Origin: Gammaproteobacteria bacterium
Lineage (GTDB): Bacteria; Pseudomonadota; Gammaproteobacteria; UWMA-0217
Direction: 5' to 3'
DNA: 64,000 bases
Assembly: GCA_026981985.1 (NCBI GenBank)
Contig: JALSHZ010000052.1
Coordinates: 1 to 64,000 of the forward strand
Position 1 is the stretch's first letter; each line of letters opens with the position of its first letter. A program made the position numbers and the translations under genes. The notes under the pieces are model-generated. The model searched no databases. It saw only the letters and a list, made by a program, of their open reading frames with translations, and had not been told where the DNA came from. This document shows, piece after piece, positions 1-64,000 of this stretch.

Positions 1-172
1 CGGAACTTGAGTTAAGAATAATGGGGCCTCGGCCACATTTTTTTACCGCCGTAGCCGGGAGTGTTTCCCCTTGCCCGATCCGGCGCCATGCCGCGGTTGC
101 ATCGCATGTGATAATCGAACACAGACGATTCATTGACAGTGTTTGTCCGATGAACAGCATGCCGGAGTGTGA

Positions 173-1342
173 ATGCAGCACGAATCCATGGTCTTCCAGC
201 TGTTTCTGGTGTTTGCCGGTGCAGCGGTATTGGCAACGGCTGCGCTGTGGGCGCGCCAGGCGCTGATCGTTGCCTATATCGTCCTTGGCATACTGTTGGG
301 ACCATCGGGCTTTGCCGTTCTGCCCGATACGGCATTCGTCGCCGGTATCGCCGAAATCGGCATTATCTTCCTGCTGTTCCTGCTCGGTCTGAATCTACAC
401 CCGCAGAAGCTTATTGCCCTGTTTCGTAGCGCGCTGTCTGTCACGCTGCTGAGCAGTGGCCTGTTTGCCGTTGTCGCAGCAATCCTTGCTGCGCTATTTG
501 GTTTTTCTGGCTGGGAGCTGTTGATCATCGCCGTGGCGTCGATGTTTTCCAGCACCATTATCGGCCTCAAGCTGCTGCCTACCTCGGTATTGCATCACCA
601 GCATACCGGTAGTGTGATCATCAGCATCCTGCTGTTGCAGGACATCCTCGCCATTCTCTGCTTGTTGGCGATTCGTGCTTGGGGTCTGGGCGAGACCACG
701 GTGCCGCAGTTGCTGCTGTTTCTGGCCAGTCTGCCGCTGCTGATCGGTTTTGCATTCCTCATGCAGCGCTGGCTGCTGACGCGTTTGCTGATGCGCTTCG
801 ACACGATTCGCGAATACGTCTTTCTGCTCGCCATCGGTTGGTGTCTGGGGTTGGCGGAGCTGGCGGCATGGCTGGGGCTGTCGGCGGAGATCGGCGCTTT
901 CATTGCAGGGATTGCGATTGCCGCCAACCCTGTTTCGATGTTCATCGCCGAAAGCCTGAAACCGCTGCGTGACTTCTTTCTGGTGTTGTTCTTCTTTGCG
1001 CTCGGTGCCGGGCTTGATCTGGCCATGATGCCGCAGCTGTGGCTGGCGGCTGCCATACTGGCAACTGCGATGCTGACGCTCAAGACATTGACCTTCCGGC
1101 AGTTGCTGACACGCGCCGGTGAGAGCAGGGCGCGTGCAGCTGAGATTGGCTTCCGGCTCGGACAGATGAGCGAGTTTTCCTTGCTGATTTCGGTGCTGGC
1201 GTTGTCGAACGGTCTGATTGGTGAGCGTGCCGCTTATCTCGTACAGATCGCCACGGTACTGACCTTCCTTGTTTCCCCTTATTTGATCGTGCTGCAGTAC
1301 CCGACGCCGATCGGAGTCAAGGATGCGTTGCGGCGAGATTGA
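173..1342 (+). CDS. Kef-type (CPA2) cation:proton antiporter, membrane domain only
   Basis: 389 aa, many TM helices, Na/H exchanger-like motifs (AEIGIIFLLFLLGLNL, FRLGQMSEFSLL); no RCK/TrkA-N domain. Confidence 0.85.
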   Translation: MQHESMVFQLFLVFAGAAVLATAALWARQALIVAYIVLGILLGPSGFAVLPDTAFVAGIAEIGIIFLLFLLGLNLHPQKLIALFRSALSVTLLSSGLFAVVAAILAALFGFSGWELLIIAVASMFSSTIIGLKLLPTSVLHHQHTGSVIISILLLQDILAILCLLAIRAWGLGETTVPQLLLFLASLPLLIGFAFLMQRWLLTRLLMRFDTIREYVFLLAIGWCLGLAELAAWLGLSAEIGAFIAGIAIAANPVSMFIAESLKPLRDFFLVLFFFALGAGLDLAMMPQLWLAAAILATAMLTLKTLTFRQLLTRAGESRARAAEIGFRLGQMSEFSLLISVLALSNGLIGERAAYLVQIATVLTFLVSPYLIVLQYPTPIGVKDALRRD

Positions 1343-1354
1343 GCAAGGTGCGAG

Positions 1355-1553
1355 GTAACTACTCAGCTCACCACTGGAATGCGCCATCTCTGCGTCGCCT
1401 ACATGGATGTAGGTGAGGGGCGTGAGCAGGATGCGGAAGCTTTGGGAAATGGTCATTTACACGCGTAAACTCACATTTCCCGCCTTGATCTGACGCATTC
1501 CAGCGGCAATCTGAGCAGTTACGGCTCTACTTGAGCGGACTCTGAATAGTTAC
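1355..1553 (+). mobile_element. MITE-like element, 199-bp subfamily, copy 1
   Basis: Ends GTAACTACTCAGC...GAATAGTTAC; perfect 8-bp flanking duplication GGTGCGAG at 1347-1354 and 1554-1561. Confidence 0.92.
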
Positions 1554-1685
1554 GGTGCGAGCTAAGTCTGACTGTTCAGGTCAGCACCAAGGGTGAAGCG
1601 AAATATGATAGATTTCCTGTCTGTATCCGGCTGTTTTCGCTCAGGTAGCACGAGCATGGCGGGCTATATCCATAGATTGGGGAGC

Positions 1686-1829
1686 GTGTCGTTTTACGAC
1701 ACCCTCGCGCGGCACACGGAAGTGCCGCCAGATTCAACAACGACTAAGTTGTTGAATCTGTGAGGAAAGGAAAAGTCGCACTTTTTCCTTTCCGTGTGTC
1801 GCAAAGCCCCGGATGGGCTTTTGCGACAC
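1686..1829 (+). promoter_or_regulatory. Array of five consecutive hairpins in the leader of the response regulator
   Basis: Inverted repeats read directly: 1686-1702, 1709-1728, 1731-1758, 1764-1793, 1796-1829; ATG at 1851. Confidence 0.8.
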
Positions 1830-1850
1830 CCTCTTAGATAAGGAAGAAAA

Positions 1851-2534
1851 ATGAAGTTTCTCGTTGCCGATGACCATGAGTTGATCCGGGAAGGTCTTCG
1901 CGCGCAGTTGCAGGCGCTGCATCCTGACGCTGCGGTGGAGGAGGCATCCACCATGGATGAAGTGCTCGCCGCCGTTGAGGGGGAGGGTGTGGTAGATCTG
2001 CTGTTGCTGGACCTGGGCATGCCGGGTGGAGATGGCATGTCGGTGTTGGCACAGCTATGCAATCGCTACCCCGATATGCCAATCGCCGTTGTGTCTGCAT
2101 CGGAAGACCGCACAACGATAGAAAAGGCCATCGACTACGGCGCCGCAGGTTATATCCCCAAGTCGATGGCGATGAATGTGATGGTGAATGCGATCCGCTT
2201 GATCCTGTCTGGCGGTGTCTATCTGCCAGTAAGTCTGCTACGTGGCAGTCATGATGACCCGCAACCTGGTACCACGAGCAGCATGGAAAGAGATGATCGG
2301 CCCGCGCCTGAACCATTGACGCAACGCCAGGTCGATGTGCTCTGTTTGATGTGTGAAGGCATGGCAAACAAGGAAATTGCGCGGCAGCTTGGTATTTCAC
2401 CGCATACCGTAAAAATCCACGTCGCCGCGATTCTGAAGGCACTGCATGTCGACAATCGCACACAGGCGACACGTCTGGCCGACAAGTACAATCTCTGTGA
2501 GCGCAAGGTAACTATTCAGCGTTCACTCAAGTAG
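1851..2534 (+). CDS. Response regulator, REC + LuxR-type HTH
   Basis: N-terminal receiver (LVADDHELIREGL, LLLLDLGMPGGDG, K at PKSM); C-terminal LTQRQVDVLCLMCEGMANKEIARQLGISPHTVKIHVAAI. Confidence 0.92.
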   Translation: MKFLVADDHELIREGLRAQLQALHPDAAVEEASTMDEVLAAVEGEGVVDLLLLDLGMPGGDGMSVLAQLCNRYPDMPIAVVSASEDRTTIEKAIDYGAAGYIPKSMAMNVMVNAIRLILSGGVYLPVSLLRGSHDDPQPGTTSSMERDDRPAPEPLTQRQVDVLCLMCEGMANKEIARQLGISPHTVKIHVAAILKALHVDNRTQATRLADKYNLCERKVTIQRSLK

Positions 2535-2706
2535 AACCGTAACTGCTCAGATTGCCGCTGGAATGCGTCAGATCAAGGCGGGAAATGTGAGTTTACGCGT
2601 GTAAATGACCATTTCCCAAAGCTTCCGCATCCTGCTCACGCCCCTCACCTACATCCATGTAGGCGACGCAGAGATGGCGCATTCCAGTGGTGAGCTGAGT
2701 AGTTAC
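2508..2706 (-). mobile_element. MITE-like element, 199-bp subfamily, copy 2 (inverted relative to copy 1)
   Basis: GTAACTATTCAGC...GCTGAGTAGTTAC; 8-bp duplication AGCGCAAG at 2500-2507 and 2707-2714. Confidence 0.92.
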
Positions 2707-2889
2707 AGCGCAAGTAGTATTCGGGCTGGCCTCCAACAGCCCCGGCAACCCCTATTAGCATGTGGAGAAAGCAAACAATGGACAGAGCCAACCCCAGCCC
2801 CAACCCCAAGTTGATTTTATTAGCAAAATGCCTCGGTAGGTGGTGCAAGGCGTATCAGCGGGAAAATACGCTCGAAGGAGAGCTCGGAA

Positions 2890-4986
2890 ATGTGGGCTAG
2901 CCACTGTGGCCATTTGCGGCGAATGGCCACAGGGTTTGCTGCAACGGTATGCACGCTGACACACATGTCCGCTGCGGCCTCCGGCGTGGCGAGCCACACG
3001 ATGGCCGAAGAGGAAAAGGCATTCTTTGCGGATATTCCGATCGTCATGTCCGCAACCCGCCTGCCGCAGCCGTTGCTGGAATCGCCGGTGTCGACGACAG
3101 TGCTTACACGGGAAATGATCGAAGCCTCGGGGTTCAACGAAATTGCGGATCTGTTCCGGCTGGTGCCCGGGTTCCAGGTGGCGCATGCGACAGGCGGGCA
3201 TTTTGTCGTTGCCTACCACGGGCAGGAGTTCACCTTGGCTTCGCGCCTGGAGGTGCTCGTCGATGGCCGCTCCGTCTATGGCAACCTGCTGTCGAGCGTG
3301 CAGTGGAATACGCTCGGGATCGAACTGGAAGATATCGAGCGTATCGAAGTCATTCGTGGCCCCAACGCACCGGTATTCGGTGCCAACGCGATGGTTGCGA
3401 CGATCAATATCATTACCCGCCAGCCCTATGCGGAACAGGGTACCTGGGTGGATATCGCTGCCGGATCGTTACGCACCCGCGATTTTCTGTTACGCCATGC
3501 TGCGTCGCTTGGCGCGCTTGATTATCGTATCAGCCTCGGCTGGGAGGAAAATGACGGTTTCAGCGTGGATCCCGGGCAGGGCCCGGACTTCGATGACTCG
3601 CAACTGGGCAATGTCGTATTCCGAGGCGCCTGGACGCCAACGCTGGTGGACGACTTCGATATTCAGTTTGGTCTGACCACAGGTGAGGGCGCGACGCTGC
3701 ACCCGGAACCGGAAGACGAATCCAGCAATCACGACGGTGATGTGAAATCCCATTTCCAGTTTCTGCGCTGGTCGCGTGCTGCGTCGATGGAAGAGGAATT
3801 TTACTTGCAGTTTTACCATAACTACACGGATCAGCATGACCGTGTGGACTATGGTCCCCTGTCGCAACTTGCCGGTGTGTCGCCACTGCTGATTCCCTTT
3901 CTTACCGGGGGACAGCCAGACCAGACAATTGAAGCTGTTTATGCCGATGGCGTGTCAGAGCGATACGATCTCGAATTCCAGCATCGCAAGCCTGTGTCGG
4001 ATGCCATGCGCATCGTCTGGGGAAGTGGTGTGCGCATGGATCGGCTGCGCAGCAAGGCACACTTGAACCAGGATGATTTTGTCGACAGTGTCTCGGCCCG
4101 AGTTTTCGGCAATGGTGAATGGAAGCTTAGTGACAAGCTTTCCCTGCATTTGGGTGCGATGATCGAACACAATGACTCGATTGGCCTGTTCGGTTCCGGG
4201 CGCATCGCTGCCAACTACCGTTTGGCGCCAAATCAGGCATTGCGTGCCAGCCTGAGTTCGGCTCAGCGCAGCCCCTCGATTCTCGAAGAGCATTGGGACT
4301 ATCTGCTGCGGTTCAAAGATGGTACGCCATTGAACCAAGTATTCCTGTCGCCTGGCGATCTTGAACCTGAGGCCATTGTGGCGGCGGAGCTGGGCTACGC
4401 TTATATTGCCGAAGGGGGAGGCTTGCAGTTCGATGCCAAGCTGTTTTACGAGCGCGCAAGTGATGTGATTTCAAACTACCGTGATCTGGATTACCCAGAT
4501 CCCTATTTTTCGGATGGTGCTGAAATCATCATCAATGATGATAGTTTTCGCATCAGCGGTCTCGAGGGTTCGATCCGATGGCGCCCCGGCGCCAGTGATC
4601 TTCTGTCGTTGCAATATTCGATCACCAAAAGCCGCCGGGTACTCAGTAGAGGTGGTGAGAATGAGCCGCTGAGAATTGACCATGATGCGACCCCGACCAG
4701 CACCTGTAGCCTGCTCTATATACACGACTTCGATCATGGTCTCAGTACCAGTCTCGGTTACTACTATCGCTCAGTCTTGAAATGGGTTGGCGATGGAGAC
4801 CGTGTCCCGGCTCATCACCGCTTCGATCTACGCTTGGCAAAAAGTTTTTCTGCCGGTCATAAGGACGGCAAGATTGAATTCATCGCGCAGAACATGGGGG
4901 ACGACTATCAGGAATACATCAGTGAGAAATCGGGCAGAACAACATTCGAAACCCGATATTTCGTCAAGTTGGGGTTTCATTATTGA
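2890..4986 (+). CDS. TonB-dependent outer membrane receptor
   Basis: Plug domain (ESPVSTTVLTREMIEASGFNEIADLFRLVPGFQ, IERIEVIRGPNAPVFGANAMVATINIITR) and C-terminal beta-barrel ending FVKLGFHY. Confidence 0.9.
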   Translation: MWASHCGHLRRMATGFAATVCTLTHMSAAASGVASHTMAEEEKAFFADIPIVMSATRLPQPLLESPVSTTVLTREMIEASGFNEIADLFRLVPGFQVAHATGGHFVVAYHGQEFTLASRLEVLVDGRSVYGNLLSSVQWNTLGIELEDIERIEVIRGPNAPVFGANAMVATINIITRQPYAEQGTWVDIAAGSLRTRDFLLRHAASLGALDYRISLGWEENDGFSVDPGQGPDFDDSQLGNVVFRGAWTPTLVDDFDIQFGLTTGEGATLHPEPEDESSNHDGDVKSHFQFLRWSRAASMEEEFYLQFYHNYTDQHDRVDYGPLSQLAGVSPLLIPFLTGGQPDQTIEAVYADGVSERYDLEFQHRKPVSDAMRIVWGSGVRMDRLRSKAHLNQDDFVDSVSARVFGNGEWKLSDKLSLHLGAMIEHNDSIGLFGSGRIAANYRLAPNQALRASLSSAQRSPSILEEHWDYLLRFKDGTPLNQVFLSPGDLEPEAIVAAELGYAYIAEGGGLQFDAKLFYERASDVISNYRDLDYPDPYFSDGAEIIINDDSFRISGLEGSIRWRPGASDLLSLQYSITKSRRVLSRGGENEPLRIDHDATPTSTCSLLYIHDFDHGLSTSLGYYYRSVLKWVGDGDRVPAHHRFDLRLAKSFSAGHKDGKIEFIAQNMGDDYQEYISEKSGRTTFETRYFVKLGFHY

Positions 4987-4987
4987 T

Positions 4988-5008
4988 CCGGCAATAAATC
5001 TTGCCGGG
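4988..5008 (+). terminator. Stem-loop after TonB receptor gene
   Basis: CCGGCAA-taaatc-TTGCCGG just after the stop; no strong T-run. Confidence 0.4.
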
Positions 5009-5186
5009 TAGATAATGATTGGATGGCAGTTTGATAAACAGGTTTCAGTGTTAGCGAAACTGAAAAATAAAATTGGTGTGACAAAATACCACAGTGTGGT
5101 GGGGGCCATGACAATATTGACAAAGCAGTATGTATGGGCTTGGTGCTGCAATAAGGCTGGGAGAGGCGTTAGCGCTTGAACCAGTG

Positions 5187-6185
5187 ATGTTGTTCACTGA
5201 ACAAATTGGGGAGCGTCTGCAACGGCATACCGTGTTGCCGATGATATTGCTGTGGATTTGTTTTATTGCCTCCGGCAGTGTACACGCAGCCTCAATAGAA
5301 ATTGTCTTGAGCAGTGATAGTGATGAGTACCATCAAGTGGCCAGTCGAATTCATGAAGCATTGCGCGATTCTCGCCACCACGCCGAGAGTGTAGCGACAA
5401 GGTTGGCGCAATCGCTCGATGCCGATAGTAATAACGCGGTGCTGAAAGATAGCAGGCTGGTTGTTGCGGTCGGTGTCCGCGCATTGAAGAAAATCCTCGA
5501 CGGGCCGATGGAATTTCCTGTGTATGCGGTACTCGTGCCCTATGCCAGTTACAGCAAACTACTCGATGGGATCGAAGCTAAGGGCAGAGCATCGATCAAA
5601 CAAAATGTGTCCGCTTTGTATCTCGACCAGCCACTGCACCGGCAGCTGGCACTGGCTAACGCACTCGGGGATCGCTTTCGGGTAGTCGGTATCCTGCTCG
5701 CCGAGACTTCCGATTTTGATGTCGCGTCCCTGGTGGCGGAAGCAAAGCAGCTGGGCATGGCGTTACGGGATATTCGTGTTGCCAGCAGCAGGGAGATCGT
5801 TCCGGCACTGAAACGTACCAAACGCAAGATTGATATCCTGCTGACCATGTTCGACCCCAGTTTCATCGATACCCAGACGATCAAGCAGATTCTCTATTTT
5901 TCCTATCATCGCCGTCTTCCCGTGCTGGGTTATTCGCATGCGATGGTCAAGGCTGGTGCGCTGGCGGCCATTTTCAGTACCCCTAAGCAGATAGGGCAGC
6001 ATGCTGCCGAGGAGATTATCGACGCATTGGACTCTGATCCAGTGCGGCTGTCACCACCAGGTTTCCCGAAGTACTACCAGGCTATCTGTAATGCCGCGGT
6101 GGCCGACTATTTCAATCTGCATGTGGATTGCAGCCTCGCATCACTCTCTCACCCTGGGCCCCAACCGGCAAGTGGTGGCCAGTAG
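5187..6185 (+). CDS. ABC-type substrate-binding protein (COG2984-like), secreted
   Basis: Signal peptide (MILLWICFIASGSVHAA) followed by periplasmic-binding-like fold; no adjacent permease or ATPase. Confidence 0.65.
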   Translation: MLFTEQIGERLQRHTVLPMILLWICFIASGSVHAASIEIVLSSDSDEYHQVASRIHEALRDSRHHAESVATRLAQSLDADSNNAVLKDSRLVVAVGVRALKKILDGPMEFPVYAVLVPYASYSKLLDGIEAKGRASIKQNVSALYLDQPLHRQLALANALGDRFRVVGILLAETSDFDVASLVAEAKQLGMALRDIRVASSREIVPALKRTKRKIDILLTMFDPSFIDTQTIKQILYFSYHRRLPVLGYSHAMVKAGALAAIFSTPKQIGQHAAEEIIDALDSDPVRLSPPGFPKYYQAICNAAVADYFNLHVDCSLASLSHPGPQPASGGQ

Positions 6186-8866
6186 TGGTGCATCTGAGGT
6201 TTCAGCATGGTTGGGGAATCCGCAAGCGTGTCTTGTTTCTCGCCATTGTGCCGATGTTTCTGGTCTCGATCATGATCGGTTTCTATTTGACGCAGGCACA
6301 TCTTGGTTATATGCAAGAGACCATGGCAAAACGGGGTGAAGATATTGCGCGCAACCTCGGCCTTGCCAGTGAATTCAGTCTGTTGATCGAGGATAGAAAG
6401 CACCTGAAAACGCTCGTGGATCGGACTTACTTCGGGCCTGAAATCGAGGCCGTCATTATTCTTGATAAGCGCGGTAATGTCATGGCGAAGAGATTTCGTG
6501 ATGGCTTTGCGGAACGGGTTCATGACAGCGATGTACAAGGCAGCCTGTGGGAGTTTTATGTCGATGTGGAAACAACATCGGTCGCTGAAAATGAAAGCGA
6601 AGAGTTACTCGGCCCAGCGCAAAGCCGGCAGCTGGGTAGGGTGATCGTTTATGTGTCGCGCGAGCATCTGCAGAACACAGCGCGCCAAGTCATTGTGCGC
6701 AGTATTCTCTTTATCCTTTTTGGTCTGTTGTTCGCGTCATTGCTCGCCTTACTGCTGGCGCGGGAAATACTCGCACCGATTCAGCGTATCACCGATCTTG
6801 TCGGGCGGGTTCAGCGCGGTGATCTTTCATCACGCCTGGCGCGTAAGAGCGGTGCTGAGATCGGCGAACTTGAACAGGGTATCAATCGTATGGTCAGAAC
6901 CATCGAAGGCACCCGGAAGGAGCTGGAGGAGCAGGTTGCCAAGGCAACTGCACGGCTGCAGGAAACGGTTGCTGCATTGCAAGAGAAAAATACTGCCCTG
7001 GAGGCCTCGCGCCGTGAAGCCATTGAAGCCGGGCAGGCCAAGGAGCGTTTCCTGGCGCATGTCAGTCACGAATTGCGCACGCCGTTGAATGCGATCGTCG
7101 GCTTTGCCGAGTTGCTGGAAAAAGACCCGCAGGCAAATGAAACGCGTGAGTATACCTGGGTCATCAGCAATGCCAGCCGGCAGTTGTTGGCAGTGATCAA
7201 CGACGTACTCAGCTACTCTGAGTTGCGTGCCGGCACATTGACTATCGAAAAACAGTCGTTTCGCCCGGAAAACGTGCTTGAGGATGTTGTTTCACTGCTC
7301 AGTCTGGACGCGCACTGCAAGGGGCTGGAACTGGTCTTGCTGATTCATCGTGATACGCCACGCGAGGTTGTTGGCGATCCGGTTCGCTTCAGCCAGGTAT
7401 TGACCAACTTGCTGGTCAATGCGGTCAAGTTTACAGCGTCCGGGGAGATTCTGGTGGTCTCGGAGTCGATGATCGATGAGGATGGACGTCGCTACCACCT
7501 CGTGTCGGTCGAAGACTCTGGCATTGGTATTCCAGAGGCGCGGCGTGATGCCTTGTTCGAACCGTTCGTTCAGGGTGATAGCTCAATTCAGAAGCGCTAT
7601 GGTGGCACCGGGCTGGGATTGGCCATTTCGCGCTCGCTGATGGTGCTGATGGGCGGCAAAATCTGGCTTGCCGATAGCAGCCTGGGTGGCAGCCGGTTTT
7701 GCGTTGCGCTACCTGCCGGAGATGGTGAAAATATCGCAGCGCTGCAAGACGAACCGCTAGATGCGCTCCAGGCTGTCAAGGTGCTGGTCGTCGACAGCCA
7801 TGCGGTATCGAAACGCGCAATCAAAAACATGCTGCTCAGTTTTGGCATGGAGGTGTTTCTCCAGCCAAGTCGGCAGACGACGCAACAGGCGCTGAAAGCG
7901 GCGGCTGATACGGGAATGCCATTTCAGGTGCTCGTCACTGCTGGCAAGGGCGATGAATTTCCGCCGGAGCGGCTATTGTCGCTGTGCGATATTGCAGCTG
8001 ACCAGGAGATAGGTGTGCTGATCCTGATCAGTGATGAGGAGCAAGTCAGAGAGAAACAGCGCATTGTGGAACACAAACACGGGGTCGTGATTTCCACCAA
8101 GCCGATTCGTCGCCAAAGGCTATTTGAAAACCTGCAACAGGTTCTCGAGTACCGACCGCAGAAAATGACATCCGTGCCAAAGATCAAGACGATCCCTGCT
8201 GCCAATGCGCGGGTGCTGATTGCGGATGACAATGCATTTTCCCGCCAGCTCCTGCAGGCCAGCCTGGAACGATGCGGTATTGCGGTCGAAATGGTCACAG
8301 ATGGATTCGAGCTGGTCGAACAAGCGCGCCAGAAACAATATGACCTTATTTTTCTCGACATTCACATGCCGGCCATGGATGGCATCTCCGCGGCGCAGAT
8401 CATTCGCGAAGAGACCATCAACAACCTGACCTCGTTGGTTGCCGTCACGGCGGATCTGTTTACCCCCGCGACAAGCGCGCGGCAACAGCAGCTTTTCAAC
8501 GAAATACTCTATAAGCCGGTATCACCTGCCGCGGTTGCCGCAGTCGTTGAACGCATCCTGCCTGAGTTGACTGGGCAACTGCAGGAGAGGGTAGGCAGCG
8601 CACCGCCTACGGATGATCCGCACCAGACCGAGCGCTTCAAGGCCGCGCTTGATGAGCTGGTCGTGCAGTTGAAAGCGGCAGCAGCGCTGTCGGATCGTGA
8701 CGACATCAAGAATATTGCCCACCAGATCAATGGGCTGACGGGCTATTTTGGTCATCAGGCGCTGGCGCAAAAGGGTAGGGCGCTGGAGCAAAACGCGCTC
8801 AGTGACGCAATGGATGTCATCAAGGTGCTGGTCGATGACATCAGTTCGCTGGTCGCTTCGCTGTAG
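6185..8866 (+). CDS. Hybrid sensor histidine kinase: TM-HAMP-HisKA-HATPase-REC-REC-Hpt (BarA-like layout)
   Basis: HVSHELRTPLNAIVGFAELL, GTGLGLAISRSLM, IADDNAFSRQLL...FLDIHMPAMDG, IAHQINGLTGYFG; GTG start overlapping upstream stop as TAGTG. Confidence 0.88.
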   Translation: MVHLRFQHGWGIRKRVLFLAIVPMFLVSIMIGFYLTQAHLGYMQETMAKRGEDIARNLGLASEFSLLIEDRKHLKTLVDRTYFGPEIEAVIILDKRGNVMAKRFRDGFAERVHDSDVQGSLWEFYVDVETTSVAENESEELLGPAQSRQLGRVIVYVSREHLQNTARQVIVRSILFILFGLLFASLLALLLAREILAPIQRITDLVGRVQRGDLSSRLARKSGAEIGELEQGINRMVRTIEGTRKELEEQVAKATARLQETVAALQEKNTALEASRREAIEAGQAKERFLAHVSHELRTPLNAIVGFAELLEKDPQANETREYTWVISNASRQLLAVINDVLSYSELRAGTLTIEKQSFRPENVLEDVVSLLSLDAHCKGLELVLLIHRDTPREVVGDPVRFSQVLTNLLVNAVKFTASGEILVVSESMIDEDGRRYHLVSVEDSGIGIPEARRDALFEPFVQGDSSIQKRYGGTGLGLAISRSLMVLMGGKIWLADSSLGGSRFCVALPAGDGENIAALQDEPLDALQAVKVLVVDSHAVSKRAIKNMLLSFGMEVFLQPSRQTTQQALKAAADTGMPFQVLVTAGKGDEFPPERLLSLCDIAADQEIGVLILISDEEQVREKQRIVEHKHGVVISTKPIRRQRLFENLQQVLEYRPQKMTSVPKIKTIPAANARVLIADDNAFSRQLLQASLERCGIAVEMVTDGFELVEQARQKQYDLIFLDIHMPAMDGISAAQIIREETINNLTSLVAVTADLFTPATSARQQQLFNEILYKPVSPAAVAAVVERILPELTGQLQERVGSAPPTDDPHQTERFKAALDELVVQLKAAAALSDRDDIKNIAHQINGLTGYFGHQALAQKGRALEQNALSDAMDVIKVLVDDISSLVASL

Positions 8867-8879
8867 GCCGGCAAAGCCG

Positions 8880-10070
8880 TCACGTCGAACGGTAGATGTA
8901 TTTCAACAGAAACGGCGGCAACAGCGTGGTCAAGGCGATAACGATAATCATGCCGGCGTAGACGTCATTATTGAAAATGCCACTGCTACGCCCGAGTTCG
9001 GCAAAAATCAGGCCGACCTCGCCGCGCGGTATCATGGCAACACCGATAATGATTTTCTGCCGTAGCGGTTCGCTGGTGAATGTTGCGCCGGCGAATTTGC
9101 CGATAATGGCTACGAGCAGGAACAGCAGGGAAAAACTCCAGATGAAGGCCGATGTCCAGTCGACCTCATGGAGATTCAGTGACAGGCCGACCGTGACGAA
9201 AAAAATCGGTGTAAAGAGCTGGATGATCGGCCGCATTTCGCTTTCGATGCGCTCGGCGAATTTGGGTTCGGTATGCAGCGCGATGCCAAAGGGCAGAAAG
9301 AAACGGCGCGACAGCGCCAGCCCGGCGGCAAATCCGCCGAGCAGTTCGGGGGCACCCATCTCGTGCGCCAGCCATGCGAACAGCAGCACCAGCGAAACCA
9401 TGGCGGTGGGGATTAGGCCGGGGATCTCGGTGATGCTGTCGAAATGTCTGATCGGATGCGAAATCAGCCGTGCGGCGATGGGCGCCAGGATGAAGAAGAG
9501 TGAAATGAATAACAGCACTTTGCCGACGTTGGCTGCGGTAATGCCGCCGCCCACCGAGAATTCATACAGCAGCGCGAGCAGGACGACCCCGAGTACATCG
9601 TCGAGCACGGCGGCACCGAGCACGATCTGACCCTCCCGGGAGTGGCGTTGATGCAAATCACTGAGCACGCGAATGGTGATGCCGATGCTGGTGGCAGTGA
9701 GGGCGCCGCCAATGAACATTGACACCAATATTGACAAGTCGAACCATTGCCATGCCAGCAGGAAGCCCAGTACGAAGGGAAGGATGAAACCGCCGAGTGC
9801 CACGGCGGTGGAGGCGCGGCCGGTGTTCATCAGCTTGCGTATGTCGGTTTCGAGACCTACCTCGAACAGCAGCAGCAGAATGCCGATTTCGGCCAGTAGT
9901 TTGATCACGGCGTCGGGTTGCAGCCAGCCGAGCAGACTGGGTCCGAGTACGATCCCGGCGGTCAATTCGCCGATGACCGAGGGTGCGCCGAGGCGGACGG
10001 CGATTTCTGCGAAGATTCTGGCGGTGACCAGAATCAGGAGTAGTGACAGGAAAAAGCTGTGGACTTCCAT
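8880..10070 (-). CDS. Kef-type (CPA2) cation:proton antiporter
   Basis: 396 aa, 12-13 TM, FAEIAVRLGAPSVIGELTAGIVLGPSLLG. Confidence 0.88.
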   Translation of the reverse strand: MEVHSFFLSLLLILVTARIFAEIAVRLGAPSVIGELTAGIVLGPSLLGWLQPDAVIKLLAEIGILLLLFEVGLETDIRKLMNTGRASTAVALGGFILPFVLGFLLAWQWFDLSILVSMFIGGALTATSIGITIRVLSDLHQRHSREGQIVLGAAVLDDVLGVVLLALLYEFSVGGGITAANVGKVLLFISLFFILAPIAARLISHPIRHFDSITEIPGLIPTAMVSLVLLFAWLAHEMGAPELLGGFAAGLALSRRFFLPFGIALHTEPKFAERIESEMRPIIQLFTPIFFVTVGLSLNLHEVDWTSAFIWSFSLLFLLVAIIGKFAGATFTSEPLRQKIIIGVAMIPRGEVGLIFAELGRSSGIFNNDVYAGMIIVIALTTLLPPFLLKYIYRST

Positions 10071-10081
10071 GGGTGAGTGTC

Positions 10082-10912
10082 TCAGCGCAGTAGCAGTACC
10101 GGAACTCTGGCGTTGCGGATCATGTTGGTGGTGGTGCTGCCAACGAGAAAGCGACGAATGATCGAGTGGCCGTAGGCGCCCATGATGATCATGTCGATGT
10201 CATGTTCACGGCGATAATCGCAAAGCACCTTTTCAACCTCGCCGGTTTGCATCGAGGTGGTGACATCGAACCCGGCTGTGTCGAGCTTTTTCTTGGCCCA
10301 CTGTAGTGCGCCTGCATTGCTCCCGGCCATGACGATATGGCAGCTGACGCCAGCGAACAGCGGGCTGGCCGCAACCATTTCCACGCCTTTTTTCGTCGTC
10401 ATGCTGCCATCGAAGGCGATCAGTACGCGTTGCGGCTCCTTGAACTGGCTGGAGGTGACGAGAATGGGTTTGTGCAACGCTCGAACTGCGGACTCCAGCC
10501 GACTACCGAGATGCTCGGCAAGATTCTCGTCGTGCTTGCCCAATACCCACAGTCGGGCTTCGTCTTCCATATCCATCAGCGTGCTGACAAGATCGCCATG
10601 GCGTTGCATGGTGACAGGGTTGTCGACGCCGTCGGCAATGGCGCGGTCGCGGGCGGCTTCGAGCATCAGGCGGCCCTGTTCCAGGGCGAGTTTGGCGCGT
10701 TTCTCGTCGAGTTCCGAAAGCTCTTCGAGCAAGGACTCGCGAGTGCCAAGGCCGATATTGCCGGAAAGATTGCTGTCCGTTGGAAATGCTGATTTGTCGA
10801 GGGTATGCAGGATCAGCAGGGGTGCCTTCATTTTCAGGCTGGCCCAGGCCGCGTAATCGCAAACGGCGGGGGTGATGCTGGTGCCGTCGATACAGGCGAT
10901 GACTTTGCTCAT
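10082..10912 (-). CDS. Universal stress protein, tandem UspA domains
   Basis: MSKVIACIDGT... and C-terminal MGAYGHSIIRRFLVGSTTTNMIRNARVPVLLLR. Confidence 0.88.
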   Translation of the reverse strand: MSKVIACIDGTSITPAVCDYAAWASLKMKAPLLILHTLDKSAFPTDSNLSGNIGLGTRESLLEELSELDEKRAKLALEQGRLMLEAARDRAIADGVDNPVTMQRHGDLVSTLMDMEDEARLWVLGKHDENLAEHLGSRLESAVRALHKPILVTSSQFKEPQRVLIAFDGSMTTKKGVEMVAASPLFAGVSCHIVMAGSNAGALQWAKKKLDTAGFDVTTSMQTGEVEKVLCDYRREHDIDMIIMGAYGHSIIRRFLVGSTTTNMIRNARVPVLLLR

Positions 10913-10982
10913 GCGTTTTCCCTGTTGCTTACTCAATTTGTTGGCGCCCATTCGGGCTTGCTATCGCTGCGCCTGCGCGTGT

Positions 10983-11034
10983 GCGAATGAATTCGCCCCT
11001 ACAGTAATAACTTCGTAGGGGCGAATTCATTCGC
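10983..11034. terminator. Perfect 20-bp-stem palindrome between sulP and uspA
   Basis: GCGAATGAATTCGCCCCTAC-(12 nt)-GTAGGGGCGAATTCATTCGC. Confidence 0.7.
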
Positions 11035-11042
11035 CTGGCCGA

Positions 11043-12521
11043 CTAATGCTCCAGCAGCGTGTCGGCTGCGTCAGGTTTGTCGTGCACAGCAAAACGGTCG
11101 ATGATCGTCTTGCTGGCGTTGTTCAGGCCGATGACTTCGACTTCGGTCCCTTCACGACGAAACTTGATGACCACCTTGTCCAGCGCCGCCACTGCCGTGA
11201 TGTCCCAGAAATGTGCATGGGTCAGCTCAATGGTGACATGGGTCAGCGCTTCCTTCAGATCGAATGCGGCGATGAATTTGTCGGCGGAGGCAAAAAATAC
11301 CTGCCCATGTACCTCGTAGTGGCGCTTCATGCTGTCCGGGCTGAGCGTCGACGTGACATACATATAATGACTGACGCGATGGGCGAAGAACAGCGCACTC
11401 AATAGTACGCCAACGAAGACACCAAAGGCGAGGTTGTGGGTGGCGACGACGACGACCACCGTCGCCACCATGACGATGCTGGAGCTGCGCGGGTTGCTGC
11501 GCATTTTCACGATCGAACTCCAGCTGAAGGTGCCGATCGATACCATGATCATGACTGCGACCAGCGCTGCCATCGGGATTTGTGACACCCATTCATCCAG
11601 AAACACCACCAAAATCAGCAGGAACACCCCTGCCGTCAGCGTCGACAGGCGGGTGCGGCCGCCAGACTTCACGTTGATGATGGACTGCCCGATCATGGCG
11701 CAGCCAGCCATGCCGCCGATCATGCCAGTAGCGATATTGGCGATGCCCTGGCCCTTGCACTCGCGATTCTTGTCGCTGGGTGTGTCGGTGAGATCGTCGA
11801 TGATGGTGGCGGTCATCAGCGATTCCAGCAGCCCCACGACCGCGAGTGACAGTGAGTAGGGCAGGATGATCAGCAGTGTCTCCAGATTCAGCGGCACATC
11901 GGGCCAGAGGAACGATGGCAGTGTGTCGGGCAGATCGCCCAGATCACCAACGGTGCGGATGTCCAGATCCAGCAACAGCGCTACCACCGTCAATACGATG
12001 ATGTTGACCAGCGGTGAAGGCACACTGCGGGTCAGTAGTGGAAACAGGTAGATGATGCCAAGCCCGGCTGCCGTCATGGCATAGACATGCCAGGTGACGT
12101 TGGTCAGCTCCGGCAGCTGGGCCATGAAGATCAGGATCGCGAGTGCGTTGACAAAACCAGTAACCACCGAGGATGAAACAAAACGCATCAGCGAGCCAAG
12201 CCGCAAGTAGCCGGCGATGATCTGGAACACGCCGGTCAACATCGTTGCCGCCAGCAGATACTCCAGCCCGTGCTCCTTCACCAAGGTCACCATCAACAGC
12301 GCCATAGCGGCAGTTGCTGCTGAAATCATGCCGGGCCGTCCGCCGGCAAAAGCGGTGATGACGGCGATACTGAACGAGGCGTACAGACCAACCTTGGGGT
12401 CAACCCCTGCAATGACCGAAAACGCGATGGCCTCGGGAATCAGGGCCAGTGCTACCACCGTGCCGGCAAGCATGTCGCCGCGAATATTGGAAAACCAGTC
12501 GTGCCTGAGGGAAGTGATCAT
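11043..12521 (-). CDS. SulP family anion transporter with C-terminal STAS domain
   Basis: [54 protein letters not shown]-like C-terminus. Confidence 0.9.
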
Positions 12522-12822
12522 GGCTGGGTACTGTGTTGGCGCCCCGGCGATGACCCGTCTGGCGCGTGGAATGAAAAAGGCCGCCATCCCCGTAGGAATG
12601 CGGCCGCTCGGGCGCGGAGTTTAGTGGACTGGAGCTTGTTCGGGCAACCATCGATTGTCGGATGTTCGGTGCATATATGTCGGTGGCGTGGGTGTTGGTT
12701 GCAGACACAATAATTAACGCCGTTGCTTTCGATGGGGTGAACTACAACACGGGAATCCTGTCATACCCGGAGAACAACAACGGAACCGGCGCGATCAGCT
12801 GATGACCGGTCGATGAAGAATT

Positions 12823-12964
12823 GTAACTACTCAGCACAGGCCAGTAACTGCTCTGATTGCCGCTGAAACGCGTCAGATCAAGGCGGGAAATGTGAGTTTA
12901 CAGGTGTAAATGACCATTTCCCAACGCAGAGATGGCGCGTTTCAGTGGTGAGCTGAGTAGTTAC
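12823..12964 (-). mobile_element. MITE-like element, 142-bp subfamily B, copy 3
   Basis: GTAACTACTCAGC...GCTGAGTAGTTAC; 8-bp duplication GAAGAATT at 12815-12822 and 12965-12972. Confidence 0.93.
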
Positions 12965-12987
12965 GAAGAATTTCAGTCCCGCAGGGG

Positions 12988-15261
12988 ATGCCAACGGCGA
13001 CGAGCATGCGTTCAACACAAGATCCTTTTGAATACCATCCGGTGCCGGCAGGCCCGCCGGCGCGAGCCGGTGGTGCTGGTGTAAGCCTCGGGATTCCCGG
13101 TAGCAGTGATTCGAAAGCTTACCTCGAGCTTATCCGCCAAAACCTGCCGAAACTCATCGTTACTGCTCTGCTGGCGGCGATGTTGGTGGGGGTCTGGTTG
13201 CTGTCTACTGAAAAAGTGTATCAGGCCAGTGCCTTGCTGCGCATCGAAGATGAAAGCGGCTTTATGGACAAATTGCTGGAAAAGGAGAGCGACCCGTTTT
13301 CGACTGCGCCACTTGCCAAGGAGGAGGCCAAGATCATTGGTTCACGGGCAGTGCTGGGCGCCGCTGTTGATGCCCTTGGTCTCACTATCGAGTCACAGCC
13401 GCAATATTTGCCGCTGCTCGGCAAGTTGCTCAGCCGGTATCCGGCGCTGGTCAGCAGGATTCAACAGTGGTTCCCCGACAATGGATATGCCTGGGGCGGT
13501 GAGCGTCTGGAGATCGGCTTCCTTGATCTGCCACAAGCCTTGCACGGCAAACCGTTGACGCTCATTGCCAGTCAGCCGGGCAGGTACAGCATTGAATATG
13601 ACGGCGAGTCCGTTTTGACGGACGGGGAGGTTGGGGCGTTCGAGGTCTTGCATTTCAGCAATGGTGACACAGCGTCGATTCTTGTGCAGAAGCTGGCAGC
13701 ACTGCCGGGTACCGCGTTTATGGTGTATCGGCATTCCCGCGAGGCAAAGATCGATGCACTGCGCGCTGCGTTGACGATCAATGCCAGGGAAACCGGTACC
13801 CGTGTCATGGAGCTGGTGCTCAAGGGCAATGACCCGCAACTTCTGGCGCGCACGCTCAATGAGATCGTCTCCACCTATCGCGATCTGCGTTTGTCCTGGT
13901 CTTCACGCGAGGTGCGGCAGGAGCTTGGGTTTCTCAACACACGCCTGCCGGAAGCGCGGGAGCAGCTGGCGGCTGCCGAGGAGGCGCTGGCCGCTTATCG
14001 CAAACGGCATCGCTCGCTCGATGTCGATACCGAGTCACGTGCGGCGATCACTCGTGCTGCGGGTATCGAGGCAGAATTGAAGCAGTTGCAGATGAAGCGT
14101 GAGTTGCTGGCACAACAATATACGTCGCGCTACCCCGAGCTGGAAAAGCTCGATGCCGAAATTGCCTCGACCACTGCACTGTTGTCGCAGACACAGCGGA
14201 AAATGCGTGCCATGCCTGCCGTTGGCAAAGGGCTGCTGAGCCTGGAACGCGAGGTGGAAATGCGCAGCAAGCTGTATACCTCGCTGGAACAGCGTTACCA
14301 GAAGCTGAAAGTTGCGGAAGCCAGCTCTATTGGCAGTGTCAGGCTGATCGACTCGGCGGTGGCCCCCGACAAGCCTGTATGGCCAAAACCTGGTCTGTTG
14401 GTGCCGTTGGCGGTGCTGGCGGCGCTGTTTTTGCATCTGTCCTGGCTTTTTGTCCGCGCCGCCTTTTCGAACCGTGTGCATGACGCCGAAACCGTCGAGA
14501 CATTGTCAGGAGCGCCCGTTTTCGTCGACATCCCCTATAGCAGCCGTCAGGCACGTCCACAGGCTCCAGCACGGAACCTGTTGCCGGGTGTGGCTAAACG
14601 GGGTGGTGTGCTGGCCGTCGATCATCCGGATGATTTCACGGTTGAAACCCTGCGTGGATTGCGCGCCATGCTGACCAATGTGCTTGCCAGGGCCGACAAT
14701 CGCATGTTGATGATCTGTGGGCCATTGCCACGCATGGGAAAGTCGTTCGTCAGCGCCAACCTTGCGGTGCTGTTGCAGGAGGCGGGGAAAAGAGTGCTGC
14801 TGATCGATGCAGACTTCCAACGTGGCCGACTGCATAAGGATTTCGGCATCAGCAACGATATCGGCTTGACCAGCGTGATCGCCGGCAAAGTCGAGGTGGA
14901 GGACGCCATCGTCCCCACTGAGATCGCGGGACTCGATGTCATGACCCGAGGGCCGGATGCTCCGCCGCTGGATGAGTACCTGGAGCGTGGTTTGAGAAAA
15001 ATCGATGCTGTACTTGGCGATTATTACGACCACATTGTGGTCGATGCGCCGCCGGTCCTGAGTCTGTCGACATCAGCCATTATTGGTCGTGTCGCGGGTG
15101 TCAGCATCATGGTGGTGCGTACCGATGAGGTGACGGTCGATGAAATGAAGGCGGCGGTCAAACGGCTGAAGCTAGCCGGTGTCGATATCGACGGCTGTCT
15201 GGTCAACAACATGAGCGCAGAGAGCCAGCGCCAAGCCTATCGTTACGGCTATGCCAGTTAG
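12988..15261 (+). CDS. Exopolysaccharide chain-length determinant / BY-kinase (Wzz-Wzc type)
   Basis: Wzz-like region, coiled coil, Walker A (GPLPRMGKSFVSANLA), LLIDADFQRGRLHKDFG, C-terminal YRYGY. Confidence 0.88.
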   Translation: MPTATSMRSTQDPFEYHPVPAGPPARAGGAGVSLGIPGSSDSKAYLELIRQNLPKLIVTALLAAMLVGVWLLSTEKVYQASALLRIEDESGFMDKLLEKESDPFSTAPLAKEEAKIIGSRAVLGAAVDALGLTIESQPQYLPLLGKLLSRYPALVSRIQQWFPDNGYAWGGERLEIGFLDLPQALHGKPLTLIASQPGRYSIEYDGESVLTDGEVGAFEVLHFSNGDTASILVQKLAALPGTAFMVYRHSREAKIDALRAALTINARETGTRVMELVLKGNDPQLLARTLNEIVSTYRDLRLSWSSREVRQELGFLNTRLPEAREQLAAAEEALAAYRKRHRSLDVDTESRAAITRAAGIEAELKQLQMKRELLAQQYTSRYPELEKLDAEIASTTALLSQTQRKMRAMPAVGKGLLSLEREVEMRSKLYTSLEQRYQKLKVAEASSIGSVRLIDSAVAPDKPVWPKPGLLVPLAVLAALFLHLSWLFVRAAFSNRVHDAETVETLSGAPVFVDIPYSSRQARPQAPARNLLPGVAKRGGVLAVDHPDDFTVETLRGLRAMLTNVLARADNRMLMICGPLPRMGKSFVSANLAVLLQEAGKRVLLIDADFQRGRLHKDFGISNDIGLTSVIAGKVEVEDAIVPTEIAGLDVMTRGPDAPPLDEYLERGLRKIDAVLGDYYDHIVVDAPPVLSLSTSAIIGRVAGVSIMVVRTDEVTVDEMKAAVKRLKLAGVDIDGCLVNNMSAESQRQAYRYGYAS

Positions 15262-15288
15262 TGATCTGGGCAAAAAGTAACAACCAAT

Positions 15289-15430
15289 GTAACTACTTAG
15301 CACAGGCCGGTAACTGCTCAGATTGCCGCTGAAACGCGTCAGATCAAGGCGGGAAATGTGAGTTTACAGGTGTAAATGACCATTTCCCAACGCAGAAATG
15401 GCGCGTTTCAGTGGTGAGCTGAGTAGTTAC
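15289..15430 (-). mobile_element. MITE-like element, 142-bp subfamily B, copy 4
   Basis: GTAACTACTTAGC...GCTGAGTAGTTAC; 8-bp duplication CAACCAAT at 15281-15288 and 15431-15438. Confidence 0.93.
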
Positions 15431-15458
15431 CAACCAATAAATATATCAGGAGAATGTC

Positions 15459-16445
15459 ATGTCATCTGCCATAAACAAACGAATACTGGTCACTGGGGGC
15501 GCAGGGTTTCTCGGCTCCCACCTGTGTGAAAAACTACTGGAGCAAAATCATGAAGTGCTCTGTGTCGATAATTTCTTTACTGGCGCCAAGGAAAATATTC
15601 GCCACCTGCTGAGTGACCCGTATTTCGAGGTCATGCGCCATGACATCAACTTTCCGCTCTATGTTGAGGTCGATGAAATCTACAACATGGCCTGTCCGGC
15701 ATCGCCCATCCATTACCAGCATGACCCGGTGCAGACCACGAAAACAAGTGTGCTCGGTGCAATCAATATGCTCGGTCTGGCCAAACGTGTTGGCGCAAAG
15801 ATATTCCAGGCTTCGACCAGTGAGGTCTACGGCGATCCGGCAGTCCATCCGCAAACAGAAGACTACTGGGGACACGTCAATCCTATCGGTCCTCGTGCTT
15901 GCTACGACGAAGGCAAGCGCTGTGCCGAGACGCTGTTTTTCGATTATCACCGCCAGCATGGGCTGCGGGTGAAGGTAGGGCGGTTCTTCAATACCTATGG
16001 GCCAAGAATGCATCCCGACGATGGCAGGGTGGTTTCCAACTTCATTATTCAGGCCTTGAAGAATGAACCGATCACTGTCTATGGCGATGGCAGCCAGACA
16101 CGCTCATTCTGCTACGTCGACGACATGATCGACCTCGTCAGCCGTGTGATGGATACCGACGACAGCTTTACCGGGCCGGTGAATATGGGAAACCCCAATG
16201 AAATTACCGTCGGTGAACTGGCTGAAACTGTGGTCCGTTTGACCGGGTCGCGCTCGAAGATCAACTACCTTCCGTTGCCGGCTGATGATCCCAGGCAGCG
16301 GCAACCGAATATTTCCAAGGCAACGGAAACCACTGGCTGGCAACCAAGCACCAGTCTGGAAGATGGCTTGCAGCAGACCATCGATTATTTCCGCCAGCTT
16401 ATCGAAAGCCCGCACGAGATGCGAAAACTGGCGGCGGTGGTTTGA
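15459..16445 (+). CDS. NAD-dependent epimerase/dehydratase, UDP-glucuronate decarboxylase (UDP-xylose synthase)-like
   Basis: [43 protein letters not shown]. Confidence 0.85.
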
Positions 16446-16484
16446 ACTGCGTCTGAACTGTACTGAAACTGGCGGAAACCTTCG

Positions 16485-17996
16485 ATGAGCGATTCACTCG
16501 ACGTTGTGCAGGATGGTATTTCTGAATTCCGGGAGGCGGCACGTGCGCCGACGATGCCGCGAATGCACAACGGATTGTCGACGACACGTCGTGTCGTTTC
16601 TGCCAGCGTCATCGTGGGCTTGCAGGTAGGGCTCGATGTGTTGGCAATGGTGCTGGCGATCATTGTTGCCGACCACTACCATCATGTTGGCCATGGAAGT
16701 GCCACGGTACTTTGGATGTTGTTTTTTTCAGGGTCACTGTTGCTCGCATTGTGGCATTTCGGCTTTTACCGTATCAGTCGTTTGACGCAGTGGTCTGGAT
16801 CGCCCTTTGCTTTCCTTCTTTTTATGCCGGCCAGCATCGTCGTCATGTCGCTTGTTTATTTGGCAGTGCCGGAGAGTCAGGTGGTGGAGCCTGGATGGTT
16901 GTCGATGGTTGTCGCTGTTTCGCTGGCATCGATGTGGCTCGGCCGTTTTCTGCTGACCTGGGTTATTCGCGCAGGGCTGCGCCGGGGGCTGCTTGGTGAA
17001 AGCGTCGCTGTTGTCGGCACGGGAGCGGTGGCGAGAAAGTTTATCGAACAGCTGCTTTCACATCCGCAGGATCAGTGGTGCTACCTTGTTGGCGTGTTCG
17101 ATGATCGCACCGAACACCGTCGGGCTGTGTTTCCGGGTGTGTCATTGTTGGGGCGCATTGACGATATCGAACGCTATGTACGTGACGGTATGGTGCAGCA
17201 TATTGTCATCGCCTTGCCGCTGGATGCTTCCATTTCGGTTGATGACCTGCGCCGCAAGCTGGCGTCAATGCCAGCCAGCTTGTCGCTTACCTGGGATCCA
17301 GTGAGAGCGGTCGTGGGGCCGTCAGCGATACCAAGTGGCGGTAATCTCTCCCTGCTTCAGGAAATGCCGCTGTTGAAGCTAAAGGAGCTGCCAACTTTCG
17401 GCTGGGCGGCGATTGCCAAGTGGTTCGAGGATCGCTTGTTGGCAGTGTTTGCGTTGCTCCTGCTGGCCCCGCTTTTCGTGGTGATCGCAATATTGATCAA
17501 GCTCGACAGCCCCGGCCCGGTGCTGTTTCGGCAGCGGCGCTACGGTTTTAACAAGCGGCCGATCATGGTTTACAAGTTTCGCACCATGCATCATGACAGC
17601 GCAGGGAACCAACGGTTTCGTCAAGCGACCAAGCATGACAAGCGGGTCACACGGCTTGGCCGGTTGCTGCGTAAAACCAGCCTCGACGAACTACCACAGC
17701 TTTTCAATGTGCTGGAAGGCAAGATGTCGCTGGTGGGGCCCAGGCCGCACCCCGTGGAGCTGGACGACCATTTCAAGCGCCTGATCGAGGGTCTGGACGA
17801 ACGACATTGCGTCAAACCGGGTATCACGGGCTGGGCGCAGATCAATGGTTTCAGAGGGGAAACCGATACCCTGGAAAAAATGGAGGCGCGGATTGCCTAC
17901 GATATTACCTATATAGAAAACTGGTCATTGTGGCTGGACATAAAAATATTAATGCGTACCGCAGTGGGAGGATGGGTCGATGACAACGCATACTGA
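16485..17996 (+). CDS. Undecaprenyl-phosphate hexose-1-phosphate transferase (WcaJ-like polyprenyl glycosylphosphotransferase)
   Basis: N-terminal TM helices, C-terminal PGT core ([48 protein letters not shown]). Confidence 0.9.
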
Positions 17997-18828
17997 GGAA
18001 TTTCCCAGGCACGCTGCGGCGCAGCAAGGTGAAATCATTGCCAAGGCAGATATCGCGTGGCAGGAAAAACAGATTCCGGCAATCGATCTTCTTGGATTCC
18101 GTGTTCATCCTGGAACGCTTGAGGACTATCTCGACCTGGTTAAAGCTTCGATACGGGAGCGCGTAGGCGTCAGGGTGCTGTATCACAACCTGCATTCGCT
18201 CCATGAGTATTTTCGTAGCGAGCAACTGCGACAATACTACAGCGGGAGTTTCGTGCTCGTCGACGGCATGCCATTGATCGGCCTGCTCAAGCTTGGTGGC
18301 CATGCGGTCGATCGGGAGCATCGCCTGACCTACGTCGACTTTATCTGGCCATTGCTGCAACGTGCTCGCGATGAGGGGTGGCGGGTATTCGTTCTCGGCC
18401 AGGCGCCGGAAACCCTCTCAGCAGCACTGGAAAAAATCGGCGAACGTTTGCCGGGGCTCGCCATCGCCGGCCATCACGGCTATTTCGATAGCACATCCGG
18501 AAGTCAGGAAAACCAGCAAGTGATTGATCAGATCAATACGAACGAAACCGATCTTTTGCTGGTAGGGATGGGAACCCCCGTTCAGGAACGCTGGATTCAA
18601 GACAACGCGGCGTTGTTGCATGCGCCCGCGATCCTGGCGTCGGGTGCCTGCATGGAGTATGTCGCCGGTGTGGTGCAGTCGCCGCCACGCTGGATGGGGC
18701 GCTGCGGGCTGGAGTGGAGTTTCCGCTTATTGGAAAATCCGCGTCGTTTTGCACACCGGTATCTTGTCGAACCGTGGGTGCTCGCGATGATACTCGCGCG
18801 TAACTTCCTGCTCGGTTCAAGGGCATGA
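17980..18828 (+). CDS. WecG/TagA/CpsF family glycosyltransferase (GT26)
   Basis: VLVDGMPLIG, FVLGQAPETLSAA, LLLVGMGTPVQERWI; 17-nt overlap with upstream CDS. Confidence 0.88.
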   Translation: MTTHTEEFPRHAAAQQGEIIAKADIAWQEKQIPAIDLLGFRVHPGTLEDYLDLVKASIRERVGVRVLYHNLHSLHEYFRSEQLRQYYSGSFVLVDGMPLIGLLKLGGHAVDREHRLTYVDFIWPLLQRARDEGWRVFVLGQAPETLSAALEKIGERLPGLAIAGHHGYFDSTSGSQENQQVIDQINTNETDLLLVGMGTPVQERWIQDNAALLHAPAILASGACMEYVAGVVQSPPRWMGRCGLEWSFRLLENPRRFAHRYLVEPWVLAMILARNFLLGSRA

Positions 18829-18841
18829 TGGTACAGGAGCC

Positions 18842-20140
18842 GTGAGTGCCGTACGGCAAGAAACGCTGGGACAGGGGAGAATCCAGGAAGGAAAACATGG
18901 CAAGGTGGCGCGCAAGTATGTCACTGCCCTTGCTGGCCAGGGGCTGCTCAGCCTGTTTCATTTCGCGCTTAATATCGTACTCGTGCGGCAATTCGTGCCA
19001 CAGGACTATGGCATATTCGCGCTTGCGTTCGTGGCAGCGGTACTGGGCGCTTCTCTGACAGGGGCATTGGCAGGGACCCCAGTGTCTGTCTATACCCCCG
19101 GTGTGAGCCGGAGGGCAAAGCGCCATTATCTCGAAACCCTGCTGTCGACGGTCAATCTGGCACTGGTTGGTGTCATTCTGCTGACCACCCTGCTGGTCAC
19201 GCTATGGCTGCATTTTCCGTTGGGTACGATGCTGGGTTTCAGTGTTTTCGTGGCGTCATACGGGGCGCGGCAGTATTTCCGCGCCTTTGCTTTCGCCCGT
19301 CAATCTCCGCAGACGGCACTGTATGCGGATATCACCTATGTACTGACCGCATTACTGATTCTCCTGTTGGCTGTGATGCAGGGGGTGGTGCTGAATCTCG
19401 CACTGGTGCTGGCTGCGCTTGCGCTGGGCAATCTCGCAGCCATTTTTCTGGAGTTCAAGTCGCTGGCGGCAGGCCGTGTCAGAATCATCCGGCGCTGGCG
19501 ATCGCTGCGGCGCTATGGATTGATCTGGCAGCAGTCACGCTGGGCGCTGATTGGTGCTGTCACCACCCTGATAGCGACGCAGGCGCACAGTTTTATCGTC
19601 ACGATGTTTGCTGGTGCCGCTGCCTATGCACCCCTGGCGGCAGGGTTTGTATTGTTTGGGCCGATCAGGATCGGTTTGCAGTCTTGGTTGAGTGTGATGC
19701 GGCCGGAGTTGGCGGTGGCCATTGCGCAGCATGACCATGAAGCACTGCGCCGTATTCAGAGAACCTCAGCCTTGGTGATGTTGCTCGGTGTATTGCTGTT
19801 TGCGCTGTTGCTGCAGTTACTGTGGTCGCCTATCGATGAATTCCTCTATGCAAATCGTTATGGCGATGTGCCCATGGGCTGGATTGTCGCCGGTTGGTGT
19901 GCGGTGACGTTTTTCACCGCACAGGTGGTGACACCCAGTGGCATGTTACAGGCCTTGAAACGTTTTCGTGTGCTGGCGATGGGCACGGTGTATAGCGCTG
20001 TGCTCAGTGTCACGGCTGTGGCGATTTTCCTGGCACTGTGGGGATCTGCATATTCAGTGCTGGGCATCCTGCTTGCCGAAGCCTTTCTGGCCGTGTATTT
20101 GATCATCGCTGTCCGCCGGGAGGTGCAGAGAAGTTGGTAG
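18842..20140 (+). CDS. Wzx/MATE-like polysaccharide flippase
   Basis: 432 aa polytopic membrane protein in EPS operon; GTG start. Confidence 0.75.
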   Translation: MSAVRQETLGQGRIQEGKHGKVARKYVTALAGQGLLSLFHFALNIVLVRQFVPQDYGIFALAFVAAVLGASLTGALAGTPVSVYTPGVSRRAKRHYLETLLSTVNLALVGVILLTTLLVTLWLHFPLGTMLGFSVFVASYGARQYFRAFAFARQSPQTALYADITYVLTALLILLLAVMQGVVLNLALVLAALALGNLAAIFLEFKSLAAGRVRIIRRWRSLRRYGLIWQQSRWALIGAVTTLIATQAHSFIVTMFAGAAAYAPLAAGFVLFGPIRIGLQSWLSVMRPELAVAIAQHDHEALRRIQRTSALVMLLGVLLFALLLQLLWSPIDEFLYANRYGDVPMGWIVAGWCAVTFFTAQVVTPSGMLQALKRFRVLAMGTVYSAVLSVTAVAIFLALWGSAYSVLGILLAEAFLAVYLIIAVRREVQRSW

Positions 20141-20168
20141 TCCAGCTCCCCATTCTGGCGCGACAGGC

Positions 20169-21536
20169 ATGGTGGCCGCGCTGATGACTGAAGCGACCGT
20201 CAATATGCAGCAGCAAACGTTGTCGTGGCTCGATATTGTAGCTGCCATTGTTGCCGTGTTGCTGGGGACGGGGGCGGTGGCCGAGCTGCTGGCCTTTTTT
20301 GTCGGCGAAAGTTCCAGTGCCAGGGTGGTGACTGCAAGCTGGTTGCTGCTATATGCCTGGGCATTGCTGAAACTGGGTTCTGGCGACCAACTGCAATGGC
20401 TGGCCTGGTTATTCCGCTACCGGCTGCTACTGATATTGATTCTTGCGGCTGCCGCCGCTTCCTTTCTGTGGTCTATTGATGCGGCGCTCACGATGCGCCG
20501 CGCTGTGCATTTCATTGGCACGACACTACTGGCCTTTTATCTTGGCTATCGCTTCCGTTTTGGCTTGCTGATGGCGTTGCTGGCCGGTATTTTGGCTTTA
20601 TTGATGGTGGCCTCGCTGGTGGCGGTGGTGGTGCTGCCAGATCTCGGTATTCAGATCTACGAAGGCAAGCTCGTCTGGAAGGGAGTATTTCCAGACAAGA
20701 ATACGCTTGGGTTTTCCGCAGCTGTCTTGTTACTGATGCTCGTTGTGATCTTTGGCGCGGTTCGGCAATGGGGTGTGCGTCTAATACTGCTAGCTGGCAT
20801 GGCGACCGCGCTACTGGTGTTGATAGGAAGTCACTCGGCAACTTCGCTGGTTGCAATGGTGGTCGGTGTCACCATCATGGCGATCTTTTTCACCATCGCC
20901 AGGATCGGCATGGTTAGGTTCGGCGGCATTATGTTACTGCTGCTCTTCGGTATCGTGGGCGCGTTGTTTGTTCAGGGTGTCGATCTGTCGGCGCTGTTTT
21001 CTCTTCTTGGCCGTTCTACCGATCTGACCGGGAGGGAGGAGATATGGCAAGCGGTGAAATTGTTGATCGCCGACCACCCCTGGACGGGAACCGGATATGG
21101 CACGATCTGGTCGCCTACCCCTGAGAGTGAGTGGCAGCAATCGCTGCTCAATATCACCTGGACTGCCTACCACGCCCATAACGGTTTTTTCCAGGTTGCT
21201 TCCCAGCTTGGGTTGGTCGTTACCGGCCTGGCAATACTGTTTGTCTTGCAATTGCAGATCGAGGCCATTGCAGTCTATTTGCGCGCCTCACATATGATGG
21301 CGGCGATTCTGGTTATCGGTTTCCAGACGGCCTACCTCGTCAGCAACCTGACCGAGGCTTATTTCATGGTGGATCGTAATTTGTTCTGGATGCTCCAAAT
21401 CGCATTGCCGGTTGCATTGCTGCGGCTGGTTGAAACACCGGTTGTCATTGCGCCATACGACGTGCCCGCTGCAGAAACTTCACACAACGGGCGCGGTACT
21501 ATTGTCAATCATTATCAAGCGGGTTTGTCTCAATGA
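20169..21536 (+). CDS. O-antigen ligase / Wzy polymerase family membrane protein
   Basis: Polytopic; FPDKNTLGFSAAV...; GTGYGTIW...AYHAHNGFFQVASQLG (Wzy_C-like). Confidence 0.85.
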   Translation: MVAALMTEATVNMQQQTLSWLDIVAAIVAVLLGTGAVAELLAFFVGESSSARVVTASWLLLYAWALLKLGSGDQLQWLAWLFRYRLLLILILAAAAASFLWSIDAALTMRRAVHFIGTTLLAFYLGYRFRFGLLMALLAGILALLMVASLVAVVVLPDLGIQIYEGKLVWKGVFPDKNTLGFSAAVLLLMLVVIFGAVRQWGVRLILLAGMATALLVLIGSHSATSLVAMVVGVTIMAIFFTIARIGMVRFGGIMLLLLFGIVGALFVQGVDLSALFSLLGRSTDLTGREEIWQAVKLLIADHPWTGTGYGTIWSPTPESEWQQSLLNITWTAYHAHNGFFQVASQLGLVVTGLAILFVLQLQIEAIAVYLRASHMMAAILVIGFQTAYLVSNLTEAYFMVDRNLFWMLQIALPVALLRLVETPVVIAPYDVPAAETSHNGRGTIVNHYQAGLSQ

Positions 21537-22570
21537 AAAAAACTGTACTGGTTACTGGCGGCGCGGGCTATATCGGTTCTCATATGGTCAAGTTGTTGTT
21601 GGAGAAAGGCCACCGGGTCGTTGTTTTCGACAATTTGTCACGGGGGTTTGCGGATGCGGTGCTGTGTCCTGATCTGGTTGTTGGAGATTTGCTCAATCCC
21701 GCTGCGATCAACGATGTTTTTTCACGTTTTCAAGTCGACGTGGTCATGCACTTTGCCGCGCTCGCCTATGTCGGTGAATCAATGCAGCATCCTCGGGAAT
21801 ATTATTACAACAATGTAGCTGGTTCGATGAACCTGCTCAATGCCATGCTCGACCACGGTATCGACAAGTTTGTTTTCTCCTCCACCTGCGCGACTTATGG
21901 TGTGCCGGAAAAAATGCCGATCACTGAAGCTGAGGCACAGCGGCCAATCAATCCCTATGGCCAGAGCAAACTCATGGTTGAAAGAATACTCGCTGACTAT
22001 GCGCAGGCCTATGGGATGAACAGCATCGCGCTCCGCTATTTCAATGCGGCGGGCTGCGATCCGGATGGTCGCCTGGGCGAACGACATGATCCGGAAACGC
22101 ACCTGATTCCGCTGGTGCTGGAAGAAGCGCAGCGGGTGATTCAGGGCGGAAACCCAGCGGCAACAGGGCTTGAGGTATTCGGTACCGATTTCGATACAGC
22201 CGATGGCAGCTGTGTGCGGGATTACATTCATGTGACGGACCTATGCGCTGCCCATCTGGCGGCGATGGATCGTTTGCTCGATACGCCAGAAACAGGGGCC
22301 GAGGCGTACAACCTGGGAAACGGCAACGGCTTTTCAGTGCTCGATGTTATCGATGTCTGCCGACGGGTCACCGGTGTCGGGATCAACTACCGTGCCTCCG
22401 CCCGCCGCCCGGGTGATCCCGCGGTACTGATCGGTTCTGCAGATAAGGCGCTGGATATTCTCGGCTGGGAACCTCGCTATACGGATCTTGAGGAAATCGT
22501 CGCCTCGGCTTGGCTGTGGATGAATGGGGTTTCTGCCCAGCAGGAAAAAGCTGAAGAGTTGCTGGCGTAG
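21533..22570 (+). CDS. galE: UDP-glucose 4-epimerase
   Basis: VLVTGGAGYIGSHMVKLLLEKGH, STCATYGVPE, NPYGQSKLMVE, ALRYFNAAG; ATGA overlap with upstream gene. Confidence 0.92.
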   Translation: MKKTVLVTGGAGYIGSHMVKLLLEKGHRVVVFDNLSRGFADAVLCPDLVVGDLLNPAAINDVFSRFQVDVVMHFAALAYVGESMQHPREYYYNNVAGSMNLLNAMLDHGIDKFVFSSTCATYGVPEKMPITEAEAQRPINPYGQSKLMVERILADYAQAYGMNSIALRYFNAAGCDPDGRLGERHDPETHLIPLVLEEAQRVIQGGNPAATGLEVFGTDFDTADGSCVRDYIHVTDLCAAHLAAMDRLLDTPETGAEAYNLGNGNGFSVLDVIDVCRRVTGVGINYRASARRPGDPAVLIGSADKALDILGWEPRYTDLEEIVASAWLWMNGVSAQQEKAEELLA

Positions 22571-22638
22571 ATGCCAGCCATCACACCACCTTGAGTGGCC
22601 TCGCTACGCGACCCGGTGAGAAATGCCGGCCAGCTTAG

Positions 22639-23541
22639 CTATTGACGTTGCCGTGCCCGGCATTTTTCATCGATCTGATAGACCCGCACCCGATCGATCA
22701 TGAAATGCGCTGGAAATTGCGTACTGGCGTCCGGCTTGCCCGGCCAGTTGCCGCCAACCGCCAGGTTGAGCAACAAGTACATGGGTTGCCGCAAGTCCTG
22801 GGGTGTTGCTTCTTTCGCCAGCTGCTTGCCGTCCAGATACCAGCGGATTTCTGTTGCATCCCACTCTACGGCATAGTCGTGAAAGGCAGCGGTCAGGTCT
22901 GCCTTGCTTTGATGTTCGTGTGCGCGCGATTTGAGCGAGCCGCTTTGGTTGCTATGGACAGTTGTATGGAGTGTGTTTGGCTGGTGGCCGAGAAATTCAA
23001 CGACATCGATTTCAGGAAGAATAGCGATGCCTTCAGGCCATTTGTCGAATTTTGGCAGTAGCCAGAAGGCTGGCCACAAGCCTTGTCCCCGTGGCATTTT
23101 GGCTCGGATTTCAAAACGCCCGTATTGCTGTGCAAACAGGTTTTCGGTGGTGAGCAGGCCAGAAGTGAATTGCTTGCCAGCGGGCAGGGTATCTCGTTGC
23201 TGTGCTGAGGCCGGGCGTGCAACAATCGAGAGAATCCCTTGTTTGATGCGAAATGGTGACGCCTGATTCTTGTCCGGTTGCAGATAATACTGCAACTCGT
23301 TGTTGATGGTGATGTCATTTCCCCAGATATAGCTGGTTTTCCATCCCTTCGGTACACTCTGCGTCGTATTGGCAGTGTCGAATTGTTCCTCGAAAGTCAG
23401 CGTCAGGCAGTCCGTGCTGCGGGTTGTACTGGAGGTGGTGAGCGGCCAGCAGATGATGCCGATAGCGATGCAGTAAACAAACGCTGCGATTTTGCTGCTT
23501 TTGCAGGGGGCGAAGCTGCTGGCTCGTCGATGTCCACTCAC
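22639..23541 (-). CDS. Glycoside hydrolase family 16 protein, exported
   Basis: N-terminal TM/signal; catalytic motif region PEIDVVEFLGHQP (E-I-D-x-x-E) and FHDYAVEWDATEIRWYLDG. Confidence 0.88.
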   Translation of the reverse strand: MSGHRRASSFAPCKSSKIAAFVYCIAIGIICWPLTTSSTTRSTDCLTLTFEEQFDTANTTQSVPKGWKTSYIWGNDITINNELQYYLQPDKNQASPFRIKQGILSIVARPASAQQRDTLPAGKQFTSGLLTTENLFAQQYGRFEIRAKMPRGQGLWPAFWLLPKFDKWPEGIAILPEIDVVEFLGHQPNTLHTTVHSNQSGSLKSRAHEHQSKADLTAAFHDYAVEWDATEIRWYLDGKQLAKEATPQDLRQPMYLLLNLAVGGNWPGKPDASTQFPAHFMIDRVRVYQIDEKCRARQRQ

Positions 23542-23615
23542 TGCTGTTTCCCGTTGTTACACCGGAAATTTGACAGTTTGGGGGTGCGCCGGTTCCATTG
23601 GTGAGAAATTACGAC

Positions 23616-24326
23616 TCAGATCTTGTGGTAACGCCAGCCTTCCTGCATTCGGCGAATAATGTGGTCGAGCGCCGTTGCACCGGTATGGGCTTCCGGAATG
23701 AGATCGACCTTGACGCCTTTTTCGCGCAGACGGGCAATGGCGTTGGCGCAGGCGAACAGCTCCAGATTGCTATATTTTCGGGTCAATTCCTGCAGCTTCA
23801 CTTTTTCTGCGCTCGCACCGCTGCGGAAGATGTCGAGACCGCCAGCGTTGGCCACCACCTCGACTCTGAGATCCTGGCTGTTGCTTTGCAGTAGCGCTTC
23901 GGTATAGCCGATGAGTGCCTGGAGCTTTCCTGGGGCATTGTCGTCGATATGCAGCAGGACTTTGTTGCTTTGTGCGATGGCAGCATGCGCGGCCATACTG
24001 GGTGTGCCGGCGACACCGGAGTCACTGCCGCTGAGGCCGTGTCCCATCCAGCCAAGAAGTATACCGGTGACGAGAACGACAATGGACGCAGCAATGCTGA
24101 ACCAGGGTAACGCATGCTTGTCTGACGGCTCAGGCAAAGGGTGTTCCTGTGACAACGGATATTGATTTTTTACCAGTGCCTTGAGGTATTGCAGCTGGCT
24201 GACCCGTGCCCGGATGGCATCGTCGTGCTCGATGGCTTTCAGGATATGTTCGTTTTCAGCTGGGTCCAGTTCTCCATCCACATAAAGGTGTAACTGGCTG
24301 TCACTGATCTCCTGTCCTGGCTTCAT
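23616..24326 (-). CDS. Anti-sigma factor with C-terminal periplasmic DsrE-like domain (fusion)
   Basis: N-terminal anti-sigma-like (ISDSQLHLYVDGELDPAENEHILKAIEHDD), one TM (FSIAASIVVLVTGILLGW), C-terminal DsrE-like domain with NLELFACANAIARLREKGVKV. Confidence 0.75.
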   Translation of the reverse strand: MKPGQEISDSQLHLYVDGELDPAENEHILKAIEHDDAIRARVSQLQYLKALVKNQYPLSQEHPLPEPSDKHALPWFSIAASIVVLVTGILLGWMGHGLSGSDSGVAGTPSMAAHAAIAQSNKVLLHIDDNAPGKLQALIGYTEALLQSNSQDLRVEVVANAGGLDIFRSGASAEKVKLQELTRKYSNLELFACANAIARLREKGVKVDLIPEAHTGATALDHIIRRMQEGWRYHKI

Positions 24327-24862
24327 GTGATACTCCGTAGCTTTGTCACTGTACCGCTTTCGCGATCCCGAAAGGACGCGAGGGATTTCTCCAATGCACT
24401 GCGGGCACGTGAAATACGACTCATGACCGTACCGACCGGGATCGACAGAATATCGGCTACTTCGCGATAGGAAAAGCCCTCAAGGTCGATCAGCATCAGC
24501 ACTTTTCTTTGCCCGACAGGCAGTTTGCTGATGGCTGCCTGAATGGCCTCGCTGGCCACCATGTTGCGGTAGCTTTTTTCCGGGCAGTCCTCACAGATGA
24601 GTACAACGTCGTCGATATCGACATCAGGCTTGAGGCTTCGCAGGTGGCTGAGCCAGCAATTGTGCAGAATGCGGTAGCACCAGGGGGCAATCTTGTCGAT
24701 GTTTTTCAGTTGATGTGATTTTTCGAGTGACTTGACGATGGTTTCCTGCACCAGGTCATCTGCAAGCTCTCGGCTTCCGCACCAGGCATAGGCCATACGG
24801 TAGAGATTGGGCCTGATGCTGCCGAGTTTCTTGCGAATAATCACTGCGTTGAGCGAGAGCAT
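24323..24862 (-). CDS. ECF-type RNA polymerase sigma factor
   Basis: Region 2 (YRMAYAWCGSRELADDLVQETIVKSL) and region 4 (LPVGQRKVLMLIDLEGFSYREVADILSIPVGTVMSRISRARSAL); 4-nt overlap with anti-sigma gene. Confidence 0.92.
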   Translation of the reverse strand: MLSLNAVIIRKKLGSIRPNLYRMAYAWCGSRELADDLVQETIVKSLEKSHQLKNIDKIAPWCYRILHNCWLSHLRSLKPDVDIDDVVLICEDCPEKSYRNMVASEAIQAAISKLPVGQRKVLMLIDLEGFSYREVADILSIPVGTVMSRISRARSALEKSLASFRDRESGTVTKLRSIT

Positions 24863-25136
24863 GGTCTTGATAAATCCCAGGGTCGGTATCGTTTACGATG
24901 CATCAGGCGTGGGCTTTATTCCAACTTTTTTTATTTTTTTCGACAGGGAATAAAACACATTCGTCACTCATCTTCCAGACAGTCCGGCCAGCGGGGACGT
25001 GGTGACCGTTGGCGAATGTGGAGAGGGCGTGGTTCCTTGCTCCATAGCCCTTGCTCCATTGTTTCTCGTCGCTGCCCTGCAGGATGCAACCGCGCCGGCC
25101 GGACATCCATATATCAATCACCGGAGATGATCACCC

Positions 25137-25592
25137 ATGAATACAATGAAAAGAGCGATTTCGGGTCTGCTTCTGGCCTTGCTGCTGGCGATGAGCTGGT
25201 CGGTGCCTGCGTTTGCCGATAGTGAAAGCAAGCCGTTCGCCGAAAAAAGGATCGTGCTGCAAATCAGCGACCCTAATCCTTTCAAGCAGACACTGGTTCT
25301 GAATGTCGCTAACAACCTGATCAAGCACTATGGTACTGACAAGGTCGACATCGAAATTGTTGCGTTTGGACCTGGCCTGCGATTGCTGTTTGCCGACAAT
25401 GCCAATAAAGCGCGCATTCAGGGGCTGGCGGACAACGAAGTCCGCTTTTCCGCGTGCAGCAATACGATCAGTGCGATGAGCAAGAAGCTCGGTCATGCGC
25501 CTGAGCTTAATCCTCACGCAGTCAAGGTATCGGCGGGTGTCGTCAGAATCATCGATTTGATCGATGAGGGATATGTTCTGATCAAGCCCTGA
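25137..25592 (+). CDS. Secreted DsrE family protein
   Basis: Signal peptide (GLLLALLLAMSWSVPAFA) and DsrE-like fold with conserved Cys region RFSACSNTISAMSKKLG. Confidence 0.8.
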   Translation: MNTMKRAISGLLLALLLAMSWSVPAFADSESKPFAEKRIVLQISDPNPFKQTLVLNVANNLIKHYGTDKVDIEIVAFGPGLRLLFADNANKARIQGLADNEVRFSACSNTISAMSKKLGHAPELNPHAVKVSAGVVRIIDLIDEGYVLIKP

Positions 25593-25599
25593 TTGATTC

Positions 25600-25741
25600 G
25601 TAACTACCCAGCTTACCCCCTTATTTGCGCCAACTCTGCGTTGGAAGTGCTCATTTACACTTGCAAACTCCGCGCTTCCGCCTTGATTTGACGCAAAACG
25701 GGGGCAATCTGAGCAGTTACGAGACTGTGCTGAGTAGTTAC
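25600..25741 (+). mobile_element. MITE-like element, 142-bp subfamily C, copy 5
   Basis: GTAACTACCCAGC...GCTGAGTAGTTAC; 8-bp duplication ATTGATTC at 25592-25599 and 25742-25749. Confidence 0.93.
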
Positions 25742-25802
25742 ATTGATTCTTACTTTCTTACCCATTCGTCAATTACCACCACAATATCCCGAGGAGGGAA
25801 CA

Positions 25803-27125
25803 ATGAGAATCCGTCTATTCAAATATCGCCCAGCTGCGATCCTGGCCTTGCTGTCTGGGGCGCTGCTGGTTGGCGAGGCGCAGGCAGCCAACTGGCTGAT
25901 GCTGCAAGGCACTGAGCCAGCAGGCGCAGCACCGCGTGCCAAGCTTTGGGGTTTCATCCAGCCGGAATACCAGGACACTGATGGCAGCGAGCTGGCAGCT
26001 GGCCCCTGGAAAGGTCAGGAGGCCATCTTTAATCAGATCGGCCCTGATCTGAAAACCAGTACGACGTTTCAGCTGAGGCGTGCGCGTATCGGCGTCCGCG
26101 GTACCGGCATGCCGCTAGACAGCAACGTGAACTACTTCTTCCTCGCCGAAGCCGGTAATAATGGCATTACCCGGCAAGGCGGTGGCAGCGTGCGTCTGAC
26201 CGATGCGAGCGTGACACTGAATCACCTGCCGGGCGCGAGAATCCGGATCGGTCAGTTCAAGTATCCGGGCAGTGAAGAAGGCTTGCAGGCGATTCATGTA
26301 TTCGACTACATCAACTTCACCAATGTATCGAACATGCTGCTGCTCGAACGCTTTTTCGATGGTGATGGTTCCGACCCGCAGAATGCCAATCGTCCCAATG
26401 GTGCGCTGGGTGCGTTTCGGGATGTCGGTGTTCAACTGTTCGATTTTTTCAGGAAAGGCGGCTGGGAGCACAGCTACGCGGCGATGCTTGGCAACGGCAA
26501 TGGTATCGATCGGGCGGACAACGACGACAACAAGGATTTGTATCTGTACTGGTCCTCCGAGCTGATCTATGGCGGCAAGGGTGGTCGGCGTGAGGGTCTG
26601 AAGCTGCTGGCATGGTGGCAGGATGGCAAGCGTACACTGACGGGCGCAGGTGCCGGAGAGTACGACCGTACACGCTGGGGAACGGGTTTTACCTTCCGCA
26701 AGAACAAGTGGCGGGCAGCTGGTGAATATATCGCAGCCGATGGCATGGTCTTCAATGGTACCGATGGTGGTGCCGTGGCTGGGGCAAAGAACAATGCTGG
26801 CACCGCAGTTGCTTCGTTCAATGTCGAGCCTGAGGGTGAAGCTGATGGCTGGTATCTGCATACTGGCTATGCCGTGACACCAAAATGGGAACTGGACCTG
26901 CGTTACGATGTCCTCAATCGTGTCACCAATGTCGCAGCAAAAGAGCGCAAATTCGAGACAGTGACGGTAGGTGCGCAGTATTTCTTCAACAAAAAATCTC
27001 GCTTGATCTTCAACTATGAAGCGCGTGATGCTGAAGCGCCGGGTCTCGCAGCTGGTGCCGTGCCGAATCAGATTCTTGGTGGCATGGACGACCGGATTTC
27101 ACTGCAGTTTCTGGCGATATTCTGA
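25803..27125 (+). CDS. Outer membrane porin (phosphate-selective OprO/OprP-like)
   Basis: Signal peptide, FQLRRARIGVRGTG...VNYFFLAEAG, RIGQFKYPGSEEGLQ, barrel ending ISLQFLAIF. Confidence 0.75.
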   Translation: MRIRLFKYRPAAILALLSGALLVGEAQAANWLMLQGTEPAGAAPRAKLWGFIQPEYQDTDGSELAAGPWKGQEAIFNQIGPDLKTSTTFQLRRARIGVRGTGMPLDSNVNYFFLAEAGNNGITRQGGGSVRLTDASVTLNHLPGARIRIGQFKYPGSEEGLQAIHVFDYINFTNVSNMLLLERFFDGDGSDPQNANRPNGALGAFRDVGVQLFDFFRKGGWEHSYAAMLGNGNGIDRADNDDNKDLYLYWSSELIYGGKGGRREGLKLLAWWQDGKRTLTGAGAGEYDRTRWGTGFTFRKNKWRAAGEYIAADGMVFNGTDGGAVAGAKNNAGTAVASFNVEPEGEADGWYLHTGYAVTPKWELDLRYDVLNRVTNVAAKERKFETVTVGAQYFFNKKSRLIFNYEARDAEAPGLAAGAVPNQILGGMDDRISLQFLAIF

Positions 27126-27177
27126 CTGTTTGCCACGGCCAGGGATGGCCGTGGCAAGCCAACCGTTGATGCGTGAC

Positions 27178-28818
27178 TCAGCTCTGGCAAATGCCAAGCA
27201 GGGAGTGTTGCCGCAGTAATTCCGGGCTGGCATTTCGTCGTGTCAATGGCGCATCGAGTTCGATTCGTCCGGGCACTACGTCGAGTCTGGAAGGGCTGCC
27301 GAGTGGCGAAGATGTTTCCAGTGCCTTGGCCGTCGCGTCGAGCATCTGTTGGTCGGAAGAGCGGATCAGAAGCGATACGATGGCATCTCCAGCCAGGATG
27401 TTGGAGATATCGATACCGAGCAGGATTTCTTCGACCTCGTCGAGATCGATCTGCGGCATCATGCCTTCGATGATTTCCTCGGTTTCATATGACAATCCCT
27501 TGGCATCCATGACGTTGAAGCTGACGGGATGATGCTCACGGTACGCTCGCCATGCCTTCAACATCGCTGGTTTTCCATCGAAAGACTCATGAATCAGCGT
27601 ATAGGCTTCCGCGATGAAGTCTGCTGAGGTCAGGATGATTTCGTTGTGATCGATGTGGATACCCAGTTGCTGGTTGCAGCTGGCATCATTTCCGGCCCTG
27701 AAGCGCAGACGATTCTTGTTGTCTTCGTCGCGTATGGCACCAAGCCGGGTTTCCAGTGTGGCGCGGATTTTTTCCTCATCAAACTGTCCGAGCAGCACGA
27801 TCGTCGTGGGGTACTGTCCGCGGACGTCATGCTGACTGATCACGATACTGGAGATATCCTCTGCCAGATCGATCTCCAGGTCTTCGAGAAACGCAAGATC
27901 GACAGGTGGCTCATAATCCGCGGCATCGACATTCATCCATCTGGCTGTTGCCTTGAGCTTGTTGATATCGATCAGCCCGATCATGCTGAGGTTTTTCGTC
28001 GCGAGGTGATTCTCGATGACCTGGGCCGCCGATGATGCAGTAAAAGTTGTCAAGGTGTAGACCCAGTAACCCAGTACGGCGAGTAATACCAGGACGATGC
28101 CCGATGCCCGCCATGAAACGATACGTTTCCACCATGGCTGAACATAGGGGTGCTCGTGAAAAATGGTTTCGCTGGTCGAAGGCTCATCCGGCGCTTCATC
28201 GTCGGCGTTGATGATGGTGATGTCGCGAGGCGGCTTTTCCAGACGCTCAAGCAATTCCCCGGTGGCGGCTTCTTCTGTGGATGCATCGTCGGTCGACGCG
28301 ACATGATCGTCATTGCCCGATGTATCAGTTTTCGGTGTCGTCTGTTGTGTCGAAAAAGCTGGCGCTGGTTCGGCACCAGTCAATGCTTCTGAGGTGTCAG
28401 CGTTTTCTGGTTTGTCGGCGACAATGGAGACTTCGGTGTCTGGCTCGTCAGCCCGAGCGGAATCGTCAACCGCCGGCGGTGCGGATTCGACAGTGGTTTT
28501 CTCTTCGGCGACCGCGCTGGCCGTGGGGGCCGGGCTGTGGGCTGGCGGGGTCTTGTCGTGCGTTTTCTTCCATGGCTGTATTTCGGTTACCAGGCCAAGG
28601 CGCAGCAGCTTGACCTTGAGTTTGACAGCCGTCTGGAAATCAAGCGGCTTCTTGCTGAAGGATATTTTTTGCTCGCCAGAAAAAATGGGTGCCAGACTCG
28701 CAGGGGGCTTGCCAATCATTTTCCCCAGCGTCTTCGAGACCTGGTCGCGGGAGAATTTTTTCGCAACCTTGCCTCTGAACACGACCCGGAACTGTTTGAT
28801 GTTGTTATCCATGTTCAA
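27178..28818 (-). CDS. Hypothetical single-pass membrane protein with short N-terminal FRG(K/E)-type module, acidic linker and large extracytoplasmic domain
   Basis: FRVVFRGKVAKKFSRDQVSKTLGKMIG... module; P/T/E-rich linker; one TM (ASGIVLVLLAVLGYWVYTL); 300-aa C-terminal region of no recognised family. Confidence 0.6.
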   Translation of the reverse strand: MNMDNNIKQFRVVFRGKVAKKFSRDQVSKTLGKMIGKPPASLAPIFSGEQKISFSKKPLDFQTAVKLKVKLLRLGLVTEIQPWKKTHDKTPPAHSPAPTASAVAEEKTTVESAPPAVDDSARADEPDTEVSIVADKPENADTSEALTGAEPAPAFSTQQTTPKTDTSGNDDHVASTDDASTEEAATGELLERLEKPPRDITIINADDEAPDEPSTSETIFHEHPYVQPWWKRIVSWRASGIVLVLLAVLGYWVYTLTTFTASSAAQVIENHLATKNLSMIGLIDINKLKATARWMNVDAADYEPPVDLAFLEDLEIDLAEDISSIVISQHDVRGQYPTTIVLLGQFDEEKIRATLETRLGAIRDEDNKNRLRFRAGNDASCNQQLGIHIDHNEIILTSADFIAEAYTLIHESFDGKPAMLKAWRAYREHHPVSFNVMDAKGLSYETEEIIEGMMPQIDLDEVEEILLGIDISNILAGDAIVSLLIRSSDQQMLDATAKALETSSPLGSPSRLDVVPGRIELDAPLTRRNASPELLRQHSLLGICQS

Positions 28819-29026
28819 TGGAAGCCACCTGACACGCTAAGTAGTTGATTAAATGTTATTTTGAGTTGGAAACTATCGGGTTTAGAGTGACGGAGCCATG
28901 TTTGGTTTGTATCTTTGTGGCGGAATCCCGCCCGAAAGAATAAAACTGTGATGCTGTTGGCAGGAAAATTGTCGCGCGCTGGAAATTGAAGGGCAGCGGC
29001 AGGGGGGAGGTGGTAACGGGCTATCG

Positions 29027-29052
29027 GACAGGGGGCGGTAGCGCCCCCTGTC
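29027..29052 (-). terminator. GC-rich stem-loop after LRR/TSP3 gene
   Basis: GACAGGGGGCG-gtag-CGCCCCCTGTC, 14 nt downstream of the stop codon. Confidence 0.65.
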
Positions 29053-29065
29053 GGTCTTGTTCGGC

Positions 29066-30898
29066 TCAGTATTGGCGAATACGACGCCGGAACGCAGCGG
29101 CGAAGCCACTCATGATGCCGATGAAGGACAGCGCGAGGCTGCCGCCGCCACCGCCGGACTTGGTGTCAGAGTCGCCGAGCACGGCGCTGCCGGGCAGCTT
29201 GACCTCGGTTTTCTCGTCGGTGTCCATATAGGAAGGAACGCCATCGCCATCGGCGTCAGTACATGCCGGTGCGGTGGGGCATTCGCCGTAATCCGAGATG
29301 CCGTCGCCATCCGAGTCGCCACTGCCATCCTTGGTTTCTGCCTTGTTGTCAGAATCGGCGTCGAGATAGTCGGGGATATTGTCGCCATCCTTGTCGCGAG
29401 GCTCCAGTGCATCGGCGCCGAGCTCATCGCGGGTCGGGCGTCCATCGCCATCGTCGTCCGGGTCTTCATGATCCTTGATGCCGTCACCATCGGTGTCGCG
29501 GCTGTTGGATTCCAGTGCGTCGATCACGCCATCGCTGTCGCTATCTAGCGTCGCGCCTTCCGAGGCGGTGTCGAGCTTGTCATTGTCGTCGTTGGAATCC
29601 ATGTAATTCGGCAGGCCGTCACCGTCACTATCGGCGCAGTTGGCCGGGCTGGGGCATTCCTCCTTGTCGGAGAGGCCATCCTGATCGGAGTCGCCGCTGC
29701 CATCGCTGGTGCCACCTGCGTTCTTGCTGTCGGCGTCGAGATAGTCGCGGATGCCATTGTTATCTGAGTCAGCCGGGTAGTCAGGGTTGGAGCCCAGTTC
29801 GTTCAGCGTGATATTGCCGTCGTTGTCGTCGTCGTCATCCAGATAGTTCGGATCGCCGTCGCCATCGGTGTCGATGTTGTTCGGCTCCAAATAATCCTTG
29901 ATGCCGTCGCCATCGCTGTCCTTGTCCAGCCCTTCCTGGTCATTGGGAATGCCGTCGTTGTCGGCGTCGCTGTCGTTGATATCGGCCACGCCGTCGCGAT
30001 CGGTATCGAGTAGGGTGAATGCAGATACCGATGGGCTGAAGCTGCTAACCAACGACTGTCCACCAGTGCCTGGGATGCTATCGGTCCGGGTGCGGATTGC
30101 GAGATGGTATTCAGTGGACGGTGTCAGACCTGCAATGGTGAGCTTGCTGCTGGTTTTGTCGTCCGACTTGTGAAGAACATCGTCATCAATAGAGAGATCA
30201 GCATCAGGGCTGACAATGATCTCGTACTTGCCGCCGTCGGCGGTGTAGGCGATCGGTGTCCACTCCAGTGAGATCGAATCGATGGTGGTGCCGGTCACAG
30301 CCAGGCCGGTCGGCGCTACCGTTTGCGTGGCTTGCCAGTCATCACCTTGTTTTTCGGTTAGGAATGTATCGGTATCGTCAGCGTTACTGGAACTCAGCAT
30401 GTTGTAGCTGATATCGAGCTTGGTCAGTGCCGTCAATGCTTTCATGCTGACAGGCACTGCACCTTCGAAGGCGTTGCGGTCGAGGCTCAACTCTTCGAGT
30501 TGGGTAAGCTTGCCGATGCTATCAGGAATTTTACCGCTGAAACGGTTATTCGACAGGTCGAGCACCTTGAGCTGGTCGAGGTCGCCGATTTCGACAGGCA
30601 AAACGCCTTCGAGGTCGTAGTTTGCCAGATCGAGGTGAGTGACCCTGCCGCCGGTGCAGGTGACACCTTTCCAGTCGTCACAGTGCTGGCCGGAACCCCA
30701 GCCTTCGGCGACCAGTGGGCTACTGGCTAGACCACCTGTGGCTTTCAACAGTTCGGTTAGCGCTGCCTCATCGGAAGCAGCATGCGCCGCCAACGGAAGC
30801 GCTGAAATCATTGCGATGCCCAGTGCCAGTGCGCTGAAGCTGTGCCTGCGTGGGGTAGAAGAAGTCAATACAGTGGGGGAGGGAGCGTTCATATCCAT
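29066..30898 (-). CDS. Exported LRR + FN3 + thrombospondin type 3 repeat protein with GlyGly-CTERM-like tail
   Basis: Plant-like LRRs (LKVLDLSNNRFSGKIPDSIGKLTQLEELSLDRN), FN3 segment, DxDxDG calcium-binding repeats, C-terminus SGGGGGSLALSFIGIMSGFAAAFRRRIRQY. Confidence 0.82.
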   Translation of the reverse strand: MDMNAPSPTVLTSSTPRRHSFSALALGIAMISALPLAAHAASDEAALTELLKATGGLASSPLVAEGWGSGQHCDDWKGVTCTGGRVTHLDLANYDLEGVLPVEIGDLDQLKVLDLSNNRFSGKIPDSIGKLTQLEELSLDRNAFEGAVPVSMKALTALTKLDISYNMLSSSNADDTDTFLTEKQGDDWQATQTVAPTGLAVTGTTIDSISLEWTPIAYTADGGKYEIIVSPDADLSIDDDVLHKSDDKTSSKLTIAGLTPSTEYHLAIRTRTDSIPGTGGQSLVSSFSPSVSAFTLLDTDRDGVADINDSDADNDGIPNDQEGLDKDSDGDGIKDYLEPNNIDTDGDGDPNYLDDDDDNDGNITLNELGSNPDYPADSDNNGIRDYLDADSKNAGGTSDGSGDSDQDGLSDKEECPSPANCADSDGDGLPNYMDSNDDNDKLDTASEGATLDSDSDGVIDALESNSRDTDGDGIKDHEDPDDDGDGRPTRDELGADALEPRDKDGDNIPDYLDADSDNKAETKDGSGDSDGDGISDYGECPTAPACTDADGDGVPSYMDTDEKTEVKLPGSAVLGDSDTKSGGGGGSLALSFIGIMSGFAAAFRRRIRQY

Positions 30899-31107
30899 AA
30901 GCTTGAAAATCCATGTTTGGCCGATGTGTCAGCGCTTTGTGCTGATCAGGCTATCGGCGTTTCCTGCGAAATGCCGCAAGGTTATCACAACAGGTTATTG
31001 ATAAAGAAGAAAATTGGTTGGGAGCGGTGTTGCAGATTGTGTCGCGAGAACTCGCAGGTGGTTGATTTGTGCAGTGTAAACGGGATTTGCAGCGCAATGT
31101 GAAGTGC

Positions 31108-31136
31108 TTTCCCTCCACCCGACCAGTGGAGGGAAA
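31108..31136. terminator. Perfect 11-bp-stem hairpin downstream of ppk2
   Basis: TTTCCCTCCAC-ccgacca-GTGGAGGGAAA. Confidence 0.6.
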
Positions 31137-31168
31137 TGGCGGATGATCCGTGCGCTGGACGGGAACGA

Positions 31169-32101
31169 TCAGCCGGTGAATTTGCCTTCGCGCAGGCGTT
31201 GCGCGTCCATCAACTCGATCTCACGGGCACCGGAGACGACGACATCAGGGTCGGGAACGAAGTCGAGTTCAGGGTTCAGGCGCTCGTAGGGCACGCTGTT
31301 GAGGATGACCTTCATGACATTGAGGCGCGCCAAGTGCTTGTCATTCGAACGGATGATGGTCCACGGGCAGGAGGCGGTGTGGGTTTTCTTCAGCATGGTG
31401 TACTTCACATTGGTGAACTCGTCCCAGCGTTCTTGTGCTTGCACGTCGACTTCCGACAATTTCCACTGCCGGAGCGGATCGGTCTTGCGGCGTTCGAAAC
31501 GTCGCGCCTGTTCTTCCTTGGTCACGGAGAAGTAGAGCTTGATCAGCGTAATGCCCTGGCGCACCAAGTCTTTTTCAAAACCGGGCACACCCTTCATGAA
31601 GTTCTTGTACTCCTCGACGGTACAGAAGCCGAACACAGGCTCGACCATGGCGCGGTTGTACCAGCTGCGGTCGAACAGCACAGTCTCTCCGCCGCGGGGC
31701 AGGTGAGCGACATATTTCTGGAAAAACCACTGCGTGCGTTGCTCCTCGGTGGGCTTGCCCAAGGCGACGACGCGGTAGTGCTTTTCATTCATGTAGCGGG
31801 TCACGCGGCGGATGGTGCCGCCCTTGCCGGAGGCGTCACGACCCTCAAATAGAATAACGAGCTTCTGCTTGGTGTCTTCGAGGTATCGTTGCAGCTGGAT
31901 CAGCTCCGCCTGGTAGGGTTTTAGCGCTTGTTCACGGCGATAGCGCTTTACAGCTTTGCGTGCGTCTTTTTTTAACTCGATATTCTCGCTGCGCAATTGC
32001 TGGTAGCGTTCGATCAACTCTTCCGGTGTCAGGCTGTCGCCTTCGATATCGAGGGATGGGGAGGTGATGATCTCGCTGCTTGTGGTGTCGTTCATTGGCA
32101 T
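31169..32101 (-). CDS. Polyphosphate kinase 2 family protein
   Basis: LVILFEGRDASGKGGTIRRVTRYMNEKHYRVVALGKPTEEQRTQWFFQKYVAHLPRGGETVLFDRSWYNRAMVEPV. Confidence 0.93.
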   Translation of the reverse strand: MPMNDTTSSEIITSPSLDIEGDSLTPEELIERYQQLRSENIELKKDARKAVKRYRREQALKPYQAELIQLQRYLEDTKQKLVILFEGRDASGKGGTIRRVTRYMNEKHYRVVALGKPTEEQRTQWFFQKYVAHLPRGGETVLFDRSWYNRAMVEPVFGFCTVEEYKNFMKGVPGFEKDLVRQGITLIKLYFSVTKEEQARRFERRKTDPLRQWKLSEVDVQAQERWDEFTNVKYTMLKKTHTASCPWTIIRSNDKHLARLNVMKVILNSVPYERLNPELDFVPDPDVVVSGAREIELMDAQRLREGKFTG

Positions 32102-32158
32102 TTCTCGTATTGGCGGAAGTATTTTCCGCGACTGTAATAGTTTTGGGAGGCCGACGGA

Positions 32159-33082
32159 TCAGTCGTCCGGGTCCCAGTCGATTTCGTCGTAGTTTTCCTC
32201 GTTGAATTCATAGCCACCACCGTATCGGTCGGGTACGAATGTCTGATCTGAAATCGGTGGGCGTACATAGCCACTGTGATGTGTCCGCTCCGGCAGCTCG
32301 ATTGGTTCTGGCGTGATGTCCTCGTAAGGAATGCTACTGAGCAGGTGGGAGATGCAGTTCAGGCGCGCCAGCTTCTTGTTGTCCGAAGGCACGACCCACC
32401 ATGGCGCCTGTTTGGTGTCGGTATGCGCGAACATCACGTCCTTGGCCTTCGAGTATTCCACCCAGCGCTTGCGTGATTCAAGATCCATCGGGCTGAGTTT
32501 CCACAGTTTATGTGGGCTGTGCAGGCGGCTCTGGAAACGGCGTTCCTGCTCGGCATCTGAGACGGAAAACCAGTATTTGATCAGGATGATGCCGGAGCGG
32601 ATCAACATGCGTTCGAATTCAGGGCAGGAGCGCAGGAATTCTCGGTATTCCTCGTCAGTACAGAACCCCATCACCTTTTCGACGCCAGCGCGGTTGTACC
32701 AGCTGCGATCGAGCAGCACCATTTCACCAGCAGCGGGTAGCAGGGCGGTATAGCGCTGGAAATACCACTGTGTCTTTTCCCGCTCGGTTGGTGCGGGCAG
32801 TGCCTCGACGCGACAGATCCTGGGGTTGAGATGCTGGGTGATGCGTTTGATGACACCACCCTTGCCGGCGGCGTCGCGCCCCTCGAATATGACGACGACC
32901 TTCAGGCCTTCCTGTTTGACCCAGGCTTGCAGCTTGACCAACTCAAGTTGTAGCCGGAACAGCTCCTCTTCGTAGAACTTTTTGGTGAAAGGTTTTTTCT
33001 TCTTTCCTTTCTTGCCGGGTTTTGCTTTTGCCGGGGTGTTCTTAGCTGCCTTTTTCGTGTGTTTGGTTTTGTCTTTCGACAT
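32159..33082 (-). CDS. Polyphosphate kinase 2 family protein (second paralogue)
   Basis: VVVIFEGRDAAGKGGVIKRITQHLNPRICRVEALPAPTEREKTQWYFQRYTALLPAAGEMVLLDRSWYNRAGVEKVMGF. Confidence 0.93.
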   Translation of the reverse strand: MSKDKTKHTKKAAKNTPAKAKPGKKGKKKKPFTKKFYEEELFRLQLELVKLQAWVKQEGLKVVVIFEGRDAAGKGGVIKRITQHLNPRICRVEALPAPTEREKTQWYFQRYTALLPAAGEMVLLDRSWYNRAGVEKVMGFCTDEEYREFLRSCPEFERMLIRSGIILIKYWFSVSDAEQERRFQSRLHSPHKLWKLSPMDLESRKRWVEYSKAKDVMFAHTDTKQAPWWVVPSDNKKLARLNCISHLLSSIPYEDITPEPIELPERTHHSGYVRPPISDQTFVPDRYGGGYEFNEENYDEIDWDPDD

Positions 33083-33261
33083 TTGCCAGTCCCCTAGGGT
33101 GGTGGATGCGGCGAATAGTATATCCGGCTGGGTGCATGATGGGGATTGATTTATATTAACCTCAGTAGCGAAAAGCGACAGTCGCCCCGGGACCGCCGGC
33201 ATCCTGCCGGCCCGTCGCCGTCAGGCGACTCAGCGACAGGGTCCAGGGGTTTTCGCCTGCC

Positions 33262-34119
33262 TCAATACAGCAGATTGAACATCTTGCGCCGGTATTCGGT
33301 GACCAACGGGTCGTCCCCCAGCATGTCGAATGCTTTGAGTAGCGTCTTGCGCGCGGCGTCGTCCTGAAACGTGCGATCCTTCTGCATGATGGTCAGCAGA
33401 TGCTGCATGGCAGGCTCATAGCGCTTCTCGGCCAGCAGTTTCAGCGCAAGTTGGTAGCGGGTGTCGATGTCGTCAGGATTGTCAGCGAGCCTGGCTTCCA
33501 GCTCAGCCAGGGAATCTTCGCCGCCTGCACGGGCAAACTCCAGCTCGGCCAGCATTGCCGACACTTCGGGGCTGTCACGATCGGCGATCGGCAGGCTTTT
33601 CAGCAGTTGCTCTGCCTGCTCCAGCTCGCCTTTTTCCGTCAGCAGCCGGGCCAGCGCGGTGATCACGGCAGGGCGGCCTGGGTCGATCGCATTGGCCTGT
33701 TGCAGCAGTGCCAATGCCTGATCGGTGTCACCAGCCGCAGATGCGGCTTCGGCGGCCTGAATCATCCGGTCGGACTCGCGTTCGATATGACGTTCCAGAA
33801 ACTCCCGCACCTGACTTTCGGGCAGGGCACCCATGAACTCGTCCACCGGTGCGCCGTTCTTGAACAGTTTGACGGTGGGCAGGCTGCGCACGCCGAACTG
33901 CTGGGCCAGCTGCTGATTTTCATCGGAGTTGACCTTGGCAAGAATGAACTTGCCGTTGTATTCCTCGGCCAGCTTCGACAGTACCGGCATCAGCGACCGG
34001 CACGGTGCACACCAGTCTGCCCAGAAATCCACCAGCACGGGTTGCTGCATCGAACCCTGCGTCACCACCTCGGCGAAGTTCTCGGTATTGACTTCTTTGA
34101 TATAGGGGGAATCGGCCAT
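33262..34119 (-). CDS. Thioredoxin-TPR co-chaperone (CnoX/YbbN-like)
   Basis: VLVDFWADWCAPCRSLMPVLSKLAEEY followed by TPR-like C-terminal half. Confidence 0.88.
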   Translation of the reverse strand: MADSPYIKEVNTENFAEVVTQGSMQQPVLVDFWADWCAPCRSLMPVLSKLAEEYNGKFILAKVNSDENQQLAQQFGVRSLPTVKLFKNGAPVDEFMGALPESQVREFLERHIERESDRMIQAAEAASAAGDTDQALALLQQANAIDPGRPAVITALARLLTEKGELEQAEQLLKSLPIADRDSPEVSAMLAELEFARAGGEDSLAELEARLADNPDDIDTRYQLALKLLAEKRYEPAMQHLLTIMQKDRTFQDDAARKTLLKAFDMLGDDPLVTEYRRKMFNLLY

Positions 34120-34208
34120 TGTCTCTCTTCCTGTTGGCAATAGGGTGAGTGGAGTGTGTGGTCGTGGCATCCGATTTCAAGACGTATCAGGACGCCTGTG
34201 GTTGCCGC

Positions 34209-34466
34209 TCAGGAGACGTTGGGCAGCTCGTGTTTGGAATTCATGATCCGCAGCACGGCATCGAGATGCTCGACCACTTCGCGACCGAGATTGGTGAGAT
34301 AGCCACCATCCTGCTGCGTGATCAGCCCCTTGTCGAACAGCCGCTGCGCCGCGGCGATGGCATTGTCACCAGCGCTGTGATGCACTTTGATGCCATCCAG
34401 CATGGTCGCGGATCTGAAGTGGGTGAGGACGTTCAGTTCTTCGGTAATTTCAGGCGTCAGCGGCAT
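34209..34466 (-). CDS. TIGR02647-like small protein
   Basis: MPLTPEITEELNVLTHFRSATMLDGIKVHHSAGDNAIAAAQRLFDKGLITQQDGGYLT resembles this conserved family. Confidence 0.65.
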   Translation of the reverse strand: MPLTPEITEELNVLTHFRSATMLDGIKVHHSAGDNAIAAAQRLFDKGLITQQDGGYLTNLGREVVEHLDAVLRIMNSKHELPNVS

Positions 34467-34527
34467 CTTTTCTCGGCTCCGGTCGGGTTGAATGCGCAGC
34501 AGTATAGCGCCATTTGCGGCACATGGA

Positions 34528-34746
34528 TCAGTGCGATGAGCGCGGCTTCTTCTGCATCAACCGGATGATGATGTAGATCTTTGCCGGAATCAGGAGCAAC
34601 AGGCCGCTGGTCAGCAATGAGACGATAATAAAGATACCCTGCATTCCGCCTTCATTCGCCAGTGGCGTGAACAGCAGCCAGATGCCGCTGCCGGTGATCA
34701 GAATACCGGCCACCAGCATGACGCCCATGATCTTCATCAGATTCAT
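34528..34746 (-). CDS. Small two-TM membrane protein, hypothetical
   Basis: 72 aa, two hydrophobic segments, downstream of no clear homologue. Confidence 0.45.
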   Translation of the reverse strand: MNLMKIMGVMLVAGILITGSGIWLLFTPLANEGGMQGIFIIVSLLTSGLLLLIPAKIYIIIRLMQKKPRSSH

Positions 34747-34833
34747 GGTTCATACCATAGGCGCCCCGGCTGATTTCACATTGATATCGGTCAGTAGCGC
34801 TCCAATCCGCGCGCATATCGGTCAGGCATCATG

Positions 34834-34862
34834 GTAGGGTGGCGCGCGCAGCGTGCCCACCA
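34834..34862. repeat. Dispersed repeat TAGGGTGG..GCGTGCCCACC
   Basis: Shared with 41880-41910 and 47596-47629. Confidence 0.6.
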
Positions 34863-34980
34863 CAGGCACAGGCCGTTGAGACCGTCAGAGCATGCCTCAT
34901 ACGATCCTGATGAGAACGGCATGCTGGACATTTTTCGATCGCCGGCGTTACATGGACGACAAAGGTTTTTGGAGTCTGTC

Positions 34981-37884
34981 ATGCCCGCGATGCGTTTGCT
35001 GTTGTGGTTGCTCGTTTCGTTGCTTGCCTTTGGCATTGGTGCCGCGCCAGTACGGGCGGACGGCGATCCTGCCTTGTTCAAGGGCTGGATCGAAGCGATG
35101 AAAACCGCGCCTCGCGGTCCGTTCAGACGCATTCGCTGGTTTTGCAATGATGGCGAGGTGCTGGCGCCCGAGCCTTATGCCTGCCAGCCGCATGGCGGCG
35201 GTATCCAGCACGGTCAATGGAACGATCACACATTGCGTATGCGCGCGGCGGGATACCCGGTTGCCAATGTGCTGGCCGAATATGGGCGGGATGGCGATGC
35301 CGTCGGGCAAGTCGATCGGGATCTGCTGAAGGCCATTCTTGTCGAGCGCTTTCTGGTGGCGCGTGACAATGGCTGGATTTTTCGCAAGGCACGCTTCTAT
35401 CGTGGTGCCTTGCAGCGTGAAGACGAGGCCCGTGGCGAGTCGGCGTTGGTGCGGCATTTTGCTCTGGAACTCGATCCTGACAGCTACGATTATTTGCTGT
35501 TGTGGGAAGCGACGCGTCTGCTGTCAGGAGATGGCGGCGTTGCGTTGCTGGTCAAACTGCGTGATCTGGCGACGGCGATCCACGAGCAGGATGAGGGATT
35601 CGCAACGCTGCGCGGCAAACTCCACGCGGCGCCATCCGCCGACGATGCCGAGGCGGTTCGAGACTATGCCCAGGCCCATGCCGATGATCAGACGCAACCG
35701 CTATTCGACGAGTTGGCGGCCACCATCGACGCTTTTTTCGATCCGGGGCCGCTGACGCAACGGCTGCGCAAGACGGCGCGTCACACGATATCGAAGCCAT
35801 TGCGCAGTGCATTTCTCGCTGCGGCGAAAGCGCGCCAGACAGCCGATGCTGCGAAGCGTCTGGCAGATGGCCGCCGCCTGCTGGAAATGCTGCGACGCCA
35901 GCTGGTGACGGAGCGCTCGGCGCAGCGTCGTGAACGCCTGTTGCGTACCGGCCAGGAAATCGAGAAGGATGTTTTCGCCGCCGGCAGCGAACTCCGGCAG
36001 CGGCTTGCGGCCGCCACCCGGCGGCAACGTATCGACTGGCTGCTTGATAGCGCGGGGACGTTGTACGGGGTCGGACTGCTGTCACCCCGACAGTGGCAGG
36101 GCGTACAGCAGAGCGTACAAAGGCTGCGTCAGCCACGGGTCAATCTGAACACCTACCGGCAGGAACTGCGCTATCTGGGACGTGTGCCGCGCTGGTCAGC
36201 GCGGCTGCTCGACTATCAGTTTGACGCCACCATCGAAAAGTTCAGCCGGATCGAGCCGCTGGCCAGGCAGTATATCCCCGCGCGACTGCGTGGCAGCGTG
36301 CTGTCTTTCTACAGCGTCGTGCTCGACAGTCTACAACGCGATGCCGACCGCCTTGCCGGGGTGTCGAGCGAACTGTTCGGAATCCGTGTCAGCCAAGGCC
36401 TGCGTGCCTTGAACAGCGGTATGGCGCGGGGTCGTCTGCTGCGGCCGGAAGCGGGCAAACCGCTGGCCGAAGATGGTATCTACCTGCTCGCCGAAACCAC
36501 CGCTGAACTGACCCCGGTAGCGGGCATCATCACGCTCGATGAAGGCAATGCGCTGTCGCATGTGCAGCTGCTGGCAGCCAACCTGGGGATTCCGAATGTG
36601 ATCGTCTCGCCTGCGTTGCTGCCGTAGCTGCGTGCCCAACTTGGTGAGCAGATCGTGCTGGCGGTTAGCCCCGGTGGCGTGGTGCAGATTGCGCGCGACG
36701 GCCCGCAATGGGATGGCGTGTTCGAGCGCAACGGGGTGCCTGATACGCCGTTACGGCCAGATCGTGGCAAGCTCGACCTCGATGTTCGCCAGTTTATCCC
36801 GTTGCAACGGCTGCGGGCAGTGGATTCGGGAGTGATCGTGGGGCCAAAGGCCGCCAACCTGGGTGAGCTGAAACACTTTTTCCCCGCCGCCGTCGCGGAC
36901 GGAGTGGCGATCCCGTTTGGCCGTTTCCAAGCCTTTCTCGATCGACCAATGGGCAATACCGGCATGACTGTTTTTGAGTGGATGACGGCGTGGTACCGCT
37001 ATCTCGATACGCAGCAGGGAGAGGCCAAGGCCGCAGCGACGTTGAAGTATCTGAAGCAGCTGCATGGCTGGATCGAACGGGCCGACCCGGGGGAGGATTT
37101 TCGTCGCCAGCTCTCCACTGCGCTGCAACAGGTGTTTGGCGATAGCGAGCAACAGCGGCTGTTTGTACGCAGTGACACCAATGTCGAGGATCTGCCGGGT
37201 TTCACCGGCGCGGGACTGAACCTCACGGTGCCGAACGTGGCCGGTATGGATGCGCTGATACGCGCGATCATGCGGGTTTGGGCATCGCCGTTCACGCCAC
37301 GCGCTTTCGAGTGGCGCCAGCAACGTATGGAGAACCCGATCGAGGTCTACCCCTCGGTGCTGCTGCTGGAAACGGTCGCGGTGGATAAATCTGGCGTGTT
37401 ACTGACGTTCAATCGGATCGACGGCAGTGACGCTGCCTTCACGGTGGCTGTCGCACATGGCATTGGTGGCGTCGTTCAGGGCAGCGCTGCCGAGGAATTG
37501 CTGATCGACCGCCGTGGTGGCGGTGTCCGTCTGCTCAATGTTGCGACCCGCCCGACGATGCGCGTGACGAGTGCGGATGGCGGGTTGGTCGAAGTGCCAG
37601 CCCCGAACAACGACAGGGTGCTGACCGACGACGAGATCAGGCAACTGCGACAACTCGTCGACAAGGTGGAGCGGGATCTGCCGCAATTTGATGATCAGGG
37701 CAAGCCGACGCCCGCGGACATCGAATTCGGTTTTCGTGACGGCCAGCTTGCACTGTTCCAGATTCGCCCTTATCTGCGCAGCCGCTCGGCGCGGCGCAAC
37801 CAGTATCTGCTGCGGCTCGATAGCCAGCTGGCGCTGCATGCACAGCAGTCTGTCAATATGAATGCTGTTCCCGAGGTGGAATGA
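34981..37884 (+). pseudogene. Exported PEP-utilising / pyruvate-phosphate-dikinase-like protein, interrupted by in-frame TAG at 36625-36627
   Basis: ORFs 34831-36627 and 36655-37884 are in one frame with no other stop; signal peptide MPAMRLLLWLLVSLLAFGIGAAPVRA; mobile domain LDEGNALSHVQLLAANLGIPNVIVS before the stop; GPKAANLGEL...LFVRSDTNVEDLPGFTGAGLNLTVPNV after it. Confidence 0.75.
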
Positions 37885-39149
37885 TGATGCGCTGGATTGT
37901 TTTAATGCTGCTGTTTTCTCCGGCGATATTGCGGGCTTATCCGCTCGATGGTTTCGACTACACCGGCATCGGCCGGCTGGAAGGCTATCGGCTGGCGCAG
38001 GAAGGCAAGGTGCGGGCGCGCAAGCTGCACCCCGGGGCACAGCTGCCGCTGGCGGATGTAGATATTCGTCTGCGCGACCACCGCGAGCTGGAGATCCCAC
38101 CGGTCGATCCGGCATTCAAACGCGAGATCATGGCGCTGCTGGGCAAAAACGCCAGCCGCTATTCGATTTCGATCCTCGACCTCACCGACCCCGACAATCC
38201 GGTCTATGCAGAGCATCGCGCCAACAAATCATTCAATCCGGGCAGCATCGGCAAACTGGTCGTGGCGATGGGCATTTTCAATGAACTGGCCCGTGCTTTC
38301 CCGGATGACACCGAGCTGCGCGAAGCAATCCTGCGCAGTACGGAAGTCGTCGCCGATCGCTTTATCCATGTTGACACCCACAAAGTGCCTTTCTGGCATG
38401 CCGAAAAGATGTGGCTGGAACACCGGCCACTGCGGATCGGCGACAAGGCCAGCTTGTGGGAATGGCTGGACTGGATGCTCTCGCCCAGCTCCAATGCCGC
38501 GGCATCGATCGTGATGAAACAACTGATGCTGCTGCAGAAATTGGGTCAGGGCTATCCCGGGTTCCCGGAAGATGCACGCGACTATTTCGACAAGACCAAA
38601 CCAGCCGAACTCGCCAAAGACCTGCGCCGTGTGCTCGATCGCGCCGTCACGGAAAATGGCCTGACGCTGGATGAATTGCGCCAGGGTGGTTTTTTTACCC
38701 GTGAAGGCAAACGCCGCGTCCCCACCGGCGGCAGCCGCGCCACTGTCCGCGGGCTGATGAAATTCCTGCTGCGGCTGGAGCAGGGGAAAATTGTCGATGA
38801 CTGGTCCAGTCGCGAATTCAAGCGGCTGCTGTACATGACGCAAAAACGCATACGCTATGCATCCTCGCCCGCGCTGAAATACGCCGCCGTCTATTTCAAA
38901 TCCGGCTCACTCTACAAATGCCGCCCCGAACCCGGATTTACCTGCGGAAAATACCGCGGCAACAAACTCAACCTCCTCAACTCCGTCGCCATCATCGAAC
39001 ACCCGGCCGGCCAGAAAAAAGGCCTCCACTACCTCGTCGTCGTCTCCTCAAACGTACTCAAGGAAAACGCCGCCGTCGCCCACCAAAGCCTCGCCACCTT
39101 TATTCAGCGCCTGATGCTCAAGCGTCACCCGGAAATTCCCAAAAAATGA
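37881..39149 (+). CDS. Exported serine hydrolase (class A beta-lactamase / penicillin-binding-like)
   Basis: Signal peptide; SxxK-like FNPGSIGKLVVAMGIF; SPSSNAAASIVMKQL; ATGA-type overlap with upstream gene. Confidence 0.7.
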   Translation: MMMRWIVLMLLFSPAILRAYPLDGFDYTGIGRLEGYRLAQEGKVRARKLHPGAQLPLADVDIRLRDHRELEIPPVDPAFKREIMALLGKNASRYSISILDLTDPDNPVYAEHRANKSFNPGSIGKLVVAMGIFNELARAFPDDTELREAILRSTEVVADRFIHVDTHKVPFWHAEKMWLEHRPLRIGDKASLWEWLDWMLSPSSNAAASIVMKQLMLLQKLGQGYPGFPEDARDYFDKTKPAELAKDLRRVLDRAVTENGLTLDELRQGGFFTREGKRRVPTGGSRATVRGLMKFLLRLEQGKIVDDWSSREFKRLLYMTQKRIRYASSPALKYAAVYFKSGSLYKCRPEPGFTCGKYRGNKLNLLNSVAIIEHPAGQKKGLHYLVVVSSNVLKENAAVAHQSLATFIQRLMLKRHPEIPKK

Positions 39150-39310
39150 GTGGCACGAAGTTACATAAACCTTGGTGCTGGGATGAAATCCAGCGCGCTG
39201 CCGTCCCTGGCACTGGATTCCGGCGTCCTGCCGGAAAGACGGGGGAGATCCAAAAAAAAGCGGAAAGGTCCTGGATACAAATAGTGGCTAATAGTGGCTG
39301 ACTGACCGAC

Positions 39311-39449
39311 CCCTGGGACCGCCGGCATCCTGCCGGCCCGTCGCCGCCAGGCGACTCTCCCCACCCCCCCTACAGCTCCCGCGAAGCAAAATCCGCCAGC
39401 CGCGACCGTTCCCCGGCCATCAATGTGATGTGCCCGCTGTGTTCCCAGG
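39311..39449. repeat. Partial duplicate of phoH 3' end plus downstream hairpin (copy 1, remnant)
   Basis: About 93% identical by eye to 40162-40296; its reverse complement still encodes WEHSGHITLMAGERSRLADFASREL-stop. Confidence 0.88.
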
Positions 39450-39502
39450 TTATCGACTGACATGACTATATTGACAAATGATGTACAAACGATTTCAATC
39501 GA

Positions 39503-39790
39503 GTGATGCATGATGTTCTACTTGAATGGAGTTCCGAAAAGAACCGGCAGCTCAGACGAGAGCGAGGGCTTTGCTTTGAGGATGTCGAGCAGGCGTTGGC
39601 GGGTGGTGGCTTCATTGATGATTGGCCACATCCCAACTCAGAAAGATATCCAAATCAGCGGCTTCTGATTGTGTTGATCAATGACTATCCTTGCGTGGTC
39701 CCTTATGTTCAGAATCGGGATCGCCTGTTTCTCAAGACGATCTACCCCAGCCGAAAATTGAAGACCCTGTTATCAGGAGGCAATAGATGA
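39503..39790 (+). CDS. BrnT-like toxin of a type II TA pair
   Basis: 95 aa; VLLEWSSEKNRQLRRERGLCFEDVEQAL...LIVLINDYPCVVPYV...KTIYPSRK; followed directly by an antitoxin-like gene. Confidence 0.65.
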   Translation: MMHDVLLEWSSEKNRQLRRERGLCFEDVEQALAGGGFIDDWPHPNSERYPNQRLLIVLINDYPCVVPYVQNRDRLFLKTIYPSRKLKTLLSGGNR

Positions 39791-40125
39791 ACAACACAAC
39801 AGATATCGAGCGTGACCCTGATTTTCTTGATCGCGAGGAGAAGGACCTGATCGAAAGCATGAACGCTGCGATTGATGCAGGTGAGTTAAAGCCATCGAGT
39901 GCACGGGCGCGTGCTGAAAGAGAGGCTTTCTGGAAACGAGCGGTTGCTGACTCTGAGAAGCGGAAAGCGGTGACTTTGCGGTTACAGGCACGAGATATCG
40001 ATCGGCTTAAAGCGCTGGCACGCCGGAAAGGTTTACCCTATCAGACGTTCATTGCATCTGTTTTACATCAGCTTGCGAATGGGGATTTGGTGGAAGCTGG
40101 GCACGGTAGCGTAGATAAGCAATAA
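39787..40125 (+). CDS. CopG/BrnA-like antitoxin
   Basis: 112 aa; KAVTLRLQARDIDRLKALARRKGLPYQTFIASVLHQ ribbon-helix-helix-like; ATGA overlap with the toxin gene. Confidence 0.7.
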   Translation: MNNTTDIERDPDFLDREEKDLIESMNAAIDAGELKPSSARARAEREAFWKRAVADSEKRKAVTLRLQARDIDRLKALARRKGLPYQTFIASVLHQLANGDLVEAGHGSVDKQ

Positions 40126-40161
40126 CGCCAGCCGATACCCGACACCTACCAGGAGTCCTGT

Positions 40162-40296
40162 CCCTGGGACCGCCGGCATCCTGCCGGCACGTCGCCGCGA
40201 GGCGACTCCCCACCCCCTACAGCTCCCGCGAAGCAAAATCCGCCAGCCGCGACCGTTCGCCGGTCATCAATGTGATATGCCCGCTGTGTTCCCAGG
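40162..40296. repeat. phoH 3' end plus downstream hairpin (copy 2, native)
   Basis: Matches 39311-39449 in direct orientation. Confidence 0.88.
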
Positions 40297-41614
40297 CTTT
40301 GAATTTGTCCACCACGTAGGTGAGGCCGGAGGTGGTTTCGGTGAGGTAGGGGGTGTCGATCTGGGCGATGTTGCCGATGCAGATGATCTTGGAGCCGGGG
40401 CCGGCGCGGGTGATGAGGGTTTTCATCTGTTTGGCGGTGAGGTTTTGTGCTTCGTCGAGGATGATATAGCGGTTGAGAAAGGTGCGGCCGCGCATGAAGT
40501 TGAGGGAGCGGATTTTGATTTTGCTTTGTAGCAGGTCGTTGGTGGCGGCGCGGCCCCAGTCGCCGTGGACGGAGTCGGAGCCGGAGAGCACTTCGAGATT
40601 GTCCATCAGCGCGCCCATCCACGGGGTCATTTTTTCTTCCTCGGTGCCGGGGAGGAAGCCGATGTCTTCGCCGACCGGCACGGTGACGCGGGTCATGATG
40701 ATTTCGCGGTAGACCTTGCTGTCGAGGGTTTGTGTCAGGCCGCAGGCCAGTGCCAGCAGCGTCTTGCCGGTGCCGGCGGCGCCGACCAGGGTGACGATAT
40801 CCACTTCCGGGTCCATCAGCAGGTTCATGGCGAAATTCTGCTCGATGTTGCGGGCGTTGATACCCCAGACATCGTGCCGGGGTTCACGATAGTCGCGCGC
40901 CGTTTCGATGATGGCGTGGTCGTCTTCGACCGATTGGACGATGGCCTGAAAGCTGCCGTCGCTGCTGTGCAGGCATTGGCGCGGATACCACGAGGAGACA
41001 TCCGGCCCGGTCAGACGGTAGAAGGTCCGGCCATCTTCCTGCCAGGATTCCATCTCCTTGCCGTGTCTGTCCCAGAAGTCGTCAGCGATTTCCGTCATGC
41101 CGCGAAACAGCAGATCGACGTCGTCGAGCACCTTGTCGTTGTAGTAATCCTCGGCGTGGATGCCGAGCACGGCGGCTTTGATGCGCAGGTTGATGTCTTT
41201 GGAGACAAGAATCAGGGCGTCGTCCGGTCGCTCTTTCTGTAACGCCAGCGCTGTCGCCAGAATGCTGTTGTCGGCGGTCTCGCCCGGCAGCGTGGCGGGC
41301 AGGGCGCTGTCGAGCACATGGGTCTGGAAGAACAGACGCCCGGCCTGCTGGCCTTCTTCGACGTTGGCAAAGCCTTCCAGTGACAAGCCCTGTTGCAGCT
41401 TGTCGGCGCCACTGCGGGTCATCAGATCATCGAGAAAGCGGCTGACCTGACGCACGTTACGGGCCACTTCCGAGACGCCTTTCTTGCCGCGGTCCAGCTC
41501 TTCCAGCACCACCATTGGCAGGAAGACGTCATGCTCCTGAAAGCGGAACAGGGCCGTGGGGTCGTGCATCAGCACATTGGTGTCGAGGACGTACAGGCGT
41601 CGTGTGTTGGCCAT
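40217..41614 (-). CDS. PhoH family ATPase with N-terminal PIN domain
   Basis: MANTRRLYVLDTNVLMHDPTALFRF (PIN), VTLVGAAGTGKTLLALACGL, FMRGRTFLNRYIILDEAQNLT. Confidence 0.93.
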   Translation of the reverse strand: MANTRRLYVLDTNVLMHDPTALFRFQEHDVFLPMVVLEELDRGKKGVSEVARNVRQVSRFLDDLMTRSGADKLQQGLSLEGFANVEEGQQAGRLFFQTHVLDSALPATLPGETADNSILATALALQKERPDDALILVSKDINLRIKAAVLGIHAEDYYNDKVLDDVDLLFRGMTEIADDFWDRHGKEMESWQEDGRTFYRLTGPDVSSWYPRQCLHSSDGSFQAIVQSVEDDHAIIETARDYREPRHDVWGINARNIEQNFAMNLLMDPEVDIVTLVGAAGTGKTLLALACGLTQTLDSKVYREIIMTRVTVPVGEDIGFLPGTEEEKMTPWMGALMDNLEVLSGSDSVHGDWGRAATNDLLQSKIKIRSLNFMRGRTFLNRYIILDEAQNLTAKQMKTLITRAGPGSKIICIGNIAQIDTPYLTETTSGLTYVVDKFKAWEHSGHITLMTGERSRLADFASREL

Positions 41615-41633
41615 GCTTGGATGCTCCTGGTTG

Positions 41634-41775
41634 GTAGCTGCTCGGCTTGCCCCCTTATTTGCGCCAACTCTGCGTTGGAAGTGCTCATTTACATTCGTAA
41701 ACTGCGCGCTTCCGCCTTGATTTGACGCAAAACGGGGGCAATCTGAGTAGCTACGGGATTGTAATGGGTAGTTGC
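41634..41775 (+). mobile_element. MITE-like element, 142-bp subfamily C, copy 6
   Basis: GTAGCTGCTCGGC...GGGTAGTTGC; 8-bp duplication CCTGGTTG at 41626-41633 and 41776-41783. Confidence 0.92.
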
Positions 41776-41945
41776 CCTGGTTGGTTTTCTCTTCTTGTGG
41801 GAAGAGAGCGTCTCTGGATGCCACCGGCTGCTTGGTGCGCACCTGACGGCGCACACCCTACGAACTTACCGTTTCATCGGTAGGGTGGGCGTGCCGCGAG
41901 CGTGCCCACCTTGCCGTATTGTTTGATTATTCGGAGACGATCCCC

Positions 41946-42419
41946 TCAGGAAAGTTCCCGTACCGCTTCCAGCACCTCGTCGACATGGCCCTTCACTTTC
42001 ACCTTGCGCCATTCGCGCACCAGGATGCCGTTCTTGTCGATCAGAAAGGTGGAGCGCTCGATGCCCATGTGGACTTTACCGTAGAGCTTTTTCTCCTTGA
42101 TGACATCGAAGGCTTTGCAGGCGATCTCGTCGGGGTCGGAAATGAGGTCGAAGGGGAATTCGTGCTTCTTCTTGAAATTTTCGTGGGTGCGGACGCTGTC
42201 GCGGGAGACGCCGAGAATTTCAGTGTCGAGTTGTTGGAATTGCTCGTAGGCGTCGCGGAAGTTTTGCCCTTCGGTGGTGCAGCCGGGGGTGTTGTCCTTG
42301 GGGTAGAAGTAGAGCACGACGTTTTTCTTGCCGTGAAAGTCGGACAGCGAAATGGTTTTGCCGCCGGTGGCTTCCAGGGTGAAATCCGGTGCGGGCTTGC
42401 CGAGTTCGGGGTGGCTCAT
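41946..42419 (-). CDS. bcp: Peroxiredoxin (BCP/PrxQ)
   Basis: [23 protein letters not shown]. Confidence 0.92.
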
Positions 42420-42582
42420 GGTGGTGGTTCTCCGTTTGTGTCAGTTGTGATGATCGGATTTGTACCATCAAACAGCGGGCAGAGGAAATTCCCTGGCCGC
42501 AGCTGGTTCCGCTCTGGTTCCGCTGCTTGAGCGCATCAGGGCAGGGCAGTATGATCGCTGTTTTGAACGCGGAGATGGTTTG

Positions 42583-43464
42583 ATGTTCAAGGGCAGTATG
42601 GTGGCACTGGTCACGCCCATGCTTGAAGATGGTGCGATCGATTACGACAGTCTGGCGGCGTTGGTCGAATACCATATCAAACACGGTACCGATGCCATTG
42701 TTGCCGTGGGCACGACCGGCGAATCCGCGACGCTGGATGTCGGCGAGCATCTGGCGGTGATCCGGCATGTGATCGAAACGGCGGCGGGACGCATTCCCGT
42801 TATCGCCGGTACGGGTGCAAACTCCACCAGCGAGGCGGTGGAGCTGACGGAAGCGGCGCGCAATGCCGGCGCCGACGCGGCGCTGCTGGTGACGCCCTAC
42901 TACAACAAGCCGACCCAGGAAGGCCTGTATCAGCATTTCAAACATATCGCCGAGCGCGTCGATATTCCGCAGATTCTTTATAACGTGCCGGGGCGTACGG
43001 CTTGCGACATGCTGCCAGAGACGGTCGCACGGCTGTCGCAGATCGACAATATTATCGGCATCAAGGATGCAACCGGCGACCTTTCCCGCGTTGCCACCCA
43101 TCTGGCGTCGTGTCGGGAAGGCTTCGAACTCTACTCCGGCGATGATGCAACCACGGTCGATTTTGTCGTCCTCGGGGGCCAGGGCTGCATTTCGGTGACC
43201 GCGAACATTGCGCCCGCACCGATGCACGAAATGTTGATGGCAGCGCTTGAAGGTGAGATCGACCGGGCAAGGGAGATCAACGCTGGGCTGATCCCATTGC
43301 ATCGTGATCTTTTCATCGAAGCCAATCCGATTCCGGTGAAGTGGGCGCTGCATGAAATGGGCATGGTTTCGCCGGCGATCCGCCTGCCGCTGACGCCGCT
43401 TGGCGAGTCTTGCCGGGAGCGCTTGCGTCAGTCGATGCGTGAATCCGGCGTGCTGGCCGCTTGA
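42583..43464 (+). CDS. dapA: 4-hydroxy-tetrahydrodipicolinate synthase
   Basis: [59 protein letters not shown]. Confidence 0.95.
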
Positions 43465-44315
43465 TGCTGTCGATGTCGTTGCGCCGATGCATTGCTGTGC
43501 CCCTGGCCGGGCTGTTTGCCGCGATGCTGGCTGGATGCAGCTACTTTGCCGCCGATGAAGCGGTTTACCGCAACAGCCGTAGTCTCGACTATCTAAAGTC
43601 GCCGCAGGGCGTCGATATCCCCCCGCCTGATTACACCTACCGGGTGCCGGAGAAGGAACGGGCGGCGGCTGACGCCGCATCAGAAAAGCCGACATCCGAT
43701 CGTGGTGGGGCAGATGTTCCAGCGCCTGCTGTTGCTGCGACCAACGACAAGCCGGTAGCGCCAGTGCCGACCAGCCCACCGCCGCAGGCCAAGATACCCG
43801 TCAAAGCGAAAGTGGCGGAGGTGGCAAAACCCGCCGAGCCGGAGATTACAGCGCCGGTTCCCGTTTTCGTGACGCGGCAGACCCTGACCGAGCAGATGGC
43901 GCCAAAGAAAACGGCTTACGAGGCGCCTGCCGCCAGTGTGAAAAAAGCTGGCCGGGCTGTTACGACACGCAATTGGTTTCAGGTCGATGCGCCGCCAGAA
44001 AAAGTCTGGACCAGGCTGGTGTCCTACTGGATGGAGCGGGGCTTAGCGTTGATCGAATCCAACCCGGTAACCGGCAGAATCGTGACCGACTGGCTACCCT
44101 CCGTCGATACGACGGCCAAGGCTCGGGGCACACGTGATCAGTTCGAGGTGTTGCTTGAACGCAGCAAGGTCGGCAGCAAGGTGACGCTCAAGCATCGTGC
44201 TTCCCGCAAGGCTGAGGTAGGGAGTGATCGCTCCGAATGGGCGCTACTGGGCAGCGACCCGGTACTGCAAGGCGTCGAAACGGCACGGCTCCGTGATTAT
44301 CTGACCGGAAAGTGA
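43464..44315 (+). CDS. bamC: Outer membrane assembly lipoprotein BamC-like
   Basis: Lipobox LAGCSYF; RSLDYLKSPQGVDIPPPDYTYRVPE; directly downstream of dapA. Confidence 0.82.
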   Translation: MLSMSLRRCIAVPLAGLFAAMLAGCSYFAADEAVYRNSRSLDYLKSPQGVDIPPPDYTYRVPEKERAAADAASEKPTSDRGGADVPAPAVAATNDKPVAPVPTSPPPQAKIPVKAKVAEVAKPAEPEITAPVPVFVTRQTLTEQMAPKKTAYEAPAASVKKAGRAVTTRNWFQVDAPPEKVWTRLVSYWMERGLALIESNPVTGRIVTDWLPSVDTTAKARGTRDQFEVLLERSKVGSKVTLKHRASRKAEVGSDRSEWALLGSDPVLQGVETARLRDYLTGK

Positions 44316-44322
44316 TCAGCCA

Positions 44323-45087
44323 ATGATCCGCTTTGCGTCGCTGGGTTCTGGCAGCAAGGGCAACGCGACACTGGTCGAGGCTGGCGACACGCTGTTGCTG
44401 ATCGACTGTGGCTACTCGGCTACCGAGGCCGCCCGGCGGATGGATGCGCTCGGCGTGGCGCCGGGAAATATCTCGGCAATCCTCGTCACCCATGAGCATG
44501 GTGACCACATCAAGGGTGTGCCGGTGTTGTCACGCCGACACGAAATCCCCGTCTTTCTGACTCACGGTACGCTGCTGGGTTGCCGCGATCGTGATTTCCA
44601 CCAGACCCATGTGATTTCTCCGCATGCGGTTTTCCAGCTCGGCGATCTTCATATTGCACCCTACCCGGTGCCGCACGACGCACGCGAGCCCTGCCAGTAT
44701 GTGTTCAGCGACGGGAAGCGGCGGCTTGGTCTGCTGACCGATGCCGGTAGCATCACCGCACACATGATTTCGGCGCTTAACGGCTGTCATGCGCTGATGC
44801 TCGAATGCAACTACGATCCGGACATGCTGGCCAATGGTCCATATCCGCCAGCGTTGCAACGCCGCATCAACAATGACTACGGGCATCTGGCCAATCATCA
44901 GGCCTGTGAGTTGCTTGCTTCACTCGATACCAGTGCGCTGCGTTATCTGCGCGCAATGCACCTGAGCGAAAAAAACAACCATCCGCAGCATGTGATCGAA
45001 ACCCTGCAATCTGCTTCACTTGCCAGTGGCTGTGATATTCATGTTGCCACCCAGTGCGAGGGGTTCGACTGGGTAGAACTCGTCTGA
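44323..45087 (+). CDS. MBL-fold metallo-hydrolase (YycJ/WalJ-like)
   Basis: MIRFASLGSGSKGNATLVE, LVTHEHGDHIKG, LLTDAGSI. Confidence 0.9.
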   Translation: MIRFASLGSGSKGNATLVEAGDTLLLIDCGYSATEAARRMDALGVAPGNISAILVTHEHGDHIKGVPVLSRRHEIPVFLTHGTLLGCRDRDFHQTHVISPHAVFQLGDLHIAPYPVPHDAREPCQYVFSDGKRRLGLLTDAGSITAHMISALNGCHALMLECNYDPDMLANGPYPPALQRRINNDYGHLANHQACELLASLDTSALRYLRAMHLSEKNNHPQHVIETLQSASLASGCDIHVATQCEGFDWVELV

Positions 45088-45120
45088 ATTCGGCGCTAAG
45101 CGGTTTTCCTCCACCTGCTA

Positions 45121-45126
45121 TATAAT
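45121..45126 (+). promoter_or_regulatory. Candidate -10 box (TATAAT) for the OmpA-TSP3 gene
   Basis: TGCTATATAATCCCCG upstream of start at 45167; -35 not clear. Confidence 0.35.
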
Positions 45127-45166
45127 CCCCGTCATTTACGCATTACCCACAAGGGGCAATCGACTA

Positions 45167-47578
45167 ATGAACAAACTGAAGTATTCGAAAATCGCGGGTA
45201 TGGCGACACTGTTGCTATGGCTGCTGGCCTGGTCGGGGATCACGCTGTCTGCGACAGACAAGAAGGTCATCAGCGAGAGTATCATCCAGCTCCGCGAAGA
45301 TGGTCGCTCCTACATTCAGCATCGCACCATGCGCACTGACTGGGACCAATATGAGTTCCACGTCAACAAAACGCTCAGCATCAAGGATTTTTTCTACATC
45401 TATCCGAACGATTTCGAGTGGGACGACAAGAGCAGCGAAACAAGCAATATCTTGAAGTTCAAGCAGGGCACGTTCGTTGTCATGTACCCCGGCAAATTTG
45501 AAACAGAAGTGACGCAGGATGAAAATGGCGTCTTCACCTTTTCCAGCTGGGATGGCAAGAAACGCGAAGATGGCCTGTTCGGATTCTGGAACACGCCCGG
45601 AAATTTTACCCGCTTTGTCTATGCCTGGATGTTGCCGGAAAAATTCGAACTTCTCGAATACAAGTCGAACGTCAAAGGGGAGTGGGTCGAGCGTAACAAC
45701 ACGATTTCTTTCTTCGCCGAAGATGTGAATAACGTGACCTTCACCATCAAGTACAAGGCACGTGAAGTTGCCCCGGTTGTGCCACCCGCGCCGGCCGATA
45801 CCGATGGCGATGGTGTCATCGATCTGGTGGATCAGTGTCCCGACACAGCTACCGGCACCAAGGTAACGCCGCTGGGTTGTGAAATCGACAGTGATAACGA
45901 TGGGGTTGTCGACAGCCAGGATAAATGCCCGGATACCGCAGGCTGCACCAAGGTCGATGAAAATGGTTGCGAGCTGGACGCCGACGGCGATGGTGTTGTC
46001 GATAGTCAGGACAAGTGCCCGCAAACCCCCGAGGGCGCGAAGGTCAACGAGACCGGGTGTGCGCTCGATTCGGATGGCGATGGTGTCGTTGACAGCCAGG
46101 ATAAATGTCCCGAAACACCGGCTGGTGTGAAGGTCAACGATACTGGCTGCGAGCTGGATTCGGATGGCGACGGTGTTGTCGACAGTCAGGACAGGTGTGC
46201 TGAAACAGCCGAAGGTGTGAAGGTCAACGAGACTGGTTGTGCGCTGGATTCGGATGGTGATGGCGTTGTCGACAGTAAGGACAAGTGTCCTGAAACAGCG
46301 GAAGGTGTAAAGGTCAACGAGACCGGTTGCGAACTGGACTCGGACGGCGACGGTGTTGCCGATAGCCAGGACAAGTGCCCTGAAACAGCCGAAGGTGTGA
46401 AGGTCAACGAGACCGGTTGTGCGCTGGATTCGGACGGCGATGGCGTCGTCGACAGCCAGGACAAGTGCCCTGAAACAGCCGAAGGTGTGAAGGTCAACGA
46501 CACTGGCTGCGAACTGGACTCGGACGGCGACGGTGTTGCCGATAGCCAGGATAAATGCCCTGAAACAGCGGAAGGGGTCAAGGTCAACGAGACCGGTTGC
46601 GAACTGGACTCGGACGGCGACGGTGTTGCCGATAGCCAGGACAAGTGTCCTGAAACCGCCGAAGGTGTGAAGGTCAACGAGACGGGTTGCGAGTTGGACT
46701 CGGACGGCGACGGTGTTGTCGATAGCCAGGACAAGTGTCCTGACACAGCCGAAGGCATCAAGGTTGGTGAGACTGGCTGCGAGTTGGATGCGGACAGCGA
46801 TGGCGTCGCTGATAGTGAGGACAAATGTCCCGAAACCGCCGAAGGTGCGAAGGTCGATGAGACCGGTTGCGAACTGGATTCCGACGGTGACGGTGTTGTC
46901 GATAGCCAGGATAAGTGTCCTGACACAGCCGAAGGCATCAAGGTTGGTGAGACTGGTTGTGAGCTGGATGCCGATGGCGACGGTGTCGCTGATAGCCAGG
47001 ATAAATGTCCTGAAACGCCAGCAGGTGCCAAGGTGAACGAGACTGGCTGTGAATTGGATTCAGACGGCGACGGCGTCGTCGATAGCAAGGACAACTGCCC
47101 GAACTCGGTGGCAGGAAGCAAAGTCGATGCCTCTGGTTGTCAACCTGATGGCGACGGCGATGGCGTCGCGGATGCAACTGATCTCTGCCCCAACTCGAAA
47201 GCGGGTGCCAAGGTCGATGCCACTGGATGCAGCAAGGAGGCCACGATCACGCTGGAAGGTGTGACCTTCGAGACTGGATCGGCGCAACTGACGCCAGATT
47301 CGCTGAGTGTTCTGGATCGCGTAGCCTCGTCGCTGAAAAGCAATTCCGGCCTCCGGGTCGAGGTAGCCGGTCATACCGACAGCTCAGGCAATGACATGCT
47401 CAATATGGAATTGTCGCAGAGTCGCGCCGAAGCCGTGGTCGAGTATCTGGTCAGTGCAGGCATCGCCCGAGATCGGCTCGAAGCGAAAGGTTATGGCGAG
47501 ACCAAACCCGTGGCGGAAAACTCGACCGCGCAAGGCCGAGCAAAAAACCGTCGGGTTGAACTGAAAAGGCTCAACTAA
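45167..47578 (+). CDS. OmpA family protein with long thrombospondin type 3 repeat array
   Basis: Signal/TM N-terminus; about 15 [30 protein letters not shown] units; C-terminal OmpA domain [36 protein letters not shown]. Confidence 0.92.
   Translation: [803 protein letters not shown]
45797..47235 (+). repeat. Tandem 90-bp (30-aa) TSP3 repeat array
   Basis: Period of 90 bp visible directly; several adjacent units nearly identical at DNA level. Confidence 0.9.
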
Positions 47579-47595
47579 CCCGGGTTAGACACACC

Positions 47596-47810
47596 GTAGG
47601 GTGGTGCGCGCGACAGCGTGCCCACCACAGACACATATCGGTGCGCACCTAGTCGGCGCCCAACCCACAGGTCGTGCATCCCAGCAGGAATGACGATACT
47701 CCGTCATCCTCGCAGGAAGCGGGGATCCAGTTACAGGGACGTATACCACCACCAGTAGATGCCTTCCCTGGCACTGGATTCCTGCATCCCGGCAGGAATG
47801 ACGGGTGAAC
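47596..47810. repeat. Cluster of dispersed intergenic palindromes (TAGGGTGG type and GGCAGGAATGACGG type)
   Basis: TAGGGTGGTGCGCGCGACAGCGTGCCCACC; TCCCTGGCACTGGATTCCTGCATCCCGGCAGGAATGACGG (partial match at 39208-39243). Confidence 0.6.
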
Positions 47811-47877
47811 GTTGCCACCCTTTTGCGATACACGAAAGGGGGTGTTCAGCCTGTTTATCTGAACTCCGAAACTTGAG

Positions 47878-49848
47878 TTAGAACGAATCCCAGTCGTCAG
47901 TACCTGTTTTCTGATATTCATTGCTTTGCGATGGTGTTGGATGCTGCGCACTGTTGTCCGTTTTCTGTGGAAAACCACGTTGTATTGGCGATGGTGCATT
48001 GCTCCATTGTGTTTTCGTCGCGCGTTTTTCGGTGGTGTTGATCGCTGCTTTGCTGTCGACGCTTTCCAGTTTGAAAAAGTCCATCAATTTGTTCAGCTGT
48101 TGCGCTTGTTCCAGCATTACTTCGCTGGAGACGGCTGTTTCCTCGACGAGGGCGGTATTGTGTTGTACCGCTGAATCGATTTCGCTCAATGCTGTGTTGA
48201 TCTGTTCGATTCCCGTGGCCTGTTCCTGTGAGGAATCGGCGATGCCAGCAATGATGGTCGCCACCTCATTGACGGAATTGACGATTTCTTCCAGCGATTT
48301 ACCAGATTCCAACGCCAGCTGCGCACCCTGGTTGACTTTGTCGATGCTGGCATCGATCAGGCTTTTGACTTCAGCAGCCGCATTCGCGGAGCGCTCGGCG
48401 AGGTTTCGCACCTCGGTTGCGACGACCGAGAAACCCTTGCCTTGTTCTCCTGCCCGGGCGGCTTCGACCGACGCATTGAGTGCCAGGAGGTTGGTCTGAA
48501 ACGCGATTTCATCGATGAGGCTGACGATATCGGCAATTTCGACGCTACTGCGCTCGATCTCTTTGACCGCGTCGATGGTTTTCGTCAGCCTGGTTGCGCC
48601 GGATTTGGCGAAGTTCAAGGCTTCATCTGCTTTGATAGCGGCCAACGATGCGTTTTCTGCATTCTGTTTTCCGCTGGAGGTGATTTCTTCCATGCTGGCG
48701 GATGTTTTTTCCAGGTTGGATGCCTGGGTTTCGGTACGTTGGGCCAATGCGGTATTGCTTTGGGCCATTTCCGATGACACGTTCGAGATTTCTGCGGCAC
48801 CAGTGCGTACTTCGGTGACGATGTTGTTTAGCATCTGGTGCATGCGTGCGACGGCGCGTGCAAGTTCACCCGTTTCATCTTGCTTGTGGCACATTTTCGG
48901 ACTGCCTTTCAGATCGCCGCCGGCGACGCGATTAACGATATCGATGACATTGCTGATGGGTTTGAATGCGCTGCGCAGGAATAGTGAAAAGCCAATGATG
49001 GCTGCGAGCAGTACAAGGCCGGCCACGGCGAATGAGGCGAATTTGATCTGCTGAATGTGGTTGTGGCCGTCGGTAACGTCGCGGGCGCTGACAAGGTGGC
49101 CGAGGGATATTCCAAGATGATCTTCGAGCGGGGTCATCACCACGGAATACACTTGCTCCTCGACAGGGGTGATGATGGCTTCAGGTTGGTCGTGTTGACT
49201 TGGTTGTGGGCTGAGTGATGCAAACAAGTCACTGTTCGTTGTGTAGGTAACGGCCGCTGTCGGTGTGGAGATAGCGACCTCGGAGTCGTTGTTGGCTTTG
49301 AAGTCCTCGATGGCGTCCTGCAGTGATTTTTCATAAATCCCGGCGCCCAGTGGTTTGCCTCGGTAGTAGAGCGGAAAGGCCACTGTTGCCATCAGTTTGC
49401 CGTTGGTGGATCGTTCGATGCCTTGCTGGGTTTTCCGCTCCTTGAGTGCTTTGAAAACGAGACTGTCCGGGTTTGGTGGTGTTGCGCTGTCCCGCGATGA
49501 ATAGAGTACTTTTCCCTGCTTGTCGACGATGGTGAGTTGGTCGAGTATTCCCTGTGTGTTCAACAGGTTGAAGGAGGACAATCCGGAATCTTTGAGTTCT
49601 TCGTGATTGGACGTCTTGATAGCCTTCAGGGTATCCCGGTCGCGGGCTAGTGTTTTGCTGCCAGTGAGCATTTGTTCAAGCTGAGCCGAGATGATTTTTT
49701 TCCACAGGGTGTTTGCCCCGCGTATTTGTTCAGCTTCAAGATGCCGCTCAGTCTCTCGTAGTGACAGTTCCGTGGTGGTGATCAGTGTCGCGGATACCAA
49801 TATGGTAACGAGGATCGCGATAAGATTGATCCGTGTTTTGAGTGTCAT
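47878..49848 (-). CDS. Methyl-accepting chemotaxis protein
   Basis: Periplasmic sensor, HAMP, signalling hairpin [48 protein letters not shown]. Confidence 0.95.
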
Positions 49849-49955
49849 GATCCGTTCTTCCCTGACTTGGACGGGTGTCTCAATACGACACGCTCCTTGA
49901 GGTAGGGGGCGGGAAAGCCGATTTAATGGGCCTTCCCGCTATGTGATTGCTGTTG

Positions 49956-50372
49956 CTATTCGACAGGGTTCCCGGCTGCTTTCCAGCCGGGAAAGCCGTT
50001 GCGGAAGTATTTGACGTCCTTGTAGCCCCAACTGACTGCCATGGCGCTGGCCTTCGAACTGCGCAGGCACTTGGGGCCATTGCAGTAGAAGACAACGGTT
50101 TCATCGGGTTTGACGACATCGGCCAGGCTTTCCTTGGTCAGCGCCTTTTTTACATCTAGATGATAGGCACCGGGGATCCGTCCAGCATCCCAGTCCTTGT
50201 CCTTGCGGACATCAATAAACGGTGTTTCAGCCTCGAACAGCTTTTTGGCTTCAGCAACGTCGATGGTGGTTGCGCCAGGGACAGTTGTGGGGCCGTCTTC
50301 CTTGCCTGCCCACGTGGCGGTCGACAGAGCCATCAGTGCTGCAATGGCGATCAGTTTCAGTGATTTGGTCAT
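49956..50372 (-). CDS. Exported rhodanese-like protein
   Basis: Signal peptide; TPFIDVRKDKDWDAGRIPGAYHLD; ETVVFYCNGPKCLRSSKA. Confidence 0.88.
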   Translation of the reverse strand: MTKSLKLIAIAALMALSTATWAGKEDGPTTVPGATTIDVAEAKKLFEAETPFIDVRKDKDWDAGRIPGAYHLDVKKALTKESLADVVKPDETVVFYCNGPKCLRSSKASAMAVSWGYKDVKYFRNGFPGWKAAGNPVE

Positions 50373-50648
50373 CTCTTTCTTCCTTTGGATGCGTTTCGTT
50401 GAGGGAACTCGCAGTGCCAATTCGCAATGCAACCGTCCCGCGTTCACCATTTACTATCGACAAGAATGCTGGAAACCTATGAGACACAGTCAGGTTTTTT
50501 GGCGCTATATTAGGCAGTTGTTGCATGCGAGCAGACGAATTGACAAATATCAATTCATGAGCGGTTGTTGCTGTGGCTGTAGGCTCGTCTGCTTTTGGTT
50601 CCTCAAGCAATCGGATAGAGTGACGAACTCGTCAAGAAGGATGGCATC

Positions 50649-51809
50649 ATGACCGTTACAACCGTACGAGCCGGGATGGTGGCGCCTTTCCATGTCATGC
50701 GCATACTGGCGGATGCCCGGCGCATGGAGGCACAGGGTATCGATATCGTGCATATGGAAGTCGGGGAGCCAGACTTCCCAACGCCAGCAGCGATTATTCG
50801 TGCCGGTATCGAGGCTCTGGAAAAGGGTAATACTCACTACACACCCGCGCTGGGGCTGCCAGCGTTGCGTGAGGCGATCGCCGCTTACTACTTACAGCGT
50901 TTTGATGTGGGCATATCACCTGGTCGAATCGTGATTACACCGGGTGCCTCGGGTGCGTTGCAATTGGTGCTGGCACTGTTGGCGGAGCAGAATTCCAGCG
51001 TCTTGATGGCTGATCCTGGATACCCATGCAACCGCAATCTTGTCCGCCTTAGCGATGCAGTGCCGATCCAGGTTCCGGTAAGCCGTGACGACAATTTTCA
51101 GTTGACGCCGGCGGCGATCGTTTCCGCCTGGCGCGATGACACGCGGCTGGTCATCGTCACCACGCCATCCAACCCCACCGGCAGCGTACTTACCCTGAAA
51201 GCGTTGGGAGCGCTGCGCCAGGTGGTCTGCGACGAAGGCGGGATGATGGTTGTCGACGAGATCTACCAGGGGCTCAACTACGGTGAGGCGCCGACCACGG
51301 CGCTCAAGCTGGGCAACGACCTGTTCGTGATCAACAGCTTTTCCAAGTATTTCGGCATGACCGGCTGGCGGCTGGGCTGGCTGGTGGCACCAGAAGCGAT
51401 GATTCCGGCACTGGACAAGCTGGCGCAGAACCTTTTTCTGGCCGCATCGACGCCGGCGCAGCATGCGGCGCTGGCAGCGTTCGAGCCGGAAACGGAGGCC
51501 GAGCTGGAAAGGCGACGCTGCGAGTTCGAACGGCGGCGGGATTACCTGGCAGACGCCCTCGAAGGGCTCGGCTTCCGGCTTGGCTACCGGCCAGCGGGGG
51601 CGTTTTATCTCTATATGGATTGTTCTGCCTTCGGCATGGACAGTGACACCCTGGCGCGGCGCCTGCTGGATGAGGCGCATGTGGCGGTAACGCCCGGGCG
51701 AGATTTCAGCGAGCATGCACCTGATAAATATATTCGCTTTGCGTATACTGCGGATATCGACCGCCTCAAGGAAGGTGTCCGGCGGATCAAGGGCTTGTTG
51801 ACTGCTTGA
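50649..51809 (+). CDS. PLP-dependent class I/II aminotransferase
   Basis: YTPALGLPALREAIAAYY, TTPSNPTGSVL, INSFSKYFGMTGWRLGWLV. Confidence 0.92.
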   Translation: MTVTTVRAGMVAPFHVMRILADARRMEAQGIDIVHMEVGEPDFPTPAAIIRAGIEALEKGNTHYTPALGLPALREAIAAYYLQRFDVGISPGRIVITPGASGALQLVLALLAEQNSSVLMADPGYPCNRNLVRLSDAVPIQVPVSRDDNFQLTPAAIVSAWRDDTRLVIVTTPSNPTGSVLTLKALGALRQVVCDEGGMMVVDEIYQGLNYGEAPTTALKLGNDLFVINSFSKYFGMTGWRLGWLVAPEAMIPALDKLAQNLFLAASTPAQHAALAAFEPETEAELERRRCEFERRRDYLADALEGLGFRLGYRPAGAFYLYMDCSAFGMDSDTLARRLLDEAHVAVTPGRDFSEHAPDKYIRFAYTADIDRLKEGVRRIKGLLTA

Positions 51810-51860
51810 ATGATATCCCCGCCAGAGGGTGTTCAGGTAGTTTGTTGAATGTGATCGTCT

Positions 51861-54065
51861 ATGCACCAGACCAAAAACATCTCCGTACTCCTCGTCGATG
51901 ACGACGCCGACCTGATGCAATATTGGGTGGCGCAGTTGGAAGGCTATTTCCGTCGCGTCTACCATGCCAGCCATGCCTATGAGGCACTGGAGGTGTTGCA
52001 CCGCAAGCACCCCGATGTGGTGCTCAGTGACGTCGACCTGCCAGAGATGGATGGCGTTACGTTCTGTCAGGAGCTCAAGCAGCATTCCAGCTTTCAGGGG
52101 ACGCCGGTGGTCTTGTACAAGTCGGGCTATCTGACGTTGGAGGACAAGCGTTTGGGCGCCAAGAGTGGTGCGGAGCGCATCATCTGCAAGCCGTCCACCG
52201 TCAAGGAGGTGATACAACTGGTGGAAGATGCCTATGCCTCGAACCAGATGCACCGCCTGGTGGGCAATGGCGGCTTCGATGCCCCGGCGGCGGCGCCGGA
52301 GCCAGTGGTTCGCAGTGACAGTGGCTATGCGGACTACCTGACCCGGCAGCTCGGCGAAACCATCAGCCAGTTGAAGAAGGAGCAGCAAGCACTCAGCACA
52401 GCCCTCAATCGATTCAAGGATTTTGCTGAATGTGGCGCTGACTTCTTTTGGGAAACCGATTTCGACATGCGCTTGCAGTTTGTCAGCTCCGGACCTGACA
52501 ATCGCCTGTTTTTGCCGACTGGTAGCTACGAGAACCGCAGTTTTGTCGATTTTTTCAGCATCCACTTTAGTGAGGCGAGCCTGAAGGAGCTGGAAATACA
52601 CCTCAAACGTGGCGCCGCTTTTGATATGACCTGCGAACTGAATCGGGAGCGTGATCCGCGTATCGTCCGTATTATCGGACAGCCGTTCTTTCTCCCCACG
52701 CGAGTTTTCGGTGGATTTCGTGGCACGATCGCCGATATTACCGATGCGCAATTGAGATCGGAAAAACTCTATTTTGCCGCGCATCACGACGCGCTGACTG
52801 GCTTGCTGAATGTCCGTGCTTTCGAGACGGCCCTGCAAAACGCGATGCAATCATTGCAGGAGAATGAGCAACATATTCTGTGCTATCTGGATCTTGATTT
52901 TTTCAAAGAGGTCAACGACACCGTTGGTCATCGGGCGGGTGATGAGCTGCTCATTCAGCTTGCCGACCTGTTCCGAAAAAAGGTGCGTGCCAACGATATT
53001 CTGGCACGGATCGGCGGTGACGAGTTCGCCATTCTGCTGCGTCATTGTGGTCTTGATCAGGCACGGCGTCTGGTGCAGGAGTTGCACAATTCGATCAGAA
53101 CCTTTCGCTTCTTCTGGGAAGGGCGGACATTCGAACTCGGGCTCAGCATTGGCCTGGTCGAAGTCACCCACTCATCGCTGACGGTCGAAGAGGTGCTCGA
53201 TTTTGCCGATCAGGCCTGTTACAGCGCAAAACGCAGTGGTCGTAATCAGATTCACGTCTTTGGCGACGAAGACCTCACCGGTAAGCTGGTGGGGGATGCG
53301 ATGTGGCTAGAGCGTTTTCACAATGCTGTCAATGAAGACAATCTGGTGCTGTTTGCGCAGCCGATGAAAAGGTTATCCCAGCATGGGTCGCGCTGCGCCT
53401 GGGAAGTGCTGGTGAGGATGCGCAGTGATGGCAAGCTGGTGGTGCCAGAAGAATTCATGTCCGTCGTATACCGCTACCAATTGGCTAATATTCTCGATCT
53501 GTGGGTCGTCAACAAGGTCATTGAATGGTTGGGCCGCATCGCCAAGGAAGATGGCATTCCGGGTGAGTTTTACTCTGTCAATATCTCGGCGGACTCCCTC
53601 TGCGACCGTGATTTCAAGGCGCATGTCCATTCACGGCTCGAAAATCAGCCCGAAGTTGCAGCGCATATCTGTTTTGAGATTACCGAATCGACGGCAATGG
53701 GCAATCTCGACAATGCAATGAAATTCATCAACGACATGCGCAGGCTGGGCTGCCGCTTTGCACTGGACGATTTCGGTACCGGTTTTTCATCGTTGGCTCA
53801 CTTGAAGAACCTGCCGGTCGACTACGTCAAACTGGACGGATTGTTCGTTCGCGGCATCACCGAGGATGCTGTCGATTATGGCCTGGTCAAGGCGATTCAG
53901 GATATTGCCGGCATGATGAACATCAAGACAATCGCCGAATATGTCGAATCGGATGCCATTGAGGAAAAGCTGCGCGAGATTGGCGTCGATTACTTGCAAG
54001 GATTCCACATCGGCCATCCCGAGATGCTGGATATGACGCGGAAAAAGACAGCCGAGCAGACCTGA
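51861..54065 (+). CDS. REC-PAS-GGDEF-EAL protein
   Basis: REC (LLVDDDADLMQYW, LSDVDLPEMDG), RIGGDEFAILL, EVLVRM, CFEITESTAM, LDDFGTGFSSLAHLKNLPVDYVKLDG. Confidence 0.93.
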   Translation: MHQTKNISVLLVDDDADLMQYWVAQLEGYFRRVYHASHAYEALEVLHRKHPDVVLSDVDLPEMDGVTFCQELKQHSSFQGTPVVLYKSGYLTLEDKRLGAKSGAERIICKPSTVKEVIQLVEDAYASNQMHRLVGNGGFDAPAAAPEPVVRSDSGYADYLTRQLGETISQLKKEQQALSTALNRFKDFAECGADFFWETDFDMRLQFVSSGPDNRLFLPTGSYENRSFVDFFSIHFSEASLKELEIHLKRGAAFDMTCELNRERDPRIVRIIGQPFFLPTRVFGGFRGTIADITDAQLRSEKLYFAAHHDALTGLLNVRAFETALQNAMQSLQENEQHILCYLDLDFFKEVNDTVGHRAGDELLIQLADLFRKKVRANDILARIGGDEFAILLRHCGLDQARRLVQELHNSIRTFRFFWEGRTFELGLSIGLVEVTHSSLTVEEVLDFADQACYSAKRSGRNQIHVFGDEDLTGKLVGDAMWLERFHNAVNEDNLVLFAQPMKRLSQHGSRCAWEVLVRMRSDGKLVVPEEFMSVVYRYQLANILDLWVVNKVIEWLGRIAKEDGIPGEFYSVNISADSLCDRDFKAHVHSRLENQPEVAAHICFEITESTAMGNLDNAMKFINDMRRLGCRFALDDFGTGFSSLAHLKNLPVDYVKLDGLFVRGITEDAVDYGLVKAIQDIAGMMNIKTIAEYVESDAIEEKLREIGVDYLQGFHIGHPEMLDMTRKKTAEQT

Positions 54066-54154
54066 CGCCTGGGACCGCCGGCATCTTGCCGGCTTGTCGC
54101 CGAATACGGTGATGCGCCATCAGGTGCTCACCGATATGCGCCAGTGGTTCTGGA

Positions 54155-55240
54155 TTAACCAGGCTGACCCGTGTCAGGCAACTCCTTGATGTAGATATCC
54201 TGTTTGCTGTACGGAATTTCAATGTTCTCCGCATTGAAACGCTTGTAGATCGTGGTGAGCAAGGCATCCGTAGCGAGCCCACGCAGCGCCGGGTCATCGA
54301 CCCAGCAAAGCAGTTCGAAGTCCAGACTGGATGCTCCCAGCGCGCGAAAACGCACCCGCGGTTCCGGGTGATTGCAGGTCATTTCATTCTGTTCGCCGAT
54401 TGCCTGCAAAATCCCGCGTACCTGGTCGATATCCGATCCGTAGGCAACGCCGACCGGAATGCGGATTCTGAATTTCTTGTATGGCCCGCCCGACTGGTTG
54501 ATGATCTTGGAATTGCCCATGATCGAGTTCGGGATCGTCAGCTCAACATCGTCACGCGTCAGCAGGCGGGTGCTGCGGATGCCGATATCGGTCACGCAGC
54601 CGCGTTCGCCTGAATCCATCACCACGTAGTCGCCGATCTTGTACGGCATGTCGGCGAGGATGAAAACACCTGAAAACAGGTTTGCGAGTGTATCCTTGGC
54701 GGCGAAACCGACGGCAATACCAACAATACCGGCTGAGGCCAGCCATGCTGTCATGTCGATGCCCCAGGTATTGAAGACCAGATAGACGGCAAACGCGATA
54801 ATGACAACGAAAGCAATATTTTCGAACAGTGGCAGCGTGGCCGTTTGCAGCAACCGGCTCTCGTTGGCGCGGCGGGCGGCGCGAGTCATCAGCAGTTTGG
54901 TGAGCTGAATCAGGAATCGCGCCCAGACGATAATACCGAGACTGCGCAGCAGGCCGCCGAGAATGCTTTTTATGTTGTCGTCCACGGGCATGATGCGAAC
55001 CGCGATCAGCAAGCCGATCATCACCAGCGTGTAGACCAGTGGTGTACTCAGCGCGGCAAGAATTTCATCATCGAGGCTGGAGCGTGTGCGACCGACCAGA
55101 AAACGTAACGACCCGAGCACGATAATGGTCACTAGCCGGGCCAGCAGCAGGGTAGCGGCAACCACTACCAGCGCCTGGAGCCATGGTTGGCTTGATACCA
55201 TGTCGAGAAAAGGTGCGATCGTTTGTTGCAGATTGTCCAT
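54155..55240 (-). CDS. MscS family mechanosensitive ion channel
   Basis: GIVGIAVGFAAKDTLANLFSGVFILADMPYKIGDYVVMDSGERGCVTDIGIRSTRL. Confidence 0.93.
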   Translation of the reverse strand: MDNLQQTIAPFLDMVSSQPWLQALVVVAATLLLARLVTIIVLGSLRFLVGRTRSSLDDEILAALSTPLVYTLVMIGLLIAVRIMPVDDNIKSILGGLLRSLGIIVWARFLIQLTKLLMTRAARRANESRLLQTATLPLFENIAFVVIIAFAVYLVFNTWGIDMTAWLASAGIVGIAVGFAAKDTLANLFSGVFILADMPYKIGDYVVMDSGERGCVTDIGIRSTRLLTRDDVELTIPNSIMGNSKIINQSGGPYKKFRIRIPVGVAYGSDIDQVRGILQAIGEQNEMTCNHPEPRVRFRALGASSLDFELLCWVDDPALRGLATDALLTTIYKRFNAENIEIPYSKQDIYIKELPDTGQPG

Positions 55241-55282
55241 GACCCAGACCCGTCACATTGAAAGTGCCGAAATCATAGCAGC

Positions 55283-56920
55283 ATGAACCGTTTTCACGAA
55301 TTTCCGCCGGGTATGCCGTTGCCGGATGCGCCGCCGGTTTTTCCGTCGCCGTTTGCTGCGCTGCCACATCCGCTTGCCCGTTGTGCGGCGCTGGATCTGC
55401 AGCAACGGTTGCGGCGTGATTATCACGGGCTTGAGACTGGTGAAGGCAAGATGTTTGGTGTGTTGGTGGTTGTTACTCAGCGCCATCGCATAGGCTATCT
55501 GGCCGGGTTTTCCGGCATGCTCGGTGGGCAATGGGCGCAGCCCGGATTTGTTCCCCCCATTTTCTCTGTCACCGCGCGCAGCGCCTTTCTCGACCCCGGC
55601 GAGCAGGCGCTCAAGACCTTGAACAGGCGTCTTCGGGAACTGCGTAATGCCCCGGAATTGGGGGCCTTGATGCAGCAGCGAGAGCAAATCCGTGCAACTG
55701 CCGAGGCGGAAATTGCACAGTGCCGAATGCAGCATCAGGAAAGGCGGCAAAGGCGTCACCGGGAGCGAAAGTCAGTGGTCATGCTGGAAAATGCGGCGGA
55801 ACGTGAGGTGCAATTGGCAGTGCTGGCACGGCAGAGCCAGCAGGACAAGCAGCGGAAAAAGCAGCTAAAGCAGCACTGGGACCGTCAGCTTGCCGATGTC
55901 GCTGCCGAACTTGATACGCGACAGCAGGAAATCACCACACTCGAACAGGCGCGCAAGGCGCTGTCTAACGACCTTCAGCAGCAGGTTTTTGATGGCTATA
56001 TACTGAAAAATGCGCTCGGAGAAACACAGCCGTTGAGGATGTTCTATCCCGAGGGATCGGTGCCAGGTGGGGCAGGGGACTGCGCCGGGTCCAAGCTGAT
56101 TCACTATGCGGTCAGCCGGGAAATGAAACCGCTGGCCATGGCGGAGTTCTGGTGGGGGAAGCCGCCATCGGCTGGTGTGCGCCATCATGGTCAGTTTTAC
56201 CCGGCTTGCCGCGGCAAATGTCGACCGATTCTGCCGTTCATGTTGCGCGGTGTCGATCTCGAACCCGAGCCGAAGCCTTTTCTGTTAGCGCCCGATGCGG
56301 CGCTCGACGTGATCTACCAGGATGATGATCTGTTGCTGATCAACAAACCGACGGGTTTATTGTCTGTCCCGGGCAAAGAGGTTGAGGATGCCGTGCAGAC
56401 GCGGCTGCGGAAAATGTTTCCGCATGCCACTGGCCCGCTGCTGGTGCATCGGCTCGATCTGGCGACCTCCGGGCTGCTGCTGGTGGCGCTGCGCTCGGAG
56501 ATCCACAAGGCGTTGCAGCAGCAATTCATGCAGCGTCGGGTGGAAAAGCGTTACGTCGCCATTCTGGATGGGGTTCCGCAAGGCGCGGAAGGTGTGATCG
56601 ACCTGCCGCTTCGTGTCGATCTCGGCGACCGGCCAAGGCAGGTTGTCTGCCGACAATATGGCAAAAAGGCGGTGACCCGGTGGCGGGTGCTCAGCCGCGA
56701 GCGCGGCAGAGTCCGAATTTATTTTTTCCCCGAGACCGGACGAACCCATCAGCTCAGGGTGCATGCGGCGCATCCCGAAGGGTTGAATGCCCCGATCGTG
56801 GGCGATGAACTCTATGGCAGGGCAGCGGCGACGCGCATGATGCTGCATGCGGAGCAGCTGGGATTCATGCATCCGGTATCGAGGGAGTGGCGGATGTTTA
56901 CTGTTGCGGCGCCATTTTGA
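55283..56920 (+). CDS. RluA family pseudouridine synthase with long N-terminal extension
   Basis: HRLDLATSGLLLVAL, PETGRTHQLRVHAAHPEGLNAPIVGDELYG; coiled-coil-rich extension upstream. Confidence 0.92.
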   Translation: MNRFHEFPPGMPLPDAPPVFPSPFAALPHPLARCAALDLQQRLRRDYHGLETGEGKMFGVLVVVTQRHRIGYLAGFSGMLGGQWAQPGFVPPIFSVTARSAFLDPGEQALKTLNRRLRELRNAPELGALMQQREQIRATAEAEIAQCRMQHQERRQRRHRERKSVVMLENAAEREVQLAVLARQSQQDKQRKKQLKQHWDRQLADVAAELDTRQQEITTLEQARKALSNDLQQQVFDGYILKNALGETQPLRMFYPEGSVPGGAGDCAGSKLIHYAVSREMKPLAMAEFWWGKPPSAGVRHHGQFYPACRGKCRPILPFMLRGVDLEPEPKPFLLAPDAALDVIYQDDDLLLINKPTGLLSVPGKEVEDAVQTRLRKMFPHATGPLLVHRLDLATSGLLLVALRSEIHKALQQQFMQRRVEKRYVAILDGVPQGAEGVIDLPLRVDLGDRPRQVVCRQYGKKAVTRWRVLSRERGRVRIYFFPETGRTHQLRVHAAHPEGLNAPIVGDELYGRAAATRMMLHAEQLGFMHPVSREWRMFTVAAPF

Positions 56921-56943
56921 GTGGGGCGCTGAGTACTTACGGG

Positions 56944-58260
56944 CTATTCAGGGTCACTATCATTCACATCCACTATCGCCACCGGAAAACAGGCAGAAAA
57001 GCGCGACCCCTTGCCCACTGTGCTTTCGATGAAAAGGCGGCCAGCATGGCGTTGCATGATGTGTTGTACGATGGCAAGACCCAGGCCGGTGCCGCCTGTT
57101 TCTCGTGAACGTCCCTTGTCGATACGGTAGAAGCGTTCGCTCAGGAGCGGGATGTGTTCGGCAGCGATGCCCTCGCCGTTGTCGATGACGCTCAGGCAGG
57201 CATTGCCTTCAGGATTTTTTTGCCATGTGATCCTGATGTGAGTTCCCGGCGGTGTGTGACGAATTGCGTTGCTGACCAGGTTATTGCAGACACTGGTGAT
57301 TTCGGCTGGAATGCCTTTGGTGTGCAGTGCAGGGTCGATATCGCTGTCGATGGTATGACTGCTGGCACTGAGATGTTTTGCTGTATCGAGGCACTGCTTG
57401 TGCAGCAGTGCAGGCATGTCGATGACCTCCATGTCATCAAGATTTGGGTTGGCGCTTTCCAGACGCGATAGTATCAATAGATCTTCGATAATCTGCTGCA
57501 TATGGTGTGCCTGATTCAATGCTGCATCGACGGGTTGATGTAAATGCTCGGGCAAGGATTCGTCTTGCTGCATCATTTCCAGGTAGCCGCTAACGACAGT
57601 TAGTGGTGTGCGCAGCTCATGGGAGGCATTGGCGATAAAATTTCGTCGCATCTGTTGTAGGCGTACATGCTCACTGACATCGCGTGCGATCAGCAGGCGC
57701 GGCCCCTTTTTGATCGGAATAATCTGTATCGCGAGGTGATACCCGCTGCCCGGTGGATAGACTAGCTCGATTTCCCGTCGCGCGTTTTCGTTTAACAATG
57801 TATAAACTTCGGGAAGGCGCAACAGATTTTCGAGCCGCTGGCCGCGGTCTCGTTTGTTGCTGATGTTCAGGGAGTGCTGTGCTGCCTGGTTGGCCCACTC
57901 GATTTCATTCGATTTGTTGAGTAGAACAGCGGCATAGGGCAAGGCTCCGACGATACCCTGGCTGCGCTTGAGCAGCCGGCTCATGGCTTTTTTGCGTTTT
58001 TCGCTCTTCTTTTGCAGCGCTTGGATATAAAAGCTGATGCGTTCCCAGATGCCGTTGCTGTCGGGAACCTGCAACGGGGAAGCACCCTGTTCGAGCCAGG
58101 CAACCAGTTCCCGCAACTTGAATAGTAGCCAGCCAATATAGCCGGCCAGTGCTATTGCCATGCTGATCGCCCAGTGCCCGCTCACCAAGCCACCGAGCAG
58201 GGCGAGGAACAGCACCAGAAACAGGCGCCAACGTTCGATGCGCCAGTAGCTGCTATCCAT
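56944..58260 (-). CDS. phoR: Phosphate regulon sensor histidine kinase
   Basis: NFIANASHELRTPLTVVSGYLEMM, GGTGLGLAIVQHIMQRH; adjacent to phoB. Confidence 0.93.
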   Translation of the reverse strand: MDSSYWRIERWRLFLVLFLALLGGLVSGHWAISMAIALAGYIGWLLFKLRELVAWLEQGASPLQVPDSNGIWERISFYIQALQKKSEKRKKAMSRLLKRSQGIVGALPYAAVLLNKSNEIEWANQAAQHSLNISNKRDRGQRLENLLRLPEVYTLLNENARREIELVYPPGSGYHLAIQIIPIKKGPRLLIARDVSEHVRLQQMRRNFIANASHELRTPLTVVSGYLEMMQQDESLPEHLHQPVDAALNQAHHMQQIIEDLLILSRLESANPNLDDMEVIDMPALLHKQCLDTAKHLSASSHTIDSDIDPALHTKGIPAEITSVCNNLVSNAIRHTPPGTHIRITWQKNPEGNACLSVIDNGEGIAAEHIPLLSERFYRIDKGRSRETGGTGLGLAIVQHIMQRHAGRLFIESTVGKGSRFSACFPVAIVDVNDSDPE

Positions 58261-58262
58261 GC

Positions 58263-58958
58263 TTACGCCCCATGATCCGTCTCTCTAAGGCGGTATCCGC
58301 CCCCGCGAACCGTTTCGATGAGGTTGTCGATGCCGTGTTTTTTCAGCAGTTTTCGCAGGCGTAGAATGTGTACATCGACGGTGCGTTCTTCGATGAAGCT
58401 ACCCTGTCCCCAGACATGGTCGAGAAGGTGGGCGCGGCTGTGCAGGCGACCGGGTGTTCGCATGAGATAATGCAGCAGACGAAATTCTGTTGGGCCGATA
58501 CTGATGGGCTCCCCGGCAACGGTGACGCTTCTGTTCTCAGGGTCGAGAGACAGCGTTCCAACCTGAATGCATTTGTTCGCATCGAGGCGCTGGCTGCGGC
58601 GCAGTAACGCGTGAATGCGTGCCAGCAATTCCTGCAGCGAAAATGGTTTGGTGATGTAGTCATCGGCGCCGGTCTCCAGCCCTTTGATTTTGTCTTCCTC
58701 TTCGCTGCGCGCCGTCAACATGATGACCGGTAATTCTTTTTGGGCAGCATTCCCTCGCATCATTTTCAGCAGATCGGGGCCACTGAAGTCTGGCAACATC
58801 CAGTCCAGCAGCACCAGATCAGGATTGCGTTCCGCCAACTGGTCGAAGGCCGCCTTGCCGCTATCGGCGATCAGCACGGCAAACTTTTTTGTTGCCAGAA
58901 AATGTTGCAACATCTCGCTGATGGCAGCATCGTCTTCGACGATCAGGATGGTCAACAT
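58263..58958 (-). CDS. phoB: Phosphate regulon response regulator
   Basis: REC plus winged helix; LLHYLMRTPGRLHSRAHLLDHVWG, ERTVDVHILRLRKLL. Confidence 0.95.
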   Translation of the reverse strand: MLTILIVEDDAAISEMLQHFLATKKFAVLIADSGKAAFDQLAERNPDLVLLDWMLPDFSGPDLLKMMRGNAAQKELPVIMLTARSEEEDKIKGLETGADDYITKPFSLQELLARIHALLRRSQRLDANKCIQVGTLSLDPENRSVTVAGEPISIGPTEFRLLHYLMRTPGRLHSRAHLLDHVWGQGSFIEERTVDVHILRLRKLLKKHGIDNLIETVRGGGYRLRETDHGA

Positions 58959-58969
58959 GGTGGTGAGCT

Positions 58970-59689
58970 TCAGTCGCTATCGTCGTCGGGAAAATGTTCC
59001 GCCAGGATTTCCTGGAGATCCGTATGGCGAATATCCTTTCCTTTGACGAGAAATATCACATACTCACAAATATTGCGAGAGTGCTCTCCAATGCGTTCGA
59101 GTGATCGTGCACACCAGATAACGCGCAATGCGCGTTTGATATTGTGAGAGTCCTCCATCATGTAGGTGATCAGTAGTCGTGACAGGTCGTCGAATTCTCT
59201 ATTGATATTGCTGCCGCGGGAAATGACTTCGAGCGCCTTGTCGGTATCCATTCTGGCGAACGAATCCAGTGCATCGTGTAGCATGCTCAGCACCAGCTCA
59301 CTCAAGTGCAAGAGCGTGCTGTGCATTGCAGAGATTGGCGGCTTTTTGGCCAATTTGATGGAGTAGGTGGCGATTTTCTCCGCTTCGTCACCAATCCGCT
59401 CAAGATCGGTGATGACTTTGACGACAGCGATGACCAACCTCAGGTCGCTGGCCGCCGGTTGGCGGCGGGCAATCACCTGAGTGCATTCCTCGTCGATCTC
59501 CACTTCCAGGCGGTTGATTTTATAGTCTGAAGAGGCGACTTTTTTGGCCAGTTTGCCGTCACGTTCGAGCAATGCCTTGACGGCTTCTTCAGCCTGTGAC
59601 TCCACCAGTGCACCCATTTTCAACACCCGGGTGCGAATATCCTCGAGCTCTTGGTTGTAGCGTTGTGAAATATGATGTCCGATTTCCAT
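58970..59689 (-). CDS. phoU: Phosphate signalling protein PhoU
   Basis: HHISQRYNQELEDIRTRVLKMGALVESQ, DLERIGDEAEKIA, LERIGEHSRNICEYVIFLVKGKDIRH. Confidence 0.95.
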   Translation of the reverse strand: MEIGHHISQRYNQELEDIRTRVLKMGALVESQAEEAVKALLERDGKLAKKVASSDYKINRLEVEIDEECTQVIARRQPAASDLRLVIAVVKVITDLERIGDEAEKIATYSIKLAKKPPISAMHSTLLHLSELVLSMLHDALDSFARMDTDKALEVISRGSNINREFDDLSRLLITYMMEDSHNIKRALRVIWCARSLERIGEHSRNICEYVIFLVKGKDIRHTDLQEILAEHFPDDDSD

Positions 59690-59710
59690 GAATATAATCC
59701 TCGTCTGAGA

Positions 59711-60616
59711 CTAGCCGAATCGCCCGGTAATGTAGTTTTCGGTGAGCTTGTGTTCCGGATTGGTAAATACCTGGTCGGTGGGGTTGACCTCCACCAGCTT
59801 GCCGAGGTGAAAATAGGCGGTGCGTTGGGAGACGCGTGCCGCCTGTTGCATCGAATGGGTGACGATGGCGATGGTATAGCGGCTTTTCAGCTCGTCCATC
59901 AGCTCCTCGATGGTGGCTGTGGCAATCGGGTCCAGCGCCGATGTGGGTTCGTCCATTAAAATGACTTCGGGGTCGACGGCGATTGCGCGGGCGATACAGA
60001 GCCGCTGCTGCTGTCCGCCTGACAGGCCGGTGCCCGGTTTTTGCAAGTCATCCTTCACTTCCTTGAACAAGCCAGCGCGCATCAGGCTTTTTTCTACGAT
60101 TTCATCGAGTTCGGTACGGCTACGTGCAAGCCCGTGCAGGCGTGGTCCGTAGGCGACATTATCGTAGATGGATTTGGGAAACGGATTGGGTTTCTGGAAT
60201 ACCATGCCGACGCGTGCCCTTAGCAGTACCGGGTCTTGATCGGGACTGTAGATGTCTTCACCATCGAGTGTGTGCTCGCCGCTGACGCGGCAGCCGGGAA
60301 TAGTGTCATTCATCCGGTTGAGCACCCGCAAATAGGTCGACTTACCACAGCCCGATGGCCCGATCATGGCAATGATTTCGTTTTTGCCAATATCCAGGTT
60401 GACATCGAAAATGGCCTGTTTGTCACCGTAGTAGACATTGCAGTTCCGCGAAGCCATTTTGGGGTTGTCGACGAACGGTTTGCCGACGGTACCGGAAATT
60501 TCGACGTCGAATTCATCGCGGGTTTCCACCGGCAATGGCTGTGTATCAGCGTTATCACCTGTTGCTGACAAGCCGGGCAGGGTTGGAAGTACGTCACTCA
60601 TTGTCTGTGTCCACAA
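59711..60616 (-). CDS. pstB: Phosphate ABC transporter ATP-binding protein
   Basis: [56 protein letters not shown]. Confidence 0.97.
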
Positions 60617-60644
60617 TTTAGTTGAATGGTTGTGCGCCTGTCGA

Positions 60645-61931
60645 TCACCAGCGACGCTCGAATTTTTTGCGCAGCCAGATGGCGGCCGAGTTCATGATGA
60701 CAAGAAACCCGAGCAGGATCATGATGGCCGCTGAGGTGCGTTCGGTAAAGGCGCGCTCCGGGCTGTCCGACCACAAATAAACCTGTACCGGCATGACCGT
60801 GGCGGGATCGACGATGCTGCCTGGTACATCGGCGACGAAGGCGACCATGCCGATCATCAGCAGTGGTGCGGTTTCACCGAGTGCTTGTGCCATGCCTATG
60901 ATGGTGCCGGTCAGAATGCCGGGCATCGCCAGCGGCAGGGTATGGTGAAACAGGGTTTGCACCCGGGAGGCACCAAGGCCGATGGCCGCTTCCTTGATGG
61001 AAGGTGGCACCGACTTGATCGCAGCGCGGCTGGCGATGATGATGGTTGGCAGGGTCATCAGTGTCAGCACCAGGCCACCAACCAGTGGGGTCGAACGTGG
61101 CACGCCGAAGAAATTGATGAACACGGCCAGCCCGAGTAGACCAAAAACGATCGATGGCACGGCGGCGAGGTTGTTGATGTTTATCTCGATAAAATCGACC
61201 CAGCGGTTGTTTTGCGGTGCGAACTCTTCAAGATAGGCTGCCGCTGCGACCCCGATCGGAAATGACAGCAACAGCGTGACCAGCATGGTGAAAAATGAAC
61301 CCATGATGGCGCCGAGCATTCCCGCTTGTTCGGGCTCACGGGAGTCGCCAGCGGTGAACAGCGTGGTGTTGAAGCGTTTCTCCAGCCGCCCTTCGGCAAT
61401 CAGCTTGTCGATCCATTCGAGCTGATAGTCCTTGATGCGGCGGTCGGACTCCGGCAGGTTGCGGTCGATCCCGCCTTTCATGAAAACATCGATATCGTCC
61501 TTGGCCAGAAACCAGAAGGATTGTGTCGTGCCGATCAGCTTCGGATTTTCCAACACTTTGTCGCGCAGATCCCAGGCGGCGGAGTTACTCACCAGATTTT
61601 TCAGCGCACGTTTCTGCTTGCGTCCTTTCACGCCGGGAAACATCTCTTTCAGGCTCGCTTTGATGACCTTTGCGTACTTGGCCGAAAATAATGCTTCAGG
61701 GTCTGCATTGGCATCGACGCCAAGCAGCGCCGGACTCAATGTGACATCGAGGTTGATCCATGTCTGCTGAAAAGCGGGCAGGCCTTTGCTGATAATGGTG
61801 AATAGCAACACCATCAGAAAAAGGGAGCTGATGCTGATCGAAACGACGCCGTAGAGCCGGAAGCGGCGTTCGCGGGCGTAGCGTTTTTTCAGGCTCGCTT
61901 CGATCTTCTGTTTGCTGGAAATGGTACTCAT
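60645..61931 (-). CDS. pstA: Phosphate ABC transporter permease
   Basis: PstA-type permease ([44 protein letters not shown]) with a long periplasmic insertion near the N-terminus. Confidence 0.93.
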
Positions 61932-61932
61932 G

Positions 61933-63321
61933 TTATTCGTATTGCTCCCGGTACTTGCGAATGACGTGCAGTGCAATGATGTTGAGTAGCAGGGTAATGA
62001 CGAACAGCCCCAGGCCGAGCGCAAAGGCCGCCAGCGTTTTCGGGTTGTCGAATTCCTGATCGCCCGTCAGTAGGGTAACGATTTGTACCGTCACTGTGGT
62101 GACCGCTTCTAGCGGGTTGATCGTCAGATTGGCAGACAGGCCAGCCGCCATTACGACGATCATGGTTTCGCCGATCGCACGCGAGGCGGCCAGCAAAATA
62201 CCGCCGACAATACCCGGCAGTGCAGCCGGAATCATCACCTGCTTGATGGTCTCGGAACGGGTTGCACCAAGGCCCAATGAGCCATCGCGCATTGCTCTGG
62301 GCACTGCTGAGATTGCGTCGTCCGACAGGGACGAGACAAATGGGATCAGCATGATGCCCATGACCAGGCCAGCGGCCAGCGCACTTTCGGAGGCCACATT
62401 CAATCCTATTGCTTCGCCCAGATTGCGTATAAAAGGCGCTACCGTCAGTGCAGCGAAAAAGCCATAGACGACCGTTGGAATGCCGGCCAGTATTTCCAGC
62501 ACCGGTTTGGCGATGGTACGTACTCTGGCCGTAGCATATTCCGACAGAAATATTGCCGACATCAGCCCGAGAGGCACCGCGATCAGCAGGGCAATGGAGG
62601 AAATCAGCAAGGTGCCGACAAAAAGCGGCACGGCACCAAACGCGCCAGAGCTGCCCACCTGGTCGGCACGTATCGCGGTCTGTGGACTCCAGTTGAGGCC
62701 AAACAGGAACTCGAAGGGCGATACTGACTGAAAAAACCGCAGCGCCTCGAACAACACCGAAAACACGATGCCGATCGTTGTCAGTATGGCAACGGCGGCG
62801 CAGCCGATCATTGCCCAACGTATGACGGTTTCGACTTTGTTGCGGGCACGTGTATCGGCTTTTACCAGGCGCAAGCCAATGAGCATGCCGATGAGTGCAG
62901 CGACCACGACGACCAGCGCCTTCGCCTGGCTGCTGATGGCCTTGAGGCGGAGATAGTGTTGCGCTGCTGCCTGTTTCGCCGGGTCTTCCTCGGCGCTGAT
63001 ATCGCCTGATTCGGCAAGATTGACGATTTCGTTGACGGTCAGGCCAAGCTGATCGGTAGATTGGCCTTGCATGATGTCGGGGAGGCTTGCGACCGTCAGA
63101 GAAGTGATGATCTGGGTCTGAAACGATGTCCACAGCAGCAGGATAATCACCGCCGGGATGCCAGCCCAGATGGCGACCATATAGCCATAGTAAGCCGGCA
63201 AAGAATGCAGACCGCGGTTACCTTTTGCCTTGTCGGAGACACGCAAGGCACGCTTGCGGCCAAGAAAATAGCCGAATAGCAGCAGTGCCACCAGTGTGAT
63301 CAGGATGGTTTGTATTGGCAT
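61933..63321 (-). CDS. pstC: Phosphate ABC transporter permease
   Basis: EILAGIPTVVYGFFAALTVAPF, DGSLGLGATRSETIKQVMIPAALPGIVGGILLAASRAIGETMIV. Confidence 0.93.
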   Translation of the reverse strand: MPIQTILITLVALLLFGYFLGRKRALRVSDKAKGNRGLHSLPAYYGYMVAIWAGIPAVIILLLWTSFQTQIITSLTVASLPDIMQGQSTDQLGLTVNEIVNLAESGDISAEEDPAKQAAAQHYLRLKAISSQAKALVVVVAALIGMLIGLRLVKADTRARNKVETVIRWAMIGCAAVAILTTIGIVFSVLFEALRFFQSVSPFEFLFGLNWSPQTAIRADQVGSSGAFGAVPLFVGTLLISSIALLIAVPLGLMSAIFLSEYATARVRTIAKPVLEILAGIPTVVYGFFAALTVAPFIRNLGEAIGLNVASESALAAGLVMGIMLIPFVSSLSDDAISAVPRAMRDGSLGLGATRSETIKQVMIPAALPGIVGGILLAASRAIGETMIVVMAAGLSANLTINPLEAVTTVTVQIVTLLTGDQEFDNPKTLAAFALGLGLFVITLLLNIIALHVIRKYREQYE

Positions 63322-63351
63322 GTTGTGACAACCCTTGAGGCTGGAAATCTA

Positions 63352-63419
63352 GCCCGCATTTCTCACCGGATTGGCGAACCCTCGCTAGCCTCTCGCCATC
63401 TGGTGAAAAATCCGGGCTA
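63352..63419. repeat. Imperfect inverted repeat in pstS-pstC intergenic region
   Basis: TAGCCCGCATTTCTCACCGG...CTGGTGAAAAATCCGGGCTA. Confidence 0.55.
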
Positions 63420-63427
63420 AACACAGT

Positions 63428-63454
63428 GAAACGGAGCGCATTGCGCTCCGTTTC
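63428..63454. terminator. Strong hairpin between pstS and pstC
   Basis: GAAACGGAGCGCA-t-TGCGCTCCGTTTC; second small hairpin ACTGCGA...TCGCAGT at 63462-63480. Confidence 0.7.
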
Positions 63455-63482
63455 GATTCGAACTGCGATTTTATCGCAGTGC

Positions 63483-64000
63483 CTACTCGTTACCCAGCTT
63501 CAGTGGCTTCAATGCACGTGCATCTTTGGCCATCTGTGCGCGCTGTTCGTCACCCAGCGGGATCAGCCCCTTTTCGGTCAGGTAGCCATCGGGTCCCCAG
63601 GTGTCCTCTTCAGTGAATTCGACAATATACTCCTTGATGCCTGGTACCTTGCCAACGTGGTCGTTCTTCACATAGAAGAACAGTGGCCGTGACACAGGGT
63701 ATTTGCCATCCGCGATGTTGTCGAAGCTGATTTCGACGCCATCGACTTGTGCACCTTTGACCTTGTCACCGTTCTGGTCGAGGAAACTGAAGCCGAAGAT
63801 GCCCAGTGCATTCGGGTTCTTTTCCAGCTTTTGCACGATCAAGTTATCGTTCTCACCAGCTTCGATATAGGCGCCATCTTCGCGAACGGTGTGGCAGATG
63901 CCCTTATATTGCTGCTTCAGTGCTTTGGCCTTGTCCTTGTCACCGGCTTTCTTGGCTTTTTTCGAGGCTGCCTTGAGATCCTTGATCCAGCCGAATGTCT
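63483..64000 (-). CDS. pstS: Phosphate-binding protein PstS, partial (5' end outside window)
   Basis: Frame stays open to the window edge; LIVQKLEKNPNALGIFGFSFLDQN...YPVSRPLFFYVKNDHVGKVPGIKEYIVEF. Confidence 0.92.
   Translation of the reverse strand, partial: TFGWIKDLKAASKKAKKAGDKDKAKALKQQYKGICHTVREDGAYIEAGENDNLIVQKLEKNPNALGIFGFSFLDQNGDKVKGAQVDGVEISFDNIADGKYPVSRPLFFYVKNDHVGKVPGIKEYIVEFTEEDTWGPDGYLTEKGLIPLGDEQRAQMAKDARALKPLKLGNE

Follow-up and report, generated by a model that had tools for sequence, protein, structure and literature searches.

A candidate periplasmic, reduced-sulfur-responsive ECF sigma/anti-sigma switch with a DsrE-like domain in sulfur-oxidising Gammaproteobacteria

How sulfur-oxidising bacteria sense inorganic sulfur has been described as little known, and the sulfane-sulfur sensors covered by the same source are cytoplasmic, whereas the oxidation of thiosulfate begins in the periplasm (PMC10451225). 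In the ArsR-type repressors SoxR, SqrR and sHdrR, Cys modification gives sulfur-responsive control of sulfur genes, with two Cys bridged by sulfur in SoxR (PMC10451225); these are cytoplasmic DNA-binding proteins, whereas the system considered here would rely on a membrane anti-sigma factor with one periplasmic Cys. Control of sulfur genes by an ECF sigma factor is known from Sinorhizobium meliloti, where RpoE4 takes part in a response to sulfite (PMC3511301). The RpoE4/RpoE1 (ECF26) system likewise combines an ECF sigma factor with a co-encoded anti-sigma factor, is autoregulated, is activated by a sulfur compound and controls the sulfur-oxidation gene sorT, but it is alphaproteobacterial; its anti-sigma factor is described as of the COG5662 type, and neither a DsrE domain in it nor a secreted DsrE or a porin as its partner is reported (PMC3511301). 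In Arcobacter butzleri, a member of the Campylobacterota, soxCDXYZAB is in the regulon of the ECF sigma-2/anti-sigma-2 pair (PMC3445524), and it is in this sox regulon that we compare the two systems. The TspS/TspR sigma-54 two-component system of Acidithiobacillus caldus is also linked to a sox cluster, but through unrelated proteins, a histidine kinase and a sigma-54 activator (cited in PMC12194929).

DsrEFH, TusBCD, DsrE3A and the archaeal proteins MTH1491 and ST0148 resemble the domains described below in their fold and in a conserved Cys, which in studied members of the DsrE family (DsrEFH Cys78 is counted among them) binds sulfur or thiosulfate groups (PMC4175335). The studied members among DsrEFH, TusBCD and DsrE3A are cytoplasmic carriers, whereas the DsrE-type proteins of this locus are predicted to be secreted or fused behind the transmembrane (TM) helix of an anti-sigma factor. 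We found no published anti-sigma factor with a DsrE domain in the open-access literature searched, in agreement with the first-pass annotation of this DNA, whose author model knew of no described anti-sigma factor of this form. The ECF switch itself is thus of a known kind, and what sets this one apart is the putative DsrE sensor domain, which we found nowhere described in that role.

The locus lies in a 64,000-nt stretch of a gammaproteobacterial contig, referred to as the window, in which an ECF sigma gene and a membrane anti-sigma gene stand divergent from the gene for a secreted DsrE protein and, after it, a porin gene (Table 1). On balance, we favour the prediction that these genes encode a periplasmic, reduced-sulfur-responsive, transmembrane ECF sigma/anti-sigma switch of sulfur-oxidising Gammaproteobacteria. 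Such a switch is probably how sulfur oxidisers of many lineages sense reduced sulfur outside the cytoplasm, and the proposed chemistry is likely the modification of a single Cys, to a persulfide or in another way, alone or via the secreted DsrE. The evidence for this prediction comes from sequence, namely from the architecture of the proteins, the linkage of their genes, the invariant single Cys, the co-occurrence with sulfur genes and a common promoter motif.

Table 1. Features of the sigma/anti-sigma/DsrE/porin locus, in window coordinates
Feature	Position	Strand	Evidence
ECF sigma factor, 179 aa	24323..24862	-	Pfam Sigma70_r4_2 1.2e-18, Sigma70_r2 3.1e-11; TIGR02937 over cut-off
Membrane anti-sigma factor, 236 aa	23616..24326	-	ATGA overlap with sigma; AlphaFold2; Foldseek and HMM matches to MTH1491 and DsrEFH
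Predicted parts of the anti-sigma factor: anti-sigma domain ~9-55; TM ~75-93; flexible linker; periplasmic DsrE-like domain ~119-236			
Predicted anti-sigma TM helix, residues 75-93, WFSIAASIVVLVTGILLGW	24048..24104	-	AlphaFold2 helix; KR bias N-in in 82/90 relatives
Codon of anti-sigma Cys193 (single, invariant, predicted periplasmic)	23748..23750	-	C in 90/90 distinct fusions
Secreted DsrE-family protein, 151 aa, signal peptide ~1-27	25137..25592	+	1l1s match; AlphaFold2 and Foldseek
Codon of secreted DsrE Cys107	25455..25457	+	C in 112/116 DsrE-type ORFs of loci
Putative OprO/OprP-type outer-membrane porin (signal peptide, then ANWLMLQGTEP)	25803..27125, start about 25803	+	Homologues PF07396; kept beside DsrE
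Predicted ECF promoter of secreted DsrE and porin, GGAATAAAACACATTCGTCACTCATC(T)	24947..24972	+	Perfect match to enumerated motif
Predicted ECF promoter of sigma and anti-sigma, GGAATAAAGCCCACGCCTGATGCATC	24897..24922	-	Same motif, opposite strand

The first-pass annotation had proposed an ECF sigma factor, a 4-nt overlap between its gene and that of an anti-sigma factor with one TM helix and a DsrE-like C-terminus, and a divergent DsrE protein with a signal peptide, and each of these assignments held up. The sigma factor has the size and make-up of the ECF group (group 4), being small and containing only regions 2 and 4, both over the Pfam cut-off; the anti-sigma gene is adjacent, its start overlapping the sigma stop codon (ATGA), and the predicted bipartite promoter upstream of the operon is, judged from sequence, consistent with autoregulation. 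In the AlphaFold2 model of the anti-sigma factor, helices at residues 9-16, 22-34 and 36-55 precede the TM helix and a low-confidence linker, and this helical N-terminal domain ahead of one TM is the layout of class I anti-sigma factors (ASDI). The N-terminus is anti-sigma-like, with a weak zf-HC2 match below the Pfam cut-off, and 12 relatives gave weak matches to zf-HC2 in 3 cases and to RseA_N in 1. The zinc motif HxxxCxxC occurs in 0 of 90 anti-sigma relatives, for which reason the zinc anti-sigma (ZAS) subgroup was rejected. From family resemblance and gene order, we infer that the N-terminus sequesters the sigma factor. Positive-inside (KR) counts favour the N-in/C-out orientation in 82 of the 90 relatives, the same topology as had been predicted at first (cytoplasmic N-terminus, periplasmic C-terminus), which would place the DsrE domain in the periplasm.

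Residues 121-236 of the anti-sigma factor are modelled with confidence (AlphaFold2 block means 88-96). By sequence, the C-terminus matches MTH1491 (1l1s) with E 2.7e-7 for the protein alone and 3.7e-19 as a 12-member profile, and the Foldseek matches of the model comprise 1l1s, ST0148, DsrEFH, YchN and TusBCD, with 2hy5 and 2d1p included. Pfam and NCBIfam returned no DsrE domain for the window anti-sigma factor alone, and PF02635 was matched by 5 of 12 relatives; we rejected the silence of Pfam as evidence against the domain, since sequence, profile and fold searches all found it. The secreted protein, whose signal peptide ends in AFA, matches 1l1s with E 1.6e-7 alone and 1.2e-29 as a 12-member profile, its AlphaFold2 model is confident over the DsrE domain, and PF02635 is matched by 10 of 12 of its relatives. 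Foldseek groups it with MTH1491, ST0148 and the DsrE/YchN family, and the E value against 1l1s is 1.5e-9 for both the anti-sigma and the secreted model. Structure prediction and HMM searches, suggested at the outset as a check on both C-terminal domains, returned a DsrE fold for each, and a profile-profile comparison of the two families gave a probability of 99.8% (E 2.5e-29) and aligned the Cys of one with that of the other. For the window porin taken alone there was a weak match only, and none to PF07396 in Pfam, while homologues lie over the cut-off of that family (Porin_O_P; 2.7e-12, 2e-9 and 2.4e-8). By these matches in its relatives, the porin is a predicted anion-type, OprO/P-like channel and not a TonB-dependent receptor.

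Both DsrE domains keep the Cys motif that the first-pass annotation had quoted for them (C193 in the anti-sigma factor, C107 in the secreted protein). C193 is a Cys in 90 of 90 distinct fused anti-sigma factors, all 90 of which have exactly one Cys in their last 125 residues, and across 12 diverse fusions the only invariant residues are G163, C193, G230 and W231. In the secreted type, the Cys is kept in 112 of 116 DsrE-type ORFs of the loci. Both residues align in profiles with the Cys of MTH1491 and ST0148, and an equivalence with DsrE Cys78 is inferred. Since the Cys is common to the archaeal MTH1491 and ST0148, it is a trait of the subfamily and not specific to signalling. An internal dithiol/disulfide switch is unlikely because each DsrE domain has one Cys, and we rejected an intramolecular switch of this kind. 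One locus, L009, encodes a secreted DsrE partner (2223-2687) with G instead of the Cys, whose gene overlaps that of its anti-sigma factor by 4 nt; this protein is possibly a non-loading regulatory subunit.

To count linkage, 80 loci were gathered from named genomes by the secreted DsrE alone, so that the count is independent of the anti-sigma factor. The sigma and fused anti-sigma genes lie divergently upstream in 51 of the 59 loci with at least 2.6 kb of upstream DNA, the sigma gene is divergent from the secreted DsrE gene in 60 of 60 loci, and the porin gene follows directly after DsrE in 74 of 75. The linkage is thus strongly conserved; neither its absence, nor a fold other than DsrE, nor the opposite topology, any of which the first-pass annotation had named as grounds for giving up its proposal, was observed. 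Loci titled beyond class level belong mostly to sulfur oxidisers (Thiohalobacter, Sedimenticola, Thiolapillus, Thiogranum, Thiotrichales, Chromatiales), and a search for plasmid-borne relatives gave no plasmid match. The window's own genome has a second locus, L002 (G000:C144), with sigma, fused anti-sigma and secreted DsrE genes all in the same direction, and a gene for a DUF302 protein (220-876) adjoins it convergently.

A tree places all 90 anti-sigma DsrE domains on one side (support 0.85), joined there by only one other DsrE, at the end of L050, which overlaps the upstream anti-sigma gene of a tandem pair cut by the end of the locus. This is consistent with one ancient fusion of anti-sigma factor and DsrE, and repeated independent fusions, with 90 of 90 domains on one side, are not favoured. 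Several loci depart from the common arrangement. L127, L062 and L069 have DsrE-porin pairs with neither a sigma pair in the fetched flank nor a good promoter match, and the DsrE-porin unit may be older than its association with the sigma pair. L261 and L262 have tandem pairs of sigma and fused anti-sigma genes, one of them ending in a secreted DsrE, as well as a second divergent DsrE-porin pair and a phosphoribulokinase-like gene nearby. An extra DsrE-like gene stands between sigma and DsrE-porin in L064, L068, L070, L071, L075, L079, L080, L105 and L125. L092 (DSDH01000421.1) comes from a MAG labelled Phycisphaerales and is probably a mis-binned gammaproteobacterial contig.

Full-length fusions occur in 66 of the 369 sampled genomes of the window's class, in 40 GTDB families as counted from the listing. 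They are confined to this class in a phylum-wide sample of 399 genomes, where matches outside the class have no anti-sigma domain. All 66 fusion genomes carry dsrA or soxB, versus 164 of 369 overall (Fisher p about 6e-28; the genomes are not independent for this test, and the co-occurrence still holds in each of the 40 families), with dsrA in 52 and soxB in 65; among the 369 genomes, none without dsrA or soxB has the fusion. L259 has sigma and anti-sigma followed by soxX, soxY, soxZ, soxA and soxB, with DsrE-porin divergent; L260 has, beside the sigma pair, a cluster of soxX, Z, A and B with a secreted DsrE after it; and in L258 sox genes adjoin the sigma/anti-sigma pair. The connection with sulfur, proposed in the beginning from the fold, is now further supported by this co-occurrence, by the sox linkage in some genomes and by a motif upstream of soxB.

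The motif, a bipartite and ECF-like GGAATAAA-N14-C(G/A)TCT with 16 nt from GAATA to C(G/A)TC, was found in both directions by enumeration over 63 divergent intergenic regions. It points towards DsrE in 41, towards sigma in 37 and both ways in 31 of them, and its density there is 1.41 per kb, whereas the rest of these loci has 0.025 per kb; L090 and L094 have it with a spacing longer by one. The window's genome contains six perfect copies (reversed control: one), which are the two window sites before sigma and DsrE, one copy each before the paralogous sigma gene (at 33 nt) and soxB (at 162 nt), and two others with no gene that is clearly their partner. A stricter motif had nine perfect copies in 20 other genomes: sigma genes follow five of them, soxB follows two and a secreted DsrE gene one, while the ninth, probably by chance, precedes an ORF resembling monomeric isocitrate dehydrogenase. 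For a weight matrix, the divergent intergenic sites served as the sole training set. At a threshold of at least 12 bits, it placed sites 85-277 nt ahead of the soxB match in 14 of 60 regions from fusion-bearing genomes (11 families), in 0 of these 60 on the antisense strand, and in 1 of 40 soxB genomes without the fusion. The p values for the soxB counts are 0.004 (Fisher, 14 of 60 versus 1 of 40) and 5e-5. Upstream of dsrA the matrix found no site in 20 regions, on which ground control of dsrA by this motif was rejected; together with the 14 of 60 for soxB, this means that sox control is not universal. In L287, a secreted DsrE gene with the promoter motif stands beside a DUF692-like ORF and a small Cys-containing ORF, neighbours that resemble, by eye only, a bufferin-type metal-chelator operon.

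The mechanism that we propose is as follows. By homology and gene order, the N-terminal domain of the anti-sigma factor would hold the sigma factor at the membrane. A sulfane sulfur or thiosulfate-type species would be loaded covalently onto Cys193 of the periplasmic DsrE-like domain, either directly or from the secreted DsrE, and the two proteins may assemble in the manner of DsrE-family subunits. Loading or hetero-assembly would then alter the state of the anti-sigma factor or mark it for proteolysis and so free the sigma factor, which, as the conserved motifs predict, would transcribe its own operon, the secreted DsrE/anion-porin operon and, in many genomes, soxB or a sox operon. The outcome would be a positive loop, in which the presence of substrate leads to more uptake of sulfur anions, periplasmic handling and thiosulfate oxidation. 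Archaeal DsrE3A, tested in detail, reacts with tetrathionate and not with polysulfide or thiosulfate (PMC4175335), which makes the ligand of the anti-sigma DsrE domain uncertain.

A possible but doubtful alternative is that the true role of receptor or messenger belongs to the secreted DsrE, which would pick up sulfur in the periplasm, while the DsrE domain of the anti-sigma factor does no more than dock; exchange between a homo-oligomer of the secreted protein and a mixed oligomer with the anti-sigma factor would set the release of sigma. The two domains have one fold and an aligned Cys, the secreted DsrE is predicted to be co-regulated with sigma and is nearly always adjacent to it, and it is far more conserved than the anti-sigma factor (61-71% versus 31-33% identity among L003, L005, L006 and L007). 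DsrEFH and TusBCD subunits form hetero-hexamers, and 2hy5 and 2d1p are among the Foldseek matches. However, the invariance of C193 is more than passive docking needs, and in some fusion loci, such as L264, a secreted DsrE is absent from the fetched DNA. More tentatively than for the switch itself, we suggest that these proteins may form a separate class of transmembrane anti-sigma factor, which on a single occasion took over a sulfur-carrier domain for sensing in the periplasm, and that sulfur-loaded secreted DsrE may exchange with the anti-sigma factor in a mixed oligomer, so that periplasmic sulfur traffic would be the signal for sox, carrier and porin genes. If this is true, such traffic would act as that signal in much of gammaproteobacterial sulfur lithotrophy.

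We consider it improbable that the locus encodes a general periplasmic oxidant or envelope-stress switch, in which reactive oxygen, chlorine or metals strike the exposed Cys and the co-occurrence with sulfur genes reflects lifestyle. Many ECF systems do answer envelope or redox stress, and an exposed thiolate could react with oxidants, but the one Cys per domain excludes an internal disulfide, the genes to which motif and linkage point are those of sox and an anion porin and not ones for repair or detoxification, and no sampled genome that lacks sulfur-oxidation genes has the fusion. Still less probable is an arrangement resembling cell-surface signalling, in which the state of the porin or a substrate delivered by it, not Cys chemistry, controls the anti-sigma factor and the DsrE domain is a contact without a sulfur role: an outer-membrane protein gene does stand beside the secreted DsrE almost throughout, and there are known ECF systems that work with an outer-membrane receptor (PMC3445524), but the porin is predicted to be of the OprO/P type and not a TonB-dependent receptor, DsrE-porin pairs also occur with no sigma pair nearby, and the Cys is kept in all anti-sigma factors.

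The reduced-sulfur switch that we favour would be a widespread periplasmic sensor among sulfur oxidisers, and as a candidate it has the advantage that both its Cys and its promoter are defined and that soxB belongs to its predicted regulon. Thiohalobacter thiocyanaticus (L116) is an example of a cultured relative that would allow direct tests, and a heterologous reporter of reduced sulfur could be built from the parts of the system.

Elsewhere in the window, positions 18842-23541 hold an exopolysaccharide-type cluster, unrelated to the sigma switch, with flippase-like, O-antigen-ligase-like and UDP-glucose 4-epimerase-like proteins and a GH16 glycanase. On the minus strand, positions 29066-30898 encode a large secreted protein that combines leucine-rich repeats and a fibronectin III domain with Asp-rich repeats of the calcium type and ends in an anchor-like C-terminal helix.
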